A DNA stretch of 64,000 bases, from positions 1-64,000 of the forward strand of contig JAKUQR010000017.1 of NCBI GenBank assembly GCA_022450155.1, read 5' to 3'. The position numbers and the translations under genes are program-made. The notes beneath the pieces were generated by a model, which was not told the DNA's origin, ran no database searches, and worked only from the letters and a program-made list of their open reading frames with translations. Positions within the stretch are counted from its first letter, which is position 1; every line of letters starts with the position of its first letter. This DNA is from Gammaproteobacteria bacterium (GTDB lineage: Bacteria > Pseudomonadota > Gammaproteobacteria > Arenicellales > UBA868). This document shows, piece after piece, positions 1-64,000 of this stretch.

Positions 1-305
1 CTGGTCACGTTTGAAACTGAGCTAATCAAGAGGTATTTCGGGAAGTGAGGTAAGAGGTGTCTGGATATTCAGTTTAGAACGGGGTTTAGTTGAGTTCTAA
101 CAGGGTTTGGAGACAGGTTAGTGTCTTTATGTATCTAGACAGATAAAAGACGACACAGACGATTACAGGGTGTTTGATGGGAACTCAAAATGTCCTAAAG
201 TCAATGACTTACCACTCGATAATAGTAGAAATATTAGTAGACGGAACATATCTGATATGACCATAAAACTACAATAAATAATACAAATCAATGACTTAGA
301 TATGA

Positions 306-419
306 ATAAAACAGGAGTATTTCGACGGACCTGGAACCCGTTGGGGAGCACGTGGAGATGGTCAATCTTTGTATCTTTATGATCCCGACCAGAACGTGGT
401 AGAACTGAAGTTTTACTGA
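306..419 (+). pseudogene. C-terminal remnant of a VOC (glyoxalase-like) protein
   Basis: The frame runs from just after an in-frame stop at 303-305 to the stop at 417-419. It contains GDGQSLYLYDPDQNVVEL, the typical C-terminal strand of the vicinal-oxygen-chelate fold, ending in the Glu that usually binds the metal. No start codon or N-terminal half of the domain is visible upstream, and bases 60-330 look more AT-rich than the genes that follow. It is therefore a remnant, or a gene broken by several frameshifts. Nothing else convincing was seen in bases 1-437. Confidence 0.55.
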
Positions 420-437
420 GTGATCGGTATAATTTAT

Positions 438-1490
438 TTAGATATCCGACAGCGCAGGCCAGAGTGACTGGTGGCCGGCTGCCGTGACCTGATCACCCAG
501 TTGTACAGCCCACACGCTTTCTGATCCGAAGTCATCACGCCAGGACCACAGTCTGCGCGTGTAATGCTGCAAGCTGTATTCGTGTGTGTAGCCCATTGCA
601 CCGTGGACCTGATGGGCGATGGCTGCACCGGCACCGGCTGCCTCACCCGAACGCACTTTGGCACTGGCAACGGCGATCCTTGTTCTTGGATCATCCAGCC
701 CGTGTCGCTCTATAGCCCTGACAGCCGCATCAGCAGCCGAGCTGGCCGCTGCAGCTTCACCTGCCAGCATGGCGAGGTTGTGCTGAACTGCCTGGAAACG
801 ACCGATTGGGCGACCGAACTGCTGCCGGTCGCCAGCGTACTCAATACACTGGCCCAGAACATGGGCGAGAGCACCTGCGATCTGTTGACTGCGCATTACC
901 GCTCCCATCTGGCTCAGGCGAGCAGATTGGTCAGGCCGACAGTTGATCACCGCAGTGGGTATGCTATTGGTGAATGCGGTATCACCAGCCGACTCCCCGG
1001 CCAGATTCTGATGAGGGCTGATATTCAGGCCAGAACAGGGCACCAGTACTGCACACAGGCTATCCCGCTGAGTACATGCCAGGACTGCAAGATGTTCTGA
1101 CTTGGCGGCGAAAGCGATACGTTTTGCAGAACCGTTCAATCGCTGTTCTGAATCCAGTGTCAGTACCGTTGTGGCGACTGACATCGGGCCGGTGGGACAA
1201 TTCAGGCCGGCCTCAGCCAGCAACCAGCCGGCCAGCAGAGTTTCGGCCAGTGGGACCGGGGCGGCATGAGCAGCTGCAGCCCGAGCGATCGCAAAACCGT
1301 CGGCGAGCGAACCATCGGCACCGCCATACTTTTCAGGCACCCAGGCCAATGACAGGCCAGCGGCCTCAATTGCCGTCCAAAGTTCAACAGGCCAGTCGCC
1401 GTCCTCGGCGGTGTTAACGACGGCCGGTGAGCACTGTTCTGTGAACAGTCGGGAACATGTGTCAAGAATCAGGGGGTCGACTGTAGACAT
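438..1490 (-). CDS. Acyl-CoA dehydrogenase family protein, smaller subunit-like
   Basis: A 350-residue member of the flavin-dependent acyl-CoA dehydrogenase family, which oxidises acyl-CoA to 2-enoyl-CoA. The C-terminal half is the clearest part: a helix with FGRPIGRFQAVQHNLA and the segment HQVHGAMGYTHEYSL, where FAD and the partner subunit bind. The central part is poorly conserved. I chose the ATG at 1490 (MSTVDPL) because the longer frame upstream would run into the divergent gene's 5' region. That neighbour encodes a second, different acyl-CoA dehydrogenase, only 96 bp away. A divergent pair of unlike subunits suggests a heteromeric enzyme, as known for steroid side-chain degradation in actinobacteria. 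The family is sure; the substrate is not known. Confidence 0.85.
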   Translation of the reverse strand: MSTVDPLILDTCSRLFTEQCSPAVVNTAEDGDWPVELWTAIEAAGLSLAWVPEKYGGADGSLADGFAIARAAAAHAAPVPLAETLLAGWLLAEAGLNCPTGPMSVATTVLTLDSEQRLNGSAKRIAFAAKSEHLAVLACTQRDSLCAVLVPCSGLNISPHQNLAGESAGDTAFTNSIPTAVINCRPDQSARLSQMGAVMRSQQIAGALAHVLGQCIEYAGDRQQFGRPIGRFQAVQHNLAMLAGEAAAASSAADAAVRAIERHGLDDPRTRIAVASAKVRSGEAAGAGAAIAHQVHGAMGYTHEYSLQHYTRRLWSWRDDFGSESVWAVQLGDQVTAAGHQSLWPALSDI

Positions 1491-1586
1491 CAGGGTGTGT
1501 ATCCCGAGGTGATGAGCAACAAAAGTTGGCGCTTGAGTACGGAATTTCGCACAATTGGAATTCGACACGCAAATCCTTCTTACGAT

Positions 1587-2744
1587 ATGTCGCAGGGTAT
1601 ACAGTTTGACTCCGTCCAGATGCCAGAAGAGGCGGAGGCAATGAGACAGACCGTTCGCGATTTTCTGGCGGCAGAAATCGCCGCTGGAAATTTTGAAGCT
1701 GACGGATTCGGTATGACCACGCACTCGCCTGAGTTCAGCCGGCGCTGTGGGGAAGCCGGGTTTATCGGTATGACTTGGCCCACCACCTATGGTGGTCAGG
1801 AACGGAGCTTTCTAGAACGGTTCGTGGTAACCGAGGAGATGCTTGCCGTTGGGGCACCGGTCTGGGCACATTGGGTTGCTGACCGACAGAGTGGTCCAGT
1901 CCTGATTCGCTACGCCAAAGATGAAGTCAGACAGGACGTATTGCCGAGAATTGTTGCTGGAGAGTGTTATTTCTGCATCGGAATGAGTGAACCGGATGCG
2001 GGTTCGGACCTGTTTTCTTTGCGGTCCACAGCAAAGCCGGTAGGGGGTGGTTGGCGGATCAACGGTCGAAAAATCTGGACCAGCAATGCTCACCGGTCGC
2101 ACTACATGATTGCGTTGCTGCGAACGTCTGCAGCCACGAGCGAGAACCGCCGATATGGTTTGACTCAGTTTCTGATTGCCATGGATTCGCCAGGCATTAC
2201 CATACGCCCGATCCGCAATCTCACCGGCGCACATGACTTCAACGAAGTAACCTTTGACGACGTTTTTGTACCCGATAGCCATCTCATTGGTGAGGTCGAC
2301 ACGGCCTCCAGTCAGGCTACCAACGAATTAGCTTACGAGCGAAGCGGTCCGGAAAGGTTTCTTGAAACCATCGCCGTGCTTAAGGCCTTGATTCGTGTTG
2401 CCGGAAAGAACCCGGACAAGCGATTGTCTGAGGGTATCGGACGACTGGTGGCACAACTGTCGACACTACGACAGATGTCGGTATCTGTTGCTGGCATGCT
2501 CAGTGCAGGGAAGGTGCCGCAAGTCGAAGCGGCACTGGTGAAAGATCTCGGGACCAACTGGGAGCAGAGTTTGCCTGGCGAGGCGCGGAATTTGGTAACG
2601 AATGATTCAGCCGATCAGGAAGCCTTTGAGGCGTTTGAGGCGGTTCTAGGGCAGGCCATACTGATCGCACCTAAACTGACAATCCAAGGCGGAACCCGGG
2701 AAATTCTTCGTGGCATCATCGCCCGTGGTTTGGGCCTGCGCTAG
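1587..2744 (+). CDS. Acyl-CoA dehydrogenase family protein, larger subunit-like
   Basis: A 385-residue acyl-CoA dehydrogenase with the full domain order: N-terminal helices, middle beta domain (CIGMSEPDAGSDLFSLRSTA, the FAD/substrate-binding signature) and C-terminal helices ending in GGTREILRGIIARGLGL. The position that is a catalytic Glu in medium-chain enzymes (EGT) is Gly here. A Glu in LAYERSGPERF is a candidate alternative base, as in isovaleryl- and long-chain-type enzymes. The start is the ATG at 1587 (MSQGIQF); 30 more codons upstream are open from a GTG but overlap the promoter space. The acyl-CoA synthetase gene follows 15 bp downstream, so the two are probably co-transcribed with the crotonase at 4941. 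Confidence 0.9.
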   Translation: MSQGIQFDSVQMPEEAEAMRQTVRDFLAAEIAAGNFEADGFGMTTHSPEFSRRCGEAGFIGMTWPTTYGGQERSFLERFVVTEEMLAVGAPVWAHWVADRQSGPVLIRYAKDEVRQDVLPRIVAGECYFCIGMSEPDAGSDLFSLRSTAKPVGGGWRINGRKIWTSNAHRSHYMIALLRTSAATSENRRYGLTQFLIAMDSPGITIRPIRNLTGAHDFNEVTFDDVFVPDSHLIGEVDTASSQATNELAYERSGPERFLETIAVLKALIRVAGKNPDKRLSEGIGRLVAQLSTLRQMSVSVAGMLSAGKVPQVEAALVKDLGTNWEQSLPGEARNLVTNDSADQEAFEAFEAVLGQAILIAPKLTIQGGTREILRGIIARGLGLR

Positions 2745-2759
2745 TAAGAAACATCTCAC

Positions 2760-4892
2760 ATGGCCAATTTAAAGGCCCTTTTTTGGCCACAATCGATTGT
2801 ACTGGTTGGTGCGTCGACTGATAAGACGATCATACGTGGCCGGATCGTGGAAGCCATCCAGCGTTATCCTTATACCGGTTCAATCTGCGCAGTCAGTCGA
2901 TCCCACCAGATGATCGGGAATCTGAAATGTTATGCCTCGGTCGACGAACTGCCCGGTGCGGTCGACCTTGCAATTATCACCATACCTGCCGACTACGTCG
3001 CTGGTGTACTGGATGCCTGCGGCAGGAAGGGCATACAGGCCGCTGTCGTGATCAGTTCGGGTTTCGCTGAAGAGAAAGGAGATCGGGGTAGTGCTCGGCA
3101 GCGGGCTCTCGGAGAAATCGCCCAGCGTTACGACATGGCCTTGATCGGACCCAACGCAGAAGGCTTTTTTAATTCAGCACACGACCTCGCTGCAACATTC
3201 AGCCCGACTGTTTCAGACCTGGACCCAGTGGATCTTCCCCGTGTTGCCGATGCCGATGGTCTTGGCGTGGTCTCTCAAAGCGGCGGCATCGGTTTTTCTT
3301 TTTTTCACAGAGGAATACCCAAGGCGCTGCCGTTTAGCTTCGTTGTCACCACGGGTAATGAAGCAACCTTGGATGCTCTCGATGTTGCTGACTATCTGGT
3401 CGATGATGTGGGTACTGGTGTGATTTTGATGTTTATCGAGGGCGTCAGGTCACCCAGCAGGCTGGTACCGATAGCAGTGAAGGCGGCGCGTCAGGGAAAA
3501 CCATTGATCGTTGCAAAAGTCGGTCGCTCACAGGCAGCGGCCGACGCTGTTGCGTCCCATACGGCCTCCCTGGCAGGCTCTCACCAGGCTTACGAAGCGC
3601 TGTTTCGACAGTGTGGCGTGATCAATGGTCTGGACAGTGACCATATGATCGATGTCGCGGCTGGATTTAAATTTTTCCGGGATCACCTGCCCAGGGGACA
3701 TCGGGTCGGCATCCTGACACCATCGGGCGGTGCTGGTGCGTGGTTTGCGGATTTGTGCGAGGCAAACGGTCTCGAAGTGCCCGTACTGGATGAACAAACA
3801 CGAGGCCGTATTGATCCCCTGCTGCCAGATTACGGAACATCACGAAATCCGGTAGATGTGACAGCCCAGGTGATTTTCTCGGTCGGGTACGCCCCAGTCC
3901 TAAAAATCATGGCTGACTCTGACAGCATAGACGCTATTCTGGTGGCCGGTTCACTTGCCCATCCCACCTATATCGAGCGGGATCTCGACGAGTTGGTGAC
4001 CCTGCGGGAAGAGATAGACAAACCCATCATTTTTTGTGCGTATACCCGTGCTCATCCTCGTGCGGTTGCATTATTGGCACGGGCGGGGTTCCCTTGTCTG
4101 ACCAGTATGTCTAACAGCGCGCGGACGCTGGCAGCAATGGCTGACTACCACTTATTTCTATCGCTGGATGCACCGGATCTTTACGCAACACCCAGCATAA
4201 GGCCATCGATTTCAGGCCCGCCGATGAAACAGCTTTCATACAGTGAGCATGAAGCTAAAGAACATCTATTGGCCTGGGGCATCCCTTGTCTACCGGGAAT
4301 ACTGGTTAATTCAGTGGTCGATGCCATCAATGCCGCCCGGACATTTGATGGGCCTGTGGCGATGAAATTGCAGTCCAGGGAGATACCGCACAAAACAGAA
4401 ATTGGTGGCGTTGTACTTGATCTTTCTGATGATGAGGCCATCGGCCAGGCATTTGACACGATGATGACAGCGGTGAAACGCAAGGCGCCAACTGCGGATA
4501 TCCAGGGTATCCGCATCGAGCCCATGGCATCGGCGGGTGAAGAAATGCTCATCGGTGTCACAACAGAACCTGGATTTAGTCCAATACTCACCCTAGGTAG
4601 TGGCGGGATCCTGGTCGAGCTGATCAACGACGTGATCAGTCTGCCGGTTCCTTTGACTCTTCGGCAGGCACAACGCATGGTCAAACAACTGCGCAGCTGG
4701 CCATTGCTCCAGGGCCTCAGAGGCAGGGCCGAGGCGGACGTGCCGGCACTGTTGGAGCTCATCGTTAAAGTTTCAGATTTTGCTGTAGCCCAGGGGGATG
4801 CACTGCGTGCCCTGGACCTTAATCCGGTGATCGTTCATCCTCACGGTAACGGCATTACGATCGCGGATGTGTTGATTGAACCCTCGCAATGA
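2760..4892 (+). CDS. Acetate--CoA ligase (ADP-forming)-like acyl-CoA synthetase
   Basis: A 710-residue fused protein of the NDP-forming acyl-CoA synthetase family. An N-terminal CoA-binding Rossmann domain starts at SIVLVGAST (about residues 10-130), followed by the succinyl-CoA-ligase-like domains (GVVSQSGGIGFSF near residue 170, then TPSGGAGAW near 320). A C-terminal ATP-grasp domain starts at about residue 480 (GPVAMKLQSREIPHKTEIGG). It would activate a carboxylic acid to its CoA ester with ATP, supplying the dehydrogenases next door. The predicted phosphohistidine has not been assigned. Family members include acetyl-, pimeloyl- and other acyl-CoA ligases, so the substrate is open. It lies 15 bp after the dehydrogenase and 48 bp before the crotonase. 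Confidence 0.88.
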   Translation: MANLKALFWPQSIVLVGASTDKTIIRGRIVEAIQRYPYTGSICAVSRSHQMIGNLKCYASVDELPGAVDLAIITIPADYVAGVLDACGRKGIQAAVVISSGFAEEKGDRGSARQRALGEIAQRYDMALIGPNAEGFFNSAHDLAATFSPTVSDLDPVDLPRVADADGLGVVSQSGGIGFSFFHRGIPKALPFSFVVTTGNEATLDALDVADYLVDDVGTGVILMFIEGVRSPSRLVPIAVKAARQGKPLIVAKVGRSQAAADAVASHTASLAGSHQAYEALFRQCGVINGLDSDHMIDVAAGFKFFRDHLPRGHRVGILTPSGGAGAWFADLCEANGLEVPVLDEQTRGRIDPLLPDYGTSRNPVDVTAQVIFSVGYAPVLKIMADSDSIDAILVAGSLAHPTYIERDLDELVTLREEIDKPIIFCAYTRAHPRAVALLARAGFPCLTSMSNSARTLAAMADYHLFLSLDAPDLYATPSIRPSISGPPMKQLSYSEHEAKEHLLAWGIPCLPGILVNSVVDAINAARTFDGPVAMKLQSREIPHKTEIGGVVLDLSDDEAIGQAFDTMMTAVKRKAPTADIQGIRIEPMASAGEEMLIGVTTEPGFSPILTLGSGGILVELINDVISLPVPLTLRQAQRMVKQLRSWPLLQGLRGRAEADVPALLELIVKVSDFAVAQGDALRALDLNPVIVHPHGNGITIADVLIEPSQ

Positions 4893-4940
4893 ACTGGTTC
4901 TTCAAACCGACACCCTGACTTTTTCTGGAGAAAACGCCTG

Positions 4941-5726
4941 ATGACAAACAATGTGGATAACGACATCACAGTCGAATTAGATGGTCACGTGGCAACCGTA
5001 GAAATACACCGCCCGCCAAACAATTTTTTTGATTACGAGTTGATCAGTGCGATCGCCGATGCTTACGAGATGCTGGATGCTGACGACGATTGTCGGGCCG
5101 TTGTGCTGTGTTCCGAAGGAAAGCATTTTTGTGCGGGGGCAGATTTCTCGGCGCGCGAGTCGTGGGGTCAGGCACAACTCGATACGCAAGCGGGTCAGTT
5201 GTATCGTGAGGCTGCCCGGGTCTTCAGTGCCCGGAAACCGGTGATAGCGGCAATACAGGGTGCAGCTGTAGGTGGAGGCCTGGGGCTCGCTTGTTCTGCT
5301 GATCACCGGATCACCTGTGCCGAAGCCCGGTTTTCTGCAAACTTTGCGCGGCTGGCATTTCACCAGGGCTTCGGCCTCAGCGTTACGCTACCGCGACTCG
5401 TGGGTGAGACTCAGGCCAGCCTGCTTCTACTGACAGGACGACGCGTGAACGGCACTGATGCCGTAACGATCGGTTTAGCTGATCAGCTTGTACCCCAGAA
5501 TGAGGTGCGCGAAGCTGCACAGGCACTGGCGGCCGAGGTCGCATTGTCCGGTCCCCTCGCGGTTCAGAGCATTCGAGCGACCTTGCGCAGTGGCCTGGCT
5601 GATGCAGTCGTTCAGGCAACTGAGCACGAACTGGCGGAACAGAGTCGCTTACGTAAAACCGCTGATTTTCACGAAGGAATCAAAGCCATGGCTGAACGTC
5701 GACCCCCAAACTTTACTGGAGAATAA
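4941..5726 (+). CDS. Enoyl-CoA hydratase/isomerase (crotonase) family protein
   Basis: A 261-residue crotonase. The two oxyanion-hole segments are present: HFCAGADFSA (about residue 62) and GAAVGGGLGLACSADHRI (about residue 108). In the classical hydratase a catalytic Glu follows in an LPE/PE motif; here the equivalent stretch reads SANFARLAFHQGFGLSVTL and has no Glu. It therefore belongs to a subgroup with altered catalysis, possibly a hydrolase, isomerase or lyase rather than a hydratase. An SD-like GGAG lies upstream of the ATG. It is the last gene of the acyl-CoA group; the next gene downstream is convergent. Confidence 0.88.
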   Translation: MTNNVDNDITVELDGHVATVEIHRPPNNFFDYELISAIADAYEMLDADDDCRAVVLCSEGKHFCAGADFSARESWGQAQLDTQAGQLYREAARVFSARKPVIAAIQGAAVGGGLGLACSADHRITCAEARFSANFARLAFHQGFGLSVTLPRLVGETQASLLLLTGRRVNGTDAVTIGLADQLVPQNEVREAAQALAAEVALSGPLAVQSIRATLRSGLADAVVQATEHELAEQSRLRKTADFHEGIKAMAERRPPNFTGE

Positions 5727-5782
5727 CACTCTTTTTTCAACGACCGAAGGTACCGCAATACGGAACTGGCAGCACTATCTCC

Positions 5783-7648
5783 TCAGTCGTTTTGCCCAAC
5801 CGCGAGGTCATCAAATGATCCGTAGTTCATCCGATGAAGCCCGGCATAAAGACCGTTCTGGAGGATCAACTGATCGTGACTCCCTTCTTCAACCAGGCGC
5901 CCGTGGTGAAGTACTAGAATTCGATCGCACTCTCTCACTGTGGCCAGCCGGTGGGCAATAACAATGGCTGTGCGCCCTCGAAGCAGAACATTCAACGCCT
6001 TCTGAATTTTCATCTCGGAGTAACTGTCGACATTGGCAGTCGCTTCGTCGAGTATCAGGATTTTTGTATCAGCCACCAGGGCGCGGGCAAAACTCAGCAA
6101 CTGGCGTTGTCCCAGCGAAAGATTTCCACCGCGCTGATCCACCATAAACTCGTAGCCGCCCGGGAGACGGGTGATAAATTCATGGGCGCTGACAGCGCGG
6201 GCGGCGGCCTCGACATCAGCCAATCCCTTGCCGGTATTTGAATACTGGATGTTCTCGAAAATGGAGCCTGAGAACAGGTAGGGATCCTGCAGCACCATCG
6301 CCATATGTGTGCCCAGCGACCTCTGCGACAGGTTGCGTATATCGTGCCCATCAATCAGTACCTGGCCTGACGACACGTCATAAAACCGGCGCAATAACGC
6401 GGCGACTGTGGATTTGCCGGATCCAGTGGGTCCGACCAGCGCGATCTTTTCACCGGCTTTGATCGAAAAGCTGATGTCAGTCAGTACAGGGGTATCACTC
6501 ACGTACGCGAAGTCCACGTGACTGAAATCAATGTGACCCGCACAGGACTTGAGCTCCAGTGCCTCGGGCTTGTCTTTGATTGCTTCAGGAACGTCAAGAA
6601 CTTCAAGGATCCGCTGGCCCGACACCATTGCCCTTTGCATCATGCTGTATTGAATGGTCAGCGATCGAATGGGATCGAAAAATCTCTGAACGTAGAATAA
6701 GAAGGCGACCATGACGCCCAGTGCAAGTTCATCATTTAATACCATGCGGCCTCCAACAACAATGACGATTGCCATCGCGACGCCGGTCAGCGTGTCAACT
6801 ATAGGAACGTTGACCTGGGCTAGTTTGGCGGCCCGCAGGTGCGCCCGGCGGTTGAGGTCGCACAACTTGGAATATAGGCGGAAATTCACCAACTCGCGAA
6901 CCATTACTTGTATGGTTTGAATGCCCCGGATCGATTCTGCGAGCGCACCATTCGCCATTGAGTTGGTTTCCCTTGCGCGGCGGAATGCTGCACGGGCATG
7001 CGGCAACCAGAAATATCTGACTAACAGCAGCACGGGCATGATGGACAGTGTGAGTGCGCCCAGTTCAACATTGAGCACCAGTAAAGTAATCGTGATCCCC
7101 AACAGCAGCGCGAGATCGCCAATTGCAAATACTGAGCTCTCCAGATACTCCTGCAGCGTGCCGGTATCGCTCTGAAGTCGTGACATCACTCGGCCCACTT
7201 CGGTTTTGTCCATGAAAGACAAAGCGACCCGCTGGAGGTGGGAAAACATTGCGCGTCGCAGGTCGACAATAACAGTCTCTGCGACACGCCCGACCAGTAG
7301 TTCCTGCAGGTAGTTGGCCAGGAAATTCACCAGAATCACGCCGGCGAATACCATAACCACGGTGCCGAGCGTAGTGGTCGCTTCAGTCGTTGGGCTCAAG
7401 GTGTGGTCAATGGCATACAGGATGACCAGCGGAATGGCCAGCTGCGTGCAGACGAACACCAGTACAGCCAATAGTGCGAGCACCACTGTCCCTCGGTACG
7501 GCCATACAAATGAAAAAAAGCGCCGTATAACACGGCCGTCGAATGCACGGCCGAACATCTCTTCATCGTGGCTGATCTGGGCACCGACTACAGCACGTTC
7601 GGGCTGGGCTCCAGATGCAGCCCCCGGGTTCTCGGTTATCAGTCTCAT
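5783..7648 (-). CDS. ABC exporter half-transporter B (permease-ATPase fusion)
   Basis: A 621-residue type IV ABC half-transporter. Six membrane helices lie in about residues 45-330, followed by an ATPase domain with Walker A GPTGSGKST (about 403), Walker B ILILDEATANVD with the catalytic Glu, and switch His in IAHRLATV. The ABC signature is LSLGQRQ (about residue 508) instead of LSGGQ, so it is degenerate. The gene overlaps the upstream half-transporter by four bases (ATGA), so the two are translationally coupled and almost certainly form a heterodimer. Such pairs export drugs, lipids or peptides; the cargo cannot be told. Confidence 0.92.
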   Translation of the reverse strand: MRLITENPGAASGAQPERAVVGAQISHDEEMFGRAFDGRVIRRFFSFVWPYRGTVVLALLAVLVFVCTQLAIPLVILYAIDHTLSPTTEATTTLGTVVMVFAGVILVNFLANYLQELLVGRVAETVIVDLRRAMFSHLQRVALSFMDKTEVGRVMSRLQSDTGTLQEYLESSVFAIGDLALLLGITITLLVLNVELGALTLSIMPVLLLVRYFWLPHARAAFRRARETNSMANGALAESIRGIQTIQVMVRELVNFRLYSKLCDLNRRAHLRAAKLAQVNVPIVDTLTGVAMAIVIVVGGRMVLNDELALGVMVAFLFYVQRFFDPIRSLTIQYSMMQRAMVSGQRILEVLDVPEAIKDKPEALELKSCAGHIDFSHVDFAYVSDTPVLTDISFSIKAGEKIALVGPTGSGKSTVAALLRRFYDVSSGQVLIDGHDIRNLSQRSLGTHMAMVLQDPYLFSGSIFENIQYSNTGKGLADVEAAARAVSAHEFITRLPGGYEFMVDQRGGNLSLGQRQLLSFARALVADTKILILDEATANVDSYSEMKIQKALNVLLRGRTAIVIAHRLATVRECDRILVLHHGRLVEEGSHDQLILQNGLYAGLHRMNYGSFDDLAVGQND

Positions 7649-9510
7649 GCTGGCTTTACGCGTTCAGTCAGATGGGGTGACCGGTGTTCATCCCTAAGCT
7701 GCAGAGAATGGAGTTCGAAATATCTCCCTTTCAGCGCGAGCAACTGCTCATGGGTGCCGCGCTCAACAATGCAGCCCTCGTCGAGGAAAAGAATCTCATC
7801 AGCATGCATGATACTGACGAGACGATGAGAGATGATGATCGTGGTGTGCGTGCCGGCTCGCGCTTTAAGTGCTCGGCGGATGCGCTGTTCCGTGCCTGCG
7901 TCTATTGCTGCAGTGGCGTCATCGAAAATAAAGATAGGCGCATCGGTCAGTGTACCGCGGGCGATGGATACTCGCTGTCGCTGTCCGCCTGATAGTGACA
8001 CGCCGTCCTCACCCACCAGTGTCTGGTAGTTTCGGGGCAGTTCCTCAATAAAACTGTGGATCTGGGCATCTGTACTGGCCTGCACGATTTGATCCATATC
8101 TGTCGACGGGTCGCCATAGGCCACGTTATGGTCGACCGATGCCGTGAACAGGAACGAGTCCTGTTGTACGCCACCGATTGTTCGACGAAGTGACGCGATA
8201 GACACTTGGGCAATGTCCTGACCATCAATCAAAATTCTGCCGGCCGTGGGATCATAAAAACGAGGAATCAGACGGGCAATGGTGGACTTGCCACTGCCCG
8301 GCGGTCCGACAATGCCCAGTGTGCGACCCGATCCAATTTCGAAACTGATGCCAGAAATGATGTTTTCGCCGGATTTACTGAGTGGATACTGGAAATCAAC
8401 ATTTTCAAACCTTACTGCACCTTGGGTGACTTTAAGGCGTGGAAGGCCAGTGTTGGTGTCGACGAGACTCGGTTCGTCGAGTACAGCAAAAAGTCTTGCA
8501 CCACAGGTCGATGCTCTTGCGTAGGAGTTCACGGTCATACCGATCTGGCGAACCGGCATCTGCAAGATCATCATGAACGCTAGAAATTCTGTAAGCCGGC
8601 CGACTGTGATCTGTTCGCTGAGGACCATGTTTCCGCCGACCCACAATACGGCAGTCATCGCGGCATAGAACACCAACCCCATAAAGGTCATATTCCGTAC
8701 CCTGGCCATCAGCCGCTGAAAAGAAATTTCCAGTACGCCTGCCGAATGGATTTTGAAGCGACCTATTTCATGATCACGAGCGAAAAATGCTCTGACGGTA
8801 CGAATACCCGTTAGATTTTCTTCCATGAAATTGGTCAGGTAGGTAAGTCTTTCCTGTTGCTTGAGCCATAGATACCGCAACTGTAGCCGGGCGACTGCCG
8901 AGCGCACAGCTATCACCGGAACGAAACTGAGTGCAACCAGACCCAGCACAAAATTGGTCGACAGCAATATCACGGCCCCACCAGTCACGAGTACCAGCAG
9001 CATCAAGGTCCGGATCAGACCCGTGCTGGGAAAATATCGAATACCCTCAAGGTCGAGCATGCCACGCGTAATCAGGTCGCCAGTATGGGCATGGTCGTGA
9101 AAAGACTGGTCCAGCTGCTGCACGCGATTATAGAAACGTTTGCGAAGTTCAGCCGCAAGACAATGATCGACCGATTCTCCAAAATAGTTCTGTACGACCG
9201 CAAACAGCCCACGCAGGATACTCAGACCAATGATCATCAGGCCGGCAAATAACAGGGCGTTTTCAATCTCTCCGGATGTTGTCGCCTGCTCCCCGATTAG
9301 CCCCTGTGCGTGATCTACGGCCTGCCCGACATAGCGGGGGATGAACAGCAGGAACGATGATGACAGAAGGGTCGCGGCCACTGCAATGGCAACGCGGGCG
9401 GGATAATGCAGAACGCTAGCGATGATCCGCGCGAGAATCTCGATGTCTAGTTTTCGTGCGGAGCGAAATTCCTCCGCACGCGAGGGTTGAGCGGTCGGAA
9501 TTGGCTTCAT
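7645..9510 (-). CDS. ABC exporter half-transporter A (permease-ATPase fusion)
   Basis: A 621-residue half-transporter, the first gene of the pair. Membrane helices fill about residues 40-330. The ATPase domain has Walker A GPPGSGKST (about 400), a canonical signature LSGGQRQR, and switch His in ISHRL. Walker B reads IFIFDDATAAID, so the catalytic Glu is Asp. With the altered signature of its partner, this places both defects in the same composite ATP site, as in known asymmetric exporters such as TM287/288. The ATG start is at 9510, with a perfect TATAAT on this strand about 170 bp upstream. Confidence 0.92.
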   Translation of the reverse strand: MKPIPTAQPSRAEEFRSARKLDIEILARIIASVLHYPARVAIAVAATLLSSSFLLFIPRYVGQAVDHAQGLIGEQATTSGEIENALLFAGLMIIGLSILRGLFAVVQNYFGESVDHCLAAELRKRFYNRVQQLDQSFHDHAHTGDLITRGMLDLEGIRYFPSTGLIRTLMLLVLVTGGAVILLSTNFVLGLVALSFVPVIAVRSAVARLQLRYLWLKQQERLTYLTNFMEENLTGIRTVRAFFARDHEIGRFKIHSAGVLEISFQRLMARVRNMTFMGLVFYAAMTAVLWVGGNMVLSEQITVGRLTEFLAFMMILQMPVRQIGMTVNSYARASTCGARLFAVLDEPSLVDTNTGLPRLKVTQGAVRFENVDFQYPLSKSGENIISGISFEIGSGRTLGIVGPPGSGKSTIARLIPRFYDPTAGRILIDGQDIAQVSIASLRRTIGGVQQDSFLFTASVDHNVAYGDPSTDMDQIVQASTDAQIHSFIEELPRNYQTLVGEDGVSLSGGQRQRVSIARGTLTDAPIFIFDDATAAIDAGTEQRIRRALKARAGTHTTIIISHRLVSIMHADEILFLDEGCIVERGTHEQLLALKGRYFELHSLQLRDEHRSPHLTERVKPA

Positions 9511-9677
9511 CCGTTCGCTGCTTTGACTGGTATGTCCACGATACCGACAATTGATCCGAAGCCACGATACTGCCGGGTGGTCAGCATGTTGAGGAACGAT
9601 TGTTGACGTGCAATCGAAAAGAAAGAATGGTCAAACGGATGAATAGTCGGCAATAAGGCATATAAAATGAGCAGCGC

Positions 9678-9683
9678 ATTATA
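9678..9683 (-). promoter_or_regulatory. Possible -10 element for the ABC exporter operon
   Basis: Read on the minus strand this is a perfect TATAAT followed by a GC-rich discriminator (GCGC). No good -35 hexamer is seen 16-18 bases upstream, so the promoter would be weak or activator-dependent. The leader to the ATG at 9510 would be about 160 bases. Confidence 0.3.
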
Positions 9684-9777
9684 CGGTGTCGGTTCGCTGT
9701 TCGGTAGTGATAGCCTTAGTTGCGGGAGTGTTCAAAACGTTGAATGGGTGTGGTTGAAACTATAGGGGCGTAATAGC

Positions 9778-10383
9778 ATGAAGCGTTTTGACCATCTAAC
9801 CACTCGTGAGCGGAGGCAATCGCTTCAACGCGCGATTGAATCAGCACCAGACCCGGAAGCGATTTCGTTGTTCGCTTATGGATCACTGATTTGGCGACCT
9901 TGTTTTGAAGTGCAGTCAAGATGCAAAGCCATACTTCATGGTTATAGACGTGATTTTTGTGTTTTCACGGTCGAAGCACGGGGTGTACCGGATAGCCCTG
10001 GTCTCGGTGTGGGGCTTCGCGTTAATTCTGCGTCTTGCGAAGGTGTTCTTCTGCCGCTGCCGAAGGATGGCAGATCTGAGGCTCTGACGTCGATCTGGGA
10101 ACGAGAAATGCTGACGGCTGTGTATCAGCCACAGTGGGTCAGCGTAGAGGTAGATTCAAAATTTACCACAGCATTGACCTTTGTAGTCGATGAGTCTCAT
10201 CCGCAGTGTGCGGGTGACCTTTCTGAGGAGACTCAGGCCGCAATGATCAGTTCTGCGGTAGGCGAACTGGGTTCCTGCCGCGATTACCTCGTGAACACGA
10301 TCGATGCCTTAAGAAAGGCCGGAATCCAAGATCTACCACTGGAGGGACTGCTGAGACGCGTCAATCTCCAAACCTCCGGATAA
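9778..10383 (+). CDS. ChaC-like gamma-glutamylcyclotransferase
   Basis: A 201-residue protein of the ChaC branch of gamma-glutamylcyclotransferases, which cleave glutathione to 5-oxoproline and Cys-Gly. The glycine-rich substrate loop FAYGSLIWRP is at about residues 32-41, followed by the family's RDFCVFTVEARGVPDSPGL region. A Glu in the WEREML motif (about residue 110) is the likely catalytic acid. Length agrees with the family (about 180-230). It stands alone between the divergent ABC operon and a convergent permease gene. A glutathione peroxidase gene at 24189 is the only other clear glutathione-linked gene nearby. Confidence 0.85.
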   Translation: MKRFDHLTTRERRQSLQRAIESAPDPEAISLFAYGSLIWRPCFEVQSRCKAILHGYRRDFCVFTVEARGVPDSPGLGVGLRVNSASCEGVLLPLPKDGRSEALTSIWEREMLTAVYQPQWVSVEVDSKFTTALTFVVDESHPQCAGDLSEETQAAMISSAVGELGSCRDYLVNTIDALRKAGIQDLPLEGLLRRVNLQTSG

Positions 10384-10407
10384 AAGCCTGCCATGCCTTA
10401 AGTCTGT

Positions 10408-10422
10408 TGACAGATTCTGTCA
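10408..10422. repeat. Short inverted repeat between convergent genes
   Basis: TGACAGATTCTGTCA is a 7-bp inverted repeat around one base, in the 50-bp space between the convergent ChaC-like and EamA genes. It has no clear T-run on either side, so it is at best a weak bidirectional terminator. Confidence 0.25.
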
Positions 10423-10433
10423 GGTTAAAACGT

Positions 10434-11315
10434 TCAGGCACGCAGACCAATCAGGACGACGCTGGGAACCACGAGCAGAACAGCAACTGCAACCTTGCGG
10501 TTCAGGGCCTCTTCTCGAAACACGAACCGACCCAGGAGTAACGTAAACAACGGTGAACAGGCGACTATTGGACTGACGACGATCAGCCGCCCAGACATCA
10601 GTGCTGTATTCATCACCAGTACGGATACAGCATAGATCAGTCCTGTGATGACTAGCCACTTCAGCCCTGCTGTGGATAGTCTGCGGGGATTATGTCGCCG
10701 GATTCGAAGATCATTAGCCAGCGCGATTGGGAAGGATACTGTGTAAGCAATCAATGCGACGAAAAATGGGCTGGGCAGCGTTTCAAGACCGATTTTGGCC
10801 AGAGCATGGGCCAGGCTTCGAAGCACGGCGGCACCTATAGGCAGCAACAGGGCAATCATCGGCCAGGTTCGACCCGAGTCGCGTTGCCAAGACAAGATAG
10901 CGACAGCAAAAACAATTCCAGCTGTCCCGAGTGCGACCTCCCAAGTTAGTGTTTCTGCAAGCAGTACGACACCTAATGCTACGCCAAACAAAGGGGCGGT
11001 GGCCGCTAAAGTGCTGGAGATCGTTGGGCCAAGTATCCGGGTACCTGCCATGCCAAGGTTTGCTGAAAGCAGAGGTCGAATCAGCCCAATCGCGGCAAGA
11101 AGTGGAAGTACCGGCGAATTCCAGAAGCTAATTTCAAGATAAAACGGCGCTATGAGCCAGTACAAAGCCGTACTCACACCAATCTGGAATAAAGCGGCGG
11201 TCTGTGAATCTGTAAAACGCAGGGCAATACGTGAGCACTGATTACCGAATGCAAAAAGCACTGCGGCAAGCAGTGCGAGTACGACGGGGAGCAGCAGGTC
11301 AAAGGTGGGGATCAC
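10434..11315 (-). CDS. EamA/DMT-family membrane transporter
   Basis: A 293-residue, very hydrophobic protein with about ten predicted membrane helices in two similar halves (first half about 1-140, second about 150-293), the usual size and build of drug/metabolite transporters of the EamA type. The start is a GTG at 11315. Family members export amino acids, metabolites or drugs; no residue tells the substrate. It is convergent with the ChaC-like gene and divergent from the PhyH-type dioxygenase, about 190 bp away. Confidence 0.85.
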   Translation of the reverse strand: MIPTFDLLLPVVLALLAAVLFAFGNQCSRIALRFTDSQTAALFQIGVSTALYWLIAPFYLEISFWNSPVLPLLAAIGLIRPLLSANLGMAGTRILGPTISSTLAATAPLFGVALGVVLLAETLTWEVALGTAGIVFAVAILSWQRDSGRTWPMIALLLPIGAAVLRSLAHALAKIGLETLPSPFFVALIAYTVSFPIALANDLRIRRHNPRRLSTAGLKWLVITGLIYAVSVLVMNTALMSGRLIVVSPIVACSPLFTLLLGRFVFREEALNRKVAVAVLLVVPSVVLIGLRA

Positions 11316-11505
11316 AGTCTACCAGTAGGGACGTTTGGCGCTGCAGTGTACGGCATTGACACGCAGAGCAACCTCGTCGATAAGTTTAGCTGCCTGACGT
11401 CCTGCCTGACCGGTTCCACGGCTTCGAGAATTACGGCAACAACAGGCGTTTCTATCCTATACTGGCTTGATACGAATGACGCTGTTCCCTGTTCGTACAG
11501 CCACC

Positions 11506-12684
11506 ATGACAGAACCTTTAGTTATCAACAAAGAGCAGGTCGCTCACCGTGCTGACTACGGCGTGCACGAACAGGCCATGCAAGCCTATATCCGTGCTGG
11601 TCAGTCGCGTGCATTGGCACTGCCAAACCGCGGCCAGTTGCGATTCTTGGACAATGGTGACCTCCATCCCGATATCAGTTCAGCGGTTCAGAAGTACGGG
11701 TTTTATGTCCTGAAAAATCTGGTTTGTTCGGACGAACTCAACGACATCGAGGTCGATGTCTTTAACATCCTTGAGCGTCTACCGACTTCTAAAGGGTCTC
11801 CCGTAGACAAACAGGGGCGGTCCGCACTGGGTGTTGACTGTGAGGGAGTGAGCCTGTTCTGGTCCCGACCTCTGGGTGACCCGTTTGGTGGAACTGATCG
11901 CGCCGCTGGCCGCCATCCAGTCAAAATGTTGGAACCTGAACCGGTGGCCGATTCACCCGAGCAAACCGTTTATCTGATTTTGGGGGTACTTCAGTTTTCT
12001 GACGCTCTTTTGCGTCTGTATGCTCATCCAGATTTGCTTAGGTTGGCCGCATGTCTGAACGGAGAGGATTTCGTGCCATTTAATGAGGCCATGTTCATCA
12101 AGCAGCCTGGATTAGGTGCGTCTGTGGCGTGGCATCAAGACGGGGTGACACACTGGGACAGCAAACACTGGGACAGCAGTATTCACGGGTACACTTTTCA
12201 AGCTCAACTCTATGGCTGTACTGCGGCCAATGCTGTCTGGTCGGTACCGGGTTCTCATCGTCTAGGCAAAGTCGATATTTCGAGTTGGGCGGCTGATAAC
12301 GGTTCGGAGAGGCTCCCCGATGCCGTCCCGTACATCTGTGATCCGGGAGACGTCGTGATCCATAACCGTCAACTGGTTCACGGTTCGTTTGCCAATACCA
12401 GCCCGGACTGGCGTGTATCCTTCACGCTCGGATATCACCGGCGGTCCAGCGTATTGGGTGTTCAGGGGGGTGGCGTTCACAATGCAACAGCGGTCTATGA
12501 CGAAGAACGGATTCATAAACGATCGCGAATGATCGGGTATGGGATCGATGCCAGACGGCAAAGGTTTCCAGATGAATCACCCTATACCTACGCCCCTTTT
12601 GTGAAGAGCGGTGAGAAGCTGGAATGGAACGAGAGCGTCAAACAAACGATCCATGATTACAATTTACTTGACCTCAGTATTTGA
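11506..12684 (+). CDS. Phytanoyl-CoA dioxygenase (PhyH) family protein
   Basis: A 392-residue Fe(II)/2-oxoglutarate-dependent oxygenase of the PhyH superfamily. The metal site is visible: His and Asp in VAWHQDGVTHW (about residue 210) and the distal His in VIHNRQLVHGSFANTS (about 290), followed by an Arg in DWRVSF that would bind 2-oxoglutarate. I chose the ATG at 11506 (MTEPLVI); a TTG/ATG-rich extension of 13 residues upstream is also open. The next gene's start at 12744 lies about 60 bp downstream on the same strand, so the two may form an operon. The substrate could be any of many small molecules hydroxylated by this superfamily. Confidence 0.85.
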   Translation: MTEPLVINKEQVAHRADYGVHEQAMQAYIRAGQSRALALPNRGQLRFLDNGDLHPDISSAVQKYGFYVLKNLVCSDELNDIEVDVFNILERLPTSKGSPVDKQGRSALGVDCEGVSLFWSRPLGDPFGGTDRAAGRHPVKMLEPEPVADSPEQTVYLILGVLQFSDALLRLYAHPDLLRLAACLNGEDFVPFNEAMFIKQPGLGASVAWHQDGVTHWDSKHWDSSIHGYTFQAQLYGCTAANAVWSVPGSHRLGKVDISSWAADNGSERLPDAVPYICDPGDVVIHNRQLVHGSFANTSPDWRVSFTLGYHRRSSVLGVQGGGVHNATAVYDEERIHKRSRMIGYGIDARRQRFPDESPYTYAPFVKSGEKLEWNESVKQTIHDYNLLDLSI

Positions 12685-12743
12685 CCTATCGGGCCTGTGG
12701 CGGATGCCTCGACGTATTCAGCACGCACAATAAGGATTGCGAT

Positions 12744-13838
12744 ATGACCATTGTTATTTCTAATATTAAGACAACACCGGTTCTCGTGCCTTTCAGGCGT
12801 CCACCAGTGACAGCCAGTGGCGCCATTGGCGAACTACCCCTAGTTCTGCTTGATGTAGAAACTGATGTCGGGCTGACGGGTCACGCCTATCTGTTTGTAT
12901 TTCTAAAATCGATGTTAAAGCCAACTATGGACTGTGTGGCCGCATTAGCAGAATTGGTGCGGGGTATGAACGCTGATCCCGATCAGGTAGATCCACTTCT
13001 GAGACGACAGCTCCGACTGTTGGATATTCACGGGATCCTCGGCCAAGTACTCGCAGGGCTAGACATGGCACTCTGGGATATACGGGCAAAATCTGAAGAC
13101 CTTCCGTTAGCTAAGGTGTTAGGTGATCCGCGGGATTACGTAAAGACTTATAACAGTTGCGGCCTTTGGCTCGAAAAGGGGGATCCAGAGAAACTCGCAG
13201 ACCAGGCGCACGAGCTACTTGCTGAAGGTGACTTCAGCGCAGTCAAGCTGCGACTCGGTTATGAGACTTTTAAAGAGGATCTTGCTGTGGTTCGTGCAGT
13301 CAAGCGCAGTTGCGGCGACACGGTTGATCTGATGAGCGACTTCAATCAGGGGCTCGATCAAAAAGAAGCGCTTCTTCGCTGTCAGGCACTGGATGGAGAG
13401 GGGTTGTACTGGATTGAGGAGCCCGTTCGCTACGACGATTACCATGGGTCGTCTGCACTGGCGGCTGCGGTGGATACTCCGATTCAGACGGGTGAGAACC
13501 TGCTCAACCCGCTTGAATTCCAGAAAGCTCTGAAAGCCAAAGCCGCTGACTACTATATGCTAGACGTACAGCGTATTGCCGGGGTTTCAGGCTGGCGTGC
13601 AGCCGTCACCCTGCCGGAAGCTGAAAGCATTCCAGTATCTACTCATCTTTTCCCAGAGATCAGCATTCACCTGATGGCCACGACCAACAATGCGCACTGG
13701 CTTGAGTATGTCGACTGGGCCAGCCCAATTATTCGTGAGCCTACAGTTGCGTTGGGCGGAAAGGTGCAAGTACCGACGACTGTCGGTAATGGTATCGAAT
13801 GGAATACAGAAGCCGTCGCGCGTTATCAGGTGGAGTAA
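12744..13838 (+). CDS. Mandelate racemase-like enolase-superfamily enzyme
   Basis: A 364-residue enolase-superfamily protein that looks closest to mandelate racemase. Metal ligands are Asp in SDFNQGL, Glu in WIEEPVRY and Glu in QTGENLL. The His-Asp dyad is visible as YMLDVQR and VSTHLF, and a further conserved Glu is in AHWLEYV. The KxK motif of the racemase is K168-L-R170 here, so the second catalytic Lys is Arg. It abstracts a proton alpha to a carboxylate; the outcome may be racemisation, dehydration or cycloisomerisation. The start is the ATG at 12744, 7 bases after AAGGA. An upstream in-frame extension overlapping the dioxygenase stop is unlikely to be translated. Confidence 0.88.
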   Translation: MTIVISNIKTTPVLVPFRRPPVTASGAIGELPLVLLDVETDVGLTGHAYLFVFLKSMLKPTMDCVAALAELVRGMNADPDQVDPLLRRQLRLLDIHGILGQVLAGLDMALWDIRAKSEDLPLAKVLGDPRDYVKTYNSCGLWLEKGDPEKLADQAHELLAEGDFSAVKLRLGYETFKEDLAVVRAVKRSCGDTVDLMSDFNQGLDQKEALLRCQALDGEGLYWIEEPVRYDDYHGSSALAAAVDTPIQTGENLLNPLEFQKALKAKAADYYMLDVQRIAGVSGWRAAVTLPEAESIPVSTHLFPEISIHLMATTNNAHWLEYVDWASPIIREPTVALGGKVQVPTTVGNGIEWNTEAVARYQVE

Positions 13839-13859
13839 TGCAGCTGATGTCGTGAGTAC

Positions 13860-14153
13860 CTATTCAGAGCCCTCGACAATTCGAAAATCCCGCACCACAC
13901 CGTCTGCGAGTTTTTCAAGGGCCGCCTGATACGCATCACTTTGGTAAGTACTCAGCGCGGCATCATAACTGGGGAACTCGACTACCACTGTGCGTTCTGC
14001 CACGCCAGCTTCTTTGGCCGTAATTGCGCCTCCTCGAACCAAGAAATTCCCGCCGTTAGCCTTGACTGCCGGCGCTGCCAGCTCCGCATAGGCTGCCAGC
14101 TTTGCAGGATCATTGATTTCACGATAAGCACTAATCCAGTATCCTTTAGCCAT
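13860..14153 (-). CDS. DUF1330 domain protein
   Basis: A 97-residue protein of the DUF1330 dimeric alpha-beta barrel family, recognised from the opening GYWISAYREINDPAKLAAYA, the central NGGNFLVRGG, and VVVEFPSYDAALSTYQS. The function of the family is unknown. I chose the ATG at 14153 because a good GGAGGA lies 5-6 bases before it; the ATG four codons upstream would place that SD inside the gene. It is convergent with the mandelate-racemase-like gene and has its own likely promoter (14226-14255). Confidence 0.88.
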   Translation of the reverse strand: MAKGYWISAYREINDPAKLAAYAELAAPAVKANGGNFLVRGGAITAKEAGVAERTVVVEFPSYDAALSTYQSDAYQAALEKLADGVVRDFRIVEGSE

Positions 14154-14225
14154 ATTTTCCTCCATTGTGATTGAATGTTGGACGATCTATCGAACAGTCG
14201 TTTTCAATTGGAACTGCCAGTCCCG

Positions 14226-14255
14226 ATTATATGCAGCGCGCTGGGATTTTGATAA
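14226..14255 (-). promoter_or_regulatory. Sigma70-type promoter for the DUF1330 gene
   Basis: On the minus strand a -35-like TTATCA (14250-14255, four of six bases) is followed after 18 bases by a perfect -10 TATAAT (14226-14231). It is about 75 bases upstream of the ATG at 14153. It separates the DUF1330 gene from the aminotransferase operon read in the same direction. Confidence 0.5.
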
Positions 14256-14324
14256 TGCGAATCTATGTGCGACAGCCTAAATCTATAGTTTCGTAGAGTT
14301 GGATTCCGACGGGTACCGAATGCG

Positions 14325-15641
14325 TCAACGTGTAGGCATCTCAATGGTGAGGGCAGTGGCTAGCGCATTGCCGAATCCGTCGATTTGGTCTCGTGTGTTC
14401 ACGGTAGACAGAAAACCACCCAATTTAGGTGAGAGAATGTATCCGGAATCAAGAAGTCTAAGATGAAGTCGGGTGGTCGCTCCAGCTTCAGCCTCAGTCT
14501 GGAAGAATGTTCGGTAGTCAGTCACTTCACGATCATGAAGATGCAAGTGAAACATGCTACCGACCCCGCTTACTTGTCCCTTGAATCCACTCGCAGCAAA
14601 TGCATTCTCCACGACATGTCTGGCGTAAGTGCCTAGATCTTCCAGGTAATCGTAGGCTTTGGTGTCTAGCATCTCTAGTGTCTTGAGTCCCGCCGCCATC
14701 GATACTGGGTTTGCTGTGAATGTTCCACTAGATGAGTTTGGGGGTTTGCCTTGATTATGGCTAAAAACAGACATGGCATCTTCAGTTCCCCCAATGGCTC
14801 CAACAGGGAAGCCGCCGCCAATAATCTTGGCAAAAGTTGTGAGGTCTGGGTTGATCCCAAACCTTGACTGTGCACCATGATAGTCAAGACGGAATGCAAT
14901 GACCTCGTCAGCAATGATCAGCGCACCGAGTTCACGGCTTACGCGATGCAGCATGTCGATAAAATGATCGGCCATCGGTACCAGCCCGCAGGACAACGGT
15001 ACAGGGTCGATCAGTACGCCAGCCAATCTGTCGCCACAGTCACGCAATAGCCGCTCGCTGGTGTTGCTGTCATTGAGCGGTATGACGATAGTGTCTTCTA
15101 AGACGCTCATAGGGGTACCGCGGGTATAGGCTAACGGGGTAGGCGCGTCACCCCAATTATCCGGCGAAGAATCTAAACTGACTTCTGCATAGTCATACAT
15201 CCCGTGATAGGCACCTTCAATCTTAGCGATGCAGGGTCGGTTCGTCCGCGCCCGCGCTGCTTTGATGGCAAGCATCACAGCTTCTGTCCCACTGTTACAG
15301 AAACGGATTTTCTCGACCCGTTTGACTCGGTCTACAATTAATTCGGCGAGCTGAATTTCTAGCTCCGTGGGCATCGAAAAGCAGGTGCCTTTGTGCATAG
15401 CCTCAGTGACAGAGCTGAGAATTTCTGGATGTGCATGTCCGTGGATCAGAGAGGCAAAGTTATTCATAAAATCTGTGCGCGTCACACCGTCGGCATCTAT
15501 TATCGTTGCGCCTTGACCCTCGGTGGCATAGATCGGAAACGGCTGAACCAGCGTTTGTAGCCTTGAAATACCACCTGGGAGAACCTTCTGCGCCCGGGTG
15601 AACAGAGCTTGCGACAGCGACGATTGATCAGGCCAGGACAT
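14325..15641 (-). CDS. Class III aminotransferase (glutamate-1-semialdehyde aminomutase-like)
   Basis: A 438-residue PLP-dependent enzyme of fold type I. The PLP Asp is in IIADEVIAFRL (about residue 245) and the PLP-binding Lys in TTFAKIIGGGFPVGAIGG (about 275). CNSGTEAVMLAIKAAR is the phosphate-binding region. It resembles glutamate-1-semialdehyde aminomutases, but its place next to catabolic genes suggests transamination of another amine or amino acid. Its ATG is 6 bases after the stop of the flavin/Fe-S enzyme gene upstream, so they are co-transcribed. Confidence 0.88.
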   Translation of the reverse strand: MSWPDQSSLSQALFTRAQKVLPGGISRLQTLVQPFPIYATEGQGATIIDADGVTRTDFMNNFASLIHGHAHPEILSSVTEAMHKGTCFSMPTELEIQLAELIVDRVKRVEKIRFCNSGTEAVMLAIKAARARTNRPCIAKIEGAYHGMYDYAEVSLDSSPDNWGDAPTPLAYTRGTPMSVLEDTIVIPLNDSNTSERLLRDCGDRLAGVLIDPVPLSCGLVPMADHFIDMLHRVSRELGALIIADEVIAFRLDYHGAQSRFGINPDLTTFAKIIGGGFPVGAIGGTEDAMSVFSHNQGKPPNSSSGTFTANPVSMAAGLKTLEMLDTKAYDYLEDLGTYARHVVENAFAASGFKGQVSGVGSMFHLHLHDREVTDYRTFFQTEAEAGATTRLHLRLLDSGYILSPKLGGFLSTVNTRDQIDGFGNALATALTIEMPTR

Positions 15642-15647
15642 AAGTCC

Positions 15648-17615
15648 CTACAGTGCCCGTCCGGTCCGGGCGCCATCCACCATGGCATGTCTCAAGTGAC
15701 GGGGAGCAAAAGCATCCCCAATTAGATGGAGTTCATAGTTGTTTCCTTCACCCAGTTCACGGTGGAGCGCGTCGCGCCCGATACCACTGGAAGAAAGGAC
15801 CACGGTGTCTGCTTCAATAAAACGTTCTTCATCTGTAAGCACATGCATCAAGCGAACCCCGGAAGTCGTGATCTCGACGGGTGTGTGCAAAGTGGTGATC
15901 CTGACACCAGTGCGCAACAAACGTTCGTGCAGGACGGCCCTGACAGTGGTGCCAATGTCTTCGCCCAATGCATACTGACGGGTCACGATCTCAACGTCAT
16001 ACCCCAACTGACTTAAGGTATCAGCAGTTGTAGCACCAGGTGTATACCCGGTTTCATCCAGTATCACGCAGCGCCCCGATGGGTTTGCACTACCACTGAG
16101 GATGTCCGAAACCGTAACAACATGAGGTAGGTTGGCACCGGCTAGATTTGGTCTTCTTGGTTCTGCGCCAGTCGCCACAACGACCGCATCGGGTGACAGT
16201 GAACAGATCAGGTTAGTCGTGGCATCAGTCTCGAGTCGAATGTCGATCTCAAGGTCCTGTAGCTGATTCTTAAGCCAGGTGACGCACTGCAAGTAGCTTT
16301 CCCATCCGGATGCTCGGGCTACTATCTGTATAGCACCGCCCAGTTTATTGTCACGTTCAAGAAGCGTTACCTGGTGCTGTCGGGAGGCTGCAACCCGGGC
16401 GGTTTCCATACCTGCCGGCCCCCCACCAATCACCACAATATGCCGAGGTTTTGTAGCTGGCGTAAGATTTCCCCAGGATTGTTCTCTGCCGACAACTGGG
16501 TTCTGTACACAGCCAATCGGCAGTCCGAAATACAGCCGGTCAATGCAGCCTTCATTTGAGCCCATGCACACACGAATTTGTTCAGGCTGCTGGTTCCTAG
16601 CTTTTGTTGGAAGATCCGGATCAGCGATCAGTGCACGGGTCATGCCGACTAGGTCAGCCGCGCCACTCTTAAGTACCTGTTCAGCCTGAGCCGGGGTCAC
16701 GATTCGGCCGGTCACAATTACCGGGGTGTTTACGGTAGATCGGATCCGACCAGCCAGAGTGACGAAGGTGCCCAGGCCGTAGTAGGCCGATGGGATGTTC
16801 CAACCACGTGAGCGAAAAGTCGAGATCGTACCGCCTGTCACCGTGAAATAGTCGAGTTGCTCTGTACGATCCAGTCGTTGGATGATCTCCAGGAGTTCCT
16901 CGGGTGACAGTCCACCCGGCAGTCGATCATCACCGGATACTCGGGCGCCAACGATAAATTCCCGGCCTACAGCGCCACGTATCGCTTCCAGAACATCGAG
17001 AGAAAATCGCAGTCGGTTCTCCAGTACACCACCGTAACGGTCACGTCGATGATTGGTTTGAGGACTCCAGAACTGATCCGGCAGCTGGTCGTCGTAAAAG
17101 GCAAGATCGGCTCCATCAAAGCCACAATCTTTGAGCGTGGCACATGCTTGAGCGTAATCGGCTGTGATCTGCTCTATTTCACCGATTGTCAGGACATGAG
17201 GAATTGCCGGAGACAGTTCACACGACGTAGCTGAAGGGCCCCGACCGAAGATGTCAGCGTGAAGATTGGTTCGACGACCCATTGACGTGACCTGGCTGAT
17301 AGCCAGTGCGCCGTGTTGCTTGATAGCGTGTGCCGCGTCACGGAGTCCATTTTTAGCACGATCATCCCAAAGGTTCACGTGATTGTTCATAATCGGTGTC
17401 AACGGTGAGGCCGCGCCGCTGCCGAACATCATTACCGTGCCACAACCTCCTCGTGCCTTGGCCTCATGGTAGGCAATCAGTTGCGGTGTCGGAATGCCTT
17501 CGCTGGCCATGTTCGTGCCATGGCTGGTTGAGACAATACGGTTCGGTGTTTCCGTATGGCCTAACCTAAAAGGTGAGAATAGTTGTGGAAAATGAGAGGC
17601 GCTGCTATCTGTCAT
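15648..17615 (-). CDS. Old-Yellow-Enzyme-type FMN/Fe-S/FAD oxidoreductase
   Basis: A 655-residue multidomain flavoenzyme built like 2,4-dienoyl-CoA reductase and trimethylamine dehydrogenase. It has an FMN TIM barrel (about 1-340), an iron-sulfur segment, then a FAD/NAD(P)-binding module with HIVVIGGGPAGMETARVAA (about 390). The barrel signature QFWSPQTNHRRDRYGG is present. The cluster motif is C350-x2-S353-x3-C357-x11-C369, where family members usually have Cys at the second position. Related enzymes reduce enoyl-CoAs or demethylate N-methylated amines and betaines. It is the first gene of an operon with the class III aminotransferase, and divergent from a class V aminotransferase-like gene. 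Confidence 0.85.
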   Translation of the reverse strand: MTDSSASHFPQLFSPFRLGHTETPNRIVSTSHGTNMASEGIPTPQLIAYHEAKARGGCGTVMMFGSGAASPLTPIMNNHVNLWDDRAKNGLRDAAHAIKQHGALAISQVTSMGRRTNLHADIFGRGPSATSCELSPAIPHVLTIGEIEQITADYAQACATLKDCGFDGADLAFYDDQLPDQFWSPQTNHRRDRYGGVLENRLRFSLDVLEAIRGAVGREFIVGARVSGDDRLPGGLSPEELLEIIQRLDRTEQLDYFTVTGGTISTFRSRGWNIPSAYYGLGTFVTLAGRIRSTVNTPVIVTGRIVTPAQAEQVLKSGAADLVGMTRALIADPDLPTKARNQQPEQIRVCMGSNEGCIDRLYFGLPIGCVQNPVVGREQSWGNLTPATKPRHIVVIGGGPAGMETARVAASRQHQVTLLERDNKLGGAIQIVARASGWESYLQCVTWLKNQLQDLEIDIRLETDATTNLICSLSPDAVVVATGAEPRRPNLAGANLPHVVTVSDILSGSANPSGRCVILDETGYTPGATTADTLSQLGYDVEIVTRQYALGEDIGTTVRAVLHERLLRTGVRITTLHTPVEITTSGVRLMHVLTDEERFIEADTVVLSSSGIGRDALHRELGEGNNYELHLIGDAFAPRHLRHAMVDGARTGRAL

Positions 17616-17668
17616 TTACGCGCTCAAGCATAAGTACATGGGATATAGAGTCCAGGCCAGTTTGATGA

Positions 17669-17682
17669 CTGATCGCGATCAG
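17669..17682. promoter_or_regulatory. Palindrome in divergent intergenic region, operator candidate
   Basis: CTGATCGCGATCAG is a perfect 14-bp palindrome, in the 273-bp space between the divergent flavoenzyme and class V aminotransferase-like genes. A second inverted pair, AACCAG/CTGGTT, lies at 17687-17692 and 17710-17715. Their place suggests a shared operator. No regulator gene is found close by, and chance cannot be excluded. Confidence 0.3.
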
Positions 17683-17888
17683 ACTCAACCAGTCCGTCAC
17701 GAGTCAGATCTGGTTGTGCATTATGCCATGCCGATAGCGAATACAATCAGTTCTGCAATGCGGGCTTAAGGTTAGACTAAGTCGATGCACGCATGCTTGA
17801 AAAGCGCGTATACAGCGGGATCTTATAGCGTAGCCACTTCTAGAAATGGGTAAGCGTACGACCAGCCAGGGATTACGATGAGAAGCAC

Positions 17889-19040
17889 ATGATAGACCGA
17901 TTGTCCAATCAGAGGGCGATGTTCGACATCCCAGAGGATATTGTCTATCTCAACTGTGCCTCTCAGGGGCCTCTACTGCAAACATCTTGTCGCGCGGGTC
18001 AAGAAAGTGTGATGAGAAAGGCCCAGCCATGGGATGCCCAAAGCAGAGATCGTACTGCAGACGAAATTGAGCGCTGCCGGTCCGCCTATGGCACGCTCGT
18101 CAGGAGCGGGGCGGACAACATTGCATTGGTTCATTCAACGAGCTACGGGATAAAACTGGCTGCTGAGACCCTGCCGGTTCTCGCGGGACAGAATATAGTC
18201 GTCATCGAAGACCAATTCCCTTCTAATTTCCACGCCTGGTACCTTAAAACACTGGAGGTTGGCGCCAAGCTCACTATCGTCCCCACGCCTGATGACTGGG
18301 ACTGGACCGCCGCGATTCTTGCGCACATCGATCACAACACCGCGATTGTTGCAACCGCGCCCTGCCGGTGGACCGACGGCAGTTCGATCGATCTGGTTGC
18401 GCTGGGGCGACGCTGTCGTGAGGTCGATGCTGCTCTGGTCGTCGATGCCACGCAGTCGGCCGGTGCAATGGAACTGGATGTAAACGAGATTGATCCTGAC
18501 TTCATGATTGCATCCGGGTACAAGTGGCTGTTGTGTCCCTATGCGTTCAGTTTTTTATACGCGGCACCCCGGCATCATTCAGCGCAACCAATCGAGCATT
18601 ACACTTGGACGCTTAGTGATACCCCCCCTCTGGGTATGATGCGGGGAGATGATATGGACGGAGCCTCTGGCGCACGTCGGTTTGATATGGGTGAACGCAA
18701 TAATCCAATACTGCCCGCCATGGCTATTAAGGCACTGGACCAGTTGATCGAATGGCGACTAGAACGAATCAGCCGGTCCATAGAAATGCTGACAGATCTT
18801 GTAGAAGCCGCTGCTCTGGATCGAGGCATGCTGGTGCCACCCAAGCACTGCCGGGTCCCGCATATCATCGGCATACGCCGGCACCAAGGATGGCCCGAGG
18901 ATCTCCAGGACAGACTCGCCTCATTGGGTGTTTACGTCAGTAAACGTGGAGATGCGATGCGGGTGAGCCCGTATCTCTACAACGAGGCAAATGAAGTGGA
19001 GCGCCTGTTCGAGGCTGTAGACCATCTCCCCGCGGCATGA
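17889..19040 (+). CDS. Class V aminotransferase-fold PLP enzyme
   Basis: A 383-residue PLP enzyme of the class V (cysteine desulfurase/selenocysteine lyase/isopenicillin-N epimerase-like) group. It opens with VYLNCASQGPL, has ALVHSTSYGIKLAAE for the cofactor phosphate, VVDATQSAGAMELD for the PLP Asp, and the Schiff-base Lys in IASGYKWLLCPYAF (about residue 213). No catalytic Cys loop of the desulfurase type is evident. Epimerase, lyase or transaminase activity is possible. An MFS gene follows closely on the same strand, so transport and conversion of a common amine-bearing substrate is plausible. Confidence 0.85.
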   Translation: MIDRLSNQRAMFDIPEDIVYLNCASQGPLLQTSCRAGQESVMRKAQPWDAQSRDRTADEIERCRSAYGTLVRSGADNIALVHSTSYGIKLAAETLPVLAGQNIVVIEDQFPSNFHAWYLKTLEVGAKLTIVPTPDDWDWTAAILAHIDHNTAIVATAPCRWTDGSSIDLVALGRRCREVDAALVVDATQSAGAMELDVNEIDPDFMIASGYKWLLCPYAFSFLYAAPRHHSAQPIEHYTWTLSDTPPLGMMRGDDMDGASGARRFDMGERNNPILPAMAIKALDQLIEWRLERISRSIEMLTDLVEAAALDRGMLVPPKHCRVPHIIGIRRHQGWPEDLQDRLASLGVYVSKRGDAMRVSPYLYNEANEVERLFEAVDHLPAA

Positions 19041-19068
19041 AAAGCCGTTATCTTGGGCACTGACAAAT

Positions 19069-20280
19069 TTGTACGCCGGTCGAATTGATACCGAGCCCTT
19101 CGTTTCCATGGCATTTTCGAATGCCGGCCATGTGTTTACACATATGCTGACCATTCTCTATGCCACTGCCGTGCTTTATTTGCCCAGTAAATTTGATCTG
19201 TCTTATGGTGAGATGCTGGGTCTTTCGAGCGTGGGCCTTATCCTGTTTGGTGTGGGCTCGCTGCCCGCAGGCTGGTTTGGTGATCGGTGGAGTCAGGTGG
19301 GAATGCTTGTAATTTTCTTTATTGGGATTGGTGTTTCTACAGCATTCACCGGCTTGGCAACGAATACCACCAGTCTGTTTATCGGGCTGTCACTGATAGG
19401 TCTTTTTGCGTCGATCTACCATCCGGTGGGGATTGCCTGGCTGGTCGCGTGCGCGCGCCGGCAGGGCCTGGCCCTGGGTGTCAACGGCGCATTTGGCCAT
19501 CTCGGCAGTGCTGTGGCGCCGGTGTTCGTAGGAGTGATGATTGATTATGTCTCCTGGAGAGCAGCCTTTGTGTTGCCCGGTGCCGCAGCAATTTTGACGG
19601 GGGCCTTGCTATGGGTTGCCTGGGCTCAGGGCTGGGTATCGGACCGCAATGCTGATCGTGTACCGATGCCAGCGCCTGCCCCTGGCGACTATCGTCGTGT
19701 ATTTCTGGTGCTGCTCGTGACCATGGCTTGCAACGGTTTTGTATACGCCGGCATGATGAACACAGCGCCGAAGGTGTTCGAAGTGGGGTTAACGGTCACT
19801 TTTACGGATTCATACACGGGGATTGGGATACTCACCGGTACTGTCATCGGGTTATCATCAGTGTGCAGCTTTATCGGTGGCTGGCTAGCAGATCGCTATT
19901 CTCCGCGAAGGATCTACCTTGTGTTCTGGATGTTGCTGGTACCGGCATTGATACTGGTTGCGACCGCTTCGGGGTACCGTCTCATATTGGCGATGTTTTT
20001 AGCGATGTCGTTTCTGGTGACTTTTGCAGCGGCAGAGAATATGTTGGTGGCTCGGTACACGCCATTCAGATGGCGCTCGCTGGCATACGGTGCCCGATTT
20101 GTTCTGGCACTGGGCATCGGTGGTTTGACGGTTTATGTGGCAGGCGATCTGTTTGACCGGACCGGAACTTTTGGTGTGCTCTACCTGCTCTTTTCTGCTG
20201 CAGCTGTGGTCGCGGTTTTGTGCGCATTCTGGTTACCCAGCGCTGGAAGGGCGGTCCGAAAACAACCCGTTTCACTTTGA
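19069..20280 (+). CDS. MFS transporter
   Basis: A protein of up to 403 residues with about twelve membrane helices and the major-facilitator loop motif between helices 2 and 3 (GSLPAGWFGDRWSQ). The reading frame opens at a TTG (19069); an ATG at 19108 is an alternative that would still keep the first helix. Neither has a strong SD. It lies 28 bp after the class V aminotransferase-like gene, in the same direction. The substrate is unknown. Confidence 0.85.
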   Translation: MYAGRIDTEPFVSMAFSNAGHVFTHMLTILYATAVLYLPSKFDLSYGEMLGLSSVGLILFGVGSLPAGWFGDRWSQVGMLVIFFIGIGVSTAFTGLATNTTSLFIGLSLIGLFASIYHPVGIAWLVACARRQGLALGVNGAFGHLGSAVAPVFVGVMIDYVSWRAAFVLPGAAAILTGALLWVAWAQGWVSDRNADRVPMPAPAPGDYRRVFLVLLVTMACNGFVYAGMMNTAPKVFEVGLTVTFTDSYTGIGILTGTVIGLSSVCSFIGGWLADRYSPRRIYLVFWMLLVPALILVATASGYRLILAMFLAMSFLVTFAAAENMLVARYTPFRWRSLAYGARFVLALGIGGLTVYVAGDLFDRTGTFGVLYLLFSAAAVVAVLCAFWLPSAGRAVRKQPVSL

Positions 20281-20352
20281 GCTAAGCTGACGCTTCGCAG
20301 CCGATGACCAGTTGACCTGATTCAAGAATTTTGAACGGATGATCAGTTAAAT

Positions 20353-21345
20353 ATGGTAGACCTGCTTGTGTTTGAGGAATCGTTGCCGCGGCTTAGCGAA
20401 GCGTTAGCACATCATGATGGCTTGCGGATTGTTTGCTGGCATACTGATGGCAGATTCTCACTGGGCGGTCAAACCGTTGATGCCGACGCCATTGAACCGG
20501 AAATCGGTTGGATCAGCTTCGATATCTTGGCCCGCGGAAAAATGAGAAAATATGTCGAGACCCTATTGCAGTTTGACAGCCTGCGTTGGGTCCAGACCGG
20601 GCATGCCGGGCTTGACGATCCCCTGTACAGTGCACTGGCAGAGCGCGGTGTACGACTGAGTAAGAGTTATGCACAATCGATCGCAATCGCAGAATACACC
20701 CTGGCATACGCCCTTTACTATTTTCAGGATATCGAGTTTCGACTGGCGTCACAGCGTGCAACCGAATGGAAAAGCAAGAGATTCAGGGAACTTTACGGCA
20801 GCCGCTGGCTGATTGTTGGTTTCGGCCATATCGGACGTCGTGTCGCACAACGAGCGCGAGCGTTTAACTGCCATATCACAACGCTGCGCCGTTCCGGTAC
20901 CTCAGACCCAGCCGCAGATGAGGTCGTCGGCCGGGCGGAGTTGTCTACCACTCTGGCAAAAAGCGATGTAGTGGTGTTGGCGTGTCCTGAAAATACGGAG
21001 ACTACCGGGCTTGTTGATGTGGCGTTTGTCACTGCCATGAAAAAAGGATCACTGTTGATCAATGTTGCACGCGGCGGTTTGATCGACGATTCAGCGTTGA
21101 TAACCGGACTCGAACACGGTCGACCGGAGTTCGCGGTGCTGGATGCGTTTTCAGTGGAGCCGTTGCCGGTAGAGCATCCTTACTGGACACACCCGAATGT
21201 GATCATCACGGCACATATGTCCAATCGCGGCGATGGTACCTCGGGTCGGGGGACGGAACAGTTCCTGGATAATCTTCGTCGCTATCTGAAGGACGGAACA
21301 CCTGATGATGAGGTCGATCCTCGATTTTTCATTGCGCCGACTTGA
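20353..21345 (+). CDS. D-2-hydroxyacid dehydrogenase family protein
   Basis: A 330-residue NAD(P)-dependent dehydrogenase. The dinucleotide motif is IVGFGHIGRRVAQRA (about residue 155), and the catalytic residues are Arg in INVARGGLIDD, Glu in DAFSVEPLP and His in ITAHMS. It would reduce a 2-oxo acid to a D-2-hydroxy acid or the reverse. The N-terminal substrate domain is divergent. It reads with the MFS gene upstream (73-bp gap) and is convergent with a flavin monooxygenase. Confidence 0.88.
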   Translation: MVDLLVFEESLPRLSEALAHHDGLRIVCWHTDGRFSLGGQTVDADAIEPEIGWISFDILARGKMRKYVETLLQFDSLRWVQTGHAGLDDPLYSALAERGVRLSKSYAQSIAIAEYTLAYALYYFQDIEFRLASQRATEWKSKRFRELYGSRWLIVGFGHIGRRVAQRARAFNCHITTLRRSGTSDPAADEVVGRAELSTTLAKSDVVVLACPENTETTGLVDVAFVTAMKKGSLLINVARGGLIDDSALITGLEHGRPEFAVLDAFSVEPLPVEHPYWTHPNVIITAHMSNRGDGTSGRGTEQFLDNLRRYLKDGTPDDEVDPRFFIAPT

Positions 21346-21369
21346 CTCAATAGTTTGGCCTGGGGGCGA

Positions 21370-23022
21370 TCATGCCGGTGTGCACCCTCGAATGTGGTCG
21401 ATCAAGGAGAGACCGTCACTCGGACAAGTGTGTCCACGCCAGGCAACGTGCTGATCGGGCCGGACCAGGATCAAGGGGTGCGTGTATTCACCGTTGTCCG
21501 GCCGCGCGGTGATATCAAGAATGTGGAGTGGAAAGCGCCTGTGTTTGGCAGCTGCAGTAAGCGCTGTAGTATCCAGTGCAGGGTCGAGCCTCAATAGCGT
21601 GAATTCGGGACCCAGAAGGTCGTACAACGAGCGTCCAGACTCTAGATACAGATGTGGGAGGCGACAGCCGGGCAGCGTTGATGGTGTAAAGGTAGACATC
21701 GTGTAAGCGGGGGGTAATTCCGGTTCGTGAGCGATAATAGGTGAGTCGTCGTAGAAGTAGCCAAAGTTAAGTCCCGCGGCGCAGTACTGCTGAACGTTCA
21801 GTTCATAGGCGTAGCGACCCATTTGCTGCCGTACGCGCTCTCCTTCTCGCCCTGGTGCCTCAATGTTTCCAGGTACGGTACGTCTCTGCTTGACCATGGC
21901 GTGGGCATGATTCATTACAAAGCGGGAAACCTGTTCGGTAATGGGCAGGCGCTCTCGTTCGTAAGCATCCAGAATGGAGTCGGGTGCCCACTGGTTCAGT
22001 CTGGCGCTGAGCAGCCAGGACAGATTCACGGCGTCGGCAACGCCGGCATTCATGCCGTAGCCGGCATAAGGCACCCAGATATGGGCCGCATCGCCGCACA
22101 GAAATACCCGGTTTTTGCGAAAACGATCAGCCACCAGGCGTCTTCCGAACCAGTCTTCTCGTGCCAGGATGTCGTATTTGAACTCATCCTCGACACCGAG
22201 GATGGTTCTGATGGACCCGTCGCGATCAACCGATTCAAAGTCGGTTTCATCTTCGCGTAGGTAGTTGTGGACTATCCACAGTGATTGGCCGTCTATCGCA
22301 TAGACATTGCCGGAACGCCGGGGGTTCAGAGATATGGTACTCCAGGCCGGTTTCTCGTTCTGCAAGTGGATCAGCTCAGCGGTATGAATGAAGCTGGACT
22401 GGCAACGCTGTAAAACAGAGTCACCGGCAAACTGGCTGCCAATGTTTTTGCGCACGGCAGATGAGCCACCGTCGCAGCCGATCAGGTATTCACAGGAAGC
22501 GCGACAGGTGTCGCCCGTTTCCAAGTCCTCTATGATGGCGACTACGCCATTATCGCTTTGTTCGAGGGCTATGAACTGGGACCGGCAGTGGATGGATATC
22601 TCGGCTGTTGTGGCAGCTTGTTCAAACAGAATTGGTTCAAGATAGATCTGGTTGATACGGTGGGGCGGCTCCGGGGTCGGCCACCCGGTGTCAGGCCCGT
22701 CAGTTGCAATGTAGCGATCACGTCTGCACGGTATGGGGATACGCGCGATTTCAATACCGGTAAATGTTGTGCGAAATGCCACATCGTTGGGATAATCAGT
22801 CGGTAATCCAGCGTCTCGGATGTTCTGAGATATTCCCAGGCGCCGGTATACCTCCATCGTGCGGGCGGACACGTGATTGCATTTTGCAGGTGGGGGTTCC
22901 CCGTGACCTCTGATTTCCACCACGGCTACTTCGATACCTCGCCAGGCCAGATCCAGTGCCAGGGTCAGACCGACAGGACCCGCACCAACGATGAGTACTG
23001 CTGCCTCTATATTGTTTGACAA
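21370..23022 (-). CDS. FAD-dependent aromatic-ring monooxygenase family protein
   Basis: A 550-residue class A flavoprotein monooxygenase (PheA/TfdB-like). Motifs are LIVGAGPVGLTLALDLAWRG at the N terminus (FAD ADP moiety), the middle YLIGCDGGSSAVRK (DG motif), and FLCGDAAHIWVPYAGYGMN (GD motif, about residue 300). A C-terminal thioredoxin-like domain follows, as in phenol hydroxylases. Such enzymes hydroxylate phenolic or similar rings with NAD(P)H and oxygen. The start appears to be a TTG at 23022. The rhodanese gene ends 33 bp upstream, same strand. Confidence 0.87.
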   Translation of the reverse strand: MSNNIEAAVLIVGAGPVGLTLALDLAWRGIEVAVVEIRGHGEPPPAKCNHVSARTMEVYRRLGISQNIRDAGLPTDYPNDVAFRTTFTGIEIARIPIPCRRDRYIATDGPDTGWPTPEPPHRINQIYLEPILFEQAATTAEISIHCRSQFIALEQSDNGVVAIIEDLETGDTCRASCEYLIGCDGGSSAVRKNIGSQFAGDSVLQRCQSSFIHTAELIHLQNEKPAWSTISLNPRRSGNVYAIDGQSLWIVHNYLREDETDFESVDRDGSIRTILGVEDEFKYDILAREDWFGRRLVADRFRKNRVFLCGDAAHIWVPYAGYGMNAGVADAVNLSWLLSARLNQWAPDSILDAYERERLPITEQVSRFVMNHAHAMVKQRRTVPGNIEAPGREGERVRQQMGRYAYELNVQQYCAAGLNFGYFYDDSPIIAHEPELPPAYTMSTFTPSTLPGCRLPHLYLESGRSLYDLLGPEFTLLRLDPALDTTALTAAAKHRRFPLHILDITARPDNGEYTHPLILVRPDQHVAWRGHTCPSDGLSLIDHIRGCTPA

Positions 23023-23055
23023 GACACTTTCAACAGCTGTTTGGTTGTGCCGGAC

Positions 23056-23949
23056 TCAGTTCAGCGTATCCATTGGCAGCGTCTTGTCCGGTGCCCACTC
23101 GCTGAGGGAAGCGTCGTATATGGAGACGTTATCGAACCCCAGCATGACTAAAAGCATCGCTGTTGCACTGGCGGCGATCCCTCCGCCACAGTAGGTCAGT
23201 ATGCGATCTGCCTTATCCACGCTGATCTCAGTGAACATCGAAGCGATGTGTTCAGCAGGTAGAAACTCAGTAGTATTGCCGTCAACCAGTTCTGCGGTGG
23301 GTACATTAACCGATCCGCTGATGTGTCCAGGGCGCCCATAGTTACCAAATTCCCCCGCATCCTGGCCGGCGTGCTGTACACGGCGCAAAGCGTTGATAGT
23401 GCAGACTGTGGAATCATTGATGGCGTCGAGTACGTCATTTTTGGAAGCCATCAGCCCAGTCCGAGGCGTGGTTGTCAGTTGTGTCGGCGTATAGGTTGTT
23501 TGCTGGTTACTGACGGGCCGTTGCTCTAGTTTCCATTTCGTTAACCCACCGTCTAGGACGCGGGCATTGTCGAACCCTGCAATCCGCAACAGCCACCAGA
23601 TTCTGGTTGCCCACTGGGGCGTCGTTTGGCTGTAGAGAACCACCTGAGATTCATCTCCGACACCAAGAGTGGCAAATGCTTGCAACAGCTGGCCGTTGTC
23701 GGGGCAGGTAAAGCGCAGGTTGCTATTTGTATCCGACAGGTCTTCCTGGAGATCGATAAAGGCTGCGCCGGGGATATGTTCCTTGAGGTAATCCTTAAGG
23801 CCCGACTGGACCCGGTATGGACCGGGCAGTGCCGGGTCATTCTGGTGGATCAGATGAGTCGTGCAATCGTAAATGCGCAGGTTAGGTTCAGCCAGATGCG
23901 AAGACAGCCAATCGGCATCTACCAGATAGTGTGAATTGACATACGCCAT
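23056..23949 (-). CDS. Two-domain rhodanese-type sulfurtransferase
   Basis: A 297-residue tandem rhodanese. The N-terminal domain is inactive-type, and the C-terminal one has the active-site loop YCGGGIAASATAM. The loop CGGGIA differs from the CGSGVT of 3-mercaptopyruvate sulfurtransferases and CRKGVT of thiosulfate sulfurtransferases, so the donor is uncertain. It moves sulfane sulfur to a thiophilic acceptor, which fits an organism with sulfur metabolism. The ATG start is at 23949. It is divergent from the glutathione peroxidase gene. Confidence 0.87.
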   Translation of the reverse strand: MAYVNSHYLVDADWLSSHLAEPNLRIYDCTTHLIHQNDPALPGPYRVQSGLKDYLKEHIPGAAFIDLQEDLSDTNSNLRFTCPDNGQLLQAFATLGVGDESQVVLYSQTTPQWATRIWWLLRIAGFDNARVLDGGLTKWKLEQRPVSNQQTTYTPTQLTTTPRTGLMASKNDVLDAINDSTVCTINALRRVQHAGQDAGEFGNYGRPGHISGSVNVPTAELVDGNTTEFLPAEHIASMFTEISVDKADRILTYCGGGIAASATAMLLVMLGFDNVSIYDASLSEWAPDKTLPMDTLN

Positions 23950-24188
23950 GGGGGTATTCCCTGAGGTGTTGATCGTTGCGTAGCTGAAACGTTACCACAC
24001 ACGGCTCAAGCGATGTCCATCAAGCTGGCGTAAGGACGGCCGGTTTGTTCCAGGCTAATGACCAGGTGGTAGTATGTGCGTCTTCTGGAATAGTGAGTCT
24101 TTGGGGCCGACGGGACAGTTCGAACCGCTGAAGAAGATGAGATTGTTTCTGCAGACATCTTTTGTAACAAGGTTGACGTAGTCGACAG

Positions 24189-24668
24189 ATGAAGATCGAT
24201 TACAACACAACCATCGAGTTGATATCCGGTCGCATCATCGATCTGTCCGAGTTTCGTGGCAAAGTGCTGTTGATCTGTAACACGGCCAGCCGCTGCGGGT
24301 ATACCCCGCAATATGCAGAATTGGAGCAGCTCTACAGGTCATACAAGGAGAAGGGCTTGGAAATCCTCGGTTTTCCGTGTAATCAGTTTCGCCGGCAAGA
24401 GCCTGGTACTGGTGCGGAGATTCTGGATTTCTGCCAGCGTTACTACGATGTGAGCTTTCAGATGTGTGCCAAAATTCGCGTAAATGGTGAGGGTGCACAT
24501 CTGCTTTTCCAGCGGCTCAAAAAAGCCCGGCGGGGTCTTTTGGGATCACAAAGAATCACTTGGAATTTCACCAAGTTTCTGGTCGGTCGGGATGGGGAGG
24601 TTCTGGCACGATATGGAACGAGACGATCACCCAGCAGTTTGGACAAGGCGATCGAAAAGGCTCTATAA
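24189..24668 (+). CDS. Glutathione peroxidase family protein
   Basis: A 159-residue thioredoxin-fold peroxidase with the peroxidatic Cys in NTASRCGYTPQ, Gln/Trp partners in FPCNQF and WNFTKFLV, and the usual family length. It is a Cys-type, not selenocysteine, enzyme. It would reduce hydrogen or lipid peroxides with thioredoxin or glutathione. The ATG is at 24189. It stands as a single gene, with 112 bp before the next start. Confidence 0.9.
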   Translation: MKIDYNTTIELISGRIIDLSEFRGKVLLICNTASRCGYTPQYAELEQLYRSYKEKGLEILGFPCNQFRRQEPGTGAEILDFCQRYYDVSFQMCAKIRVNGEGAHLLFQRLKKARRGLLGSQRITWNFTKFLVGRDGEVLARYGTRRSPSSLDKAIEKAL

Positions 24669-24780
24669 AGATTAGTGTTCCCAATAATGGCTTGTAAGAA
24701 GGTATGTCTGGATTCATCGGGGGTCTGAACGATCTGTAGATGTTAGACATAGAATTCAACCACAAAGGTTACAAAACAAG

Positions 24781-26151
24781 ATGATTGATTTACTTGAGAT
24801 TGCACAAACTGAGGCAGATGGGGGTGATCTTCTGGAGGCATTGTCGGCGCTGTTTCAGACCAGCGATGTTCGACCGGCAGGTTATCCCGATGCGTTGATC
24901 TGGCAGGGCGGTTTACATGATGGAAAGATTAATCCCGTCGCGCACGCCTTGACGGATGCCTATGCATTGATTGGCACCATTGCTGCTGTAGACGTTTTGG
25001 GACTGCCCTACTATGCAGTACCGATGTGGGCACAGTACCGTCACGACCATAATCTTGAGCCGCTGGCCTGGTTCGGAAACATGTCCTGTACCTCAATCAA
25101 GTGGTCAACAGCCGGTGACGTCTATGTTGCTGATGGCCAGGGCGGCAAAGTTGTGGTGATGGGAAAGTCAGGCAATGCAGCGTTGCGAACCCAGGCTGGG
25201 GTCTACTGCAACGTGAGACCGTACGGTTGCATCACAGTTGTGCGCTGCATGCCGTGCCTTCCGTATTCCCAGGATCGGGCTGTGTTTGATGTCGATGCCC
25301 AAACCGGTGTCATCCATTCGGAAATGAACACCCCAGGTATTCAGATGGCGTATGCCAACCGTCGATTTCTGCAGATGGTCCATGAAACCGGTCGACTGGG
25401 ACGGGTTGCCATGAAACCAACCCAGGCAATGGAGGACGGAGTCAACGCCGGATTGCTGTCCTGGATGCTGCAGGACACGCAATTCAAGATTGGCCGGAAG
25501 TTCACCGTTGATGGTTATGTTGAATATCGTGAGCAGGTTGATCGGATCGTGTCGCTGCTGCCAGAAGACTTCAAGGCCGGTATGGAGTCTTGGGGCGGTC
25601 AGATCGAAATGCATATCGCCGACACTAATTATGGACTGCTGCTCTGGGACCTGATCGAAAACCGTGAAGTGATTGTGCTGGCGACCGACCTCGATGGTGA
25701 TCGGTTGACCGACCTGTTGGCCGATGTATCTGAACCTTTGCGCCGGTTCGGTCAAATTGTGATCGACAAGCTGGGGTCCGAAGCTCGCATGGATGACTTG
25801 TGGGGTGAGCTTGGCTACACCACTGGTAACGGTAGGGATATGACATCTATTATGTACAGGATGGAAGGTCCACCCATTCACGAACAAACGCTTGGATCAG
25901 CGGACGCCATGTTACTCCGCCTGCTAGACGGTGATGAATCCGTGGGCGGGACGAAAAAACCCTACGACCCAAGAATCCACTTTGTATTGATCCGGGATGC
26001 TTACATAGACGCAAATCCCGGCAATGCTGCACTTCATGACTGGCTGGATGAAGCACTGAACGTGTTCGACAGGGTTTATGCTGACGACCGACCTGGATTT
26101 CTAGAAGGCTACGGCGAACTTAAGAACCAGATTAGGCCCTGGGGCACCTAG
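24781..26151 (+). CDS. Uncharacterised 456-residue protein with a four-Cys cluster
   Basis: I do not recognise this protein. It is soluble-looking, with no signal peptide or membrane helix, and acidic. The most distinctive part is a cluster of four Cys within 17 residues, C143-x6-C150-x5-C156-x2-C159, followed by DRAVFDVDAQTGV; it could bind a metal or iron-sulfur cluster. The N-terminal third has a conserved-looking GGLHDGKINPVAHALTDAYA segment. A Rieske oxygenase gene starts 52 bp downstream on the same strand, so a joint role is likely. The frame is long, uses codons like its neighbours and has no competing frame, so it is a real gene. Confidence 0.8.
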   Translation: MIDLLEIAQTEADGGDLLEALSALFQTSDVRPAGYPDALIWQGGLHDGKINPVAHALTDAYALIGTIAAVDVLGLPYYAVPMWAQYRHDHNLEPLAWFGNMSCTSIKWSTAGDVYVADGQGGKVVVMGKSGNAALRTQAGVYCNVRPYGCITVVRCMPCLPYSQDRAVFDVDAQTGVIHSEMNTPGIQMAYANRRFLQMVHETGRLGRVAMKPTQAMEDGVNAGLLSWMLQDTQFKIGRKFTVDGYVEYREQVDRIVSLLPEDFKAGMESWGGQIEMHIADTNYGLLLWDLIENREVIVLATDLDGDRLTDLLADVSEPLRRFGQIVIDKLGSEARMDDLWGELGYTTGNGRDMTSIMYRMEGPPIHEQTLGSADAMLLRLLDGDESVGGTKKPYDPRIHFVLIRDAYIDANPGNAALHDWLDEALNVFDRVYADDRPGFLEGYGELKNQIRPWGT

Positions 26152-26203
26152 CGCAATAGCGTGGTTGTTGCTGTGCGATTTACGGATGAGGTGGTTTAGC
26201 AAG

Positions 26204-27211
26204 ATGAAGAATCTCGGCCCTGAATTTTACACGGATTCTGCACTCTATGAGCGCGAGCGCCGGGTGATCTTCTGGAATACATGGCAGTTGCTGGGACCGG
26301 TCACATATCTCTATTCGGCAGGGGATTATCTGGCTACAGAGATTGCCGGGGCCAAGGTATTCGCCATCCGTGACAATGACGGGAAACTGCGTGCATTTCG
26401 CAATGTCTGTCGTCACCGGGGCGCCCGACTGTTGCCGGAAGGGCAGGGCAACTGTAAGCGTATCCGATGTCCCTACCACAGCTGGGTCTATAGACTGGAC
26501 GGTAGCCTAGAGCGTACACCGTGGTTTGGCGACGATCCGAAATTTGATCCAGCTGACTGGCCGCTTGACGAAATTTATGTCGACGTATGGCGCGGCCTGG
26601 TGTTTGTTGCCCTGGATACGGATCGTACTCTGGAGAGCCAGCTTGCAGCCGTTATCGGCGAGCTGGCCTTGGAACCGATTGAAACCTATCAGCCCGTGGC
26701 ACAACATCGGTTGGTGTTTGATGCCAACTGGAAAGTCTACACGGACAATTTTGTAGAGGGCTATCATATTCCCACCATACATCCCAGTTTCTTTGAGGCT
26801 ATCCAATTTGAACAGTTTGAGACCACCGTGCATGACAACATGGTGCGTATGTCTGCACCGGCACAAGACAAACTTTTTTATCGGGGCAGATGGTTGTGGA
26901 TGTGGCCCAATTGGACCTTGTCTGTGTTCGACGGCGGCATGAACACCTCCCGGGTAAATCCAGTCGGACCCGCGCAGACCGAACTGATTTACGAGTTCTA
27001 TTTCTGTGATGAGAAGCGGGTGGACAAATCATCATGCCAGGAAGTCATCGCACAGAATCTGGCTGTTATCGAGGAAGATTTTGAAATCTGTGTTCAGACG
27101 CATAAAAACTACGCCTCAAATGCATATGTGCCGGGGCCGTTGAGCCACAAGCAGGAAGCCGGCGTACACTGGTTTCAGTCAAAACTCAGAGATTTGTTGG
27201 TACCTGACTGA
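26204..27211 (+). CDS. Rieske non-heme iron oxygenase, alpha subunit-like
   Basis: A 335-residue ring-hydroxylating-type oxygenase. The Rieske [2Fe-2S] ligands are in CRHRGARLLPEG and CPYHSWVYRLDG (Cys-x-His and Cys-x2-His, about residues 68-92). The catalytic mononuclear iron site is DNFVEGYHIPTIHPSF, with two His, and a later Asp expected in the C-terminal part. The short, single-subunit build resembles betaine/carnitine-type oxygenases as much as aromatic dioxygenases. I chose the ATG at 26204 because GAGGTGG lies 9 bases upstream; a TTG at 26165 extends the frame. No reductase or ferredoxin gene is adjacent. Confidence 0.88.
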   Translation: MKNLGPEFYTDSALYERERRVIFWNTWQLLGPVTYLYSAGDYLATEIAGAKVFAIRDNDGKLRAFRNVCRHRGARLLPEGQGNCKRIRCPYHSWVYRLDGSLERTPWFGDDPKFDPADWPLDEIYVDVWRGLVFVALDTDRTLESQLAAVIGELALEPIETYQPVAQHRLVFDANWKVYTDNFVEGYHIPTIHPSFFEAIQFEQFETTVHDNMVRMSAPAQDKLFYRGRWLWMWPNWTLSVFDGGMNTSRVNPVGPAQTELIYEFYFCDEKRVDKSSCQEVIAQNLAVIEEDFEICVQTHKNYASNAYVPGPLSHKQEAGVHWFQSKLRDLLVPD

Positions 27212-27260
27212 GTAGATCACCAGCCTGACTGTTGGCCAGTTGATTTTTCGCTAGGGTGAT

Positions 27261-27869
27261 TCAGAAGATCCAGCGGTTGTTCTTACGATAGTCCTGTTCA
27301 AACGCCTCGATCGCGGTCTGATGTTCAAGCGTCATGCTGATGTCGTCCAGCCCGTTAAGCAACCTGATCTTGTCCAGTGAGTCGATATCGAAGTTGTAAC
27401 TTTTCTGATTCGGGCCTGAGACGACCTGTTCCTCGAGGTCTATGGCTATGGTCGCGCCAGGGGATTCGTGCAGCTGTAGCCGGATGTGATTGCAATTTGC
27501 AGCAGAGAGCCTGACAGGAAGCAAACCGTTTTTGATGCAGTTGCTGTAGTGAATATCACCAAAAGTTGGTGCAATTACCGCACGGATGTGATTGGCCATC
27601 AATGCATTGACGGCAGCCTCTCGTGATGAACCACAACCCCAATTTATGTCACATACCAGAATCTGTGCATCGCTGTAAGGGATCTGATTGAATATGAAGC
27701 CGGTTTCAGTATCGTCGGCATGAAATCGGAGGTCATGAAGTAGAAAGCGGGCATAGGCCGGATCATCCTTTGCTCGGCGTAGAAAGCGGGCTGGAATAAT
27801 CTGGTCGGTATCACAGTTGGGAATATCAATCGGAACAGCAACAGCTGAGAATCTGAGGAATGGTTGCAT
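27261..27869 (-). CDS. leuD: 3-isopropylmalate dehydratase small subunit
   Basis: A 202-residue aconitase-family small (swivel) subunit. It has the family's opening PNCDTDQIIPARFL and the CDINWGCGSSREAAVNAL substrate loop. With LeuC it isomerises 2-isopropylmalate to 3-isopropylmalate in leucine synthesis. Its ATG is 5 bases after the leuC stop, so it is cotranscribed. leuA and leuB are not in the window. Small subunits of citraconate or dimethylmalate hydratases look the same, so another acid is possible. Confidence 0.9.
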   Translation of the reverse strand: MQPFLRFSAVAVPIDIPNCDTDQIIPARFLRRAKDDPAYARFLLHDLRFHADDTETGFIFNQIPYSDAQILVCDINWGCGSSREAAVNALMANHIRAVIAPTFGDIHYSNCIKNGLLPVRLSAANCNHIRLQLHESPGATIAIDLEEQVVSGPNQKSYNFDIDSLDKIRLLNGLDDISMTLEHQTAIEAFEQDYRKNNRWIF

Positions 27870-27874
27870 GGGTG

Positions 27875-29293
27875 CTAACTGCTGAGTTGTCGACTGTCTG
27901 TGAAACGCCCAGTGACAGCTGCGGCTGCTGCCATTGCCGGGCTGACCAGATGGGTGCGGCTTCCCATGCCCTGACGTCCTTGAAAATTTCGGTTGCTGGT
28001 CGATGCACAGCGCTGACCTGGTAAAAGCACGTCACCGTTTATAGCCACGCACATAGAGCAGCCCGGTTCTCGCCACTGGGCACCTGCATCAATAAATATA
28101 CGATCAAGTCCTTCTCGTTCAGCTTCGCTTTTGACCAGGCCGGAACCAGGTACGACAAGTGTAGGCACGACCACACATCTGCCTTTGAATACTTCTGCAG
28201 CTTGCCGTAGATCTTCAATCCGGCTGTTTGTGCATGAACCAATGAATACTCTGTCGATTTCGATCTTGTTGATCGGCGTGCCGGGTAAAAGGTCCATATA
28301 AGTGAGCGCAGATTCCATGTTGGCTCGGATTGACAGGTCCGTCTCGGAGGTTGGATCTGGGACCACATCGCTGATACCCACACAGAATTGCGGACTGTTA
28401 CCCCAGGTTACAGTCGGCTCTATTGCAGCAGCGTTTATGTTGATCTCTTTGGCGAAGACTGCTGTATCGTCGGAAGGTAGCGTTCGCCAATAAGCCATGG
28501 CTTCTTCCCATTTTTCGCCAGTGGGTGCGTGGGGTCGACCATAAACGTACTCCAGGGTCTTGTCATCGGGCGCAATAATGCCAAACCGGGCACCAGCCTC
28601 GATGGTCATGTTGCTGATTGTCATGCGACCCTCTATAGACAGCTGTCGAATTGCTGAACCGGCGTATTCGATCGCATAACCAGTGCCACCAGCGGCGCCA
28701 ATGTGCCTGATGATGGCCAGAATAATATCTTTTGCACTGAGCCCAGGACCGAGCGTTCCGTCTACCGTGATGCGCATATTCCGCGGTTTTCGCTGCCACA
28801 AAGTTTGGGTCGCCAGTACATGCTTGACCTCAGTTGAGCCAATACCGAATGAGAGACAGCCCAGTGCACCGTGGGTAGAGGTGTGAGAGTCGCCGCAGAC
28901 CAGTGTTAGGCCCGGTAGGGTGATACCCTGTTCGGGTCCGACAACATGGACAATGCCATGGCGCGGGTCGGTCATGTCGAAATGAGTAAAGCCGATCCGA
29001 TCGGCCGCCCTCTGAAGACCGGCAATCGTATCGTGCATTTCGCCCTGTGGTATGTCGGTCAGTTTCTTGGCAGTGGTGGGAACACTGTGGTCTGGTGTCG
29101 CGAACAGCTGATCGGGATAACGGATTGTCTGTCCGGCGGCCTGTAGTTCATCGAACGAGCGGTAATGAAGATCATGGATAAGCTGTCGATCGATGAACAG
29201 CAGTGCATCTCCCGATTCACGCGCAACGATTACGTGCCGGTCAAATATTTTTTCGAACAGCGTTTTACCGTTAGATCTTGGGGTATTGACCAC
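27875..29293 (-). CDS. leuC: 3-isopropylmalate dehydratase large subunit
   Basis: A 472-residue aconitase-family large subunit (E. coli LeuC is 466). It has GKTLFEKIFDRHVI at the start, GDSHTSTHGALG, VFIGSCTNSR and GCSMCVAINGD; the last two carry the three Cys ligands of the [4Fe-4S] cluster. I chose the GTG at 29293 (MVNTPRSNGKTL), which has a GGAG seven bases upstream and gives the usual length; 21 more codons are open upstream. The operon is leuC-leuD only. Confidence 0.92.
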   Translation of the reverse strand: MVNTPRSNGKTLFEKIFDRHVIVARESGDALLFIDRQLIHDLHYRSFDELQAAGQTIRYPDQLFATPDHSVPTTAKKLTDIPQGEMHDTIAGLQRAADRIGFTHFDMTDPRHGIVHVVGPEQGITLPGLTLVCGDSHTSTHGALGCLSFGIGSTEVKHVLATQTLWQRKPRNMRITVDGTLGPGLSAKDIILAIIRHIGAAGGTGYAIEYAGSAIRQLSIEGRMTISNMTIEAGARFGIIAPDDKTLEYVYGRPHAPTGEKWEEAMAYWRTLPSDDTAVFAKEININAAAIEPTVTWGNSPQFCVGISDVVPDPTSETDLSIRANMESALTYMDLLPGTPINKIEIDRVFIGSCTNSRIEDLRQAAEVFKGRCVVVPTLVVPGSGLVKSEAEREGLDRIFIDAGAQWREPGCSMCVAINGDVLLPGQRCASTSNRNFQGRQGMGSRTHLVSPAMAAAAAVTGRFTDSRQLSS

Positions 29294-29315
29294 AATTGTG
29301 CTCCAAAGGAATTTA

Positions 29316-29744
29316 TCAGGACACCGCTGAGCCGGTTTTCGGTTGCTTTTCAACATAGGCGTAGACCGCTTCAGCTGTCGCTACGAGCGTGCCTTGATCA
29401 TCTGTCACTCGAGCGGAAGCAAAGTACAGCCGACGTCCTGCCCGGATAAGTTCTGCGGTGGCCCTGAGCAGACTGCCCTTGGGCCGGTTGATGAAATTAA
29501 TGTTCAGAGAAACGGTGACATTGCCCCGGCGTCGGCTGGGATCCGGTTCGTATATGCCGCAATAACCAGTCACAGCGTCGATCATTGTGGCGATGATACC
29601 GCCATGCAGGCCACCTTGTCGATTCTTATGCCGGTCATCCAGTTCGACTTCAAGTACGGCATAACCCGAATGCCATTCAACCAGCTGAAAGCCCAAAAGG
29701 TCATTCAATCCGCCGGTCATATTTGTAGGTATCGGTTTGGTCAT
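29316..29744 (-). CDS. PaaI-type hotdog-fold thioesterase
   Basis: A 142-residue hotdog-fold protein with the PaaI signature GGLHGGIIATMIDAVTGYC, carrying the HGG turn and the catalytic-type Asp. It would hydrolyse an acyl- or aryl-CoA thioester. It sits 22 bp upstream of the leuC start on the same strand and may be in one transcript with leuCD, which would be unusual for a plain leucine operon. Confidence 0.85.
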   Translation of the reverse strand: MTKPIPTNMTGGLNDLLGFQLVEWHSGYAVLEVELDDRHKNRQGGLHGGIIATMIDAVTGYCGIYEPDPSRRRGNVTVSLNINFINRPKGSLLRATAELIRAGRRLYFASARVTDDQGTLVATAEAVYAYVEKQPKTGSAVS

Positions 29745-29824
29745 TTTGGTCTATCCATGCAGATGCATTGCCGGCTACTCAGCTAATCGAGATGGTCAAC
29801 ACGGGTAGGCATACCGTGCCGTTA

Positions 29825-30307
29825 TCAACTGCGGCTGGTTGAGGCAGCAAGGTGACTGGCTGCCTCGGGTCGTTTAACCAGGACATCTGTCTCGCGGGCA
29901 ATGAATCTAGAAATCTTGTCGGGTGAATAACCCATTAGAGCAAGGCCGGTGGTGGCTGTTGCTACTTCTCGGTAATCAGAAATTCTGCCATCACGCAGCT
30001 GACAAATTGCAACGCCCTCAAAGATGGCTCTTTGCTCTTGGAAATCAGGCAGTCGGGAATCGTAACTGAATACATAACGTGCATAACCCATATTCCGTTG
30101 TTCTACCGGCTCAAAGATATCCCACTTAAAGTTTTCGCCATCACGGTGGAAATAATCCTCAATCATCCGAGCGATGTCTCGGCCTGTGAAGTTCCCATAG
30201 AAGACGTCGTGATATACCCCGTCAGCAGTAAAGCAGTCGGCAACCGTTGCGCCATTGCCCTGAACAGCCGCACGGGTCATTTTCTTGATTAATGATTCAA
30301 AGTTCAT
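29825..30307 (-). CDS. NTF2-like (SnoaL-type) protein
   Basis: A 160-residue protein with the cone-shaped NTF2-like fold signature: VADCFTADGVYHDVFYGNFTGRD at residues 22-44, then alternating strands ending with RDGRISDYREVA. The family includes small hydrolases, isomerases and polyketide cyclases. No catalytic residue can be fixed. It could act on a small substrate from the neighbouring oxygenase genes. Confidence 0.78.
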   Translation of the reverse strand: MNFESLIKKMTRAAVQGNGATVADCFTADGVYHDVFYGNFTGRDIARMIEDYFHRDGENFKWDIFEPVEQRNMGYARYVFSYDSRLPDFQEQRAIFEGVAICQLRDGRISDYREVATATTGLALMGYSPDKISRFIARETDVLVKRPEAASHLAASTSRS

Positions 30308-30350
30308 CGAACTTCTTGCTCAGTATGTTCGAACCAAAGTGACCATAATG

Positions 30351-31544
30351 TTACAGTTTTCGCAGTATGGGTGTCGCCGTAAAGGCAAGCAGGATGACAA
30401 GCAGCACACCAGAACCATTGAGGTAGAGAGCGGGCCCGATGCCAATGGCGGTTACGAGAAAACCCATTTCGAGTTGGCCCAACGGGGCTGAGCCTATCGC
30501 GAACATCCATGCTCCCATCGACCGGCCCCTCAAATGATCCGGCACACACGACTGCATCATACTCTGTGTGAGGATGTCCCAGGCTGATATCATTGCTGAG
30601 ACGACGGCAAGCGTCAGTAGTACAGTGGGAATATCTGAAACATGTCCCAGTGCGATAATGCTGATTCCAAGGAGTAATACGCAGATACCATAGATTCTGA
30701 TGCGTCTTTTCTGCGGTGATACGGCGAATAGTAATAATCCAATCAGTAGGCCGCCAGATGCCTGGGCGGCATGCATCAGGCCGAGACCATCAGCTCGCAG
30801 GTCCAGACGAGATGTTGCCATTGCTGGTAGCGCACTGGAGTAGGAGGTGCCGAATAATTCGATACCTGCGGTGACCAGAACCAGCATTAGTAGCACTCGG
30901 TTTACTCTGAACTCTCTGACGTAGTCGCTGAGGTTTTGCCACAAAGGGGTGTTATCAGCAGCAACACGCTGATTTCTTGACCGTATTCCGGTGAGCGCTC
31001 CCCCAGCTGCTGTATGCATCAATGCCATCAGTATCAGGGCAACTGCCACACCGAAACGGTCTGTGAGTACCCCGATCGCAATTGCGCCGATCAGCATGCC
31101 TAGACGGCTTGCGACGCTGATACCCGAGAGGGCTCGAGTCGCTTGTTGCCGTCCGGCAAGGTCATAAGCAAGTGCCAGCCGAACTGGGTTCTTAATAGCT
31201 CGTAGGCTGCCCAGTACCAAGGTCAGTACCAGAACGAGGGGTGCTTGCGGGGTTTGATAAACGAACAGTACTGAAAACAGGATGATTAATCCGGCAGCGC
31301 CAAAGTCGAGACTCTGAAGAAGTCCACGACGCGGAAACCGATCGGCTATCCCGCCACCGATGATGCCAAATATGATGTTTGGTAGGTAGTAGAGTGCAAA
31401 TGCGATGCCGACCCAGCTCGAACTTTGTGTTGCATCCAATACCAGCCAGCCAATCAGTACATAATCGCCGCCCATGCTGACAGCATTGAGAGCGCTATTG
31501 CACCACAGTCTGCGGTAAGGAGCCGATCGAAAGAGTGCGTTCAC
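30351..31544 (-). CDS. MFS transporter (enterobactin-exporter-like)
   Basis: A 397-residue, about twelve-helix major-facilitator protein. The loop between helices 2 and 3 reads GGGIADRFPRRGLLQ, and the equivalent in the second half is DHLRGRSMGAW. The arrangement resembles the EntS/DHA3-type exporters. It starts with GTG at 31544. The NTF2-like gene lies 43 bp downstream and RidA 39 bp upstream, all on the minus strand, so they may form one transcript. Confidence 0.85.
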   Translation of the reverse strand: MNALFRSAPYRRLWCNSALNAVSMGGDYVLIGWLVLDATQSSSWVGIAFALYYLPNIIFGIIGGGIADRFPRRGLLQSLDFGAAGLIILFSVLFVYQTPQAPLVLVLTLVLGSLRAIKNPVRLALAYDLAGRQQATRALSGISVASRLGMLIGAIAIGVLTDRFGVAVALILMALMHTAAGGALTGIRSRNQRVAADNTPLWQNLSDYVREFRVNRVLLMLVLVTAGIELFGTSYSSALPAMATSRLDLRADGLGLMHAAQASGGLLIGLLLFAVSPQKRRIRIYGICVLLLGISIIALGHVSDIPTVLLTLAVVSAMISAWDILTQSMMQSCVPDHLRGRSMGAWMFAIGSAPLGQLEMGFLVTAIGIGPALYLNGSGVLLVILLAFTATPILRKL

Positions 31545-31583
31545 GTCAGGCTCTGCCGTACGGAAGGCATTTTAAGACAGTGC

Positions 31584-31940
31584 TTAATCCTCTAGCCGAA
31601 CGGCTGTCACGCTGATTTCAATCAGCATATCGCCATGTAAGTCGACACCAATGCAGACCCTTTGCGGCCAATGCTGTGGATCGTCACCCAGCCAGTCACA
31701 CCAGATGCGATCCATCGCGGATTTATTGACCATGTTCGTCAGGTAGACCTGTGCAGATACGATCTTTGATCGATGTGACCCTTGCTCCTGCAGGAGGTTG
31801 TCCAAGGCCGCTAGCGTTTGTGTTGTCTGCTCTTCGATTCCAACCGTCGTGTCTTTGGCGGTGCCGACTGCCCAGACAAGGTCTTTATACGCTGAAGATG
31901 CATTCCGGCCGATATATCGGCCTCTGACTCGTGTGATCAT
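31584..31940 (-). CDS. RidA (YjgF/UK114) family protein
   Basis: A 118-residue RidA-type protein. RidA homologues release ammonia from reactive enamine/imine intermediates made by PLP enzymes. The conserved Arg that binds the substrate carboxylate is in WPQRVCIGVDL, and the Glu in MLIEISVTAV. The N terminus is a little short but the fold is complete. Two PLP-enzyme genes in the same region could make such intermediates. The ATG is at 31940. Confidence 0.87.
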   Translation of the reverse strand: MITRVRGRYIGRNASSAYKDLVWAVGTAKDTTVGIEEQTTQTLAALDNLLQEQGSHRSKIVSAQVYLTNMVNKSAMDRIWCDWLGDDPQHWPQRVCIGVDLHGDMLIEISVTAVRLED

Positions 31941-32253
31941 GTGTGTATTATTCGATTTTGGTACAAGAATCAGCTGCTGACCGGCTTGACTGGCGATAAA
32001 GTGATCTCGGTGATGTAGCAGTGATGCGCGGGTTGATGAAAGAACTTATTCTATACGCCGACACAAGCACTCATAAATAAAATCATGCGCAGCTCTTGTG
32101 TTTGGAGGAAAATACGGCCTTGTTTCCGCCGGCTCACCCCAATGGCAGGCCACTGGCTTCGCAATTCGGTTAGCTTGGATCAGACATGACCCTGTGAGTG
32201 AATCCGTAATCCCTCTGGCGGATTTCTAACACAAGCTTTACGGCCCAGAGAAT
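31941..32253. other. Intergenic region between divergent genes
   Basis: A 313-bp non-coding stretch between the divergent RidA and MFS genes. It contains a strong SD-like GGAGGAAAA near 32104 that is not followed by a usable start of any length. I see no gene, tRNA or clear promoter in it. Confidence 0.4.
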
Positions 32254-33459
32254 TTGTCCGCACAGAAAACGTTCAGCCCGCATTCCTGGAAGGATTTGCG
32301 TCTTCAAGGGCTGATATCGGTGATCGGCTGTGTCTGCCTATTTGGCATGACCTTCAGTCTGTATAGTCCATTGTTGTCACTGATTCTCGAGCAACGTGGT
32401 GCCAGCAACTTTCTGATTGGCAGTCTGGCGACAACCCCGGCGATTGGCGTGATGCTGGGAGCGTTCTTCGTGCCGTTGTGTTTGAAAATGGCAGGTGGAA
32501 GAACCCTGTTACTGATAGGCGTTTTTGTCGAAATATTCCTGATCGTCTGGTTGATGTTGACCGACAAGGTGTTGGTCTGGTTTGTGATCAGATTTCTCGG
32601 TGGTATTTCCGGCAGCATCGTTTTCATCGTTTCAGAAACCTGGCTCAATGACATCACGCCCGAACGGCTCCGGGGTCGAGTCATCGGGCTATACAACACG
32701 ATGCTGGGTTTAAGTTTTGCGATCGGGCCAGTGGTATTGGCCATGACGGGTATTCAAGGTCAATTACCATTTCTGGTCGGGATCGGACTGATGTCGGTAG
32801 CGATTGTCCCGCTGCTGCTGGTCAAGAGCTATTCGCCAGACGAGTTAGATACACCCACGTTCAACATAGTGAGTTTCATCAAAGTAGCGCCTTTGCTGGT
32901 CATCGCTTGTTTCGTGGTGGCGTTCAAAGATATGGCCAGCGTTGGGTTGTTACCTGTCTATGGTGTGAGAAGCGGTTTATCAGATGCTACAGCAGCATTG
33001 ATGTTGTTTTTTGCTGCCATTGGCGGTGCGGTGCTGCAGTTTCCCATTGGTTGGTTAGGAGATTACTTCAGCCGTGTCGGAGTGATGGTCTTGTGTGGTT
33101 TGGTGGGTATCGCCGGAGCAGCGGTGCTGCCATTCGTAGTCACAGTGCCTTGGCTGTTGTTTCTGACCTTGTTTATCTGGTTGGGCTTTTTCGCTGGTGT
33201 GTACACCATTGCTTTGACGCTGGCTGGGCAATGGTTTCGTGGTACCGAACTGGCTATAGCTATAGCGTCATTCGGCGTGTTCTGGGGAATGGGCGGATTG
33301 GCTGGACCAATCATCGCCGGCTACACCATGGATTTGTGGGGCACACATGGATTTCCACTGGTGATGGGAGTTGTCGCAACCTTATTTGTCGCTTTCTGTA
33401 TGGTGCCGGGTTGGCGACGAGCACCGAGGACCGCTGCTGTGGTCAGATCAACGCGATGA
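32254..33459 (+). CDS. MFS transporter (YcaD/sugar-efflux-like)
   Basis: A 401-residue major facilitator with about twelve helices and the middle DITPERLRGRVIGLYN loop. The frame opens at a TTG (32254); the next ATG lies in helix 1, so the TTG is preferred, with only a weak AGAG SD. The stop overlaps the start of the CLC gene (ATGA), so the two products are translationally coupled. Confidence 0.84.
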   Translation: MSAQKTFSPHSWKDLRLQGLISVIGCVCLFGMTFSLYSPLLSLILEQRGASNFLIGSLATTPAIGVMLGAFFVPLCLKMAGGRTLLLIGVFVEIFLIVWLMLTDKVLVWFVIRFLGGISGSIVFIVSETWLNDITPERLRGRVIGLYNTMLGLSFAIGPVVLAMTGIQGQLPFLVGIGLMSVAIVPLLLVKSYSPDELDTPTFNIVSFIKVAPLLVIACFVVAFKDMASVGLLPVYGVRSGLSDATAALMLFFAAIGGAVLQFPIGWLGDYFSRVGVMVLCGLVGIAGAAVLPFVVTVPWLLFLTLFIWLGFFAGVYTIALTLAGQWFRGTELAIAIASFGVFWGMGGLAGPIIAGYTMDLWGTHGFPLVMGVVATLFVAFCMVPGWRRAPRTAAVVRSTR

Positions 33460-35195
33460 TACGGGGTATGGACACAGTGATCCGAATCGGATGGGTGCTC
33501 GTGGCTGGCGGCACGATCGGTGTTGCGACAGCGGGAGGTACAGTCGGATTTATCTGGATTCTGAATTTCTGCTACGCCCACTTGCTGGGTTCCGGTGACA
33601 ATCATGGTGGACTCCAGTCCGGATTAGCTGGCTTGCTGCTTTTTGCGATTCCGGTCATCGGCGGTCTGTTGGTAGGCGGTCTTCGTGCTCGGTTGCCGCG
33701 GGGAAGCATTCAAGGCCCGGCAGATGTTGTCGAATCAGTTCAGACTTTCAGGGGGGGGATACCAATGTCGGTCGGCGTCCGATCGGTTACTGCCAGTTTA
33801 GTGGGCCTAGGGGTAGGCGCATCGGCAGGTCAGTATGGGCCGTTGGTTCACCTGGGCGCTACAGTGGGATCAGCCATTTCCCGCTTCATGGGTCAGGGTG
33901 CTTGGGTAGGTAGTACAGGTATCGCCTGTGGCGTTGCGGCAGCTATTTCGACGGCTTTTACCGCGCCCATAGCGGGTGTTCTGTTTGCCCACGAAGTGGT
34001 ATTGCGTCATTTCTCACTCCGCGCTTTTGCCCCGGTCACAGTTTCAGCAATCGTCGGTTATATCATCGCAGGACCGGTTCTTGGTCAACGTCCCTTATTA
34101 GCTTTGTCAGCCAGTACCGTGGGAAATGTCGCGGATTACGTTCTATTCATTGCTCTCGGTCTTGCAAGCGCAGTTCTCGCTGTTGTCTTTATGCGTTTAA
34201 TGTTATGGACTGAACGTCGCGCTTTTGATTTGCCTGTGCCCTCGATTCTGAAACCTGCATTGGCAGGAATTCCGGTCGGACTGTGCCTGATTTGGCTCCC
34301 TGAAGTCACAGGAATCGGAATCGGCACCATGCATTCGACACTTGAAGGAAATGTATTTGGTATGGGCGACCTCGTCATAATTCTGATAGCTAAGTTGGTG
34401 CTCACGGCAGTGTGCGTTGGGTTTGGGCTTGCGACTGGTGTGTTTACACCTGCATTAGTAATTGGCCTTCTTTTTGGTGCTTTGGTTGGCGAAGGGTTAG
34501 CTATAGTATTGGAATCCGGACATTCTGGCCTCGGAATTTTTGCAGTGTGCGGCGCTGTAGCTGTAGCCAGTCCAGTAATTGGTGCTCCACTTTCCGCAAT
34601 TCTGATCGTGTTTGAGCTAACGCGGAACTACGAACTGACGACGGCAGCCATGCTGAGTGTGGTTTTTGCAAACCTGGTGTCGTATCGAATATTTGGACGG
34701 TCCTGGTTTGATCGTCAACTCCTCAATCGTGGTGTTGATATTAGTCGGGGACGCGATTATCTACTGCTGCAAACTCAACTGGTTGAGGAGTTGATGGATT
34801 CACCGCTGGTGACTGTTCTGGGCTCTGAGTCTCTGGCCGACGTGTTGACACAAATGGATGGTCAGACCCGGAATCTGGCCTGGGTAGTCGACAGTCAACA
34901 TGTCTTGACTGGAACTCTTCGTTACGAGGCTATACGCCTACTGTTGATTGACCAGCCAGATGCTGCTGATTGGCCTGTGTCCCAAGCTGCCGTGTCAACC
35001 AGCGCTGTTCTGTTCCCCGAAACAGATCTGGCTACCGCAATGCAACAAGTTGCGAACCAGAGCCAGGACTGGATAGCCGTGGTCGAGGGTGGTCAACACC
35101 GGCGTTTCCTGGGAGTTATTTCTCGCGCAAAGATTGTCACAACCTACCAAGCGACCCTAGACCGTATAAGGGAAGAAGAACAGGCCTCAGCTTAA
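33456..35195 (+). CDS. CLC-family chloride channel/transporter with C-terminal CBS domains
   Basis: A 579-residue CLC protein. The membrane part fills about residues 10-430 and a CBS pair about 435-575. The selectivity region is altered: the motif usually G(K/R)EGP reads GQYGP (Tyr127), so the gating Glu is absent. The first motif (GSGIP) reads IQGPADV, and the inner proton Glu is not found in FAHEVVLRHF. The GVFTP motif (TGVFTPAL) and NYEL are kept. This suggests passive anion conduction rather than 2Cl-/H+ exchange. I start at the ATG at 33456, overlapping the MFS stop; an open frame continues upstream but is read through the MFS gene in another frame. Confidence 0.87.
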   Translation: MIRGMDTVIRIGWVLVAGGTIGVATAGGTVGFIWILNFCYAHLLGSGDNHGGLQSGLAGLLLFAIPVIGGLLVGGLRARLPRGSIQGPADVVESVQTFRGGIPMSVGVRSVTASLVGLGVGASAGQYGPLVHLGATVGSAISRFMGQGAWVGSTGIACGVAAAISTAFTAPIAGVLFAHEVVLRHFSLRAFAPVTVSAIVGYIIAGPVLGQRPLLALSASTVGNVADYVLFIALGLASAVLAVVFMRLMLWTERRAFDLPVPSILKPALAGIPVGLCLIWLPEVTGIGIGTMHSTLEGNVFGMGDLVIILIAKLVLTAVCVGFGLATGVFTPALVIGLLFGALVGEGLAIVLESGHSGLGIFAVCGAVAVASPVIGAPLSAILIVFELTRNYELTTAAMLSVVFANLVSYRIFGRSWFDRQLLNRGVDISRGRDYLLLQTQLVEELMDSPLVTVLGSESLADVLTQMDGQTRNLAWVVDSQHVLTGTLRYEAIRLLLIDQPDAADWPVSQAAVSTSAVLFPETDLATAMQQVANQSQDWIAVVEGGQHRRFLGVISRAKIVTTYQATLDRIREEEQASA

Positions 35196-35253
35196 CTTTG
35201 ATGTGGCTACGAGCCTGAATTCTGGACCTGTACCTGGCAACTGAGCCCCGATT

Positions 35254-36597
35254 GTGAAACGTAAGATTTGGTTAGAGTTAGCAGGACTGTTTCGGCTGGG
35301 TCTCCCCATCATTTTTACCCAGCTCCTGCAGGTCAGTCAGGGGACAATTGCCATCATCATGATGGGTCGAGTTGGCTCACGAGAACTCGCCGCTGTCGGT
35401 CTGGGCGCTTCATTTTGGGTATTCGTCTGGTTGGGGTGTATGGGTCTGTTGATGGGACTATCCCCCACCATTGCCCAGCACCAGGGGGCAGGAAGACACC
35501 GCGAGATGCGTGATGATTTTCAGCAGGGCCTGTGGATGGCGCTGATGATTGGACTGCTGGCATTAATTCTGATGCGCAATATTGGTGGAGTAATGGATCT
35601 CATCGGCGTCGATCCACAGGTCATTCCGCTGGTGAAAAGTTATCTGAGAATCGGGTCATGGTGTATGCCCGCAGTATGTGTGTATCTTGTGATGCGGTTT
35701 TTCTGTGAGGCAACTGGAAACTCCAGGCCGATGATGGTGATTCAGATTATTGTTCTGCCACTTGTGGTGTTGGGATACTGGGTGCTGATTTATGGAAATC
35801 TAGGATTTCCCGCACTGGGAGTTGATGGCGCTGCACTGATGTTTTCCGCAGGCATGATCCTGACTGCAATCTTAATGGGCGGTTACATGTTGGCTACCTC
35901 GCAATATCGCGCTCTGGGTTTGTTTGACGGACTGACGCTTCCAGTGTCGGCCCGACTGGGTGCACTTTTCCGGCTGGGTATACCGATTGCATTATCGCTG
36001 GTACTCGATTCGGGTTTCTACAGCGCGATGAATCTGCTGATGGGTCGATTCGGTCATGTCGCGCTGGCCGCTCATCAGTTGGTCATTAATTTCGCGACCG
36101 TTATTTTTATGGTTGCTGTCGGAATATCAAGCGCTATCATGGCTCGGGTCGGGCAGTCCGTAGGTAGTGGAAATATAGCTGAAGTCAGATTCAGAGGCTG
36201 GCTAGGAATCGCAACAGCGACCGTACTTACACTGCCTTCAGTATTGTTCATGGTGACTTATCCAGAAATAATTGTCGGTATCTATACCAGTGATCCACAA
36301 GTTGCAGACATTGCAGTATCGTTGTTGTTGGTGGCAGCAATGTTTCAGTTATTTGATGGTCTTTACATGGCCGGTGCAGGTGCTTTGAGAGGGCTGAAGG
36401 ACGTCAATGCGGTGATGTGGATTTCGGTCTTGTCGTACTGGGCAATTGGATTTCCTATCGCGTGGATAATGGGTATGAATTGGGGACCGATTGGCCTTTG
36501 GTACGGTATGGTGCTAGGGATCGGACTTACAGCGGTTCTTTTGGGTTGGCGGTTCGAGGTAAAGTCGCGCAAGCTTATAGCACGCCATGTCTATTGA
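35254..36597 (+). CDS. MATE-family efflux transporter
   Basis: A 447-residue, about twelve-helix multidrug-and-toxin extrusion protein of the NorM/DinF type, exporting cations or other toxic compounds with Na+ or H+. The N-terminal FRLGLPIIFTQLLQVSQG and the second-half FRLGIPIALSLVLDSGFYS are typical family repeats. It starts with a GTG at 35254, about 60 bp after the CLC stop. Its end overlaps the kinase-like gene by 11 bases. Confidence 0.9.
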   Translation: MKRKIWLELAGLFRLGLPIIFTQLLQVSQGTIAIIMMGRVGSRELAAVGLGASFWVFVWLGCMGLLMGLSPTIAQHQGAGRHREMRDDFQQGLWMALMIGLLALILMRNIGGVMDLIGVDPQVIPLVKSYLRIGSWCMPAVCVYLVMRFFCEATGNSRPMMVIQIIVLPLVVLGYWVLIYGNLGFPALGVDGAALMFSAGMILTAILMGGYMLATSQYRALGLFDGLTLPVSARLGALFRLGIPIALSLVLDSGFYSAMNLLMGRFGHVALAAHQLVINFATVIFMVAVGISSAIMARVGQSVGSGNIAEVRFRGWLGIATATVLTLPSVLFMVTYPEIIVGIYTSDPQVADIAVSLLLVAAMFQLFDGLYMAGAGALRGLKDVNAVMWISVLSYWAIGFPIAWIMGMNWGPIGLWYGMVLGIGLTAVLLGWRFEVKSRKLIARHVY

Positions 36598-37264
36598 AGC
36601 TGACAATATCGACAGATGGACAGTCGTCGAAACGATCCGTGAAGGCGGTGGTACTCGTGCGCGTGTCTTGAGAGTGAAGCTGGGTGATCGGAATGCTGTA
36701 CTAAAAGACCATGCAGGCTGTGATCCTTTGTTTTCAATGCTGATAGGGCCAATCCTAGCGCGCCGGGAATCTAAGGCATTGACATGTTTGTCGTCCGTTG
36801 ACGGAGTGCCGTTACTAATAGGACGTCGTGGATCGCGGGCGCTGCTCATGGAGTGGTTCAATGCGGTACCCTTTAAAACGCTTCAACGCGATACAGAATT
36901 CTGGAAGCAGTTTTTCATTACACTGGAACAAACTCTGGCTGCGATACATCAATCAGGCGTTGCCCATTGCGATCTTCGAAGCCTGAACAATGTGTTGGTA
37001 AACGAAGGCGGGGAGGTTTTTATAGTTGATTTTGTTGCTTGCTGTTTCGAGGGCCGCCGCTGGAATCTGTTATCGCGCGCGGTGTTCCGCCGCTTTTGTC
37101 GTGTTGACCGGGATGCCGTACTAAAACTCAAACAACAAGTGGCACCCGAGTTGCTCTCGGACGAGCAGTGGAACAGGATCAAGCATGTCGGGTGGTTCGC
37201 CCGTGGTGCGCGGAATACTGGTAAGCTGATTCGGCGTTTAAGTCGGATCCTACTCACCCGTTGA
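36587..37264 (+). CDS. Small protein-kinase-fold protein (RIO/Kdo-kinase-like)
   Basis: A 225-residue kinase-fold protein. The catalytic loop is HCDLRSLNNVLV (Asp and Asn) and the metal-binding Asp is in FIVDFVA, in place of the DFG motif. An N-terminal GGGTRARVLRVK could be the glycine-rich loop, with a Lys in NAVLKDH. This matches RIO and lipopolysaccharide-sugar kinases more than eukaryotic-type kinases. The start overlaps the MATE gene by 11 bases and its end overlaps mnmA by 11, convergently. The substrate is unknown. Confidence 0.75.
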   Translation: MSIEADNIDRWTVVETIREGGGTRARVLRVKLGDRNAVLKDHAGCDPLFSMLIGPILARRESKALTCLSSVDGVPLLIGRRGSRALLMEWFNAVPFKTLQRDTEFWKQFFITLEQTLAAIHQSGVAHCDLRSLNNVLVNEGGEVFIVDFVACCFEGRRWNLLSRAVFRRFCRVDRDAVLKLKQQVAPELLSDEQWNRIKHVGWFARGARNTGKLIRRLSRILLTR

Positions 37265-38342
37265 TCAGGTCGCAGAATACCCCACCGCCGATCAGTCGAC
37301 TGTCATCGTACAACACCAGTGCCTGACCGGGTGTAATGGCCCTTTGAGGCTGGTCGAATGTAATCTCGATTCTGTCCGGGCCGACACTGGACAACGTGCA
37401 CGCCTGATCGGCCTGGCGATAGCGGGTCTTGGCCGAACAGCGAAACGGAAAGGCCGATGGATGGTCTTCCACCCAGCTGAGCTCTTCTACCTGTGCAGAG
37501 TTCCGCATCAATGCCGGGTGATCGTGCCCCTGCACAACACGAAGTACATTACTACACATGTCTTTGGCGGCAACGTACCAGGCGTCTCCAGGGCCGCCAA
37601 TATCCAGGCCGTGACGCTGGCCTAGGGTATAGAACCACAATCCCTGGTGCTGACCGACCACGGTGTTGTCCAGTGTACGGATCTGCCCGGGGCAGGGGGG
37701 CAGATAACGTGAGAGAAAGTCGGTGAACCGCCGTTCTCCGATAAAGCAGATGCCTGTGCTGTCTTTTCGGTCTGCATTTGGCAGCCCGAGCGACCGCGCT
37801 TTCTGGCGTACTTCAGATTTCAGCATGGCGCCAATCGGAAATAAAGTGTGTTGCAGTTCGGCCTGGCCGAGGGTATAGAGGAAATATGACTGGTCTTTAC
37901 ATGGGTCATTTCCTTTGAGCAAAGAGAGAGTGGCCCGGTTTGAATCAATTTGAGCATAGTGACCGGTTGCAATGTACTTGGCGCCGAGTCGATCGGCATG
38001 GTCCAGAAACTCTCGAAATTTTATTTCTCGATTGCACAGTACGTCGGGGTTGGGTGTGCGTCCAGCTTGGTACTGTTGAAGAAAGATCTTGAAAACTCTT
38101 TCCCAGTATTCGTGTGAAAAGTTAACGGTATGCAGGGGAACGTCCAACTGCCGGCAAACACGCTGTGCGATTTCAAGATCCTCAGCTGCGGCACAGTAAG
38201 ATTCGTCGTCGTCTTCCTCCCAGTTCTTCATGAACAGTCCGATGACGTCGTGGCCTTGCTCCTTAAGCCGCCAGGCTGCAATCGATGAATCCACACCACC
38301 GGAGATCCCTACGACAACAGGCGTGTTCTTTTCAGGCATCAT
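37254..38342 (-). CDS. mnmA: tRNA-specific 2-thiouridylase MnmA
   Basis: A 362-residue tRNA thiolase that makes s2U34 in tRNA-Lys, -Glu and -Gln. The N-type ATP pyrophosphatase loop is VGISGGVDSSIAAW. The two catalytic Cys are in PDVLCNREIKF (about residue 100) and DSTGICFIGERRF (about 200). Length agrees with the family. It starts with an ATG at 38342 (two adjacent ATGs). The hypothetical gene upstream ends about 22 bp away on the same strand. Confidence 0.96.
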   Translation of the reverse strand: MMPEKNTPVVVGISGGVDSSIAAWRLKEQGHDVIGLFMKNWEEDDDESYCAAAEDLEIAQRVCRQLDVPLHTVNFSHEYWERVFKIFLQQYQAGRTPNPDVLCNREIKFREFLDHADRLGAKYIATGHYAQIDSNRATLSLLKGNDPCKDQSYFLYTLGQAELQHTLFPIGAMLKSEVRQKARSLGLPNADRKDSTGICFIGERRFTDFLSRYLPPCPGQIRTLDNTVVGQHQGLWFYTLGQRHGLDIGGPGDAWYVAAKDMCSNVLRVVQGHDHPALMRNSAQVEELSWVEDHPSAFPFRCSAKTRYRQADQACTLSSVGPDRIEITFDQPQRAITPGQALVLYDDSRLIGGGVFCDLING

Positions 38343-38364
38343 TCTTGATGGCGTTCTAGGCCAT

Positions 38365-38964
38365 CTAGTTGTCTTTTCGGTGCCTGAAGAATGCCCACCG
38401 AAGGTCTACCCATTCAGTACTTTTTGCAATATAGGGCAGCATTCCGTTATCCTGAAACCAGCTGTCTACGACGTAATTCACAGCGCTGCCTACCTGTTCT
38501 ACCTGGGCAGCCCAATGGGCATCGAGCAAAGACCCACGGTATGCCCGGTCAATGACGCGGTGCCAGTGCAGATGCCCTTGTTGTTCAAACAGAGTAAGGT
38601 ACGTTGTCGTATTGATCGACTCGTCAATACAGTCCATCTGACCGGTCATGTCGACAGGGTGTTTTTCGAGATTCATGCCTTTATCCAGGTGGGTCGGGGT
38701 ATAGCGACTGACCACGACCTCCATCCAGCCAATTGCTTGACGAATCTGCTGGCGCTCGTCTTCTGGTGTTGTCGCAGATCCATCGAACCAGTCGACCACG
38801 CTACGCCACTCGGCGGGAGTAATACTGACTATCTGGCGAATCTTGCAGGAAAAGCCGTAGCACACGGGTAGCGTGAGTTCTTTGGCATGCGATCGGACCG
38901 GTAACACCAGCGTGCCGCAGATGCACAGACATACCAGCAGGGCGCTGGCAAGGCGCGCGTTCAT
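38365..38964 (-). CDS. Secreted protein of unknown function
   Basis: A 199-residue protein that I do not recognise. It has a clear N-terminal signal peptide (NARLASALLVCLCICGTLVLP, with a likely cleavage after SHA). The mature part has Cys in VCYGFSCK, followed by GQMDCIDESINTTTYL and WHRVIDRAY. These conserved-looking blocks and the Cys spacing suggest a periplasmic or secreted protein with possible disulfides. An ATG at 38964 (second codon of the open frame) is the likely start. It reads with mnmA. Confidence 0.75.
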   Translation of the reverse strand: MNARLASALLVCLCICGTLVLPVRSHAKELTLPVCYGFSCKIRQIVSITPAEWRSVVDWFDGSATTPEDERQQIRQAIGWMEVVVSRYTPTHLDKGMNLEKHPVDMTGQMDCIDESINTTTYLTLFEQQGHLHWHRVIDRAYRGSLLDAHWAAQVEQVGSAVNYVVDSWFQDNGMLPYIAKSTEWVDLRWAFFRHRKDN

Positions 38965-39141
38965 CAACAGGCTACCCGGTAGAACTTAAATTGTTGGCGC
39001 TGTCTCGCCGAAAAGTACTCCTGGACCACCGTTACGCTCGTGAAACATGGAAACCAGCGCATGTTGAGGGTCCTTTGTGGGGTCTGGAAAGTGCACAACG
39101 TGGTCTGATTATAAAGCTTTATCTGATGGTGGCGATTTTGT

Positions 39142-40002
39142 TCAGTGGCCAGTCTCTGGGCTGAAGACATCGATTATCCCCGGTGCCAAGATTTCAAGAA
39201 ACTGTCGAATGGCGGCAGACAAGTACTTTTTCTTACGAACGACAACACCGTAACTGCGGTCAGGAAAAAAGCGTTGGAGCGACACTTTGCTCACATCCTC
39301 GCTTCCGGTAAGGCAGATATCAGTAACGATAGATATACCCAGTCCGAGTTCAACATATTTCTTGATCACTTCCCAGCCCCCAGCCTCCAGCGTGACCGAA
39401 TAGTTGACATTATGTTGTCGAAATACGGTATCGACGATGCGCCAGGTGGCAAGATGTCGCGGTGGAAGAATCAGACCGTACGGGCCGATGTCTTTAAGCC
39501 TTAATCTTCCGGGTTTTTTCTGTGCGAGCAGATGCCCCAGCGGGGTGATCAGCATCGTTTTGTAGTTAACAATCGGGTGGTACACCACATCGTCAGGTAC
39601 CTCAAGCATGGAGCCGACGGCAAAATCAGCGTTATCTGCCCGAAGCATTGCCATACCGTCCTGGCCGGTCACATTATGGAGTTTGATCCTAATCCCAGGG
39701 TAAGCTTCTGCAAAAGCCTTTACCGGTTCGGGCAGCAGATACTGTATCGTTGATTCACCGGCGGCAATGTTGATCTCACCTGAATCGAGTTGCCCCAGTT
39801 CACTGGCAAAATCTTCACCGATCGAGTCTATTCCATCGACAAGCGGAAGCGCGATCTCGAGAAGCGCCTGCCCTGCCTGGGTCAGGCGAATTTGTGGGCC
39901 ACGTCGTTCAAACAATGTACAGGCGAGTTCCCGTTCCAGCGCCTGAATCTGAAGAGACACGGCGGGCTGGCTGATGAACAGTCTCTTGAGTCGACACATC
40001 AA
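39142..40002 (-). CDS. LysR-family regulator, N-terminally truncated
   Basis: A 286-residue LysR-type regulator whose frame is intact but starts too late. The recognition helix [20 protein letters not shown] begins at residue 8, whereas full proteins have about 25 residues before it. A stop codon lies just before the TTG at 40002, so the first helix of the winged HTH is missing. The ligand domain is full length and resembles the CysB/CysL type. It lies head-to-head with aceA, 21 bp away. DNA binding is probably impaired, so it may be a decaying gene. A short functional form cannot be excluded. Confidence 0.7.
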
Positions 40003-40023
40003 TTAATTGACGGAGATGAAGGT

Positions 40024-41313
40024 ATGAAAACGCTGCTGGCTGCTGCTGAAGCGATCGAGAAGGACTGGAGGGAAAACCCACGCTGGAAAAACGTCCGACG
40101 GGATTACACGGGATCTGATGTGGTTCGACTCAAGGGGTCTGTCCAGATCGAGTACACGTTTGCCAGGCTCGGTGCCGAGAAATTGTGGCGCAGGGTTAAC
40201 ACGGAGGATTTTATCCCTACCCTGGGTGCTTTGACGGGTGGTCAGGCAGTGCAGCAGGTTAAAGCCGGTGTCAAGGCGATTTATCTGTCCGGCTGGCAGG
40301 TCGCTGCGGACGCCAATCTGGGTGACACCATGTATCCCGATCAGTCTCTCTACCCGGTTAATTCGGTGCCCTCTGTTGTGAGACGGATCAACAATGCTTT
40401 CAAGCGGGCAGACGAGATCCAAAGCGCCAGTGGTGTCGGCAATGTGGACTATTTTGTGCCCATCGTGGCCGACGCTGAAGCTGGTTTTGGTGGCGTCCTG
40501 AATGCGTTCGAGCTGATGAAGGCCATGATTGATGCGGGCGCCGGTGGTGTCCACTTTGAAGATCAACTTGCGTCTGTCAAAAAGTGTGGACATATGGGTG
40601 GTAAGGTACTCGTGCCGACACAGGAGGCTGTTCAGAAGCTGACAGCAGCTCGTCTGGCGGCCGATGTCTGTGGAGTACCGACAGTGTTACTCGCCCGTAC
40701 CGATGCCAATGCTGCAGCGCTGTTGACGTCTGATGTGGACGAGTCGGATCGAAGGTTCATGACGGGTGAACGGAGTACTGAAGGTTTTTATGTCACTCGC
40801 CCCGGTCTCGACCAGGCTATTGCCAGGGGCCTTGCCTATGCACCTTATGCAGACCTTATATGGTGTGAGACTGCAGTACCGGATTTGGACGAAGCCCGGC
40901 AGTATGCCGAAGCCATCAGGCGGGACTATCCGGATCAATTGCTGGCCTACAACTGTTCACCATCTTTCAACTGGAAAAAGAATTTGGACGATGCAGCGAT
41001 ATCAAGGTTCCAGCGAGAACTGGGAGCAATGGGCTACAAATACCAGTTCATTACACTGGCTGGTATACACAGTATGTGGTATCACATGTTTGACCTCACG
41101 GCGAATTATGTTCGTGACGGTATGAGCGCTTATGTGGAAATGGTCCAGGAAAAGGAATTTGCGGCCGCGGATCGGGGTTACACATTTGCCAGTCATCAGG
41201 CCGAAGTAGGTGCTGGTTACTTCGACGATGTCACAAATGTTATTCAAGGCGGTCAGTCATCAGTGACGGCGATGGCTGGGTCAACAGAAGAGTCGCAGTT
41301 CGCCACCGGCTAA
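40024..41313 (+). CDS. aceA: Isocitrate lyase
   Basis: A 429-residue isocitrate lyase (E. coli 434), splitting isocitrate to succinate and glyoxylate in the glyoxylate shunt. The catalytic motif [14 protein letters not shown] is at about residue 187, with the general-acid Cys. [14 protein letters not shown] and [13 protein letters not shown] are also family hallmarks. The start is the ATG at 40024, with a GGAG eight bases upstream. The frame extends further upstream, but that part overlaps the LysR gene. It is followed by a strong hairpin terminator. Confidence 0.95.
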
Positions 41314-41373
41314 AAGAATATGTCCGGGCGGGGCAGAAAACGGCTGAAACGCTCACTGGACTGTATCAACCAC

Positions 41374-41411
41374 AAAACCGGTGACGGGGTAACCTGTCAC
41401 CGGTTTTTCAG
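41374..41411 (+). terminator. Rho-independent terminator of aceA
   Basis: Twelve bases AAAACCGGTGAC pair with GTCACCGGTTTT across a ten-base loop (41386-41395), and the 3' arm runs into a T-run. It is about 60 bp after the aceA stop and upstream of the clpS promoter. Confidence 0.85.
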
Positions 41412-41439
41412 AAAAACTGGCTGGAGATCTGTAAATAGC

Positions 41440-41469
41440 TTGAGCATTGGTATGCTAAACCACTATCAT
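41440..41469 (+). promoter_or_regulatory. Sigma70-type promoter of clpS-clpA
   Basis: TTGAGC (41440-41445) and TATCAT (41464-41469) are separated by 18 bases and lie about 55 bp before the clpS ATG, downstream of the aceA terminator. Confidence 0.55.
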
Positions 41470-41524
41470 TTACCCTTAAGGATTGAGGCAGATTTCTTTC
41501 TAATGAGACAATCGGGTACTACTG

Positions 41525-41845
41525 ATGAGTGACAGTAAGGAAATTCAGCGTTCGGACGGCCTAGTCGTAGAAGAAGCCAAACCCAAGCTGAAGCGACCTC
41601 AGCTCTTTCGTGTAGTCCTGATCAATGATGACTACACACCCATGGAATTTGTTGTGATGGTATTGCAACGGTTTTTCCGACTCACTCATGATGACGCAGT
41701 TCAGATTATGCTTAATGTGCACACGAAGGGGTCGGGAGTATGTGGTGTTTACCCTTCCGAAATTGCTCAGACCAAGGTGCGTGAAGTGATGAATTTCGCC
41801 AAGGAGAATGAGCACCCACTGCAGTGTACGATGGAGCCGGAATAA
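41525..41845 (+). CDS. clpS: ClpS adaptor protein
   Basis: A 106-residue adaptor that delivers N-degron substrates to ClpAP. The core RVVLINDDYTPMEFVVMVLQ is at residues 29-48, and the Leu/Met pocket region with VHTKGSGVCGVYP follows. The stop overlaps the clpA ATG by one base (TAATG), which couples translation. Confidence 0.96.
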   Translation: MSDSKEIQRSDGLVVEEAKPKLKRPQLFRVVLINDDYTPMEFVVMVLQRFFRLTHDDAVQIMLNVHTKGSGVCGVYPSEIAQTKVREVMNFAKENEHPLQCTMEPE

Positions 41846-44106
41846 TGTTGTCCCGCGAACTCGAGCAATCTCTGAACCTCGCCATTCAGAAAGCCCGTGA
41901 AAACCGGCATGAGTACATCACGGTGGAACATCTGCTTTATGCTTTGCTGGATAACCCTCCAGCCATTCAGGCCATTCAGGCTTGCGGTGGCAGTATTGAG
42001 GGGCTGCGTAATGAGCTTGATAATTTCCTTGAACAATATATCCCACTACTGCCGAACGATAGTGATGAAGATTCTCAGCCGGGGTTAGGGTTCCAGCGCG
42101 TGATCCAGCGGGCGATCCTGCATGTTCAAGGTACGGGCAGGAAAGAGGTGACCGGCACCAATGTGCTTATCGCGATGTTTGCAGAAAAGGAGTCTCACGC
42201 AGTCTACTTTTTATCTCGCGAGGACGTCACTCGGTTCGACCTGGTCAACTATATATCCCATGGTATTTCCCGAGTCGGTGGGGAAAGCACCAGTTTGCCC
42301 CCACCCGCTGGCGTTGATCAGGACGAGGGGTTTGAGGATGATGAAGCACAAACCCCTCTGACCGCGTTTGCCGTCAACCTGAATGAGCAAGCCATGGCGG
42401 GTCGTATAGATCCTTTGATTGGACGAAAAACAGAGATAGAACGGACGATCCAAATTTTATGCCGCCGGCGAAAGAATAATCCACTGTTTACTGGGGAAGC
42501 TGGCGTAGGAAAGACGGCAATTGCCGAGGGCCTGGCCAGAAAGATTGTTGAAGGTGAAGTACCTGAAGTCTTGATTGACAGCACCATTTTTGCACTCGAC
42601 CTGGGGGCTCTAATCGCTGGCACCAAATACCGAGGAGATTTTGAACAGCGCCTTAAAGCTGTACTGGCCGAGTTAGAGGATACCCCAGGCGCCATTTTGT
42701 TTATTGACGAGATACACACGGTCATCGGCGCAGGTGCGGCTTCGGGTGGAGCAATGGACGCATCGAACCTGCTCAAGCCCGTGTTGGCGTCGGGCCGAAT
42801 GAAATGTATCGGTTCGACCACCTATCAGGAGTACCGGGGAATTTTCGAAAAAGATCGAGCACTATCGCGGCGATTCCAGAGAGTCGAAATCGTGGAACCC
42901 AGTGTGGACGAGACCGTGGAAATTCTGCGTGGTCTGAAGACGCAATTCGAAGAATTTCATGAGGTCAGGTATACAGCACCATCGTTACGCACCGCGGCTG
43001 AACTGTCGGCACGGTACATCACAGATCGGCAGTTGCCAGATAAAGCAATCGATGTCATTGATGAAGCAGGGGCTCAAACCCGACTGGTTCCAGCCGCTAA
43101 ACGACGGAAGACGATAGGCGTGAATGACGTAGAGCGGGTCGTCTCCAAAATGGCCCGAATCCCACCCCGGACAGTGAGTGCTTCCGATAAAGATGTGCTC
43201 AGGAATCTTGACGCCGACCTGAAACGCGTTGTCTTCGGTCAGGGTGACGCAATTTCGGCACTGGTCAGTGCAATAAAGCTAGCGAGATCTGGGCTCGGCA
43301 ACCCCGACCGTCCGATTTCATCTTTCCTGTTTTGCGGGCCAACAGGTGTTGGTAAAACGGAGGTGACGCGTCAGCTGGCAATGACATTGGGCATCGAACT
43401 GGTGCGATTTGACATGTCGGAATATATGGAGCGGCACACCGTGTCACGCCTTATAGGGGCACCACCGGGCTACGTCGGGTTTGATCAGGGCGGTTTGATG
43501 ACAGAGGCCATCACAAAAAACCCGCATGCAGTACTGCTTCTGGACGAGATAGAAAAGGCCCATCCGGATGTTTTCAACCTGTTGTTGCAGGTGATGGATT
43601 ATGGGACTCTGACCGACAATAATGGCCGAAAGGCTGATTTCCGCAACGTGATAATAGTGATGACGACCAATGCCGGTTCTGAAAATGTGGCGCGGAGTTC
43701 AGTTGGTTTCGTGGATCAGGATCACAGCGCCGACGATATGGAGGTCATCAAGCGGATGTTCACCCCGGAATTTCGAAACCGGCTTGATTCAGTGATTCGA
43801 TTCAGCGCCCTTGATGCTGACACGATATTGCATGTTGTGGATAAATTTATTCTTCAACTGGAGATCCAACTCGCGGACAAGCACGTTACGCTTGAGCTTG
43901 ACCCGTCAGCCCGGCAGTGGCTGGCTGTTCACGGCCACGATCCGGCGATGGGTGCCAGGCCAATGAACCGACTGATCAGGGAGCGTATCAACCAGGCTTT
44001 GGCTGAGGAGCTGTTGTTTGGAAAATTGGCCGGCGGTGGTCATGTTCGGATTTATAGCGAAGATGATGCGCTCAAGTTCGATATTGAGCCGCCTGTAAAA
44101 CACTAA
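41845..44106 (+). CDS. clpA: ATP-dependent Clp protease ATPase subunit ClpA
   Basis: A 753-residue AAA+ unfoldase (E. coli 758). It has an N-terminal ClpS-binding domain, a first ATPase module with GEAGVGKTAIAEGLA, and a second with GPTGVGKTEVTRQLA (about residue 500) and LLLDEIEKAHPDVFN. It unfolds proteins for ClpP. The true start is the ATG at 41845, which overlaps the clpS stop; the longer frame starting at 41824 is not needed. Confidence 0.96.
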   Translation: MLSRELEQSLNLAIQKARENRHEYITVEHLLYALLDNPPAIQAIQACGGSIEGLRNELDNFLEQYIPLLPNDSDEDSQPGLGFQRVIQRAILHVQGTGRKEVTGTNVLIAMFAEKESHAVYFLSREDVTRFDLVNYISHGISRVGGESTSLPPPAGVDQDEGFEDDEAQTPLTAFAVNLNEQAMAGRIDPLIGRKTEIERTIQILCRRRKNNPLFTGEAGVGKTAIAEGLARKIVEGEVPEVLIDSTIFALDLGALIAGTKYRGDFEQRLKAVLAELEDTPGAILFIDEIHTVIGAGAASGGAMDASNLLKPVLASGRMKCIGSTTYQEYRGIFEKDRALSRRFQRVEIVEPSVDETVEILRGLKTQFEEFHEVRYTAPSLRTAAELSARYITDRQLPDKAIDVIDEAGAQTRLVPAAKRRKTIGVNDVERVVSKMARIPPRTVSASDKDVLRNLDADLKRVVFGQGDAISALVSAIKLARSGLGNPDRPISSFLFCGPTGVGKTEVTRQLAMTLGIELVRFDMSEYMERHTVSRLIGAPPGYVGFDQGGLMTEAITKNPHAVLLLDEIEKAHPDVFNLLLQVMDYGTLTDNNGRKADFRNVIIVMTTNAGSENVARSSVGFVDQDHSADDMEVIKRMFTPEFRNRLDSVIRFSALDADTILHVVDKFILQLEIQLADKHVTLELDPSARQWLAVHGHDPAMGARPMNRLIRERINQALAEELLFGKLAGGGHVRIYSEDDALKFDIEPPVKH

Positions 44107-44114
44107 TAGACGGT

Positions 44115-44128
44115 TCAGAATTTTCTGA
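44115..44128. repeat. Short palindrome between convergent clpA and purN
   Basis: TCAGAATTTTCTGA is a 6-bp inverted repeat around TT, in the 70-bp space between convergent genes. It lacks a GC stem and T-run, so it is at most a weak terminator. Confidence 0.2.
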
Positions 44129-44176
44129 GCTCCAGTCAGTCTGCGTGGGTTGATTGAATAAAGTACGCTGCGACGG

Positions 44177-44845
44177 TCACACGTAGATGTCGACCGGACG
44201 ATCGTCCAGAAGTACGCGATCGGCTTCAATTGATAACCGGCCTTGCGCAAACCAGGTAATGGCGGTGGGGTAGATTCGATATTCTTCTTGATGAACCCGC
44301 TGTGCCAGCGATTCAGGTGTATCTGATGACAACACGGGGACACGTCCCTGTATTACGATAGGCCCGGCGTCGAGTTCAGGGGTAACAAAGTGCACACTGG
44401 CACCGTGTTCAGTTACGAGATCTGCGATAGCCCGTGCATGGGTATTCAGGCCCGGGTAATCGGGTAGCAGGGACGGATGTATGTTCAGCATCCGACCGTA
44501 GTACCGCTCCACAAGCTTGGCGTCGAGAATTCGCATAAAGCCGGCCAGTACCACCAGGTCCGGTCGGTAGCAATCGATCTTCTCGTCAAGTCTATGATCG
44601 AAAGACTGGCGATCATCAAAACAGTGGTGATCGACTACGGTGGTCTGGATTCCGGCGTTCTTGGCGCGCTGAATACCTTTGGCCTGAGGTTCATCGCTGA
44701 TTACACCACACACCTGCGCCGGTATCGTGCCGTTTGCACACTGGTCGATGATGACCTGCAGATTTGTACCACTGCCGCTGATCAGGATCAGCAGATGACA
44801 GTTGCTGGTCTGCGGTTTACTCAACGATCGCACCGTGCGGGCCAT
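44177..44845 (-). CDS. purN: Phosphoribosylglycinamide formyltransferase (PurN)
   Basis: A 222-residue GAR transformylase, the third step of purine synthesis, using 10-formyl-tetrahydrofolate. Motifs are LILISGSGTNLQVII (phosphate loop), LAGFMRILDAKLV, MLNIHPSLLPDYPGLNTHARAI (catalytic His) and HFVTPELDAGPIV (catalytic Asp). It starts inside the end of purM (29-base overlap), so the two are coupled. Confidence 0.95.
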   Translation of the reverse strand: MARTVRSLSKPQTSNCHLLILISGSGTNLQVIIDQCANGTIPAQVCGVISDEPQAKGIQRAKNAGIQTTVVDHHCFDDRQSFDHRLDEKIDCYRPDLVVLAGFMRILDAKLVERYYGRMLNIHPSLLPDYPGLNTHARAIADLVTEHGASVHFVTPELDAGPIVIQGRVPVLSSDTPESLAQRVHQEEYRIYPTAITWFAQGRLSIEADRVLLDDRPVDIYV

Positions 44846-45854
44846 GTCTCACCTCACCGATGACCGTGATGTTTTCTCCCGTTTCCTCCAGCAGAACTTG
44901 GGCGTTGGCAACGTCGCCCCGAGCGACGATTACCACCATACCGATGCCACAATTAAAGGTTCGCAGCATTTCAGTTTCTTCGATATCACCTTGGGTCTGG
45001 ATCCAGTCAAAAATCGCAGGACGTTGCCAGGCTGTTGAATCTATCTGAGCCTGCAGGCCCTGAGGCATGATTCGACTCACGTTACCGCCCAATCCACCGC
45101 CGGTAACGTGAGCCATTCCCTTAACTGGGATATTCTTCAGTAGACGATTGATTGAACTGGCGTAGATTCGGGTTGGCGCCAGCAGTGACTCCCCGAGTGT
45201 CTGCTGGCCAAAAGCATCAGTGAGCGTCGCCTGGGATCGTTCTCGTACGGCGTGGATTAGAGAATAACCATTTGAATGAACACCAGAGCTTGCGAGTCCC
45301 AGGACCTGATCACCTGCACGAACCGTGCTGCCGTCGATAATCTTCGATTTTTCGACAACGCCCACACAGAAACCGGCCAGATCATAGTCGCCCTCGCGGT
45401 ACATGGCCGGCATTTCTGCGGTTTCACCCCCAATCAGTGCGGCACCTGCGATTTCGCAGCCCCGGGCGATTCCAGAGATGACTGATTCCGCCAGATCTTC
45501 TGAAAGAACAGAAGTTGCAAAGTAGTCGAGAAAATAAAGTGGTTCGGCACCACAGACGATGACGTCATTGACACACATAGCGACCAGATCGATACCGATA
45601 GTGTCGTGCCGATCCATTTCGATTGCGAGTTTGAGTTTTGTACCCACCCCGTCGACTCCCGACACCAGAACGGGCGCTTGGTATCGTTCAACAGGAAGTT
45701 CGAAAAGCCCACCAAATCCCCCGATACCGGTTATCCAACCTTCTCGCCGGGTGCGTGACACGAGTGGCTTGAGCCGTTCAACCAGGTTGTCTCCAGCGTC
45801 AATGTTGACACCCGCGCTCCGATAGCTTAGACGACTTTTTTCTTTGCTCGACAT
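44817..45854 (-). CDS. purM: Phosphoribosylformylglycinamidine cyclo-ligase (PurM)
   Basis: AIR synthetase, the fifth step of purine synthesis. From the ATG at 45854 (MSSKEKSRLSYRSAGV) it has 345 residues, the length of the E. coli enzyme. VSGVDGVGTKLKLAIEMDR and ALIGGETAEMPAMY are ATP- and substrate-binding segments. A GTG 7 codons upstream (45875) is less likely. It is first in a purM-purN operon, divergent from the phosphotransferase/hda pair. Confidence 0.95.
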   Translation of the reverse strand: MSSKEKSRLSYRSAGVNIDAGDNLVERLKPLVSRTRREGWITGIGGFGGLFELPVERYQAPVLVSGVDGVGTKLKLAIEMDRHDTIGIDLVAMCVNDVIVCGAEPLYFLDYFATSVLSEDLAESVISGIARGCEIAGAALIGGETAEMPAMYREGDYDLAGFCVGVVEKSKIIDGSTVRAGDQVLGLASSGVHSNGYSLIHAVRERSQATLTDAFGQQTLGESLLAPTRIYASSINRLLKNIPVKGMAHVTGGGLGGNVSRIMPQGLQAQIDSTAWQRPAIFDWIQTQGDIEETEMLRTFNCGIGMVVIVARGDVANAQVLLEETGENITVIGEVRHGPHGAIVE

Positions 45855-46023
45855 CTGGGGTTTATCGGGAGACACTGTACTGATGAAAGAGGTGTTTATG
45901 GTATCGTATCTGAGGCGTGTACTGGCGATTTCTGACGTAGACGGGTTTTTGATGCCATCTATGATGATGGTGGCAACACGCCGCTGTCAGAATCTTTTCT
46001 ACTTTTTCTCATGGTAGCCGCAT

Positions 46024-46581
46024 TTGCTCAAAAAATTACCTAATCTCTTGACCCTGCTTAGAATTGGTGCTGTTCCGGTACTGATTCTTTTTCTGCGGGA
46101 ACGGGAGTACGCAATTGGCGTCGCTATCTTTGTCGGTGCAGGTATCACCGATGGACTCGATGGCTGGATCGCCAAGAAATTCAACTGTGTAACGCGGCTG
46201 GGATCGATTCTGGATCCCATAGCCGACAAGGTTCTGATTGTGAGCACCTACGCGGTACTGGTTCTGCTTGGCGATCTCCCGTTCTGGCTTTTGTTACTGA
46301 TCGTGTTCCGCGACGTGGGCATTATTGGCGGTTACCTCATTCTCGATACGCTTCATGGTTCCGTACCCCTACACCCCAGCTTCTTGAGCAAAGTCAATAC
46401 GGTTCTACAGATCATTCTCGTGACTGTTGTCCTGATAGACCGTGCTGGCTGGGTCCATCTGCCTTGGCTAAATGAATTTCTGATTGTCCTGGTGGGATTG
46501 ACCACGTTGGCCAGCGGTATCCATTACGTTTATTTGTGGTTTATCCGGGGCACTGAAAACAACAATTCAGCAAGTAGCTAG
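46024..46581 (+). CDS. CDP-alcohol phosphatidyltransferase family protein
   Basis: A 185-residue membrane enzyme with the CDP-alcohol phosphotransferase motif DGLDGWIAKKFNCVTRLGSILDPIADK (DG..DG..A...G..LDP..DK). It has about five further hydrophobic helices. It resembles phosphatidylglycerophosphate synthase but lacks enough evidence to name it. The start is a TTG at 46024; a stop lies two codons upstream, so no longer start exists. The hda gene begins 11 bp downstream. Confidence 0.87.
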   Translation: MLKKLPNLLTLLRIGAVPVLILFLREREYAIGVAIFVGAGITDGLDGWIAKKFNCVTRLGSILDPIADKVLIVSTYAVLVLLGDLPFWLLLLIVFRDVGIIGGYLILDTLHGSVPLHPSFLSKVNTVLQIILVTVVLIDRAGWVHLPWLNEFLIVLVGLTTLASGIHYVYLWFIRGTENNNSASS

Positions 46582-46592
46582 GGTCTAGCGCC

Positions 46593-47300
46593 ATGACAGG
46601 ACAACTCAACCTGCCGTTGCGACTGAGTGATTCAGCTTCGTTCGACAACTTCTACCCGATCGGAAATGAAGAGGTGGTCGAGGTTGTTCGATCGGTGACG
46701 AAACGCGCCAATGCTAAGCCATCGCTTTTCATCCATGGCCCGCCGGGCAGCGGAAAGTCGCACCTGCTGCAGGCGTTAAGCCGCCTGACGGTTGAGGAGC
46801 ATGGGCTAAATGTGTATGTACCCGCTGGCGCAAGCGGTGTTAGCCCGGATCTCGTTTCCCAGCTTAATGCCGATACAGTGGTCTGCCTGGATGACTTAGA
46901 GCAGATTGTCGGGGACAGGGAGTGGGAAGAGGGTATCCTGGAACTGTATGAACGACTCAATGGCGGGGATGGCGTACTGATCGTCAGTGCCAAGCAACCC
47001 CCGTCACTGGTCGGACTTGATCTCGCTGATCTCGCGACGCGTCTTGCTGCGGGCGGGGTCTACAGTTTGAAATCACTGGCGGAACCGGACCTGCCACAGG
47101 CCATGCGTTTCAGGGCCAGCATGCGTGGTCTGGATTTGCCCGATAACGTCATCCAGTACCTTATTCGGCGGCTACCCAGAAACAGCTCTGTACTGTTCAG
47201 CCTGCTGGATCGCATCGACAAAGCCGCTTTTTCCCGCCAGCGGCGAATCACGGTACCTTTCGTCAAGGAACTTGAAAAAGAATTCTTTTCTGAGTACTGA
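46593..47300 (+). CDS. hda: DnaA regulatory inactivator Hda
   Basis: A 235-residue AAA+ protein that stimulates ATP hydrolysis on DnaA when bound to the sliding clamp. The N terminus GQLNLPLRL is a clamp-binding motif, Walker A is GPPGSGKSHLLQAL, and Walker B is VVCLDDLEQI. The lid carries the sensor-type Arg residues. DnaA-like DNA-binding domain IV is absent. It is coupled to the phosphotransferase gene upstream. Confidence 0.93.
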   Translation: MTGQLNLPLRLSDSASFDNFYPIGNEEVVEVVRSVTKRANAKPSLFIHGPPGSGKSHLLQALSRLTVEEHGLNVYVPAGASGVSPDLVSQLNADTVVCLDDLEQIVGDREWEEGILELYERLNGGDGVLIVSAKQPPSLVGLDLADLATRLAAGGVYSLKSLAEPDLPQAMRFRASMRGLDLPDNVIQYLIRRLPRNSSVLFSLLDRIDKAAFSRQRRITVPFVKELEKEFFSEY

Positions 47301-47404
47301 CTCGGCAGTTTCAACCCAATAATTTCAGTCCAACCCAGGACATTGGCGTCCAAGGGAAGCTGCCGGCCGGGTGGTTCAGTCGACACTCGTGGGCCGAGCA
47401 GTCG

Positions 47405-47746
47405 TCAGAGAATGGCGAGTACGGCTTCGGGCGGGCGACCTATGGCTGCCTGGTCGCCGGATACAACGATCGGCCGCTGCAGCAAGATCGGGTGTTCGCT
47501 TATTGCGCTTGCCAGTGTGTCATCATCCGCATTGGTTAGGTTGTTGTCTTTGAATTCCTTTTCTCCGGTACGGACTATGTCAGATAGAGGCAGCCCCAGC
47601 TTGTTCGCGAGCGTACGCAGCGTTGAACTATCGGGGGGTGACTTCAAATACTCGATAATTTCAGGAGAATGACCATGTTCGTGCAGGAGCGCCAGGGTTG
47701 CTCTGGATTTTGAACAGCGAGGGTTGTGATAGATGGTGATTGGCAT
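47405..47746 (-). CDS. arsC: Arsenate reductase (glutaredoxin-type) ArsC
   Basis: A 113-residue arsenate reductase. The active-site loop is HNPRCSKSRATLALL, with the catalytic Cys at residue 11. The remaining Arg residues of the arsenate site fit QRPIVVSGDQAAIGRPPEAV. It uses glutaredoxin as electron donor. No arsB or arsR lies nearby, so it may serve another thiol-related role. It is convergent with hda. Confidence 0.9.
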   Translation of the reverse strand: MPITIYHNPRCSKSRATLALLHEHGHSPEIIEYLKSPPDSSTLRTLANKLGLPLSDIVRTGEKEFKDNNLTNADDDTLASAISEHPILLQRPIVVSGDQAAIGRPPEAVLAIL

Positions 47747-47873
47747 ACTGAATACTCCATATTTCTTGACACTGGTAAACGCGAGTGTTAGTTTGCAACT
47801 GATGTGAGTGCCGAATTCATAATCGCACCCAGAGTCCTGATTTTACAAGAAAACCGAAATCTCGAGTGACCTC

Positions 47874-48383
47874 ATGAACAATCCCTTCAGCGCAGTTCGA
47901 ATCCTCCTTGCGGTGTTCGCCATTGTTTTTGTAGTGAGTGGTTGTACCACTGCGAAGCCGACAGAAGCCGAGGCGGGAGTTGCTACAGCTGCCGCGCCAG
48001 CGCCGTCCACCGACACTTCCGCTGATTCCGACACCAGCGCCGAGTCGACGGATGATTCTGCTAGTGACAGCAGTGCCTCTTCAGGCAGTACCGGACCTGC
48101 ACCGATCAGTCGTTACATTGTTCAGTCGGGCGATCATCTGTGGGGAATCTCTGGACAGGCACAGGTTTATGGTGATTCCTACCAGTGGCCTCTGCTGTAC
48201 AAACGAAATCGCGACGACATCTACGATCCCGACTTGATCTATCCGGGCCAGGTGTTGCATATCGACCGAGAGGCCAGTGAGCAGCAGATTCAGCTGGCGA
48301 TAGACCACGCAAAAACCCGCGGAGCATGGGCTCTAGGCGTGGTTGAGAAGGCAGATATTGACTACTTGATGTTGGCTCTTTAA
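47874..48383 (+). CDS. LysM-domain lipoprotein
   Basis: A 169-residue protein with a lipobox VVSGC at its N terminus (Cys about residue 24). A Ser/Thr/Ala/Asp-rich linker (about 25-78) is followed by a LysM domain RYIVQSGDHLWGISG with LIYPGQVLHI. It would be anchored in the outer membrane and bind peptidoglycan. The ATG is at 47874. It is convergent with proS. Confidence 0.85.
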   Translation: MNNPFSAVRILLAVFAIVFVVSGCTTAKPTEAEAGVATAAAPAPSTDTSADSDTSAESTDDSASDSSASSGSTGPAPISRYIVQSGDHLWGISGQAQVYGDSYQWPLLYKRNRDDIYDPDLIYPGQVLHIDREASEQQIQLAIDHAKTRGAWALGVVEKADIDYLMLAL

Positions 48384-48420
48384 ACGCCGGATCTTGGGCG
48401 CCTGTCACAGACGCGGACGG

Positions 48421-50133
48421 CTATAGCTCGCGCAAAGTCACGAGCGCTTGTACGACCTCATCGAATGGATAGTCGTCAGTTGCACCGGAGCGGCGGTTAC
48501 GGTATTCGATCGTCCCGGATTTGAGGCCGCGCTCACCGATTACCAGCCGATGCGGAATACCCACCAGATCCATCTCTGAAAACATGACGCCGGGACGCTC
48601 GTTCCGGTCGTCGATCAGAACTTCAAATCCGCAGCTTGTCAGCTCGGTATAAAGCCGCTCAACTGCAGAAGCGACGGTGGCGGACTTGTGCAGGCCAATG
48701 GGCACGATGCCCACGTCAAACGGCGTGATGGGGTCGGGCCATATGATGCCGTGTTCATCGTGGCTCTGCTCGATCGCCGCTGCCACGATACGAGTGATGC
48801 CGATCCCATAACAGCCCATATACATCGGCTGCGCTTTGCCCGATTTGTCGAGATAGGAGGCCCCCAGTGCTTCGCTGTACTTGGTGCCCAGCTGAAAGAC
48901 GTGCCCTACTTCAATTCCTCGCCGTACATGGATCGTCTTTGACGGATCGGTGGGGCAGGGATCGCCATCTACAGCCTGTCTGATATCCGCTACTGCGGGT
49001 TCTGGGAGGTCGCGCATCCAGTTGACATTTTCCAAGTGTTTATCGACCTGGTTTGCGCCGCAAATAAAGTTTGCGAGTACAGCAGCACTGTAGTCAGCAA
49101 CAACAGGAAACGAGAGCCCTACCGGACCAATCGAACCGGGCTCCGAGCCGGTCGCCCTGCGGATATCATCTGCACTGGCCATCTGCAGTGGTTTGGCAAT
49201 CTCGTTCAGTGTCTCTGCTTTTACGCTATTGAGCTCATGATCGCCGCGAAGAACGAGTGCAACAACACCGCCGTCAGCACCTGCGACTATCAGGGTCTTA
49301 ACCGTTTGTTGGGGCTGAATCGCGAGGAATTGGCATAGATCGGCAATGGTGTGTTGGCCCGGGGTGTCAATCTCGCCCATCGCCGTACCGGGCGAGGGTC
49401 TTCCAGCCAGCGATGGCTCCAGGGTTACTTTTTCAATATTTGCTGAATAACCGGCTTCAGAACAAAGGGCGATCGAGTCTTCCCCCGAATCAGCCAATAC
49501 GTGGAATTCATGGGAAAAACTTCCGCCAATGCTGCCGCTGTCTGCCTCTACCGCGCGGGTTTCCAATCCCAGGCGATCAAAAATGCGCTGATAAGTGTCG
49601 TACATGGTTTGGTAACTTTTGGCCATACCTTTTGCATCGGCATCAAACGTATACGCGTCTTTCATAATGAATTCACGTGCGCGCATGACACCGAACCGCG
49701 GCCGAATTTCATCTCGAAACTTGGTCTGAATCTGGTACAGGTTAAGAGGCAGCTGGCGATAGCTACGTATTTCGGACTTGGCTAGGGTAGTGATGACTTC
49801 TTCATGGGTGGGGCCAAAACAGAATTCGCGTTGATGCCGATCAGTCAGTCTCAGCAATTCCGGCCCATAGTCCTCCCAACGCCCCGAAGCACGCCACAGT
49901 TCGGCTGGTTGGATGGCAGATAGCAGGACCTCCTGGGCACCGCTTCTGTTCATTTCTTCACGCACTACAGTTTCGACTTTGCGAAGCACGCGATGACCCA
50001 GTGGCAGCCAGTTGTAGATACCGGCTGCGACCTGCCTGATCAGTCCGGCTCGGAGCATCAGTTGGTGACTGATAATCTCTGCGTCGGCTGGGGTTTCTTT
50101 AAGGGTCGCAATCAGAAACTGGGAAGTTCGCAT
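48421..50133 (-). CDS. proS: Prolyl-tRNA synthetase
   Basis: A 570-residue class II synthetase (E. coli 572). It has motif 2 FRDEIRPRFGVMRAREFIMKD and motif 3 GCYGIGITRIVAAAIEQSHDE. Between motifs 2 and 3 lies the bacterial-type editing insertion (about residues 225-410) and at the C terminus an anticodon-binding domain. The ATG is at 50133. Confidence 0.97.
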   Translation of the reverse strand: MRTSQFLIATLKETPADAEIISHQLMLRAGLIRQVAAGIYNWLPLGHRVLRKVETVVREEMNRSGAQEVLLSAIQPAELWRASGRWEDYGPELLRLTDRHQREFCFGPTHEEVITTLAKSEIRSYRQLPLNLYQIQTKFRDEIRPRFGVMRAREFIMKDAYTFDADAKGMAKSYQTMYDTYQRIFDRLGLETRAVEADSGSIGGSFSHEFHVLADSGEDSIALCSEAGYSANIEKVTLEPSLAGRPSPGTAMGEIDTPGQHTIADLCQFLAIQPQQTVKTLIVAGADGGVVALVLRGDHELNSVKAETLNEIAKPLQMASADDIRRATGSEPGSIGPVGLSFPVVADYSAAVLANFICGANQVDKHLENVNWMRDLPEPAVADIRQAVDGDPCPTDPSKTIHVRRGIEVGHVFQLGTKYSEALGASYLDKSGKAQPMYMGCYGIGITRIVAAAIEQSHDEHGIIWPDPITPFDVGIVPIGLHKSATVASAVERLYTELTSCGFEVLIDDRNERPGVMFSEMDLVGIPHRLVIGERGLKSGTIEYRNRRSGATDDYPFDEVVQALVTLREL

Positions 50134-50322
50134 GGTTGCTGCATTGCCCGGGGTGACGTGAATCGCTAGTGTAAGCGGTTTGCGCAGATCCCTCTAGGAT
50201 GGTTGGCTGAAGTCTCGCCAATTAAGATTGTTAGAATATCCAGTTTGGGGTTGCCAGGTTCTACTGGTTTTATCTTAACGCGCTGACCTTAGCGGGTCGG
50301 TTAACGGTTGGTCTTGGAAGAC

Positions 50323-52281
50323 ATGGACTCGGTATCAGAAATTCTGTGGCAGCCTTCTTCTTCAAGAATCGCCAACGCGCACATCACGGCATTTGTCCGT
50401 CAAGTTGAGTCAAGAACTGGTCAGTCGCTGCCAGATTACAATGCAGTACATGCCTGGTCAGTGGCTCAACCCTGTGTCTTCTGGGAGTGCCTGTGGGATT
50501 TCTGTGGCCTGCCTCCTAGATCACCCGATGAACGCACGGTAGAAAACCGTGATCACATGCCTGGGGCCCGGTGGTTTCCGGACAGCCGGATAAACTTTGC
50601 CAGCCACTTGTTGATCCAACGGGCCGATTCACCAGCCATGGTGTTTCGTTCCGAGAATATAGTCAGACGGGTGATCAGCCATGCGGAACTCTATGGGCAG
50701 GTGGCTGATATTGCCGCCGCGCTACGGTCAACAGGCGTTGAGGCGGGAGACCGGGTCTGTGCGTTCATGCCGAACATGCCTGAAACCGTCTCCGCTATGC
50801 TGGCATCTGCATCGCTGGGCGCTATCTGGTCATCTTGTTCCCCGGATTTTGGCGTCCAGGGTGTGCTCGACAGGTTTGGCCAGATTGAGCCAAAGGTGTT
50901 GTTCAGTGCGGATGGCTATTTTTACAACGGCAATGCACATGACTCGCTCGACAAACTGAACGCTATCCGTGCAGGATTACCATCGCTGGAAAAGGTCGTG
51001 GTCGTCCCCCTGGTGGCCGATCAACCCGACGTCAGCCGGATCACGAAAGGGGTATTACTGGAGGAATTTCTGGTTCCCGCTGATTCGATAGAATTCAATA
51101 AACTGCCATTTAACCATCCCCTCTACATCATGTACTCGTCGGGTACGACGGGGGTTCCGAAAGCGATCATTCACGGTGCTGGCGGTACGCTGCTTCAGCA
51201 TCTCAAGGAACACAGACTGCATACTGACATCCATCCGGGTGATCGACTGTTTTACTTTACGACCTGTGGTTGGATGATGTGGAACTGGCTCGTGTCGGGT
51301 CTTGCCAGTGGCGCGATTCTCGGGCTGTATGATGGATCACCGTTCTACCCTGACGGAAACGCCCTTTTCGATTTTGTATCTGAAGAAAAGATGAACATTT
51401 TCGGCACTTCGGCTAAGTTTATTGACGCGGCAAACAAAGCTGGCATTCATCCGACAGAAACACACGATCTGACTGACTTGCGCAGTGTACTTTCCACAGG
51501 GTCGCCACTGATGCCGGAAGGTTTCGACTATGTTTACCAGTCGATCAAGGAAGATGTGTGCCTGTCATCGATTTCAGGTGGTACGGATATCGTGTCCTGC
51601 TTTGTGCTCGGGAATCCGACACTGCCCGTTCGGCGTGGCGAAATCCAGTGTAAGGGGTTGGGCATGCAGGTGGAGGTCCGGGGCGACTCGGGCGAGATTC
51701 TGACACCGGGTCAGAAAGGTGAATTGACCTGTAGTAATTCGTTCCCCTGTATGCCCGTCGGATTCTGGAATGATCCGGAAGGTCAGAAGTATCGTGCAGC
51801 CTACTTCGACAAATTTCCGAACATCTGGTGTCACGGGGATTATGTCGCCGAAACTGAAAATGGGGGGATGATTATCTACGGGCGTTCTGATGCAGTCCTT
51901 AACCCTGGCGGAGTGCGGATCGGTACAGCCGAGATTTACCGGCAGGCCGAACAGATTGATGAAGTCATCGAAAGCCTGGTGATTGGCCAGCAATTCGAAG
52001 GCGATGTCCGAGTTGTCCTGTTTGTGCGTTTAAGAGAAGGAACTGTCCTGGATAGTGATCTTGCTGATGTCATTCGCGCCAAGATTCGACAAAACACAAC
52101 ACCTCGTCATGTGCCGGCGCGTATCGTACAGGTATCTGATATCCCACGCACCAAGAGTGGCAAGATTGTTGAACTTGCGGTTCGAAAAGTCATCCATGGT
52201 GAACTGGTGAAAAACCGAGAGGCACTTGCAAACCCGGAGGCACTCGATCTTTTTGCAGATTTGCCGGAACTGAAACATTGA
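50323..52281 (+). CDS. Acetoacetyl-CoA synthetase
   Basis: A 652-residue AMP-forming acyl-CoA synthetase. The AMP-binding P-loop is IMYSSGTTGVPKAIIHGAGG (about residue 270), followed by FTTCGWMMWNW. The catalytic Lys is in PRTKSGKIVELAVRKV near the C terminus. Length and N-terminal HITAFVRQVE agree with acetoacetyl-CoA synthetases, which activate acetoacetate from ketone-body or 3-hydroxybutyrate breakdown. I chose the ATG at 50323; the frame opens at a TTG five codons earlier. It is divergent from proS. Confidence 0.9.
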   Translation: MDSVSEILWQPSSSRIANAHITAFVRQVESRTGQSLPDYNAVHAWSVAQPCVFWECLWDFCGLPPRSPDERTVENRDHMPGARWFPDSRINFASHLLIQRADSPAMVFRSENIVRRVISHAELYGQVADIAAALRSTGVEAGDRVCAFMPNMPETVSAMLASASLGAIWSSCSPDFGVQGVLDRFGQIEPKVLFSADGYFYNGNAHDSLDKLNAIRAGLPSLEKVVVVPLVADQPDVSRITKGVLLEEFLVPADSIEFNKLPFNHPLYIMYSSGTTGVPKAIIHGAGGTLLQHLKEHRLHTDIHPGDRLFYFTTCGWMMWNWLVSGLASGAILGLYDGSPFYPDGNALFDFVSEEKMNIFGTSAKFIDAANKAGIHPTETHDLTDLRSVLSTGSPLMPEGFDYVYQSIKEDVCLSSISGGTDIVSCFVLGNPTLPVRRGEIQCKGLGMQVEVRGDSGEILTPGQKGELTCSNSFPCMPVGFWNDPEGQKYRAAYFDKFPNIWCHGDYVAETENGGMIIYGRSDAVLNPGGVRIGTAEIYRQAEQIDEVIESLVIGQQFEGDVRVVLFVRLREGTVLDSDLADVIRAKIRQNTTPRHVPARIVQVSDIPRTKSGKIVELAVRKVIHGELVKNREALANPEALDLFADLPELKH

Positions 52282-52386
52282 CCCTGAGAGTTTCCCGCAG
52301 ACACTGGCTAGTGGTTTTCTATGTCTCCACTGAAGGCCAGTTCATGGGGCTCATCGCACTGAATTGAAGCCACTTGATTCTCATCG

Positions 52387-53169
52387 ATGTTGACTTATCC
52401 CTCTATTGATCCGGTTGTTTTTGCTGTCGGGCCGATAACGGTCTACTGGTACGGCGTCATGTATCTGATCGGATTCCTTGGTGGTGGCGCATTGGGTGTG
52501 CTGCGTGCCCGGGCGTCCGGTTCTACGTGGTCCTCACAGCAGGTCTGGGATCTTCTGTTCTATGTGGCAGTGGGCGTGATCGTTGGCGGCCGACTCGGTT
52601 ACGTCCTGTTCTATAACGTTGGTTACTATCTGGAGCATCCGATTGCGCTGCTGTATATCTGGTCGGGTGGTATGTCGTTTCATGGTGGGTTGATTGGGGC
52701 CTGTGTTGCACTCGCTCTGTACGCCAGGCGTTCCGGCCGTAGTTTCCTGTCCGTTTCGGACTTTCTGGCACCATTGTGTCCCCTGGGACTGGGTGCAGGA
52801 CGGTTGGGGAACTTTATCAACGAGGAGCTTTGGGGGCGGGTGTCTGATGTGCCCTGGGCGATGATCTTTCCATCTGCAGGCCCTTTAGCGAGACACCCGT
52901 CACAGATTTATGAAGCGGGACTTGAGGGGCTGTTGCTATTTCTGATCATCTGGACCTATTCATCGAAGCCAAGGGTTACGGGAAGCGTGTCGGGACTTTT
53001 CCTCATTTGTTACGCGCTATTCCGGTTCACCGTTGAATTTTTCAGAGAACCCGATGCCCATCTTGGGCTGGTCTTTCTGGATGGACTGTCGATGGGACAA
53101 CTGTTGTGTTTGCCAATGCTGATCGCAGGACTTTGGCTCTTGTTGGCTGGGCGGTCGCGTCAGACTTGA
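52387..53169 (+). CDS. lgt: Prolipoprotein diacylglyceryl transferase
   Basis: A 260-residue inner-membrane enzyme that adds diacylglycerol to the lipobox Cys of lipoproteins. Motifs are [25 protein letters not shown] and the signature [20 protein letters not shown]. About seven membrane helices are predicted. The ATG is at 52387. It is usually next to thyA, which is not seen here. Confidence 0.95.
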
Positions 53170-53448
53170 CGGATGTCGGATCCGTGGGGTACCGGTCGAT
53201 TACATGGGGTCTGGATAGTTATGGGGCATAACACCCCAGAGTACTCAATTTCGAGCAGCAAAGATCATCGAGGTAGAAATAAACGTTATTTATCCGGGCC
53301 GCGGAACATTTTGATTAGTCTAGCCTCAAACAAACGATTAGAGTTTCTCCTTTCCACAGGATTTCAACTGGCGACACGAACCCCCGCCGGGCTACTATCT
53401 AATCCGATACGGGTGCAATACCAGGTAATTATGGAGTGATGTGATTTG
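53170..53448. other. Non-coding region before aprM
   Basis: A 279-bp region between lgt and aprM. A short stem TGGGG/CCCCA lies at 53222-53238. The 88-codon open frame starting at 53173 has no family resemblance and poor codon use, so I do not call it a gene. It probably holds the apr promoter, but I find no convincing hexamers. Confidence 0.4.
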
Positions 53449-54234
53449 ATGTTCACCAGCAATCCCTTTGCCGAACTTTCAGGCTTCATGCCACCAGCCT
53501 TCATGCAGACTTATGTCGTCATCATGGTAGTGCTCGTCGTGGTTGGCACGCTGTATGACACTATTCACAAAAAAAGTGCCAAGTATTTCTTTAAAAACTG
53601 GCAAAAAGAAAGAGCCAGCGGTGCGCGACGGGTCGGTGGTGGGGAAGTGGTGGCCCTGGCGGTTCGAACTGCCGTGGTCGACGGCCTAATGTCTGGCGAA
53701 TTCTGTAATGCCCGGCGCAGAATTGCCCATCTCTTGACCATGTACGGCTTCCTCGCCCACTTCATTACCACAGCCATTTTGGTGTTCTGCTACCCAACGC
53801 CCGCCACACCCGCACCCGCCATCTGGCCCTTAATCTGGTATATCGGCGGTCTGCTGATTTGTGTTGGTGGCTACTGGTTTTGGTTCTTCATTCGAGTGGA
53901 TGTTGCCGCTGAGGGCAATTCTCCGTTTCGCATTGTGCAGGCCGACCTGTTTATTATTTCGCTTCTCGCCAGCGTGACTTTGGGCCTGATCTGGGGGTAC
54001 GTGCAGGTAACAGGAAATTCGTGGGCAAACTTGTTGTTTGCTCTATACATGATCGCTACGACGGTGCTTTTCGGATCTATTCCGTGGTCAAAGTTCTCAC
54101 ACATGTTCTATAAGCCAGCAGCGGCCCTGCAAAATCGTATCGCAGAAGCGGACGGTTCAAGGAGCAACTTGCCGGCTCCTGCCGATAAGCCTGAAGTTTT
54201 TGGCAGCTCCCGCCAGACAACTCAACATTATTAA
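53449..54234 (+). CDS. aprM: APS-reductase membrane anchor AprM
   Basis: A 261-residue protein with about five membrane helices, placed directly before aprB-aprA. This gene order, aprM-aprB-aprA, is known from sulfur-oxidising bacteria such as Allochromatium vinosum, where AprM is thought to take electrons from AprBA into the quinone pool. I start at the ATG at 53449; a TTG one codon earlier is less likely. The call rests on context and on the helix pattern, because no cofactor motif is obvious. Confidence 0.82.
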   Translation: MFTSNPFAELSGFMPPAFMQTYVVIMVVLVVVGTLYDTIHKKSAKYFFKNWQKERASGARRVGGGEVVALAVRTAVVDGLMSGEFCNARRRIAHLLTMYGFLAHFITTAILVFCYPTPATPAPAIWPLIWYIGGLLICVGGYWFWFFIRVDVAAEGNSPFRIVQADLFIISLLASVTLGLIWGYVQVTGNSWANLLFALYMIATTVLFGSIPWSKFSHMFYKPAAALQNRIAEADGSRSNLPAPADKPEVFGSSRQTTQHY

Positions 54235-54279
54235 TCAACCCATCACTGGACTTCTCTATTCAGGAGATAACGGAATATC

Positions 54280-54744
54280 ATGCCAACATTTGTTTATATG
54301 ACTCGTTGCGATGGCTGCGGACATTGTGTCGACATATGTCCTTCCGACATTATGCACATCGATAAAACTTATCGTCGTGCCTATAACATCGAGCCCAATA
54401 TGTGCTGGGAGTGTTATGCCTGCGTAAAGGCCTGTCCGCAAAACGCGATTGACGTGCGTGGTTATGCCGATTTTGCCCCACTCGGCCACAGCGTGCGAGT
54501 ACTCCGGGAAGAACCCAAGGCCACAATTTCCTGGAAGATCAAGTTTCGCGACGGCCGCGAAAAGAATTTCGTCTCACCGATTCGCACCACGGAATGGGGC
54601 TCGATCCCGTCACCGGCTGAACTCCCAGTACCTAGTGCTGAAGACTTTCATTCACAAGAACTGGCCCACGAACCGGATGCGCTTAATGTCGCTAACGGAT
54701 TGCCAGCGTTGAGATCCGATCAACTCAAGCAGGGGCTGATCTGA
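54280..54744 (+). CDS. aprB: Adenylylsulfate reductase beta subunit
   Basis: A 154-residue iron-sulfur subunit of dissimilatory APS reductase. Two [4Fe-4S] motifs are visible: CDGCGHCVDICPSD and CWECYACVKACPQN. In sulfur oxidisers the enzyme runs sulfite + AMP to APS. The SD AGGAG is 12 bases before the ATG. The stop overlaps the aprA ATG by one base (TGATG). Confidence 0.96.
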   Translation: MPTFVYMTRCDGCGHCVDICPSDIMHIDKTYRRAYNIEPNMCWECYACVKACPQNAIDVRGYADFAPLGHSVRVLREEPKATISWKIKFRDGREKNFVSPIRTTEWGSIPSPAELPVPSAEDFHSQELAHEPDALNVANGLPALRSDQLKQGLI

Positions 54745-56588
54745 TGGGATTGTTTGGTGGAAGCAAGACGGTTTTTGTCGATTCAGATGTTCTCGTCGTC
54801 GGCGGCGGCATGGCAGGCTGCGGCGCTACTTACGAAACCAGGTACTGGGGTCGGGACCTGAAGATTGTCTGCGTCGAAAAGGCGAACATCGAACGCAGCG
54901 GTGCGGTTGCGCAGGGTTTGTATGCGATCAACTGTTACATGGGTATGCAGTGGGATGAGAACCAACCCGAAGACCACGTCCGCTATGCCCGCAACGACCT
55001 CATGGGTCTCGTGCGCGAAGACCTGGGTTACGACATTGCCCGCCACGTCGACTCTACCGTGCACATGTTCGAGGAGTGGGGCCTCCCGATCATGAAGGAC
55101 CCTGAAACCGGACACTATTTGCGCGAAGGCAAATGGCAGATCATGATTCACGGCGAAAGCTACAAGCCGATCGTCGCCGAGGCTGCTCGCAAGGCCGCTT
55201 CAGAGGTTTACAACCGTGTCATGGTAACCCACCTGCTGATGGACGAGACGAAGCCCAACCGGGTTGCCGGGGCTGTTGGCTTTAACGTCCGCACAGGGGA
55301 TTTCTGCGTCTTCCGTGCCAAAGCCGTAATCGTTTGCGCTGGCGGCGCGTCACACATCTATAAGCCCCGCTCAGTGGGAGAAGGCATGGGACGGACGTGG
55401 TATGCACCGTGGAGCAGTGCTTCAGCCTACGCATTGCCGATTCTCGTCGGCGCTAAGATGACGCAGATGGAGAACCGGATTGTACTGACCCGATTCAAGG
55501 ACGGTTACGGTCCGGTCGGCGCCTACTTTCTGCACCTCAAGACGTACACCGAGAATGCCTACGGAGACGAATACGAATCCAAGTGGTATGACCATACGAA
55601 GGAACTAGTCGGGGATTACATCGATCGCCACCCGGTGCCGACCTGCCTGCGCAACCACGCATTTCTCGAAGAGATCAAGGCCGGTCGTGGCCCCATCCGC
55701 ATGGTAACCAAGGAGGCTTTCCAGGATCCGCATAAGGAGCAAGTTGGCTGGGAGAACTTCTTGGGTATGACGATTGGGCAGGCAGTTGTCTGGGCTTCGC
55801 AGAACATCGATCCCAAGGAGATCAATCCCGAACTGACCACGTCCGAGCCCTATGTCATGGGATCCCATGCGACCTGTTCGGGCGCCTGGGCGAGTGGCCC
55901 TTCAGATTACGCACCGTCCGATTACCAGTGGGGGTACAACCGGATGATGACCGTCGAAGGGTTGTTTGGCGCTGGCGACACCATCGGTGGCACCGCGCAC
56001 AAGTTCTCGTCGGGATCCTTTGCCGAAGGTCGGATCGCCGCAAAGGCGGCTGTCAATTACGTGAACGACATGAAGAATGAAAAGTTTCAGGTCAGTGAAA
56101 AACAATACCAAGATCTGAAGAAGGTAATCTTCCAACCCCTGGAGAATTATCAGATTGGTCGGAATGAGATTGTCGCTGGAACCGTTTCACCGAGCTATAT
56201 CCTGCCTCTCCATGGTCTTCAACGTCTCGAGAAGATCATGGATGAGTATTGCGGCGGTATCAGTGCCCACTACATGACGAACGAACCGTTGCTCACCCGT
56301 GGACTGGAGTTGCTGGATATGCTGAAAGAAGACCTCGACCATCTCGCGGCGGAAGATCTTCACCAACTGATGCGGGCCTGGGAGCTGCAGCACCGGGTTC
56401 TGGCATCTGAATCAGTGACCCACCACACAATGTTCCGCACCGAAACCCGTTGGCCGGGGTATTACTATCGGGCCGATCATATGAAACTAAATGATACCGA
56501 TTGGCATTGCTTCACCTTATCCCAGTACGACCAAGAATCCGGGGAGTGGACTATGGAGAAAGCCCCTGTGTATCACATCGTTGATTGA
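54744..56588 (+). CDS. aprA: Adenylylsulfate reductase alpha subunit
   Basis: A 614-residue FAD subunit of dissimilatory APS reductase. FAD binding starts at VLVVGGGMAGCGATYETRYW; MQMENRIVLTRFKDGYGPVGA-type active-site regions (in parts from about 235) and GHATCSGAWAS-like segments are present. Sulfite adds to the flavin and is joined with AMP. It is coupled to aprB. No sat (ATP sulfurylase) or qmo genes occur in the next 7 kb. Confidence 0.95.
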   Translation: MGLFGGSKTVFVDSDVLVVGGGMAGCGATYETRYWGRDLKIVCVEKANIERSGAVAQGLYAINCYMGMQWDENQPEDHVRYARNDLMGLVREDLGYDIARHVDSTVHMFEEWGLPIMKDPETGHYLREGKWQIMIHGESYKPIVAEAARKAASEVYNRVMVTHLLMDETKPNRVAGAVGFNVRTGDFCVFRAKAVIVCAGGASHIYKPRSVGEGMGRTWYAPWSSASAYALPILVGAKMTQMENRIVLTRFKDGYGPVGAYFLHLKTYTENAYGDEYESKWYDHTKELVGDYIDRHPVPTCLRNHAFLEEIKAGRGPIRMVTKEAFQDPHKEQVGWENFLGMTIGQAVVWASQNIDPKEINPELTTSEPYVMGSHATCSGAWASGPSDYAPSDYQWGYNRMMTVEGLFGAGDTIGGTAHKFSSGSFAEGRIAAKAAVNYVNDMKNEKFQVSEKQYQDLKKVIFQPLENYQIGRNEIVAGTVSPSYILPLHGLQRLEKIMDEYCGGISAHYMTNEPLLTRGLELLDMLKEDLDHLAAEDLHQLMRAWELQHRVLASESVTHHTMFRTETRWPGYYYRADHMKLNDTDWHCFTLSQYDQESGEWTMEKAPVYHIVD

Positions 56589-56729
56589 ACGGGAGCCATC
56601 TTTCAAAACAGTTCTCTACGATGACGTGACTGTTGCGATCCGATCGGGCGCACCAACGCCGAGAGTTTCGCGCAGGCGCGACCTCAGAAAACACGCCGAT
56701 ACAGGTAATCCTGATGTCGCAGTGGTGAA

Positions 56730-57233
56730 ATGAAGGTTCTGCTGCTCGGTGATACCCATGGCTGGGTCGATGACTCAATCGTAGAACTGGCAGCCGGCAT
56801 GGAACTGGTCGTTCACACGGGTGACATCGGCAGTGCCTCGGTGCTGGCAGCGCTCAAATCCAGGTGTGGGAATGTGCTGGCGGTGGCTGGCAACAACGAT
56901 GTTCCTAAGAAGTGGTCAGTTGATGAGCATCACGTTTTGTCCGGACTGCCGGAAAGCCTGCAGATCGAATTACCAGGCGGTGTTCTTGCCATCGAACACG
57001 GTCACCGTATCTGGGACAGCGCCAATTACCATAGCCGGCTGCGCAACAAGTATCCTGATACCCGAGCGATTGCTTACGGTCATAGCCACATCAGACGAAT
57101 AGATACAACGAATCAGCCGTGGGTAATGAATCCTGGTGCCGCGGGACGAGTCAGAACCAAAGGAGGCGCATCATGCCTTGTGCTGACTGTTAAACCTGAC
57201 CGATGGAGCGTCCGGGAATTCGTCGCGGCATAA
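56730..57233 (+). CDS. YfcE/MJ0936-type metallophosphoesterase
   Basis: A 167-residue calcineurin-like phosphoesterase. Metal-binding motifs in order are LLGDTHGWVDD, VVHTGDIGSA, VAGNND, IEHGHRI and YGHSHIRR. Family members cleave phosphodiesters in vitro; the natural substrate is not known. The ATG is at 56730. A PhzF-like gene follows 39 bp downstream. Confidence 0.92.
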   Translation: MKVLLLGDTHGWVDDSIVELAAGMELVVHTGDIGSASVLAALKSRCGNVLAVAGNNDVPKKWSVDEHHVLSGLPESLQIELPGGVLAIEHGHRIWDSANYHSRLRNKYPDTRAIAYGHSHIRRIDTTNQPWVMNPGAAGRVRTKGGASCLVLTVKPDRWSVREFVAA

Positions 57234-57272
57234 ACGCAATTGAATTGACCCAGGCAATGCCGTAAATCGTCG

Positions 57273-58175
57273 GTGAAATACCACTACTTTATTTGTGACG
57301 TGTTTACCGAACAGCGGTTCGGAGGAAATCAGCTGGCTGTGTTGCCGGATGCCGAGACACTATCGGAATGGCAGATGCAGCAGATTGCGCGGGAGTTCAA
57401 TTTTTCAGAGACTGCATTTGTGTTGCCCGCTGAAACTGGCCACACACGAAAGGTGCGAATTTTTACCCCCACAACAGAAATCCCCTTCGCCGGCCACCCC
57501 AATATTGGGACTGCATTTGTTCTGGCCGAAACTGGAGCGCTTGGTAAAGAGATTCCCGGTGCCGTCTTTTTTGAAGAGGAGGCAGGTCTTGTGTCGATCG
57601 AGATTCAGGCCAATCTAGGCGCTCCAACCTCGTTTGAGCTCAAGGCACCACAGGTCCTGACACTGCAAGCATTCCCAGCGATCGGGTCAGTGGCTAAAGC
57701 TTTGTCCTTACGCGAAAACGAAATCGTTTTGACCACACATTCTCCAACGGTCGCATCGGTGGGGCTTCCTTTTCTTTTTGTGGAAGTGGCGGACTTGTCC
57801 GTCCTAGCCCAGGTACGCATTGATATGGCTGGGTTCGACCGTCTTCTTGTTGAAGGTGCAGTGCCTTATGTACATGTTTATACACCCAAGTCAGGTGGCA
57901 CTGATATTCAGGCCCGCGTATTTGCTCCTCTTGACGGTGTTGCTGAGGATCCGGCAACTGGTAGTGCAAACTGTGCACTGGCAGCTCTTTTGTCGCATTG
58001 TCGATCGGAGCGTGACGGTGAATTCAGCTGGAGCGTATTTCAAGGAGTAGAACTGGGTCGGCTGAGTGTTCTACGGATTCGTGCACGGAAAGAAAACGGT
58101 TGTGTTGTTGCCAGCTGGGTTGGCGGTACTTGTGTGATGGTCAGTGAGGGCTGGATCGATGTTGGTTGTAGCTGA
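57273..58175 (+). CDS. PhzF-family isomerase/epimerase-like protein
   Basis: A 300-residue two-domain PhzF-type protein. The catalytic Glu is in FNFSETAFVLP (about residue 44). The conserved FTPTTEIPFAGHPNIGTAF follows, and the second domain has GVAEDPATGSANCALAALL. PhzF acts in phenazine synthesis, but most homologues have unknown substrates and no phenazine genes are nearby. It starts with GTG at 57273. It is convergent with ppsA. Confidence 0.92.
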   Translation: MKYHYFICDVFTEQRFGGNQLAVLPDAETLSEWQMQQIAREFNFSETAFVLPAETGHTRKVRIFTPTTEIPFAGHPNIGTAFVLAETGALGKEIPGAVFFEEEAGLVSIEIQANLGAPTSFELKAPQVLTLQAFPAIGSVAKALSLRENEIVLTTHSPTVASVGLPFLFVEVADLSVLAQVRIDMAGFDRLLVEGAVPYVHVYTPKSGGTDIQARVFAPLDGVAEDPATGSANCALAALLSHCRSERDGEFSWSVFQGVELGRLSVLRIRARKENGCVVASWVGGTCVMVSEGWIDVGCS

Positions 58176-58185
58176 CAAAACTGAG

Positions 58186-60549
58186 TCAGGACTGTTCACC
58201 GCCAAGAAATAACCAGGTTTCAATGACGCTATCAGGGTTTAAAGACACGGTGTCGATGCCCTGTTCCATCAGCCAGCGTGCCAGATCAGGGTGGTCAGAT
58301 GGGCCTTGGCCACAGATCCCAACGTACTTACCCTGTTTTTGACAAGCCGAAATCGCTAGTTGCAGTAGCGTTTTGACAGCTGCATCGCGCTCATCGAACA
58401 GATGAGCAATGTCAGCCGAGTCGCGGTCCAGCCCCAAAGTGAGTTGGGTCATGTCATTCGAACCAATCGAAAAACCGTCAAAATGCTGTAGAAACGATTC
58501 TGCGAGGAGTGCATTTGATGGCAGTTCGCACATCATAATAATCTGAAGATCATTCTGACCGCGGTTCAGACCATTTTCTGCCAGCAAGGCAATCACCTGT
58601 TCTGCCTCCACCACCGTGCGCACGAATGGCACCATGATCCACAGGTTTGTTAGCCCCATCTCCTCACGAACATATTTGAGGGCACGGCATTCTAGTTCAA
58701 AGCACTCGCGAAACCTCGCGTCTAGATATCGAGATGCGCCTCTCAGACCGAGCATTGGGTTCTCCTCACGGGGTTCAAAGGTACTACCGCCGATGAGATT
58801 TGCGTATTCATTGGATTTGAAGTCGGACAACCGAACGATCACGGGATGTGGGGAAAAGGCGGCTGTAATCGTAGAGATGCCCTCGGCAAGCTTGCGTACA
58901 AAAAAGTCTACGGGGTCAGCATAACCGGCTGACGCGGCCTTGATCTGATCCCTGACGTCCTGAGATACCTGGTCACTGTGGAGCAGGGCCTTGGGATGAA
59001 TGCCAATGGTATTGTTGATGATAAACTCTAAACGCGCCAGACCCACACCTGCATTCGGCAGTTTCTGAAAATCAAAAGCCCGGTCGGGATTGCCGATATT
59101 CATGGTGATTTTGAAGGGCAGTTCGGGCATATCGCCGAGGTGGACAGTCTCGATCTCGAATTTCAGTTCTCCCTGATAAACATAGCCTGTATCCCCTTGG
59201 GCACAGCTGACAGTGGCAGTGCTGACTTTAGAGAGTTGTCGTGTGGCATCTCCGCAGCCGACAACGGCTGGAATACCGAGCTCCCGGGCGATGATGGCCG
59301 CGTGGCAGGTACGGCCGCCCCGGTTGGTGACAATTGCTGCTGCTCGTTTCATGACCGGCTCCCAGTCTGGATCGGTCATATCAGTCACCAGAATGTCACC
59401 CGTTTTTACTGCATCTAGTTCACTGATGGATGTCACAACCCGGACAGTGCCGCTGCCAATTTTCTGGCCAATGCTGCGACCTTCAGACAGCACTGGAGCG
59501 GTCTCTTTAAGATGATATCGCTCCAGTGACTGTTGTGTTACACGGCTTTTTACCGTTTCCGGCCGTGCCTGGAGGATCCACAGCTCGTGCGTTTCGCCAT
59601 CGAGACCCCACTCAATGTCCATAGGGCGACCGTAGTGCTGTTCTATTCGAATCGCCTGGTGTGCCAGTTCTTCGACCTGCTCATCAGACAGGGAAAAGCG
59701 CTGTCGCTCGGTTGCTGTTGTTTCAATTACACGTGTGGTCTCGGATGCAGAGTCGTCCGCATAGATCATCTTGCTGGCTTTGCTGCCGATTTTCCGGCGA
59801 AGGATAGCTGGTCGCTGGGCAAGCAAAGTGGGTTTGTGTACGTAGAACTCATCTGGGTTCACGGCGCCCTGCACTATGGTTTCACCAAGCCCCCATGAGG
59901 CCGTGATAAACACGACATCGTCATAACCAGATTCGGTATCAAGAGTAAACATCACACCACTTGATCCAAGATCACTGCGAACCATCTGTTGTATGCCAAC
60001 TGATAGAGCCACTTCACTATGGTCGTAGCCCTGGTGGACCCGATAAGCAATCGCCCGATCGTTGAAAAGCGATGCAAATACTTCGCGGACAGCTGGCAGC
60101 ACGTGTGTTATGCCTCGAACGTTGAGAAAAGTCTCCTGCTGGCCAGCAAAAGATGCGTCGGGCAGGTCCTCAGCGGTTGCAGAAGACCGCACGGCGACAG
60201 GGGTGTCAGCTGAAGTCCCTAATTTCCGGTAGGCGGCTTCAATCGCATCTTCCAGATCACCTGGCAGTGGTGCGTTTGTAAGCCACTCTCTGATTGTGGC
60301 ACCCACCTCGGCCAGCTGTTTCACATTGCTGACGTCCAGTTGAGCCAGGGCTGTTTCAATTTGATCCTTCAGTCCGGAGGTCGCCAGATGATTGTGGTAT
60401 GCATGGGCAGTGGTCGCAAATCCCCCCGGGACTTGAATCCCGGCAGAAGACAAGCTGGAAATCATCTCGCCCAATGATGCGTTTTTGCCGCCAACGCGGC
60501 TCACATCATCCAGGCTTATCTGGTCGAGCCAGGCAATGTATTCTTTCAC
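58186..60549 (-). CDS. ppsA: Phosphoenolpyruvate synthase
   Basis: A 787-residue pyruvate, water dikinase (E. coli 792), making PEP from pyruvate and ATP for gluconeogenesis. The ATP-grasp part is N-terminal ([31 protein letters not shown]). The phosphohistidine is in [21 protein letters not shown] (about residue 418), and the PEP-binding barrel ends with [11 protein letters not shown]. It starts with a GTG at 60549 and is divergent from ppsR. Confidence 0.97.
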
Positions 60550-60684
60550 TTGCGCACCATTTGTTAGACAATATTATGTGGCCAGTCCGCTTCAATGTTG
60601 TTCAGCAGCTGGCTGGAGCAGAACCAGTAACTTGTCGGCCAGGGTCTATTCTGCTCGACAGACCCGTTGCGAGGCTAGACCGAA

Positions 60685-61509
60685 TTGCCCGAAAGAACCG
60701 TATTTGTTGTGTCCGACCGGACCGGGATCACCGCAGAGATCCTGAGTCACAGCTTATTGACCCAGTTCCCAGACGTGATATTTCACACAAGAGCCCTGCC
60801 ATTTGTGGACACTCCTGAAAAGGTGGTAGACGCGGTTCGCGAGATTAACGAAGTGGCTGACAATGACACGGCGAGACCCCTGATCTTTGCCACTTTTATC
60901 AGTCCACAGTTGTTTGAAGGTATTCGGCGTGCCCGCGGCTTTTTCGTTGATTTATTTGGAACTTTTCTTAAGCCGTTAGAGAAGGAATTGCAGTTGGAGT
61001 CGAGCCATGAAATCGGCCACAGTCATGGTGTGGTCAACCGGGATCGCTACACCTCTCGTATCCGTGCCGTCCATTATGCGATGGACTGTGACGATGGTGT
61101 CAGTATCGACGACTATAACAAGGCGGATCTCATCATTTTGGGCGTATCGAGAACCGGTAAAACCCCAGTCTGTTTGTATCTGGCGATTCAATTCGGTCTA
61201 TTTTGCGCCAATTACCCACTGACTGAAGAAGATTTTAGCGATGGTGTGTTGCCGGCTATTCTGCGGCCGTTTCGAGGCCGTTTGTTTGGACTCACCATCG
61301 ATTCAGACCGCCTTTGCCAGATTCGTTCGGAGCGCAGACCGAATAGCCGTTATTCATCTCGGCAACAGTGTGAATATGAGCTGGCGCAGGGCCAGGCAGT
61401 ATTTCGGCACCAAGCTATTCCGTTTGCAGATACGACCCAGATGTCGATAGAAGAAATAGGCACGACGATTCTTCAGAAGATGCAGATACGACGGGAACTG
61501 CGCGGCTGA
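60685..61509 (+). CDS. ppsR: PEP synthase regulatory protein (kinase/pyrophosphorylase)
   Basis: A 274-residue DUF299-family enzyme that inactivates PEP synthase by ADP-dependent phosphorylation and reactivates it by phosphorolysis. [19 protein letters not shown] is the N-terminal signature and [15 protein letters not shown] the phosphate loop (about residue 155). The start is a TTG at 60685. Its divergent position next to ppsA (135 bp) supports the pairing. Confidence 0.93.
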
Positions 61510-61528
61510 GGCTTGTCTCAACGGTGCG

Positions 61529-61861
61529 CTGAAAAGATGGGAAATCCCCCGGGTCGCGTTTGCCAGTCTTGGTTGTCCCAAGGCCCTGGTTGATTCTGAG
61601 CGGATTCTGACCCAGCTGCATGCTGAGGGTTATGCCCTTTCAGACAGTTATTCAGATGCGAGCATAGTGGTGGTCAATACTTGCGGCTTTATCGAGGCTG
61701 CCGTTGAAGAATCCCTGGAGGCGATAACCCAAGCACTAGACGAAAACGGGAGAGTCATTGTCACTGGATGCCTGGCAACCGGGAATCAGAACATCCTGCG
61801 GCGTTTCCCCGGGTTGGTTGCTGTAACCGGAGATGGTTCTGTCGAGGCCACAAGGTCCTGA
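61529..61861 (+). pseudogene. rimO: RimO (ribosomal protein S12 methylthiotransferase) N-terminal fragment
   Basis: The frame encodes only the UPF0004 domain of Rim[40 protein letters not shown] and [13 protein letters not shown] carry the three Cys of the auxiliary [4Fe-4S] cluster. It ends at a stop (61859-61861) where the radical-SAM and TRAM domains should begin. No ATG, GTG or TTG lies between the upstream in-frame stop at 61457 and the domain; a CTG at 61529 is the only near-start. The remaining part is not found before prfC. It is thus a broken gene. Confidence 0.8.
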
Positions 61862-61924
61862 AGGATTTTCGGGGAAAGCGCTGGCTAGAACCACCAGCGG
61901 AGGCCCCGATGGCTCGATGTTCGC

Positions 61925-61930
61925 TATAAT
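61925..61930 (+). promoter_or_regulatory. -10 element of prfC
   Basis: A perfect TATAAT followed by TCGCGC, 33 bases before the prfC ATG. No clear -35 hexamer lies 16-18 bases upstream, where the sequence is GC-rich (rimO remnant tail). Confidence 0.4.
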
Positions 61931-61963
61931 TCGCGCTTTTTCACGCCCTTGCTGGCTTGAGTC

Positions 61964-63544
61964 ATGGATGAACACGTAAACCAAGTTAATCGTCGGCGGA
62001 CTTTCGCCATCATCTCGCATCCCGATGCGGGGAAGACGACCCTGACGGAGAAATTTCTTCACTACGGTGGCGCTATTCAGGCTGCGGGTACGGTGCGAGC
62101 CCGTAAGACAGGACGCTATGCGACTTCAGACTGGATGAAGATGGAAAAGGAAAGAGGGATATCCGTAACGTCTTCAGTCATGCAGTTTGAGTATCGTGAA
62201 CATGTCATCAATCTGTTAGACACGCCAGGGCATGCCGATTTCTCGGAGGATACCTATCGGACTTTGACGGCGGTGGATTCCGCACTGATGGTAATTGATG
62301 CAGCAAAGGGCGTAGAAAACAGAACCATCAAGCTTATGGAGGTGTGCAGGCTGCGTGACACACCGATCATGACATTCATCAACAAGCTCGATCGGGAAGG
62401 TCGGGATCCGGTAGAACTGCTGGACGAGGTAGAGTCGGTGTTGGGAATTCGGTGCGCACCCATGACATGGCCAGTGGGGACCGGTCGCCATTTTTGTGGG
62501 GTCTACCGACTTTACGATGACAGCATTCACCTATTTGAAAGAAAATCAGGAAATTCAGTAGCCGGTGAAAGAACAATCTGCGGAATTTCAAATCATGATC
62601 TGGACGACGCGATTGGTGCAGATGCTGATCGCCTGCGGGAGGAGATCGAATTGCTGACTGGAGCCAGCAACACTTTCGATCTCCAGGCTTATCTGCAGGC
62701 GCGGTTAACGCCTGTTTTTTTTGGTTCAGCACTTGCCGGTGAAGGTACTGACGAGTTGATTGACTGTTTTGTAGACTACGCGCCCTGCCCGGGAGTTCGG
62801 GATGCCGGTTCTCGAGAAGTCGACAGCAGTGAGCAGGTATTCACCGGGTTTGTCTTCAAGATTCAGGCTAACATGGATCCATCACATCATGATCGGGTAG
62901 CATTTCTGCGCATCAATTCCGGTGTTTATCGGCCGGGTATCAAGCTTCATCAAGTCCGGGCAAACCGGACCACGCCGATTCACAGGGCCATCACTTTTCT
63001 GGCTTCAAAGCGTGAGTCGGCGGAGTCGGCGTACGCAGGCGACATCATCGGCTTGCACAACCACGGTACTATCCAGATCGGTGACACGTTTACCGAGGGG
63101 GAGACTCTGAAGTTTTCCGGTGTGCCCAATTTTGCCCCTGAGCTTTTTCGGCGGGTGCGGCTCGGTGACCCTTTGCGGGCAAAGGCGCTGCATAAAGGGT
63201 TGGACCAGTTGAGCGAAGAGGGTGCGACCCAGGTGTTCAGGCCGCTGGCGTCGAACGATGTGATCCTGGGCGCGATCGGAATCCTGCAGTTTGACGTGGT
63301 CGTACATCGCCTGCGACATGAATATGGTGTGGACTGCAGCTTTGAACCGGTGCAGGTGGTAACCGCCCGCTGGGTTGCCTGCGATAAAAAGTCTGATTTT
63401 GAAGCGTTTCAGAGAAAAGCTCGACAGAATCTGGCACTGGATGCGGGTGGAGATCTGGCCTATATCGCACCGAATCTGGCTAATTTACATCTGGCCATGG
63501 AGCGCTGGCCGGATGTTCAGTTCAGAAATACTAAGGAGTTATAG
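61964..63544 (+). CDS. prfC: Peptide chain release factor 3
   Basis: A 526-residue translational GTPase (E. coli 529) that recycles RF1/RF2. The G motifs are [30 protein letters not shown] and [31 protein letters not shown] is the RF3 switch I. Beta-barrel domains II and III follow. The ATG is at 61964. Confidence 0.96.
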
Positions 63545-63838
63545 TAATATAATAACTTTATTAAATAATTATTTTATAAAAATAAACCACTATTAATCAA
63601 TCTCCAATGATGTGTTCGCGACGGCTGGATGTCAGTCAGTCTTATAGGCTGTGCCGTTGATCAATCCCGCTGACGCTGGGCAATTGGGCAACTGGATACC
63701 CGTGCCGTTGCCAGGGTCTGGCGGATCTGGATTAGAAAACCTGAGCGCAATCAAAGTACCGACACAAATTTGAGTTACGACTCTTGCAGGTTGCGCGATA
63801 CACTTCCCTGGTATAGATAAACCCCTGGAGAGCTTTAG
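63545..63838. other. Non-coding region between prfC and cytochrome c gene
   Basis: The first 60 bases are strongly AT-rich with a weak AT hairpin, perhaps the end of the prfC transcript. The rest holds no open frame of note. It likely contains the promoter of the cytochrome gene. Confidence 0.4.
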
Positions 63839-64000
63839 ATGAAATTTACCAAAGTGCTGATGCTGGCCTCAGTGATGATGGGTTCAGCTGCATGGACAGC
63901 AGGTGTTAGCGCTGACGGACAAGCAGTCTACAACAGTGGCTGTATGGCCTGTCATATGTCCGGTGCTGCCGGCGCACCTAAACTGGGCGACAAAGAAGCC
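63839..64000 (+). CDS. c-type cytochrome (c5-like), partial
   Basis: The gene runs off the window end; the first 54 residues are seen. An N-terminal signal peptide (MKFTKVLMLASVMMGSAAW, cleavage probably after VSA) is followed by the heme-binding motif CMACH in QAVYNSGCMACHMSG. It is a small periplasmic monohaem cytochrome, like c5. The ATG at 63839 has GGAGAG 7 bases before it. It could carry electrons from sulfur oxidation, but this is inference. Confidence 0.88.
   Translation, partial: MKFTKVLMLASVMMGSAAWTAGVSADGQAVYNSGCMACHMSGAAGAPKLGDKEA

Follow-up and report, generated by a model that had tools for sequence, protein, structure and literature searches.

An arginine in place of the second catalytic lysine of mandelate racemase marks a large group of bacterial enzymes with 2-hydroxy acids as probable substrates

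What reaction is catalysed by an enzyme that keeps the active site of mandelate racemase (MR), the standard case of enzymes that abstract a proton from a weak carbon acid, except for an arginine in place of the second lysine? The question is raised by one gene in the window, the whole stretch of 64,000 nucleotides of a gammaproteobacterial contig (JAKUQR010000017.1) that was analysed (Table 1). The K164-T-K166 motif of MR aligns in its product with K168-L169-R170, encoded by AAG CTG CGA. In MR, Lys166 serves (S)-mandelate and His297 serves (R)-mandelate (PMC9835602). The preliminary description had already recognised an MR-like enzyme whose second lysine is Arg170, and mapping on MR and comparison with orthologues confirm this assignment.

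The open reading frame holds at the coordinates given in Table 1. Its frame opens at TTG 12681; ATG 12744 is favoured as the start, being preceded by TAAGGA and being the point from which close relatives align to residues 1–364. Both PF13378 (7e-49) and PF02746 (1e-14) score over the Pfam cut-off. Pfam, the AF2 model (mean pLDDT 93.1) and the comparison with PDB structures agree on the architecture of the MR subgroup of the enolase superfamily: MR_MLE N- and C-terminal domains, with a capping domain and a barrel. When the model was compared with 999 PDB chains, 3ugv and entries of MR came out best, at a Z of about 52 and an rmsd of 1.3–1.4. First in the list, though level with 3ugv and the other MR entries, stands 1mdl (Z 52.1), in which MR carries the K166R mutation and (R)-mandelate is present. 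MR of Pseudomonas putida (1mns, 1mdr, 1mdl, 3uxk; Z about 52, rmsd 1.3) shares the fold over the whole length at 37.5% identity.

Table 1. Coordinates of the genes, codons and other features discussed in the text. Positions are those of the window or of the region fetched for each locus.
Feature	Sequence	Position	Strand	Remarks
PhyH-type Fe(II)/2-oxoglutarate oxygenase	window	11467..12684	+	directly upstream of the K-x-R gene; relatives start nearer 11506
Shine-Dalgarno-like TAAGGA	window	12731..12736	+	7 bases 5' of ATG 12744; from sequence
K-x-R mandelate-racemase-like CDS	window	12744..13838	+	364 aa; end coordinate takes in the stop; Pfam, AF2 and PDB matches
Codon of Asn137 (MR Asp138), second-shell residue	window	13152..13154	+	mapping on MR
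Codon of Lys168 (MR Lys164)	window	13245..13247	+	mapping on MR
Codon CGA of Arg170 (MR Lys166, S-specific base)	window	13251..13253	+	mapping on MR
Codon of Asp274 (MR Asp270, paired with the catalytic His)	window	13563..13565	+	mapping on MR
Codon of His301 (MR His297, R-specific base)	window	13644..13646	+	mapping on MR
DUF1330 gene	window	13863-14165		convergent with the K-x-R gene
D-isomer-specific 2-hydroxyacid dehydrogenase (PF02826)	window	20353..21345	+	6.5 kb downstream of the K-x-R gene
Open frame, 456 residues	window	24781-26151
Rieske oxygenase alpha subunit	window	26165-27211
PanE-like reductase	L016	7016-7960
PanE-like reductase	L018	7015-7959
PanE-like reductase	L033	7045-7989
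PanE-like reductase	L056	7069-7989
PanE-like reductase	L070	6997-7989
K-x-K row	L210	4977-6074
K-x-R row	L025	425-1501

The remainder of the active site is that of MR. Nine mapped positions are identical, namely S139, K164, D195, N197, E221, E247, D270, H297 and E317 of MR (S138, K168, D199, N201, E225, E251, D274, H301 and E321 in the window protein), which bears out the earlier claim that all other catalytic and metal residues are conserved. The residues that we take to define the MR family in the SFLD (D195, E221, E247, the His-Asp dyad, E317 and K164) are all present. Hydrophobic residues occupy several places of the MR pocket (I28, F51, F53, L302 and V323). The window protein differs from MR at D138 (N137), H140 (C139) and Y54 (F53), and the loop after strand 132–137 is 2–3 residues longer. 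The K-L-R motif recurs in orthologues on six other named contigs (L009–L014, 87–93% identity). Chance, sequencing error or an annotation artefact behind Arg170 are ruled out, as the residue is kept in these orthologues and throughout the group described below.

Two further solved proteins belong to the same family. The enolase-superfamily protein 3ugv from alphaproteobacterium BAL199 (EFI-501650) has the K-x-R motif (KLRMG) and an Asn at the MR Asp138 place, as does the window protein, and agrees with it in the other residues (38.6% identity, Z 51.9), but among the K-x-R rows it stands on a branch of its own close to the base. The Bradyrhizobium sp. ORS278 protein BRADO_4202 (3toy and 3tte, the latter holding mandelic acid according to its entry title) has the same fold but carries K-x-K and groups with MR. 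A K-x-R clade with a known reaction, the finding that the preliminary description set against its own reading, was looked for: the clade exists and has a structure, 3ugv, and the literature searched, in which subscription journals were thinly covered, gives no reaction for K-x-R members, 3ugv, 3toy, 3tte or the EFI target numbers. Among NCBIfam models, none reaches its cut-off for the window protein. In the SFLD, as described in PMC5467563, the MR family is characterised by two catalytic residues, a histidine and a lysine. By that description the window protein has the histidine (His301) and not the lysine (Lys166 is Arg170). Because this lysine is missing, the protein is MR-like at the enolisation step yet is not to be filed as a mandelate racemase. 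A 2009 survey reported that misnaming was highest for the MR family within the superfamily, at 90% in NR (PMC2781113).

The preliminary description had treated the K-x-R motif as a peculiarity of this protein, which it is not. All 80 of the nearest relatives in named genomes carry it. This set takes one genome per species and is part of 88 loci, the window itself being L001; the lone K-x-K protein among the 88 (L008) is 40% identical. A wider search used a profile built from 18 K-x-R proteins (A1) and covered 397 genomes from the phylum, 369 from the class, 385 from the class to which genome G075 belongs and 300 from the order that includes genome G273. The profile scores fall into groups at 350 bits or more (mostly above 400), at about 310–320 bits and at about 256 bits or less. 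The wider set, which combines 120 fetched regions, the nearest-relative loci and three PDB chains, contains 192 family rows (above 350 bits): 155 are K-x-R and 37 K-x-K, and no residue other than Arg or Lys occurs at that place. K-x-R is found in all 12 rows of a sister group (280–350 bits) and K-x-K in all 14 outgroup rows. MR (432 bits) and 3toy (396 bits) are K-x-K; 3ugv (439 bits) is K-x-R. The sister group (L254–L264 and L211, at about 310–320 bits) has mostly Glu at the MR Trp249 place, and Gly, Ala or Ser at residue 139. The window protein shows both marks of the group, the K-x-R motif on the second strand of the barrel and an Asn in place of MR Asp138, and is a member of a large bacterial K-x-R group within the MR family.

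Several second-shell residues change together with the arginine. At the MR Asp138 place, Asn is found in 152 of the 155 K-x-R family rows, whereas the 37 K-x-K rows have Asp in 19 and Asn in four. The MR His140 place holds Asn, Cys or Lys in 145/155 K-x-R rows and Tyr, Val, Leu, Phe or Ile in 32/37 K-x-K rows. At the MR Leu319 place, 123/155 K-x-R rows have Val (V323 in the window protein), compared with Leu or Met in 28/37 K-x-K rows. The loop following the strand is also longer in K-x-R rows. A stray K-x-K row, L210, has Ala where K-x-R rows have Asn. Since Arg travels with N137, with Asn, Cys or Lys at the His140 place and with V323, the site is arranged around Arg. This coupling of Arg and Asn is limited to the MR family, because the sister group has Arg yet has Asn at the Asp138 place in just one of 12 rows.

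Does the genomic setting reveal the substrate? The preliminary description had held that the neighbours fit a 2-hydroxy-acid route. At the window locus, the sole co-directional adjacent neighbour is the PhyH-type gene, which probably forms one operon with the K-x-R gene; it lies beside the orthologue in L010, L011 and L013 and is absent there in L009, L012 and L014. The class-III aminotransferase and OYE genes lie on the opposite strand, and the 2-hydroxyacid dehydrogenase gene, syntenic in L013, is 6.5 kb away. The orthologues in L009, L012 and L014, although 91–93% identical, have a different neighbourhood. Because of this single co-directional neighbour, the strand or distance of the others and the different setting of orthologues, we set the local neighbourhood aside as weak evidence for a pathway. 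In L009, L012 and L014 the genes ahead of the orthologue encode an alcohol dehydrogenase of the iron-containing type and a PLP enzyme of Cys/Met metabolism; the dehydrogenase at L009 and L012 may resemble hydroxyacid-oxoacid transhydrogenase, a likeness to which we give no weight. The small convergent DUF1330 gene is kept in loci that share the PhyH context. Farther along the window, an open frame just upstream of the Rieske oxygenase alpha subunit gene has no Pfam match at 1e-5. Neither a PanE-like reductase nor an LDHD gene lies beside the K-x-R gene at the window locus; elsewhere in the genome, a relative of LDHD is 66% identical (contig C18) and the best PanE-like gene 38% identical. This genome (3.2 Mb) has 11 matches to MR-superfamily enzymes, many for its size, and larger expansions of the superfamily have been reported in SAR202 genomes (PMC6946804).

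The part of the earlier claim that stands, a role in 2-hydroxy-acid metabolism, is favoured by stronger evidence from neighbours across the wider group. We compared 201 loci, which clustering at 78% identity reduces to 136 groups; 104 of these are K-x-R (95 from the family and 9 from the sister group) and 32 are K-x-K. Neighbouring frames were chosen partly by their GC content at each codon position, not by a gene caller. A PanE/ApbA-type 2-oxo-acid reductase occupies the -1 position on the same strand in 13/104 K-x-R groups compared with 0/32 K-x-K groups (Fisher p 0.038, by a test that ignores shared ancestry), and a PanE-like gene lies within five genes in 19/104 versus 1/32. As just 13 of the 104 groups have it directly upstream, and 85 have no PanE-like gene inside five genes, the reductase does not define the K-x-R group. 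At five loci from Pseudomonadota and Actinomycetota (L033, L056, L059, L070 and L071), its stop overlaps the K-x-R start by 4 bases (ATGA/GTGA). The linked PanE/ApbA copy is as a rule not the sole one, since nine of ten genomes checked hold at least three ApbA genes; the genome of L018 has one.

Other oxidoreductases recur in the same setting. An FAD enzyme whose nearest solved relative is the D-lactate dehydrogenase LDHD lies within five genes in 9/104 K-x-R groups versus 0/32 K-x-K groups; mouse LDHD uses D-2-hydroxy acids with hydrophobic groups, not the L forms, in the work reported in PMC10589216. D-2-hydroxyacid dehydrogenases (D-2HADH) related to the one encoded in the window are found at +1 in L028, L035 and L042 (Pfam-checked in L028), and a LUD-domain protein at +1 in L044. 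An untargeted Pfam tally of 142 genes directly adjoining K-x-R genes is led by ApbA with 11 cases; the runner-up counts 4, and D-2HADH, FAD-oxidase and LUD occur twice each. In the corresponding tally for K-x-K genes, which covers 118 neighbours, no family is counted more than 3 times, and those four are missing from the best 25 of 115 families. The two tallies differ in reach (one versus two genes per side), and isolated cases may have escaped the listing. Several unrelated families of 2-hydroxy-acid oxidoreductases thus recur beside K-x-R genes, a pattern not shared by K-x-K genes, and the K-x-R group probably acts on 2-hydroxy acids. The pairing of a PanE-like reductase with a K-x-R enzyme in Pseudomonadota and Actinomycetota may mark an undescribed 2-hydroxy-acid pathway.

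Our leading proposal, held tentatively, is that the window enzyme performs an MR-type enolisation of an (R)-2-hydroxy acid with one efficient base, and that net beta-elimination is more likely than fast two-way racemisation because Arg170 would be a poor base. We infer the one-base mechanism, the enantiomer and the substrate class; the net reaction is the least certain part, a guess. Mg2+ would be bound by D199, E225 and E251, and together with K168, E321, N201 and S138 as electrophiles would bind the substrate, a 2-hydroxy acid bearing a hydrophobic side chain, by its carboxylate and alpha-OH. From the (R)/D enantiomer, the alpha proton would be taken by the His301-Asp274 dyad. Arg170, in a wall remodelled by N137, C139 and the longer loop, may stabilise charge on the opposite face. 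Overall, beta-elimination would turn a (2R)-2-hydroxy-3-substituted acid into a 2-oxo acid, and the 2-oxo or D-2-hydroxy acid may be passed to partner oxidoreductases (PanE-like, D-2HADH or LDHD-like). PanE-type reductases produce D/(R)-2-hydroxy acids. The retained His base and the D/(R)-specific partners, PanE and LDHD, therefore indicate the same enantiomer. There is precedent for elimination: MR converts 3-chlorolactate to pyruvate with loss of Cl, and in a 3-hydroxyproline enzyme of the superfamily racemisation and elimination occur side by side, as described in PMC8142540. A site with His as its only base is compatible with elimination to a 2-oxo acid.

Every neighbour is, however, equally compatible with a racemase that feeds a stereospecific dehydrogenase. 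The window enzyme could racemise or epimerise hydrophobic 2-hydroxy acids with Arg170, in place of Lys166, as acid/base, perhaps slowly or with a bias in one direction, the D-specific neighbours using the D enantiomer; we regard this as a serious possibility, somewhat less probable than the one-base enzyme, and slow Arg-assisted racemisation as nearly as likely as elimination. The pocket and all other residues are MR-like, the mandelate pathway follows the same logic of a racemase with a stereospecific dehydrogenase, and the best structural rows include 1mdl, the (R)-mandelate entry of the MR K166R mutant. This mutant reportedly retains slow racemase activity, so that Arg does not exclude 1,1-proton transfer. 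Against racemisation, Arg is a poor base, and Lys is one or two base changes away; yet Arg is kept throughout the group, together with other changes in the same wall, while Lys is present in MR and other K-x-K rows, which form nested groups.

A third reading makes the protein an MR-subgroup dehydratase of acid sugars (talarate/galactarate type) whose likeness to MR is incidental; we consider it improbable. The nearest NCBIfam model is indeed that of L-talarate/galactarate dehydratase (NF047820, E 5e-57), and the fold is common to both (2pp0, Z 45); but the score is 193.6 bits against a cut-off of 500, the structural alignment gives 26% identity, a clear score gap separates family from outgroup rows, and the MR pocket places hold the hydrophobic residues named above.

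Which of the two residues is older? The rooted maximum-likelihood tree has 77 rows, 22 of them K-x-K rows of the family; 21 of these, including MR and 3toy, form one group (support 96/85) that sits deep inside the K-x-R rows. The remaining one, L210, stands apart and pairs with the K-x-R row L025 (support 100/95), to which it is 63.9% identical. Three changes explain the distribution of Arg and Lys on this tree, and the count is unchanged when the column of residue 170 is left out of the alignment. In a tree drawn without the sister group and with an outgroup of 14 K-x-K rows, K-x-R-only clades of 10, 8 and 13 rows still came off at the first three splits, three K-x-K rows branched before the remaining ones, and four changes were needed. 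A single origin of K-x-K that includes L210 is not rejected (p-AU 0.08); the L210/L025 pair represents a possible second natural Arg-to-Lys change.

Since the K-x-K rows, MR included, nest inside K-x-R, Lys166 of MR looks derived from Arg. Arg is thus probably ancestral within the MR family, as judged from the sequences with a distant outgroup. The outgroup rows are K-x-K, and before the origin of the family the place was therefore probably occupied by Lys. The converse, that K-x-K is ancestral in the family and the K-x-R rows are degenerate or weakly active offshoots that lost a base secondarily, draws on the same distant outgroup but is unlikely: confining the 46 main-family K-x-R rows to one clade costs 48.8 log units and is rejected (p-AU 0.0023), a purely K-x-K outgroup still leaves K-x-R-only clades at the first three splits, and Arg is kept across 155 rows.

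It is the K-x-R group and its relation to MR that are of main interest; the apparent oddity of Arg170 is explained by membership in that group. A broader view, plausible but well short of established, is that MR grew from a larger and older K-x-R group by a late Arg-to-Lys change, possibly repeated (L210), and that the K-x-R majority would perform a His-only lyase or exchange reaction on hydrophobic (R)-2-hydroxy acids with PanE/LDHD-type partners, which would be new to the enolase superfamily. The K166R mutant of MR was reportedly engineered to dissect the MR mechanism. The residue introduced by hand in that mutant occurs naturally in a widespread enzyme group, where it is conserved and apparently ancestral. 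If the broader view is true, the direction of change, from Arg to Lys, would be known for a transition from an uncharacterised function to the textbook racemase, with natural pairs at hand, and many genes called mandelate racemase by similarity would carry the wrong name.
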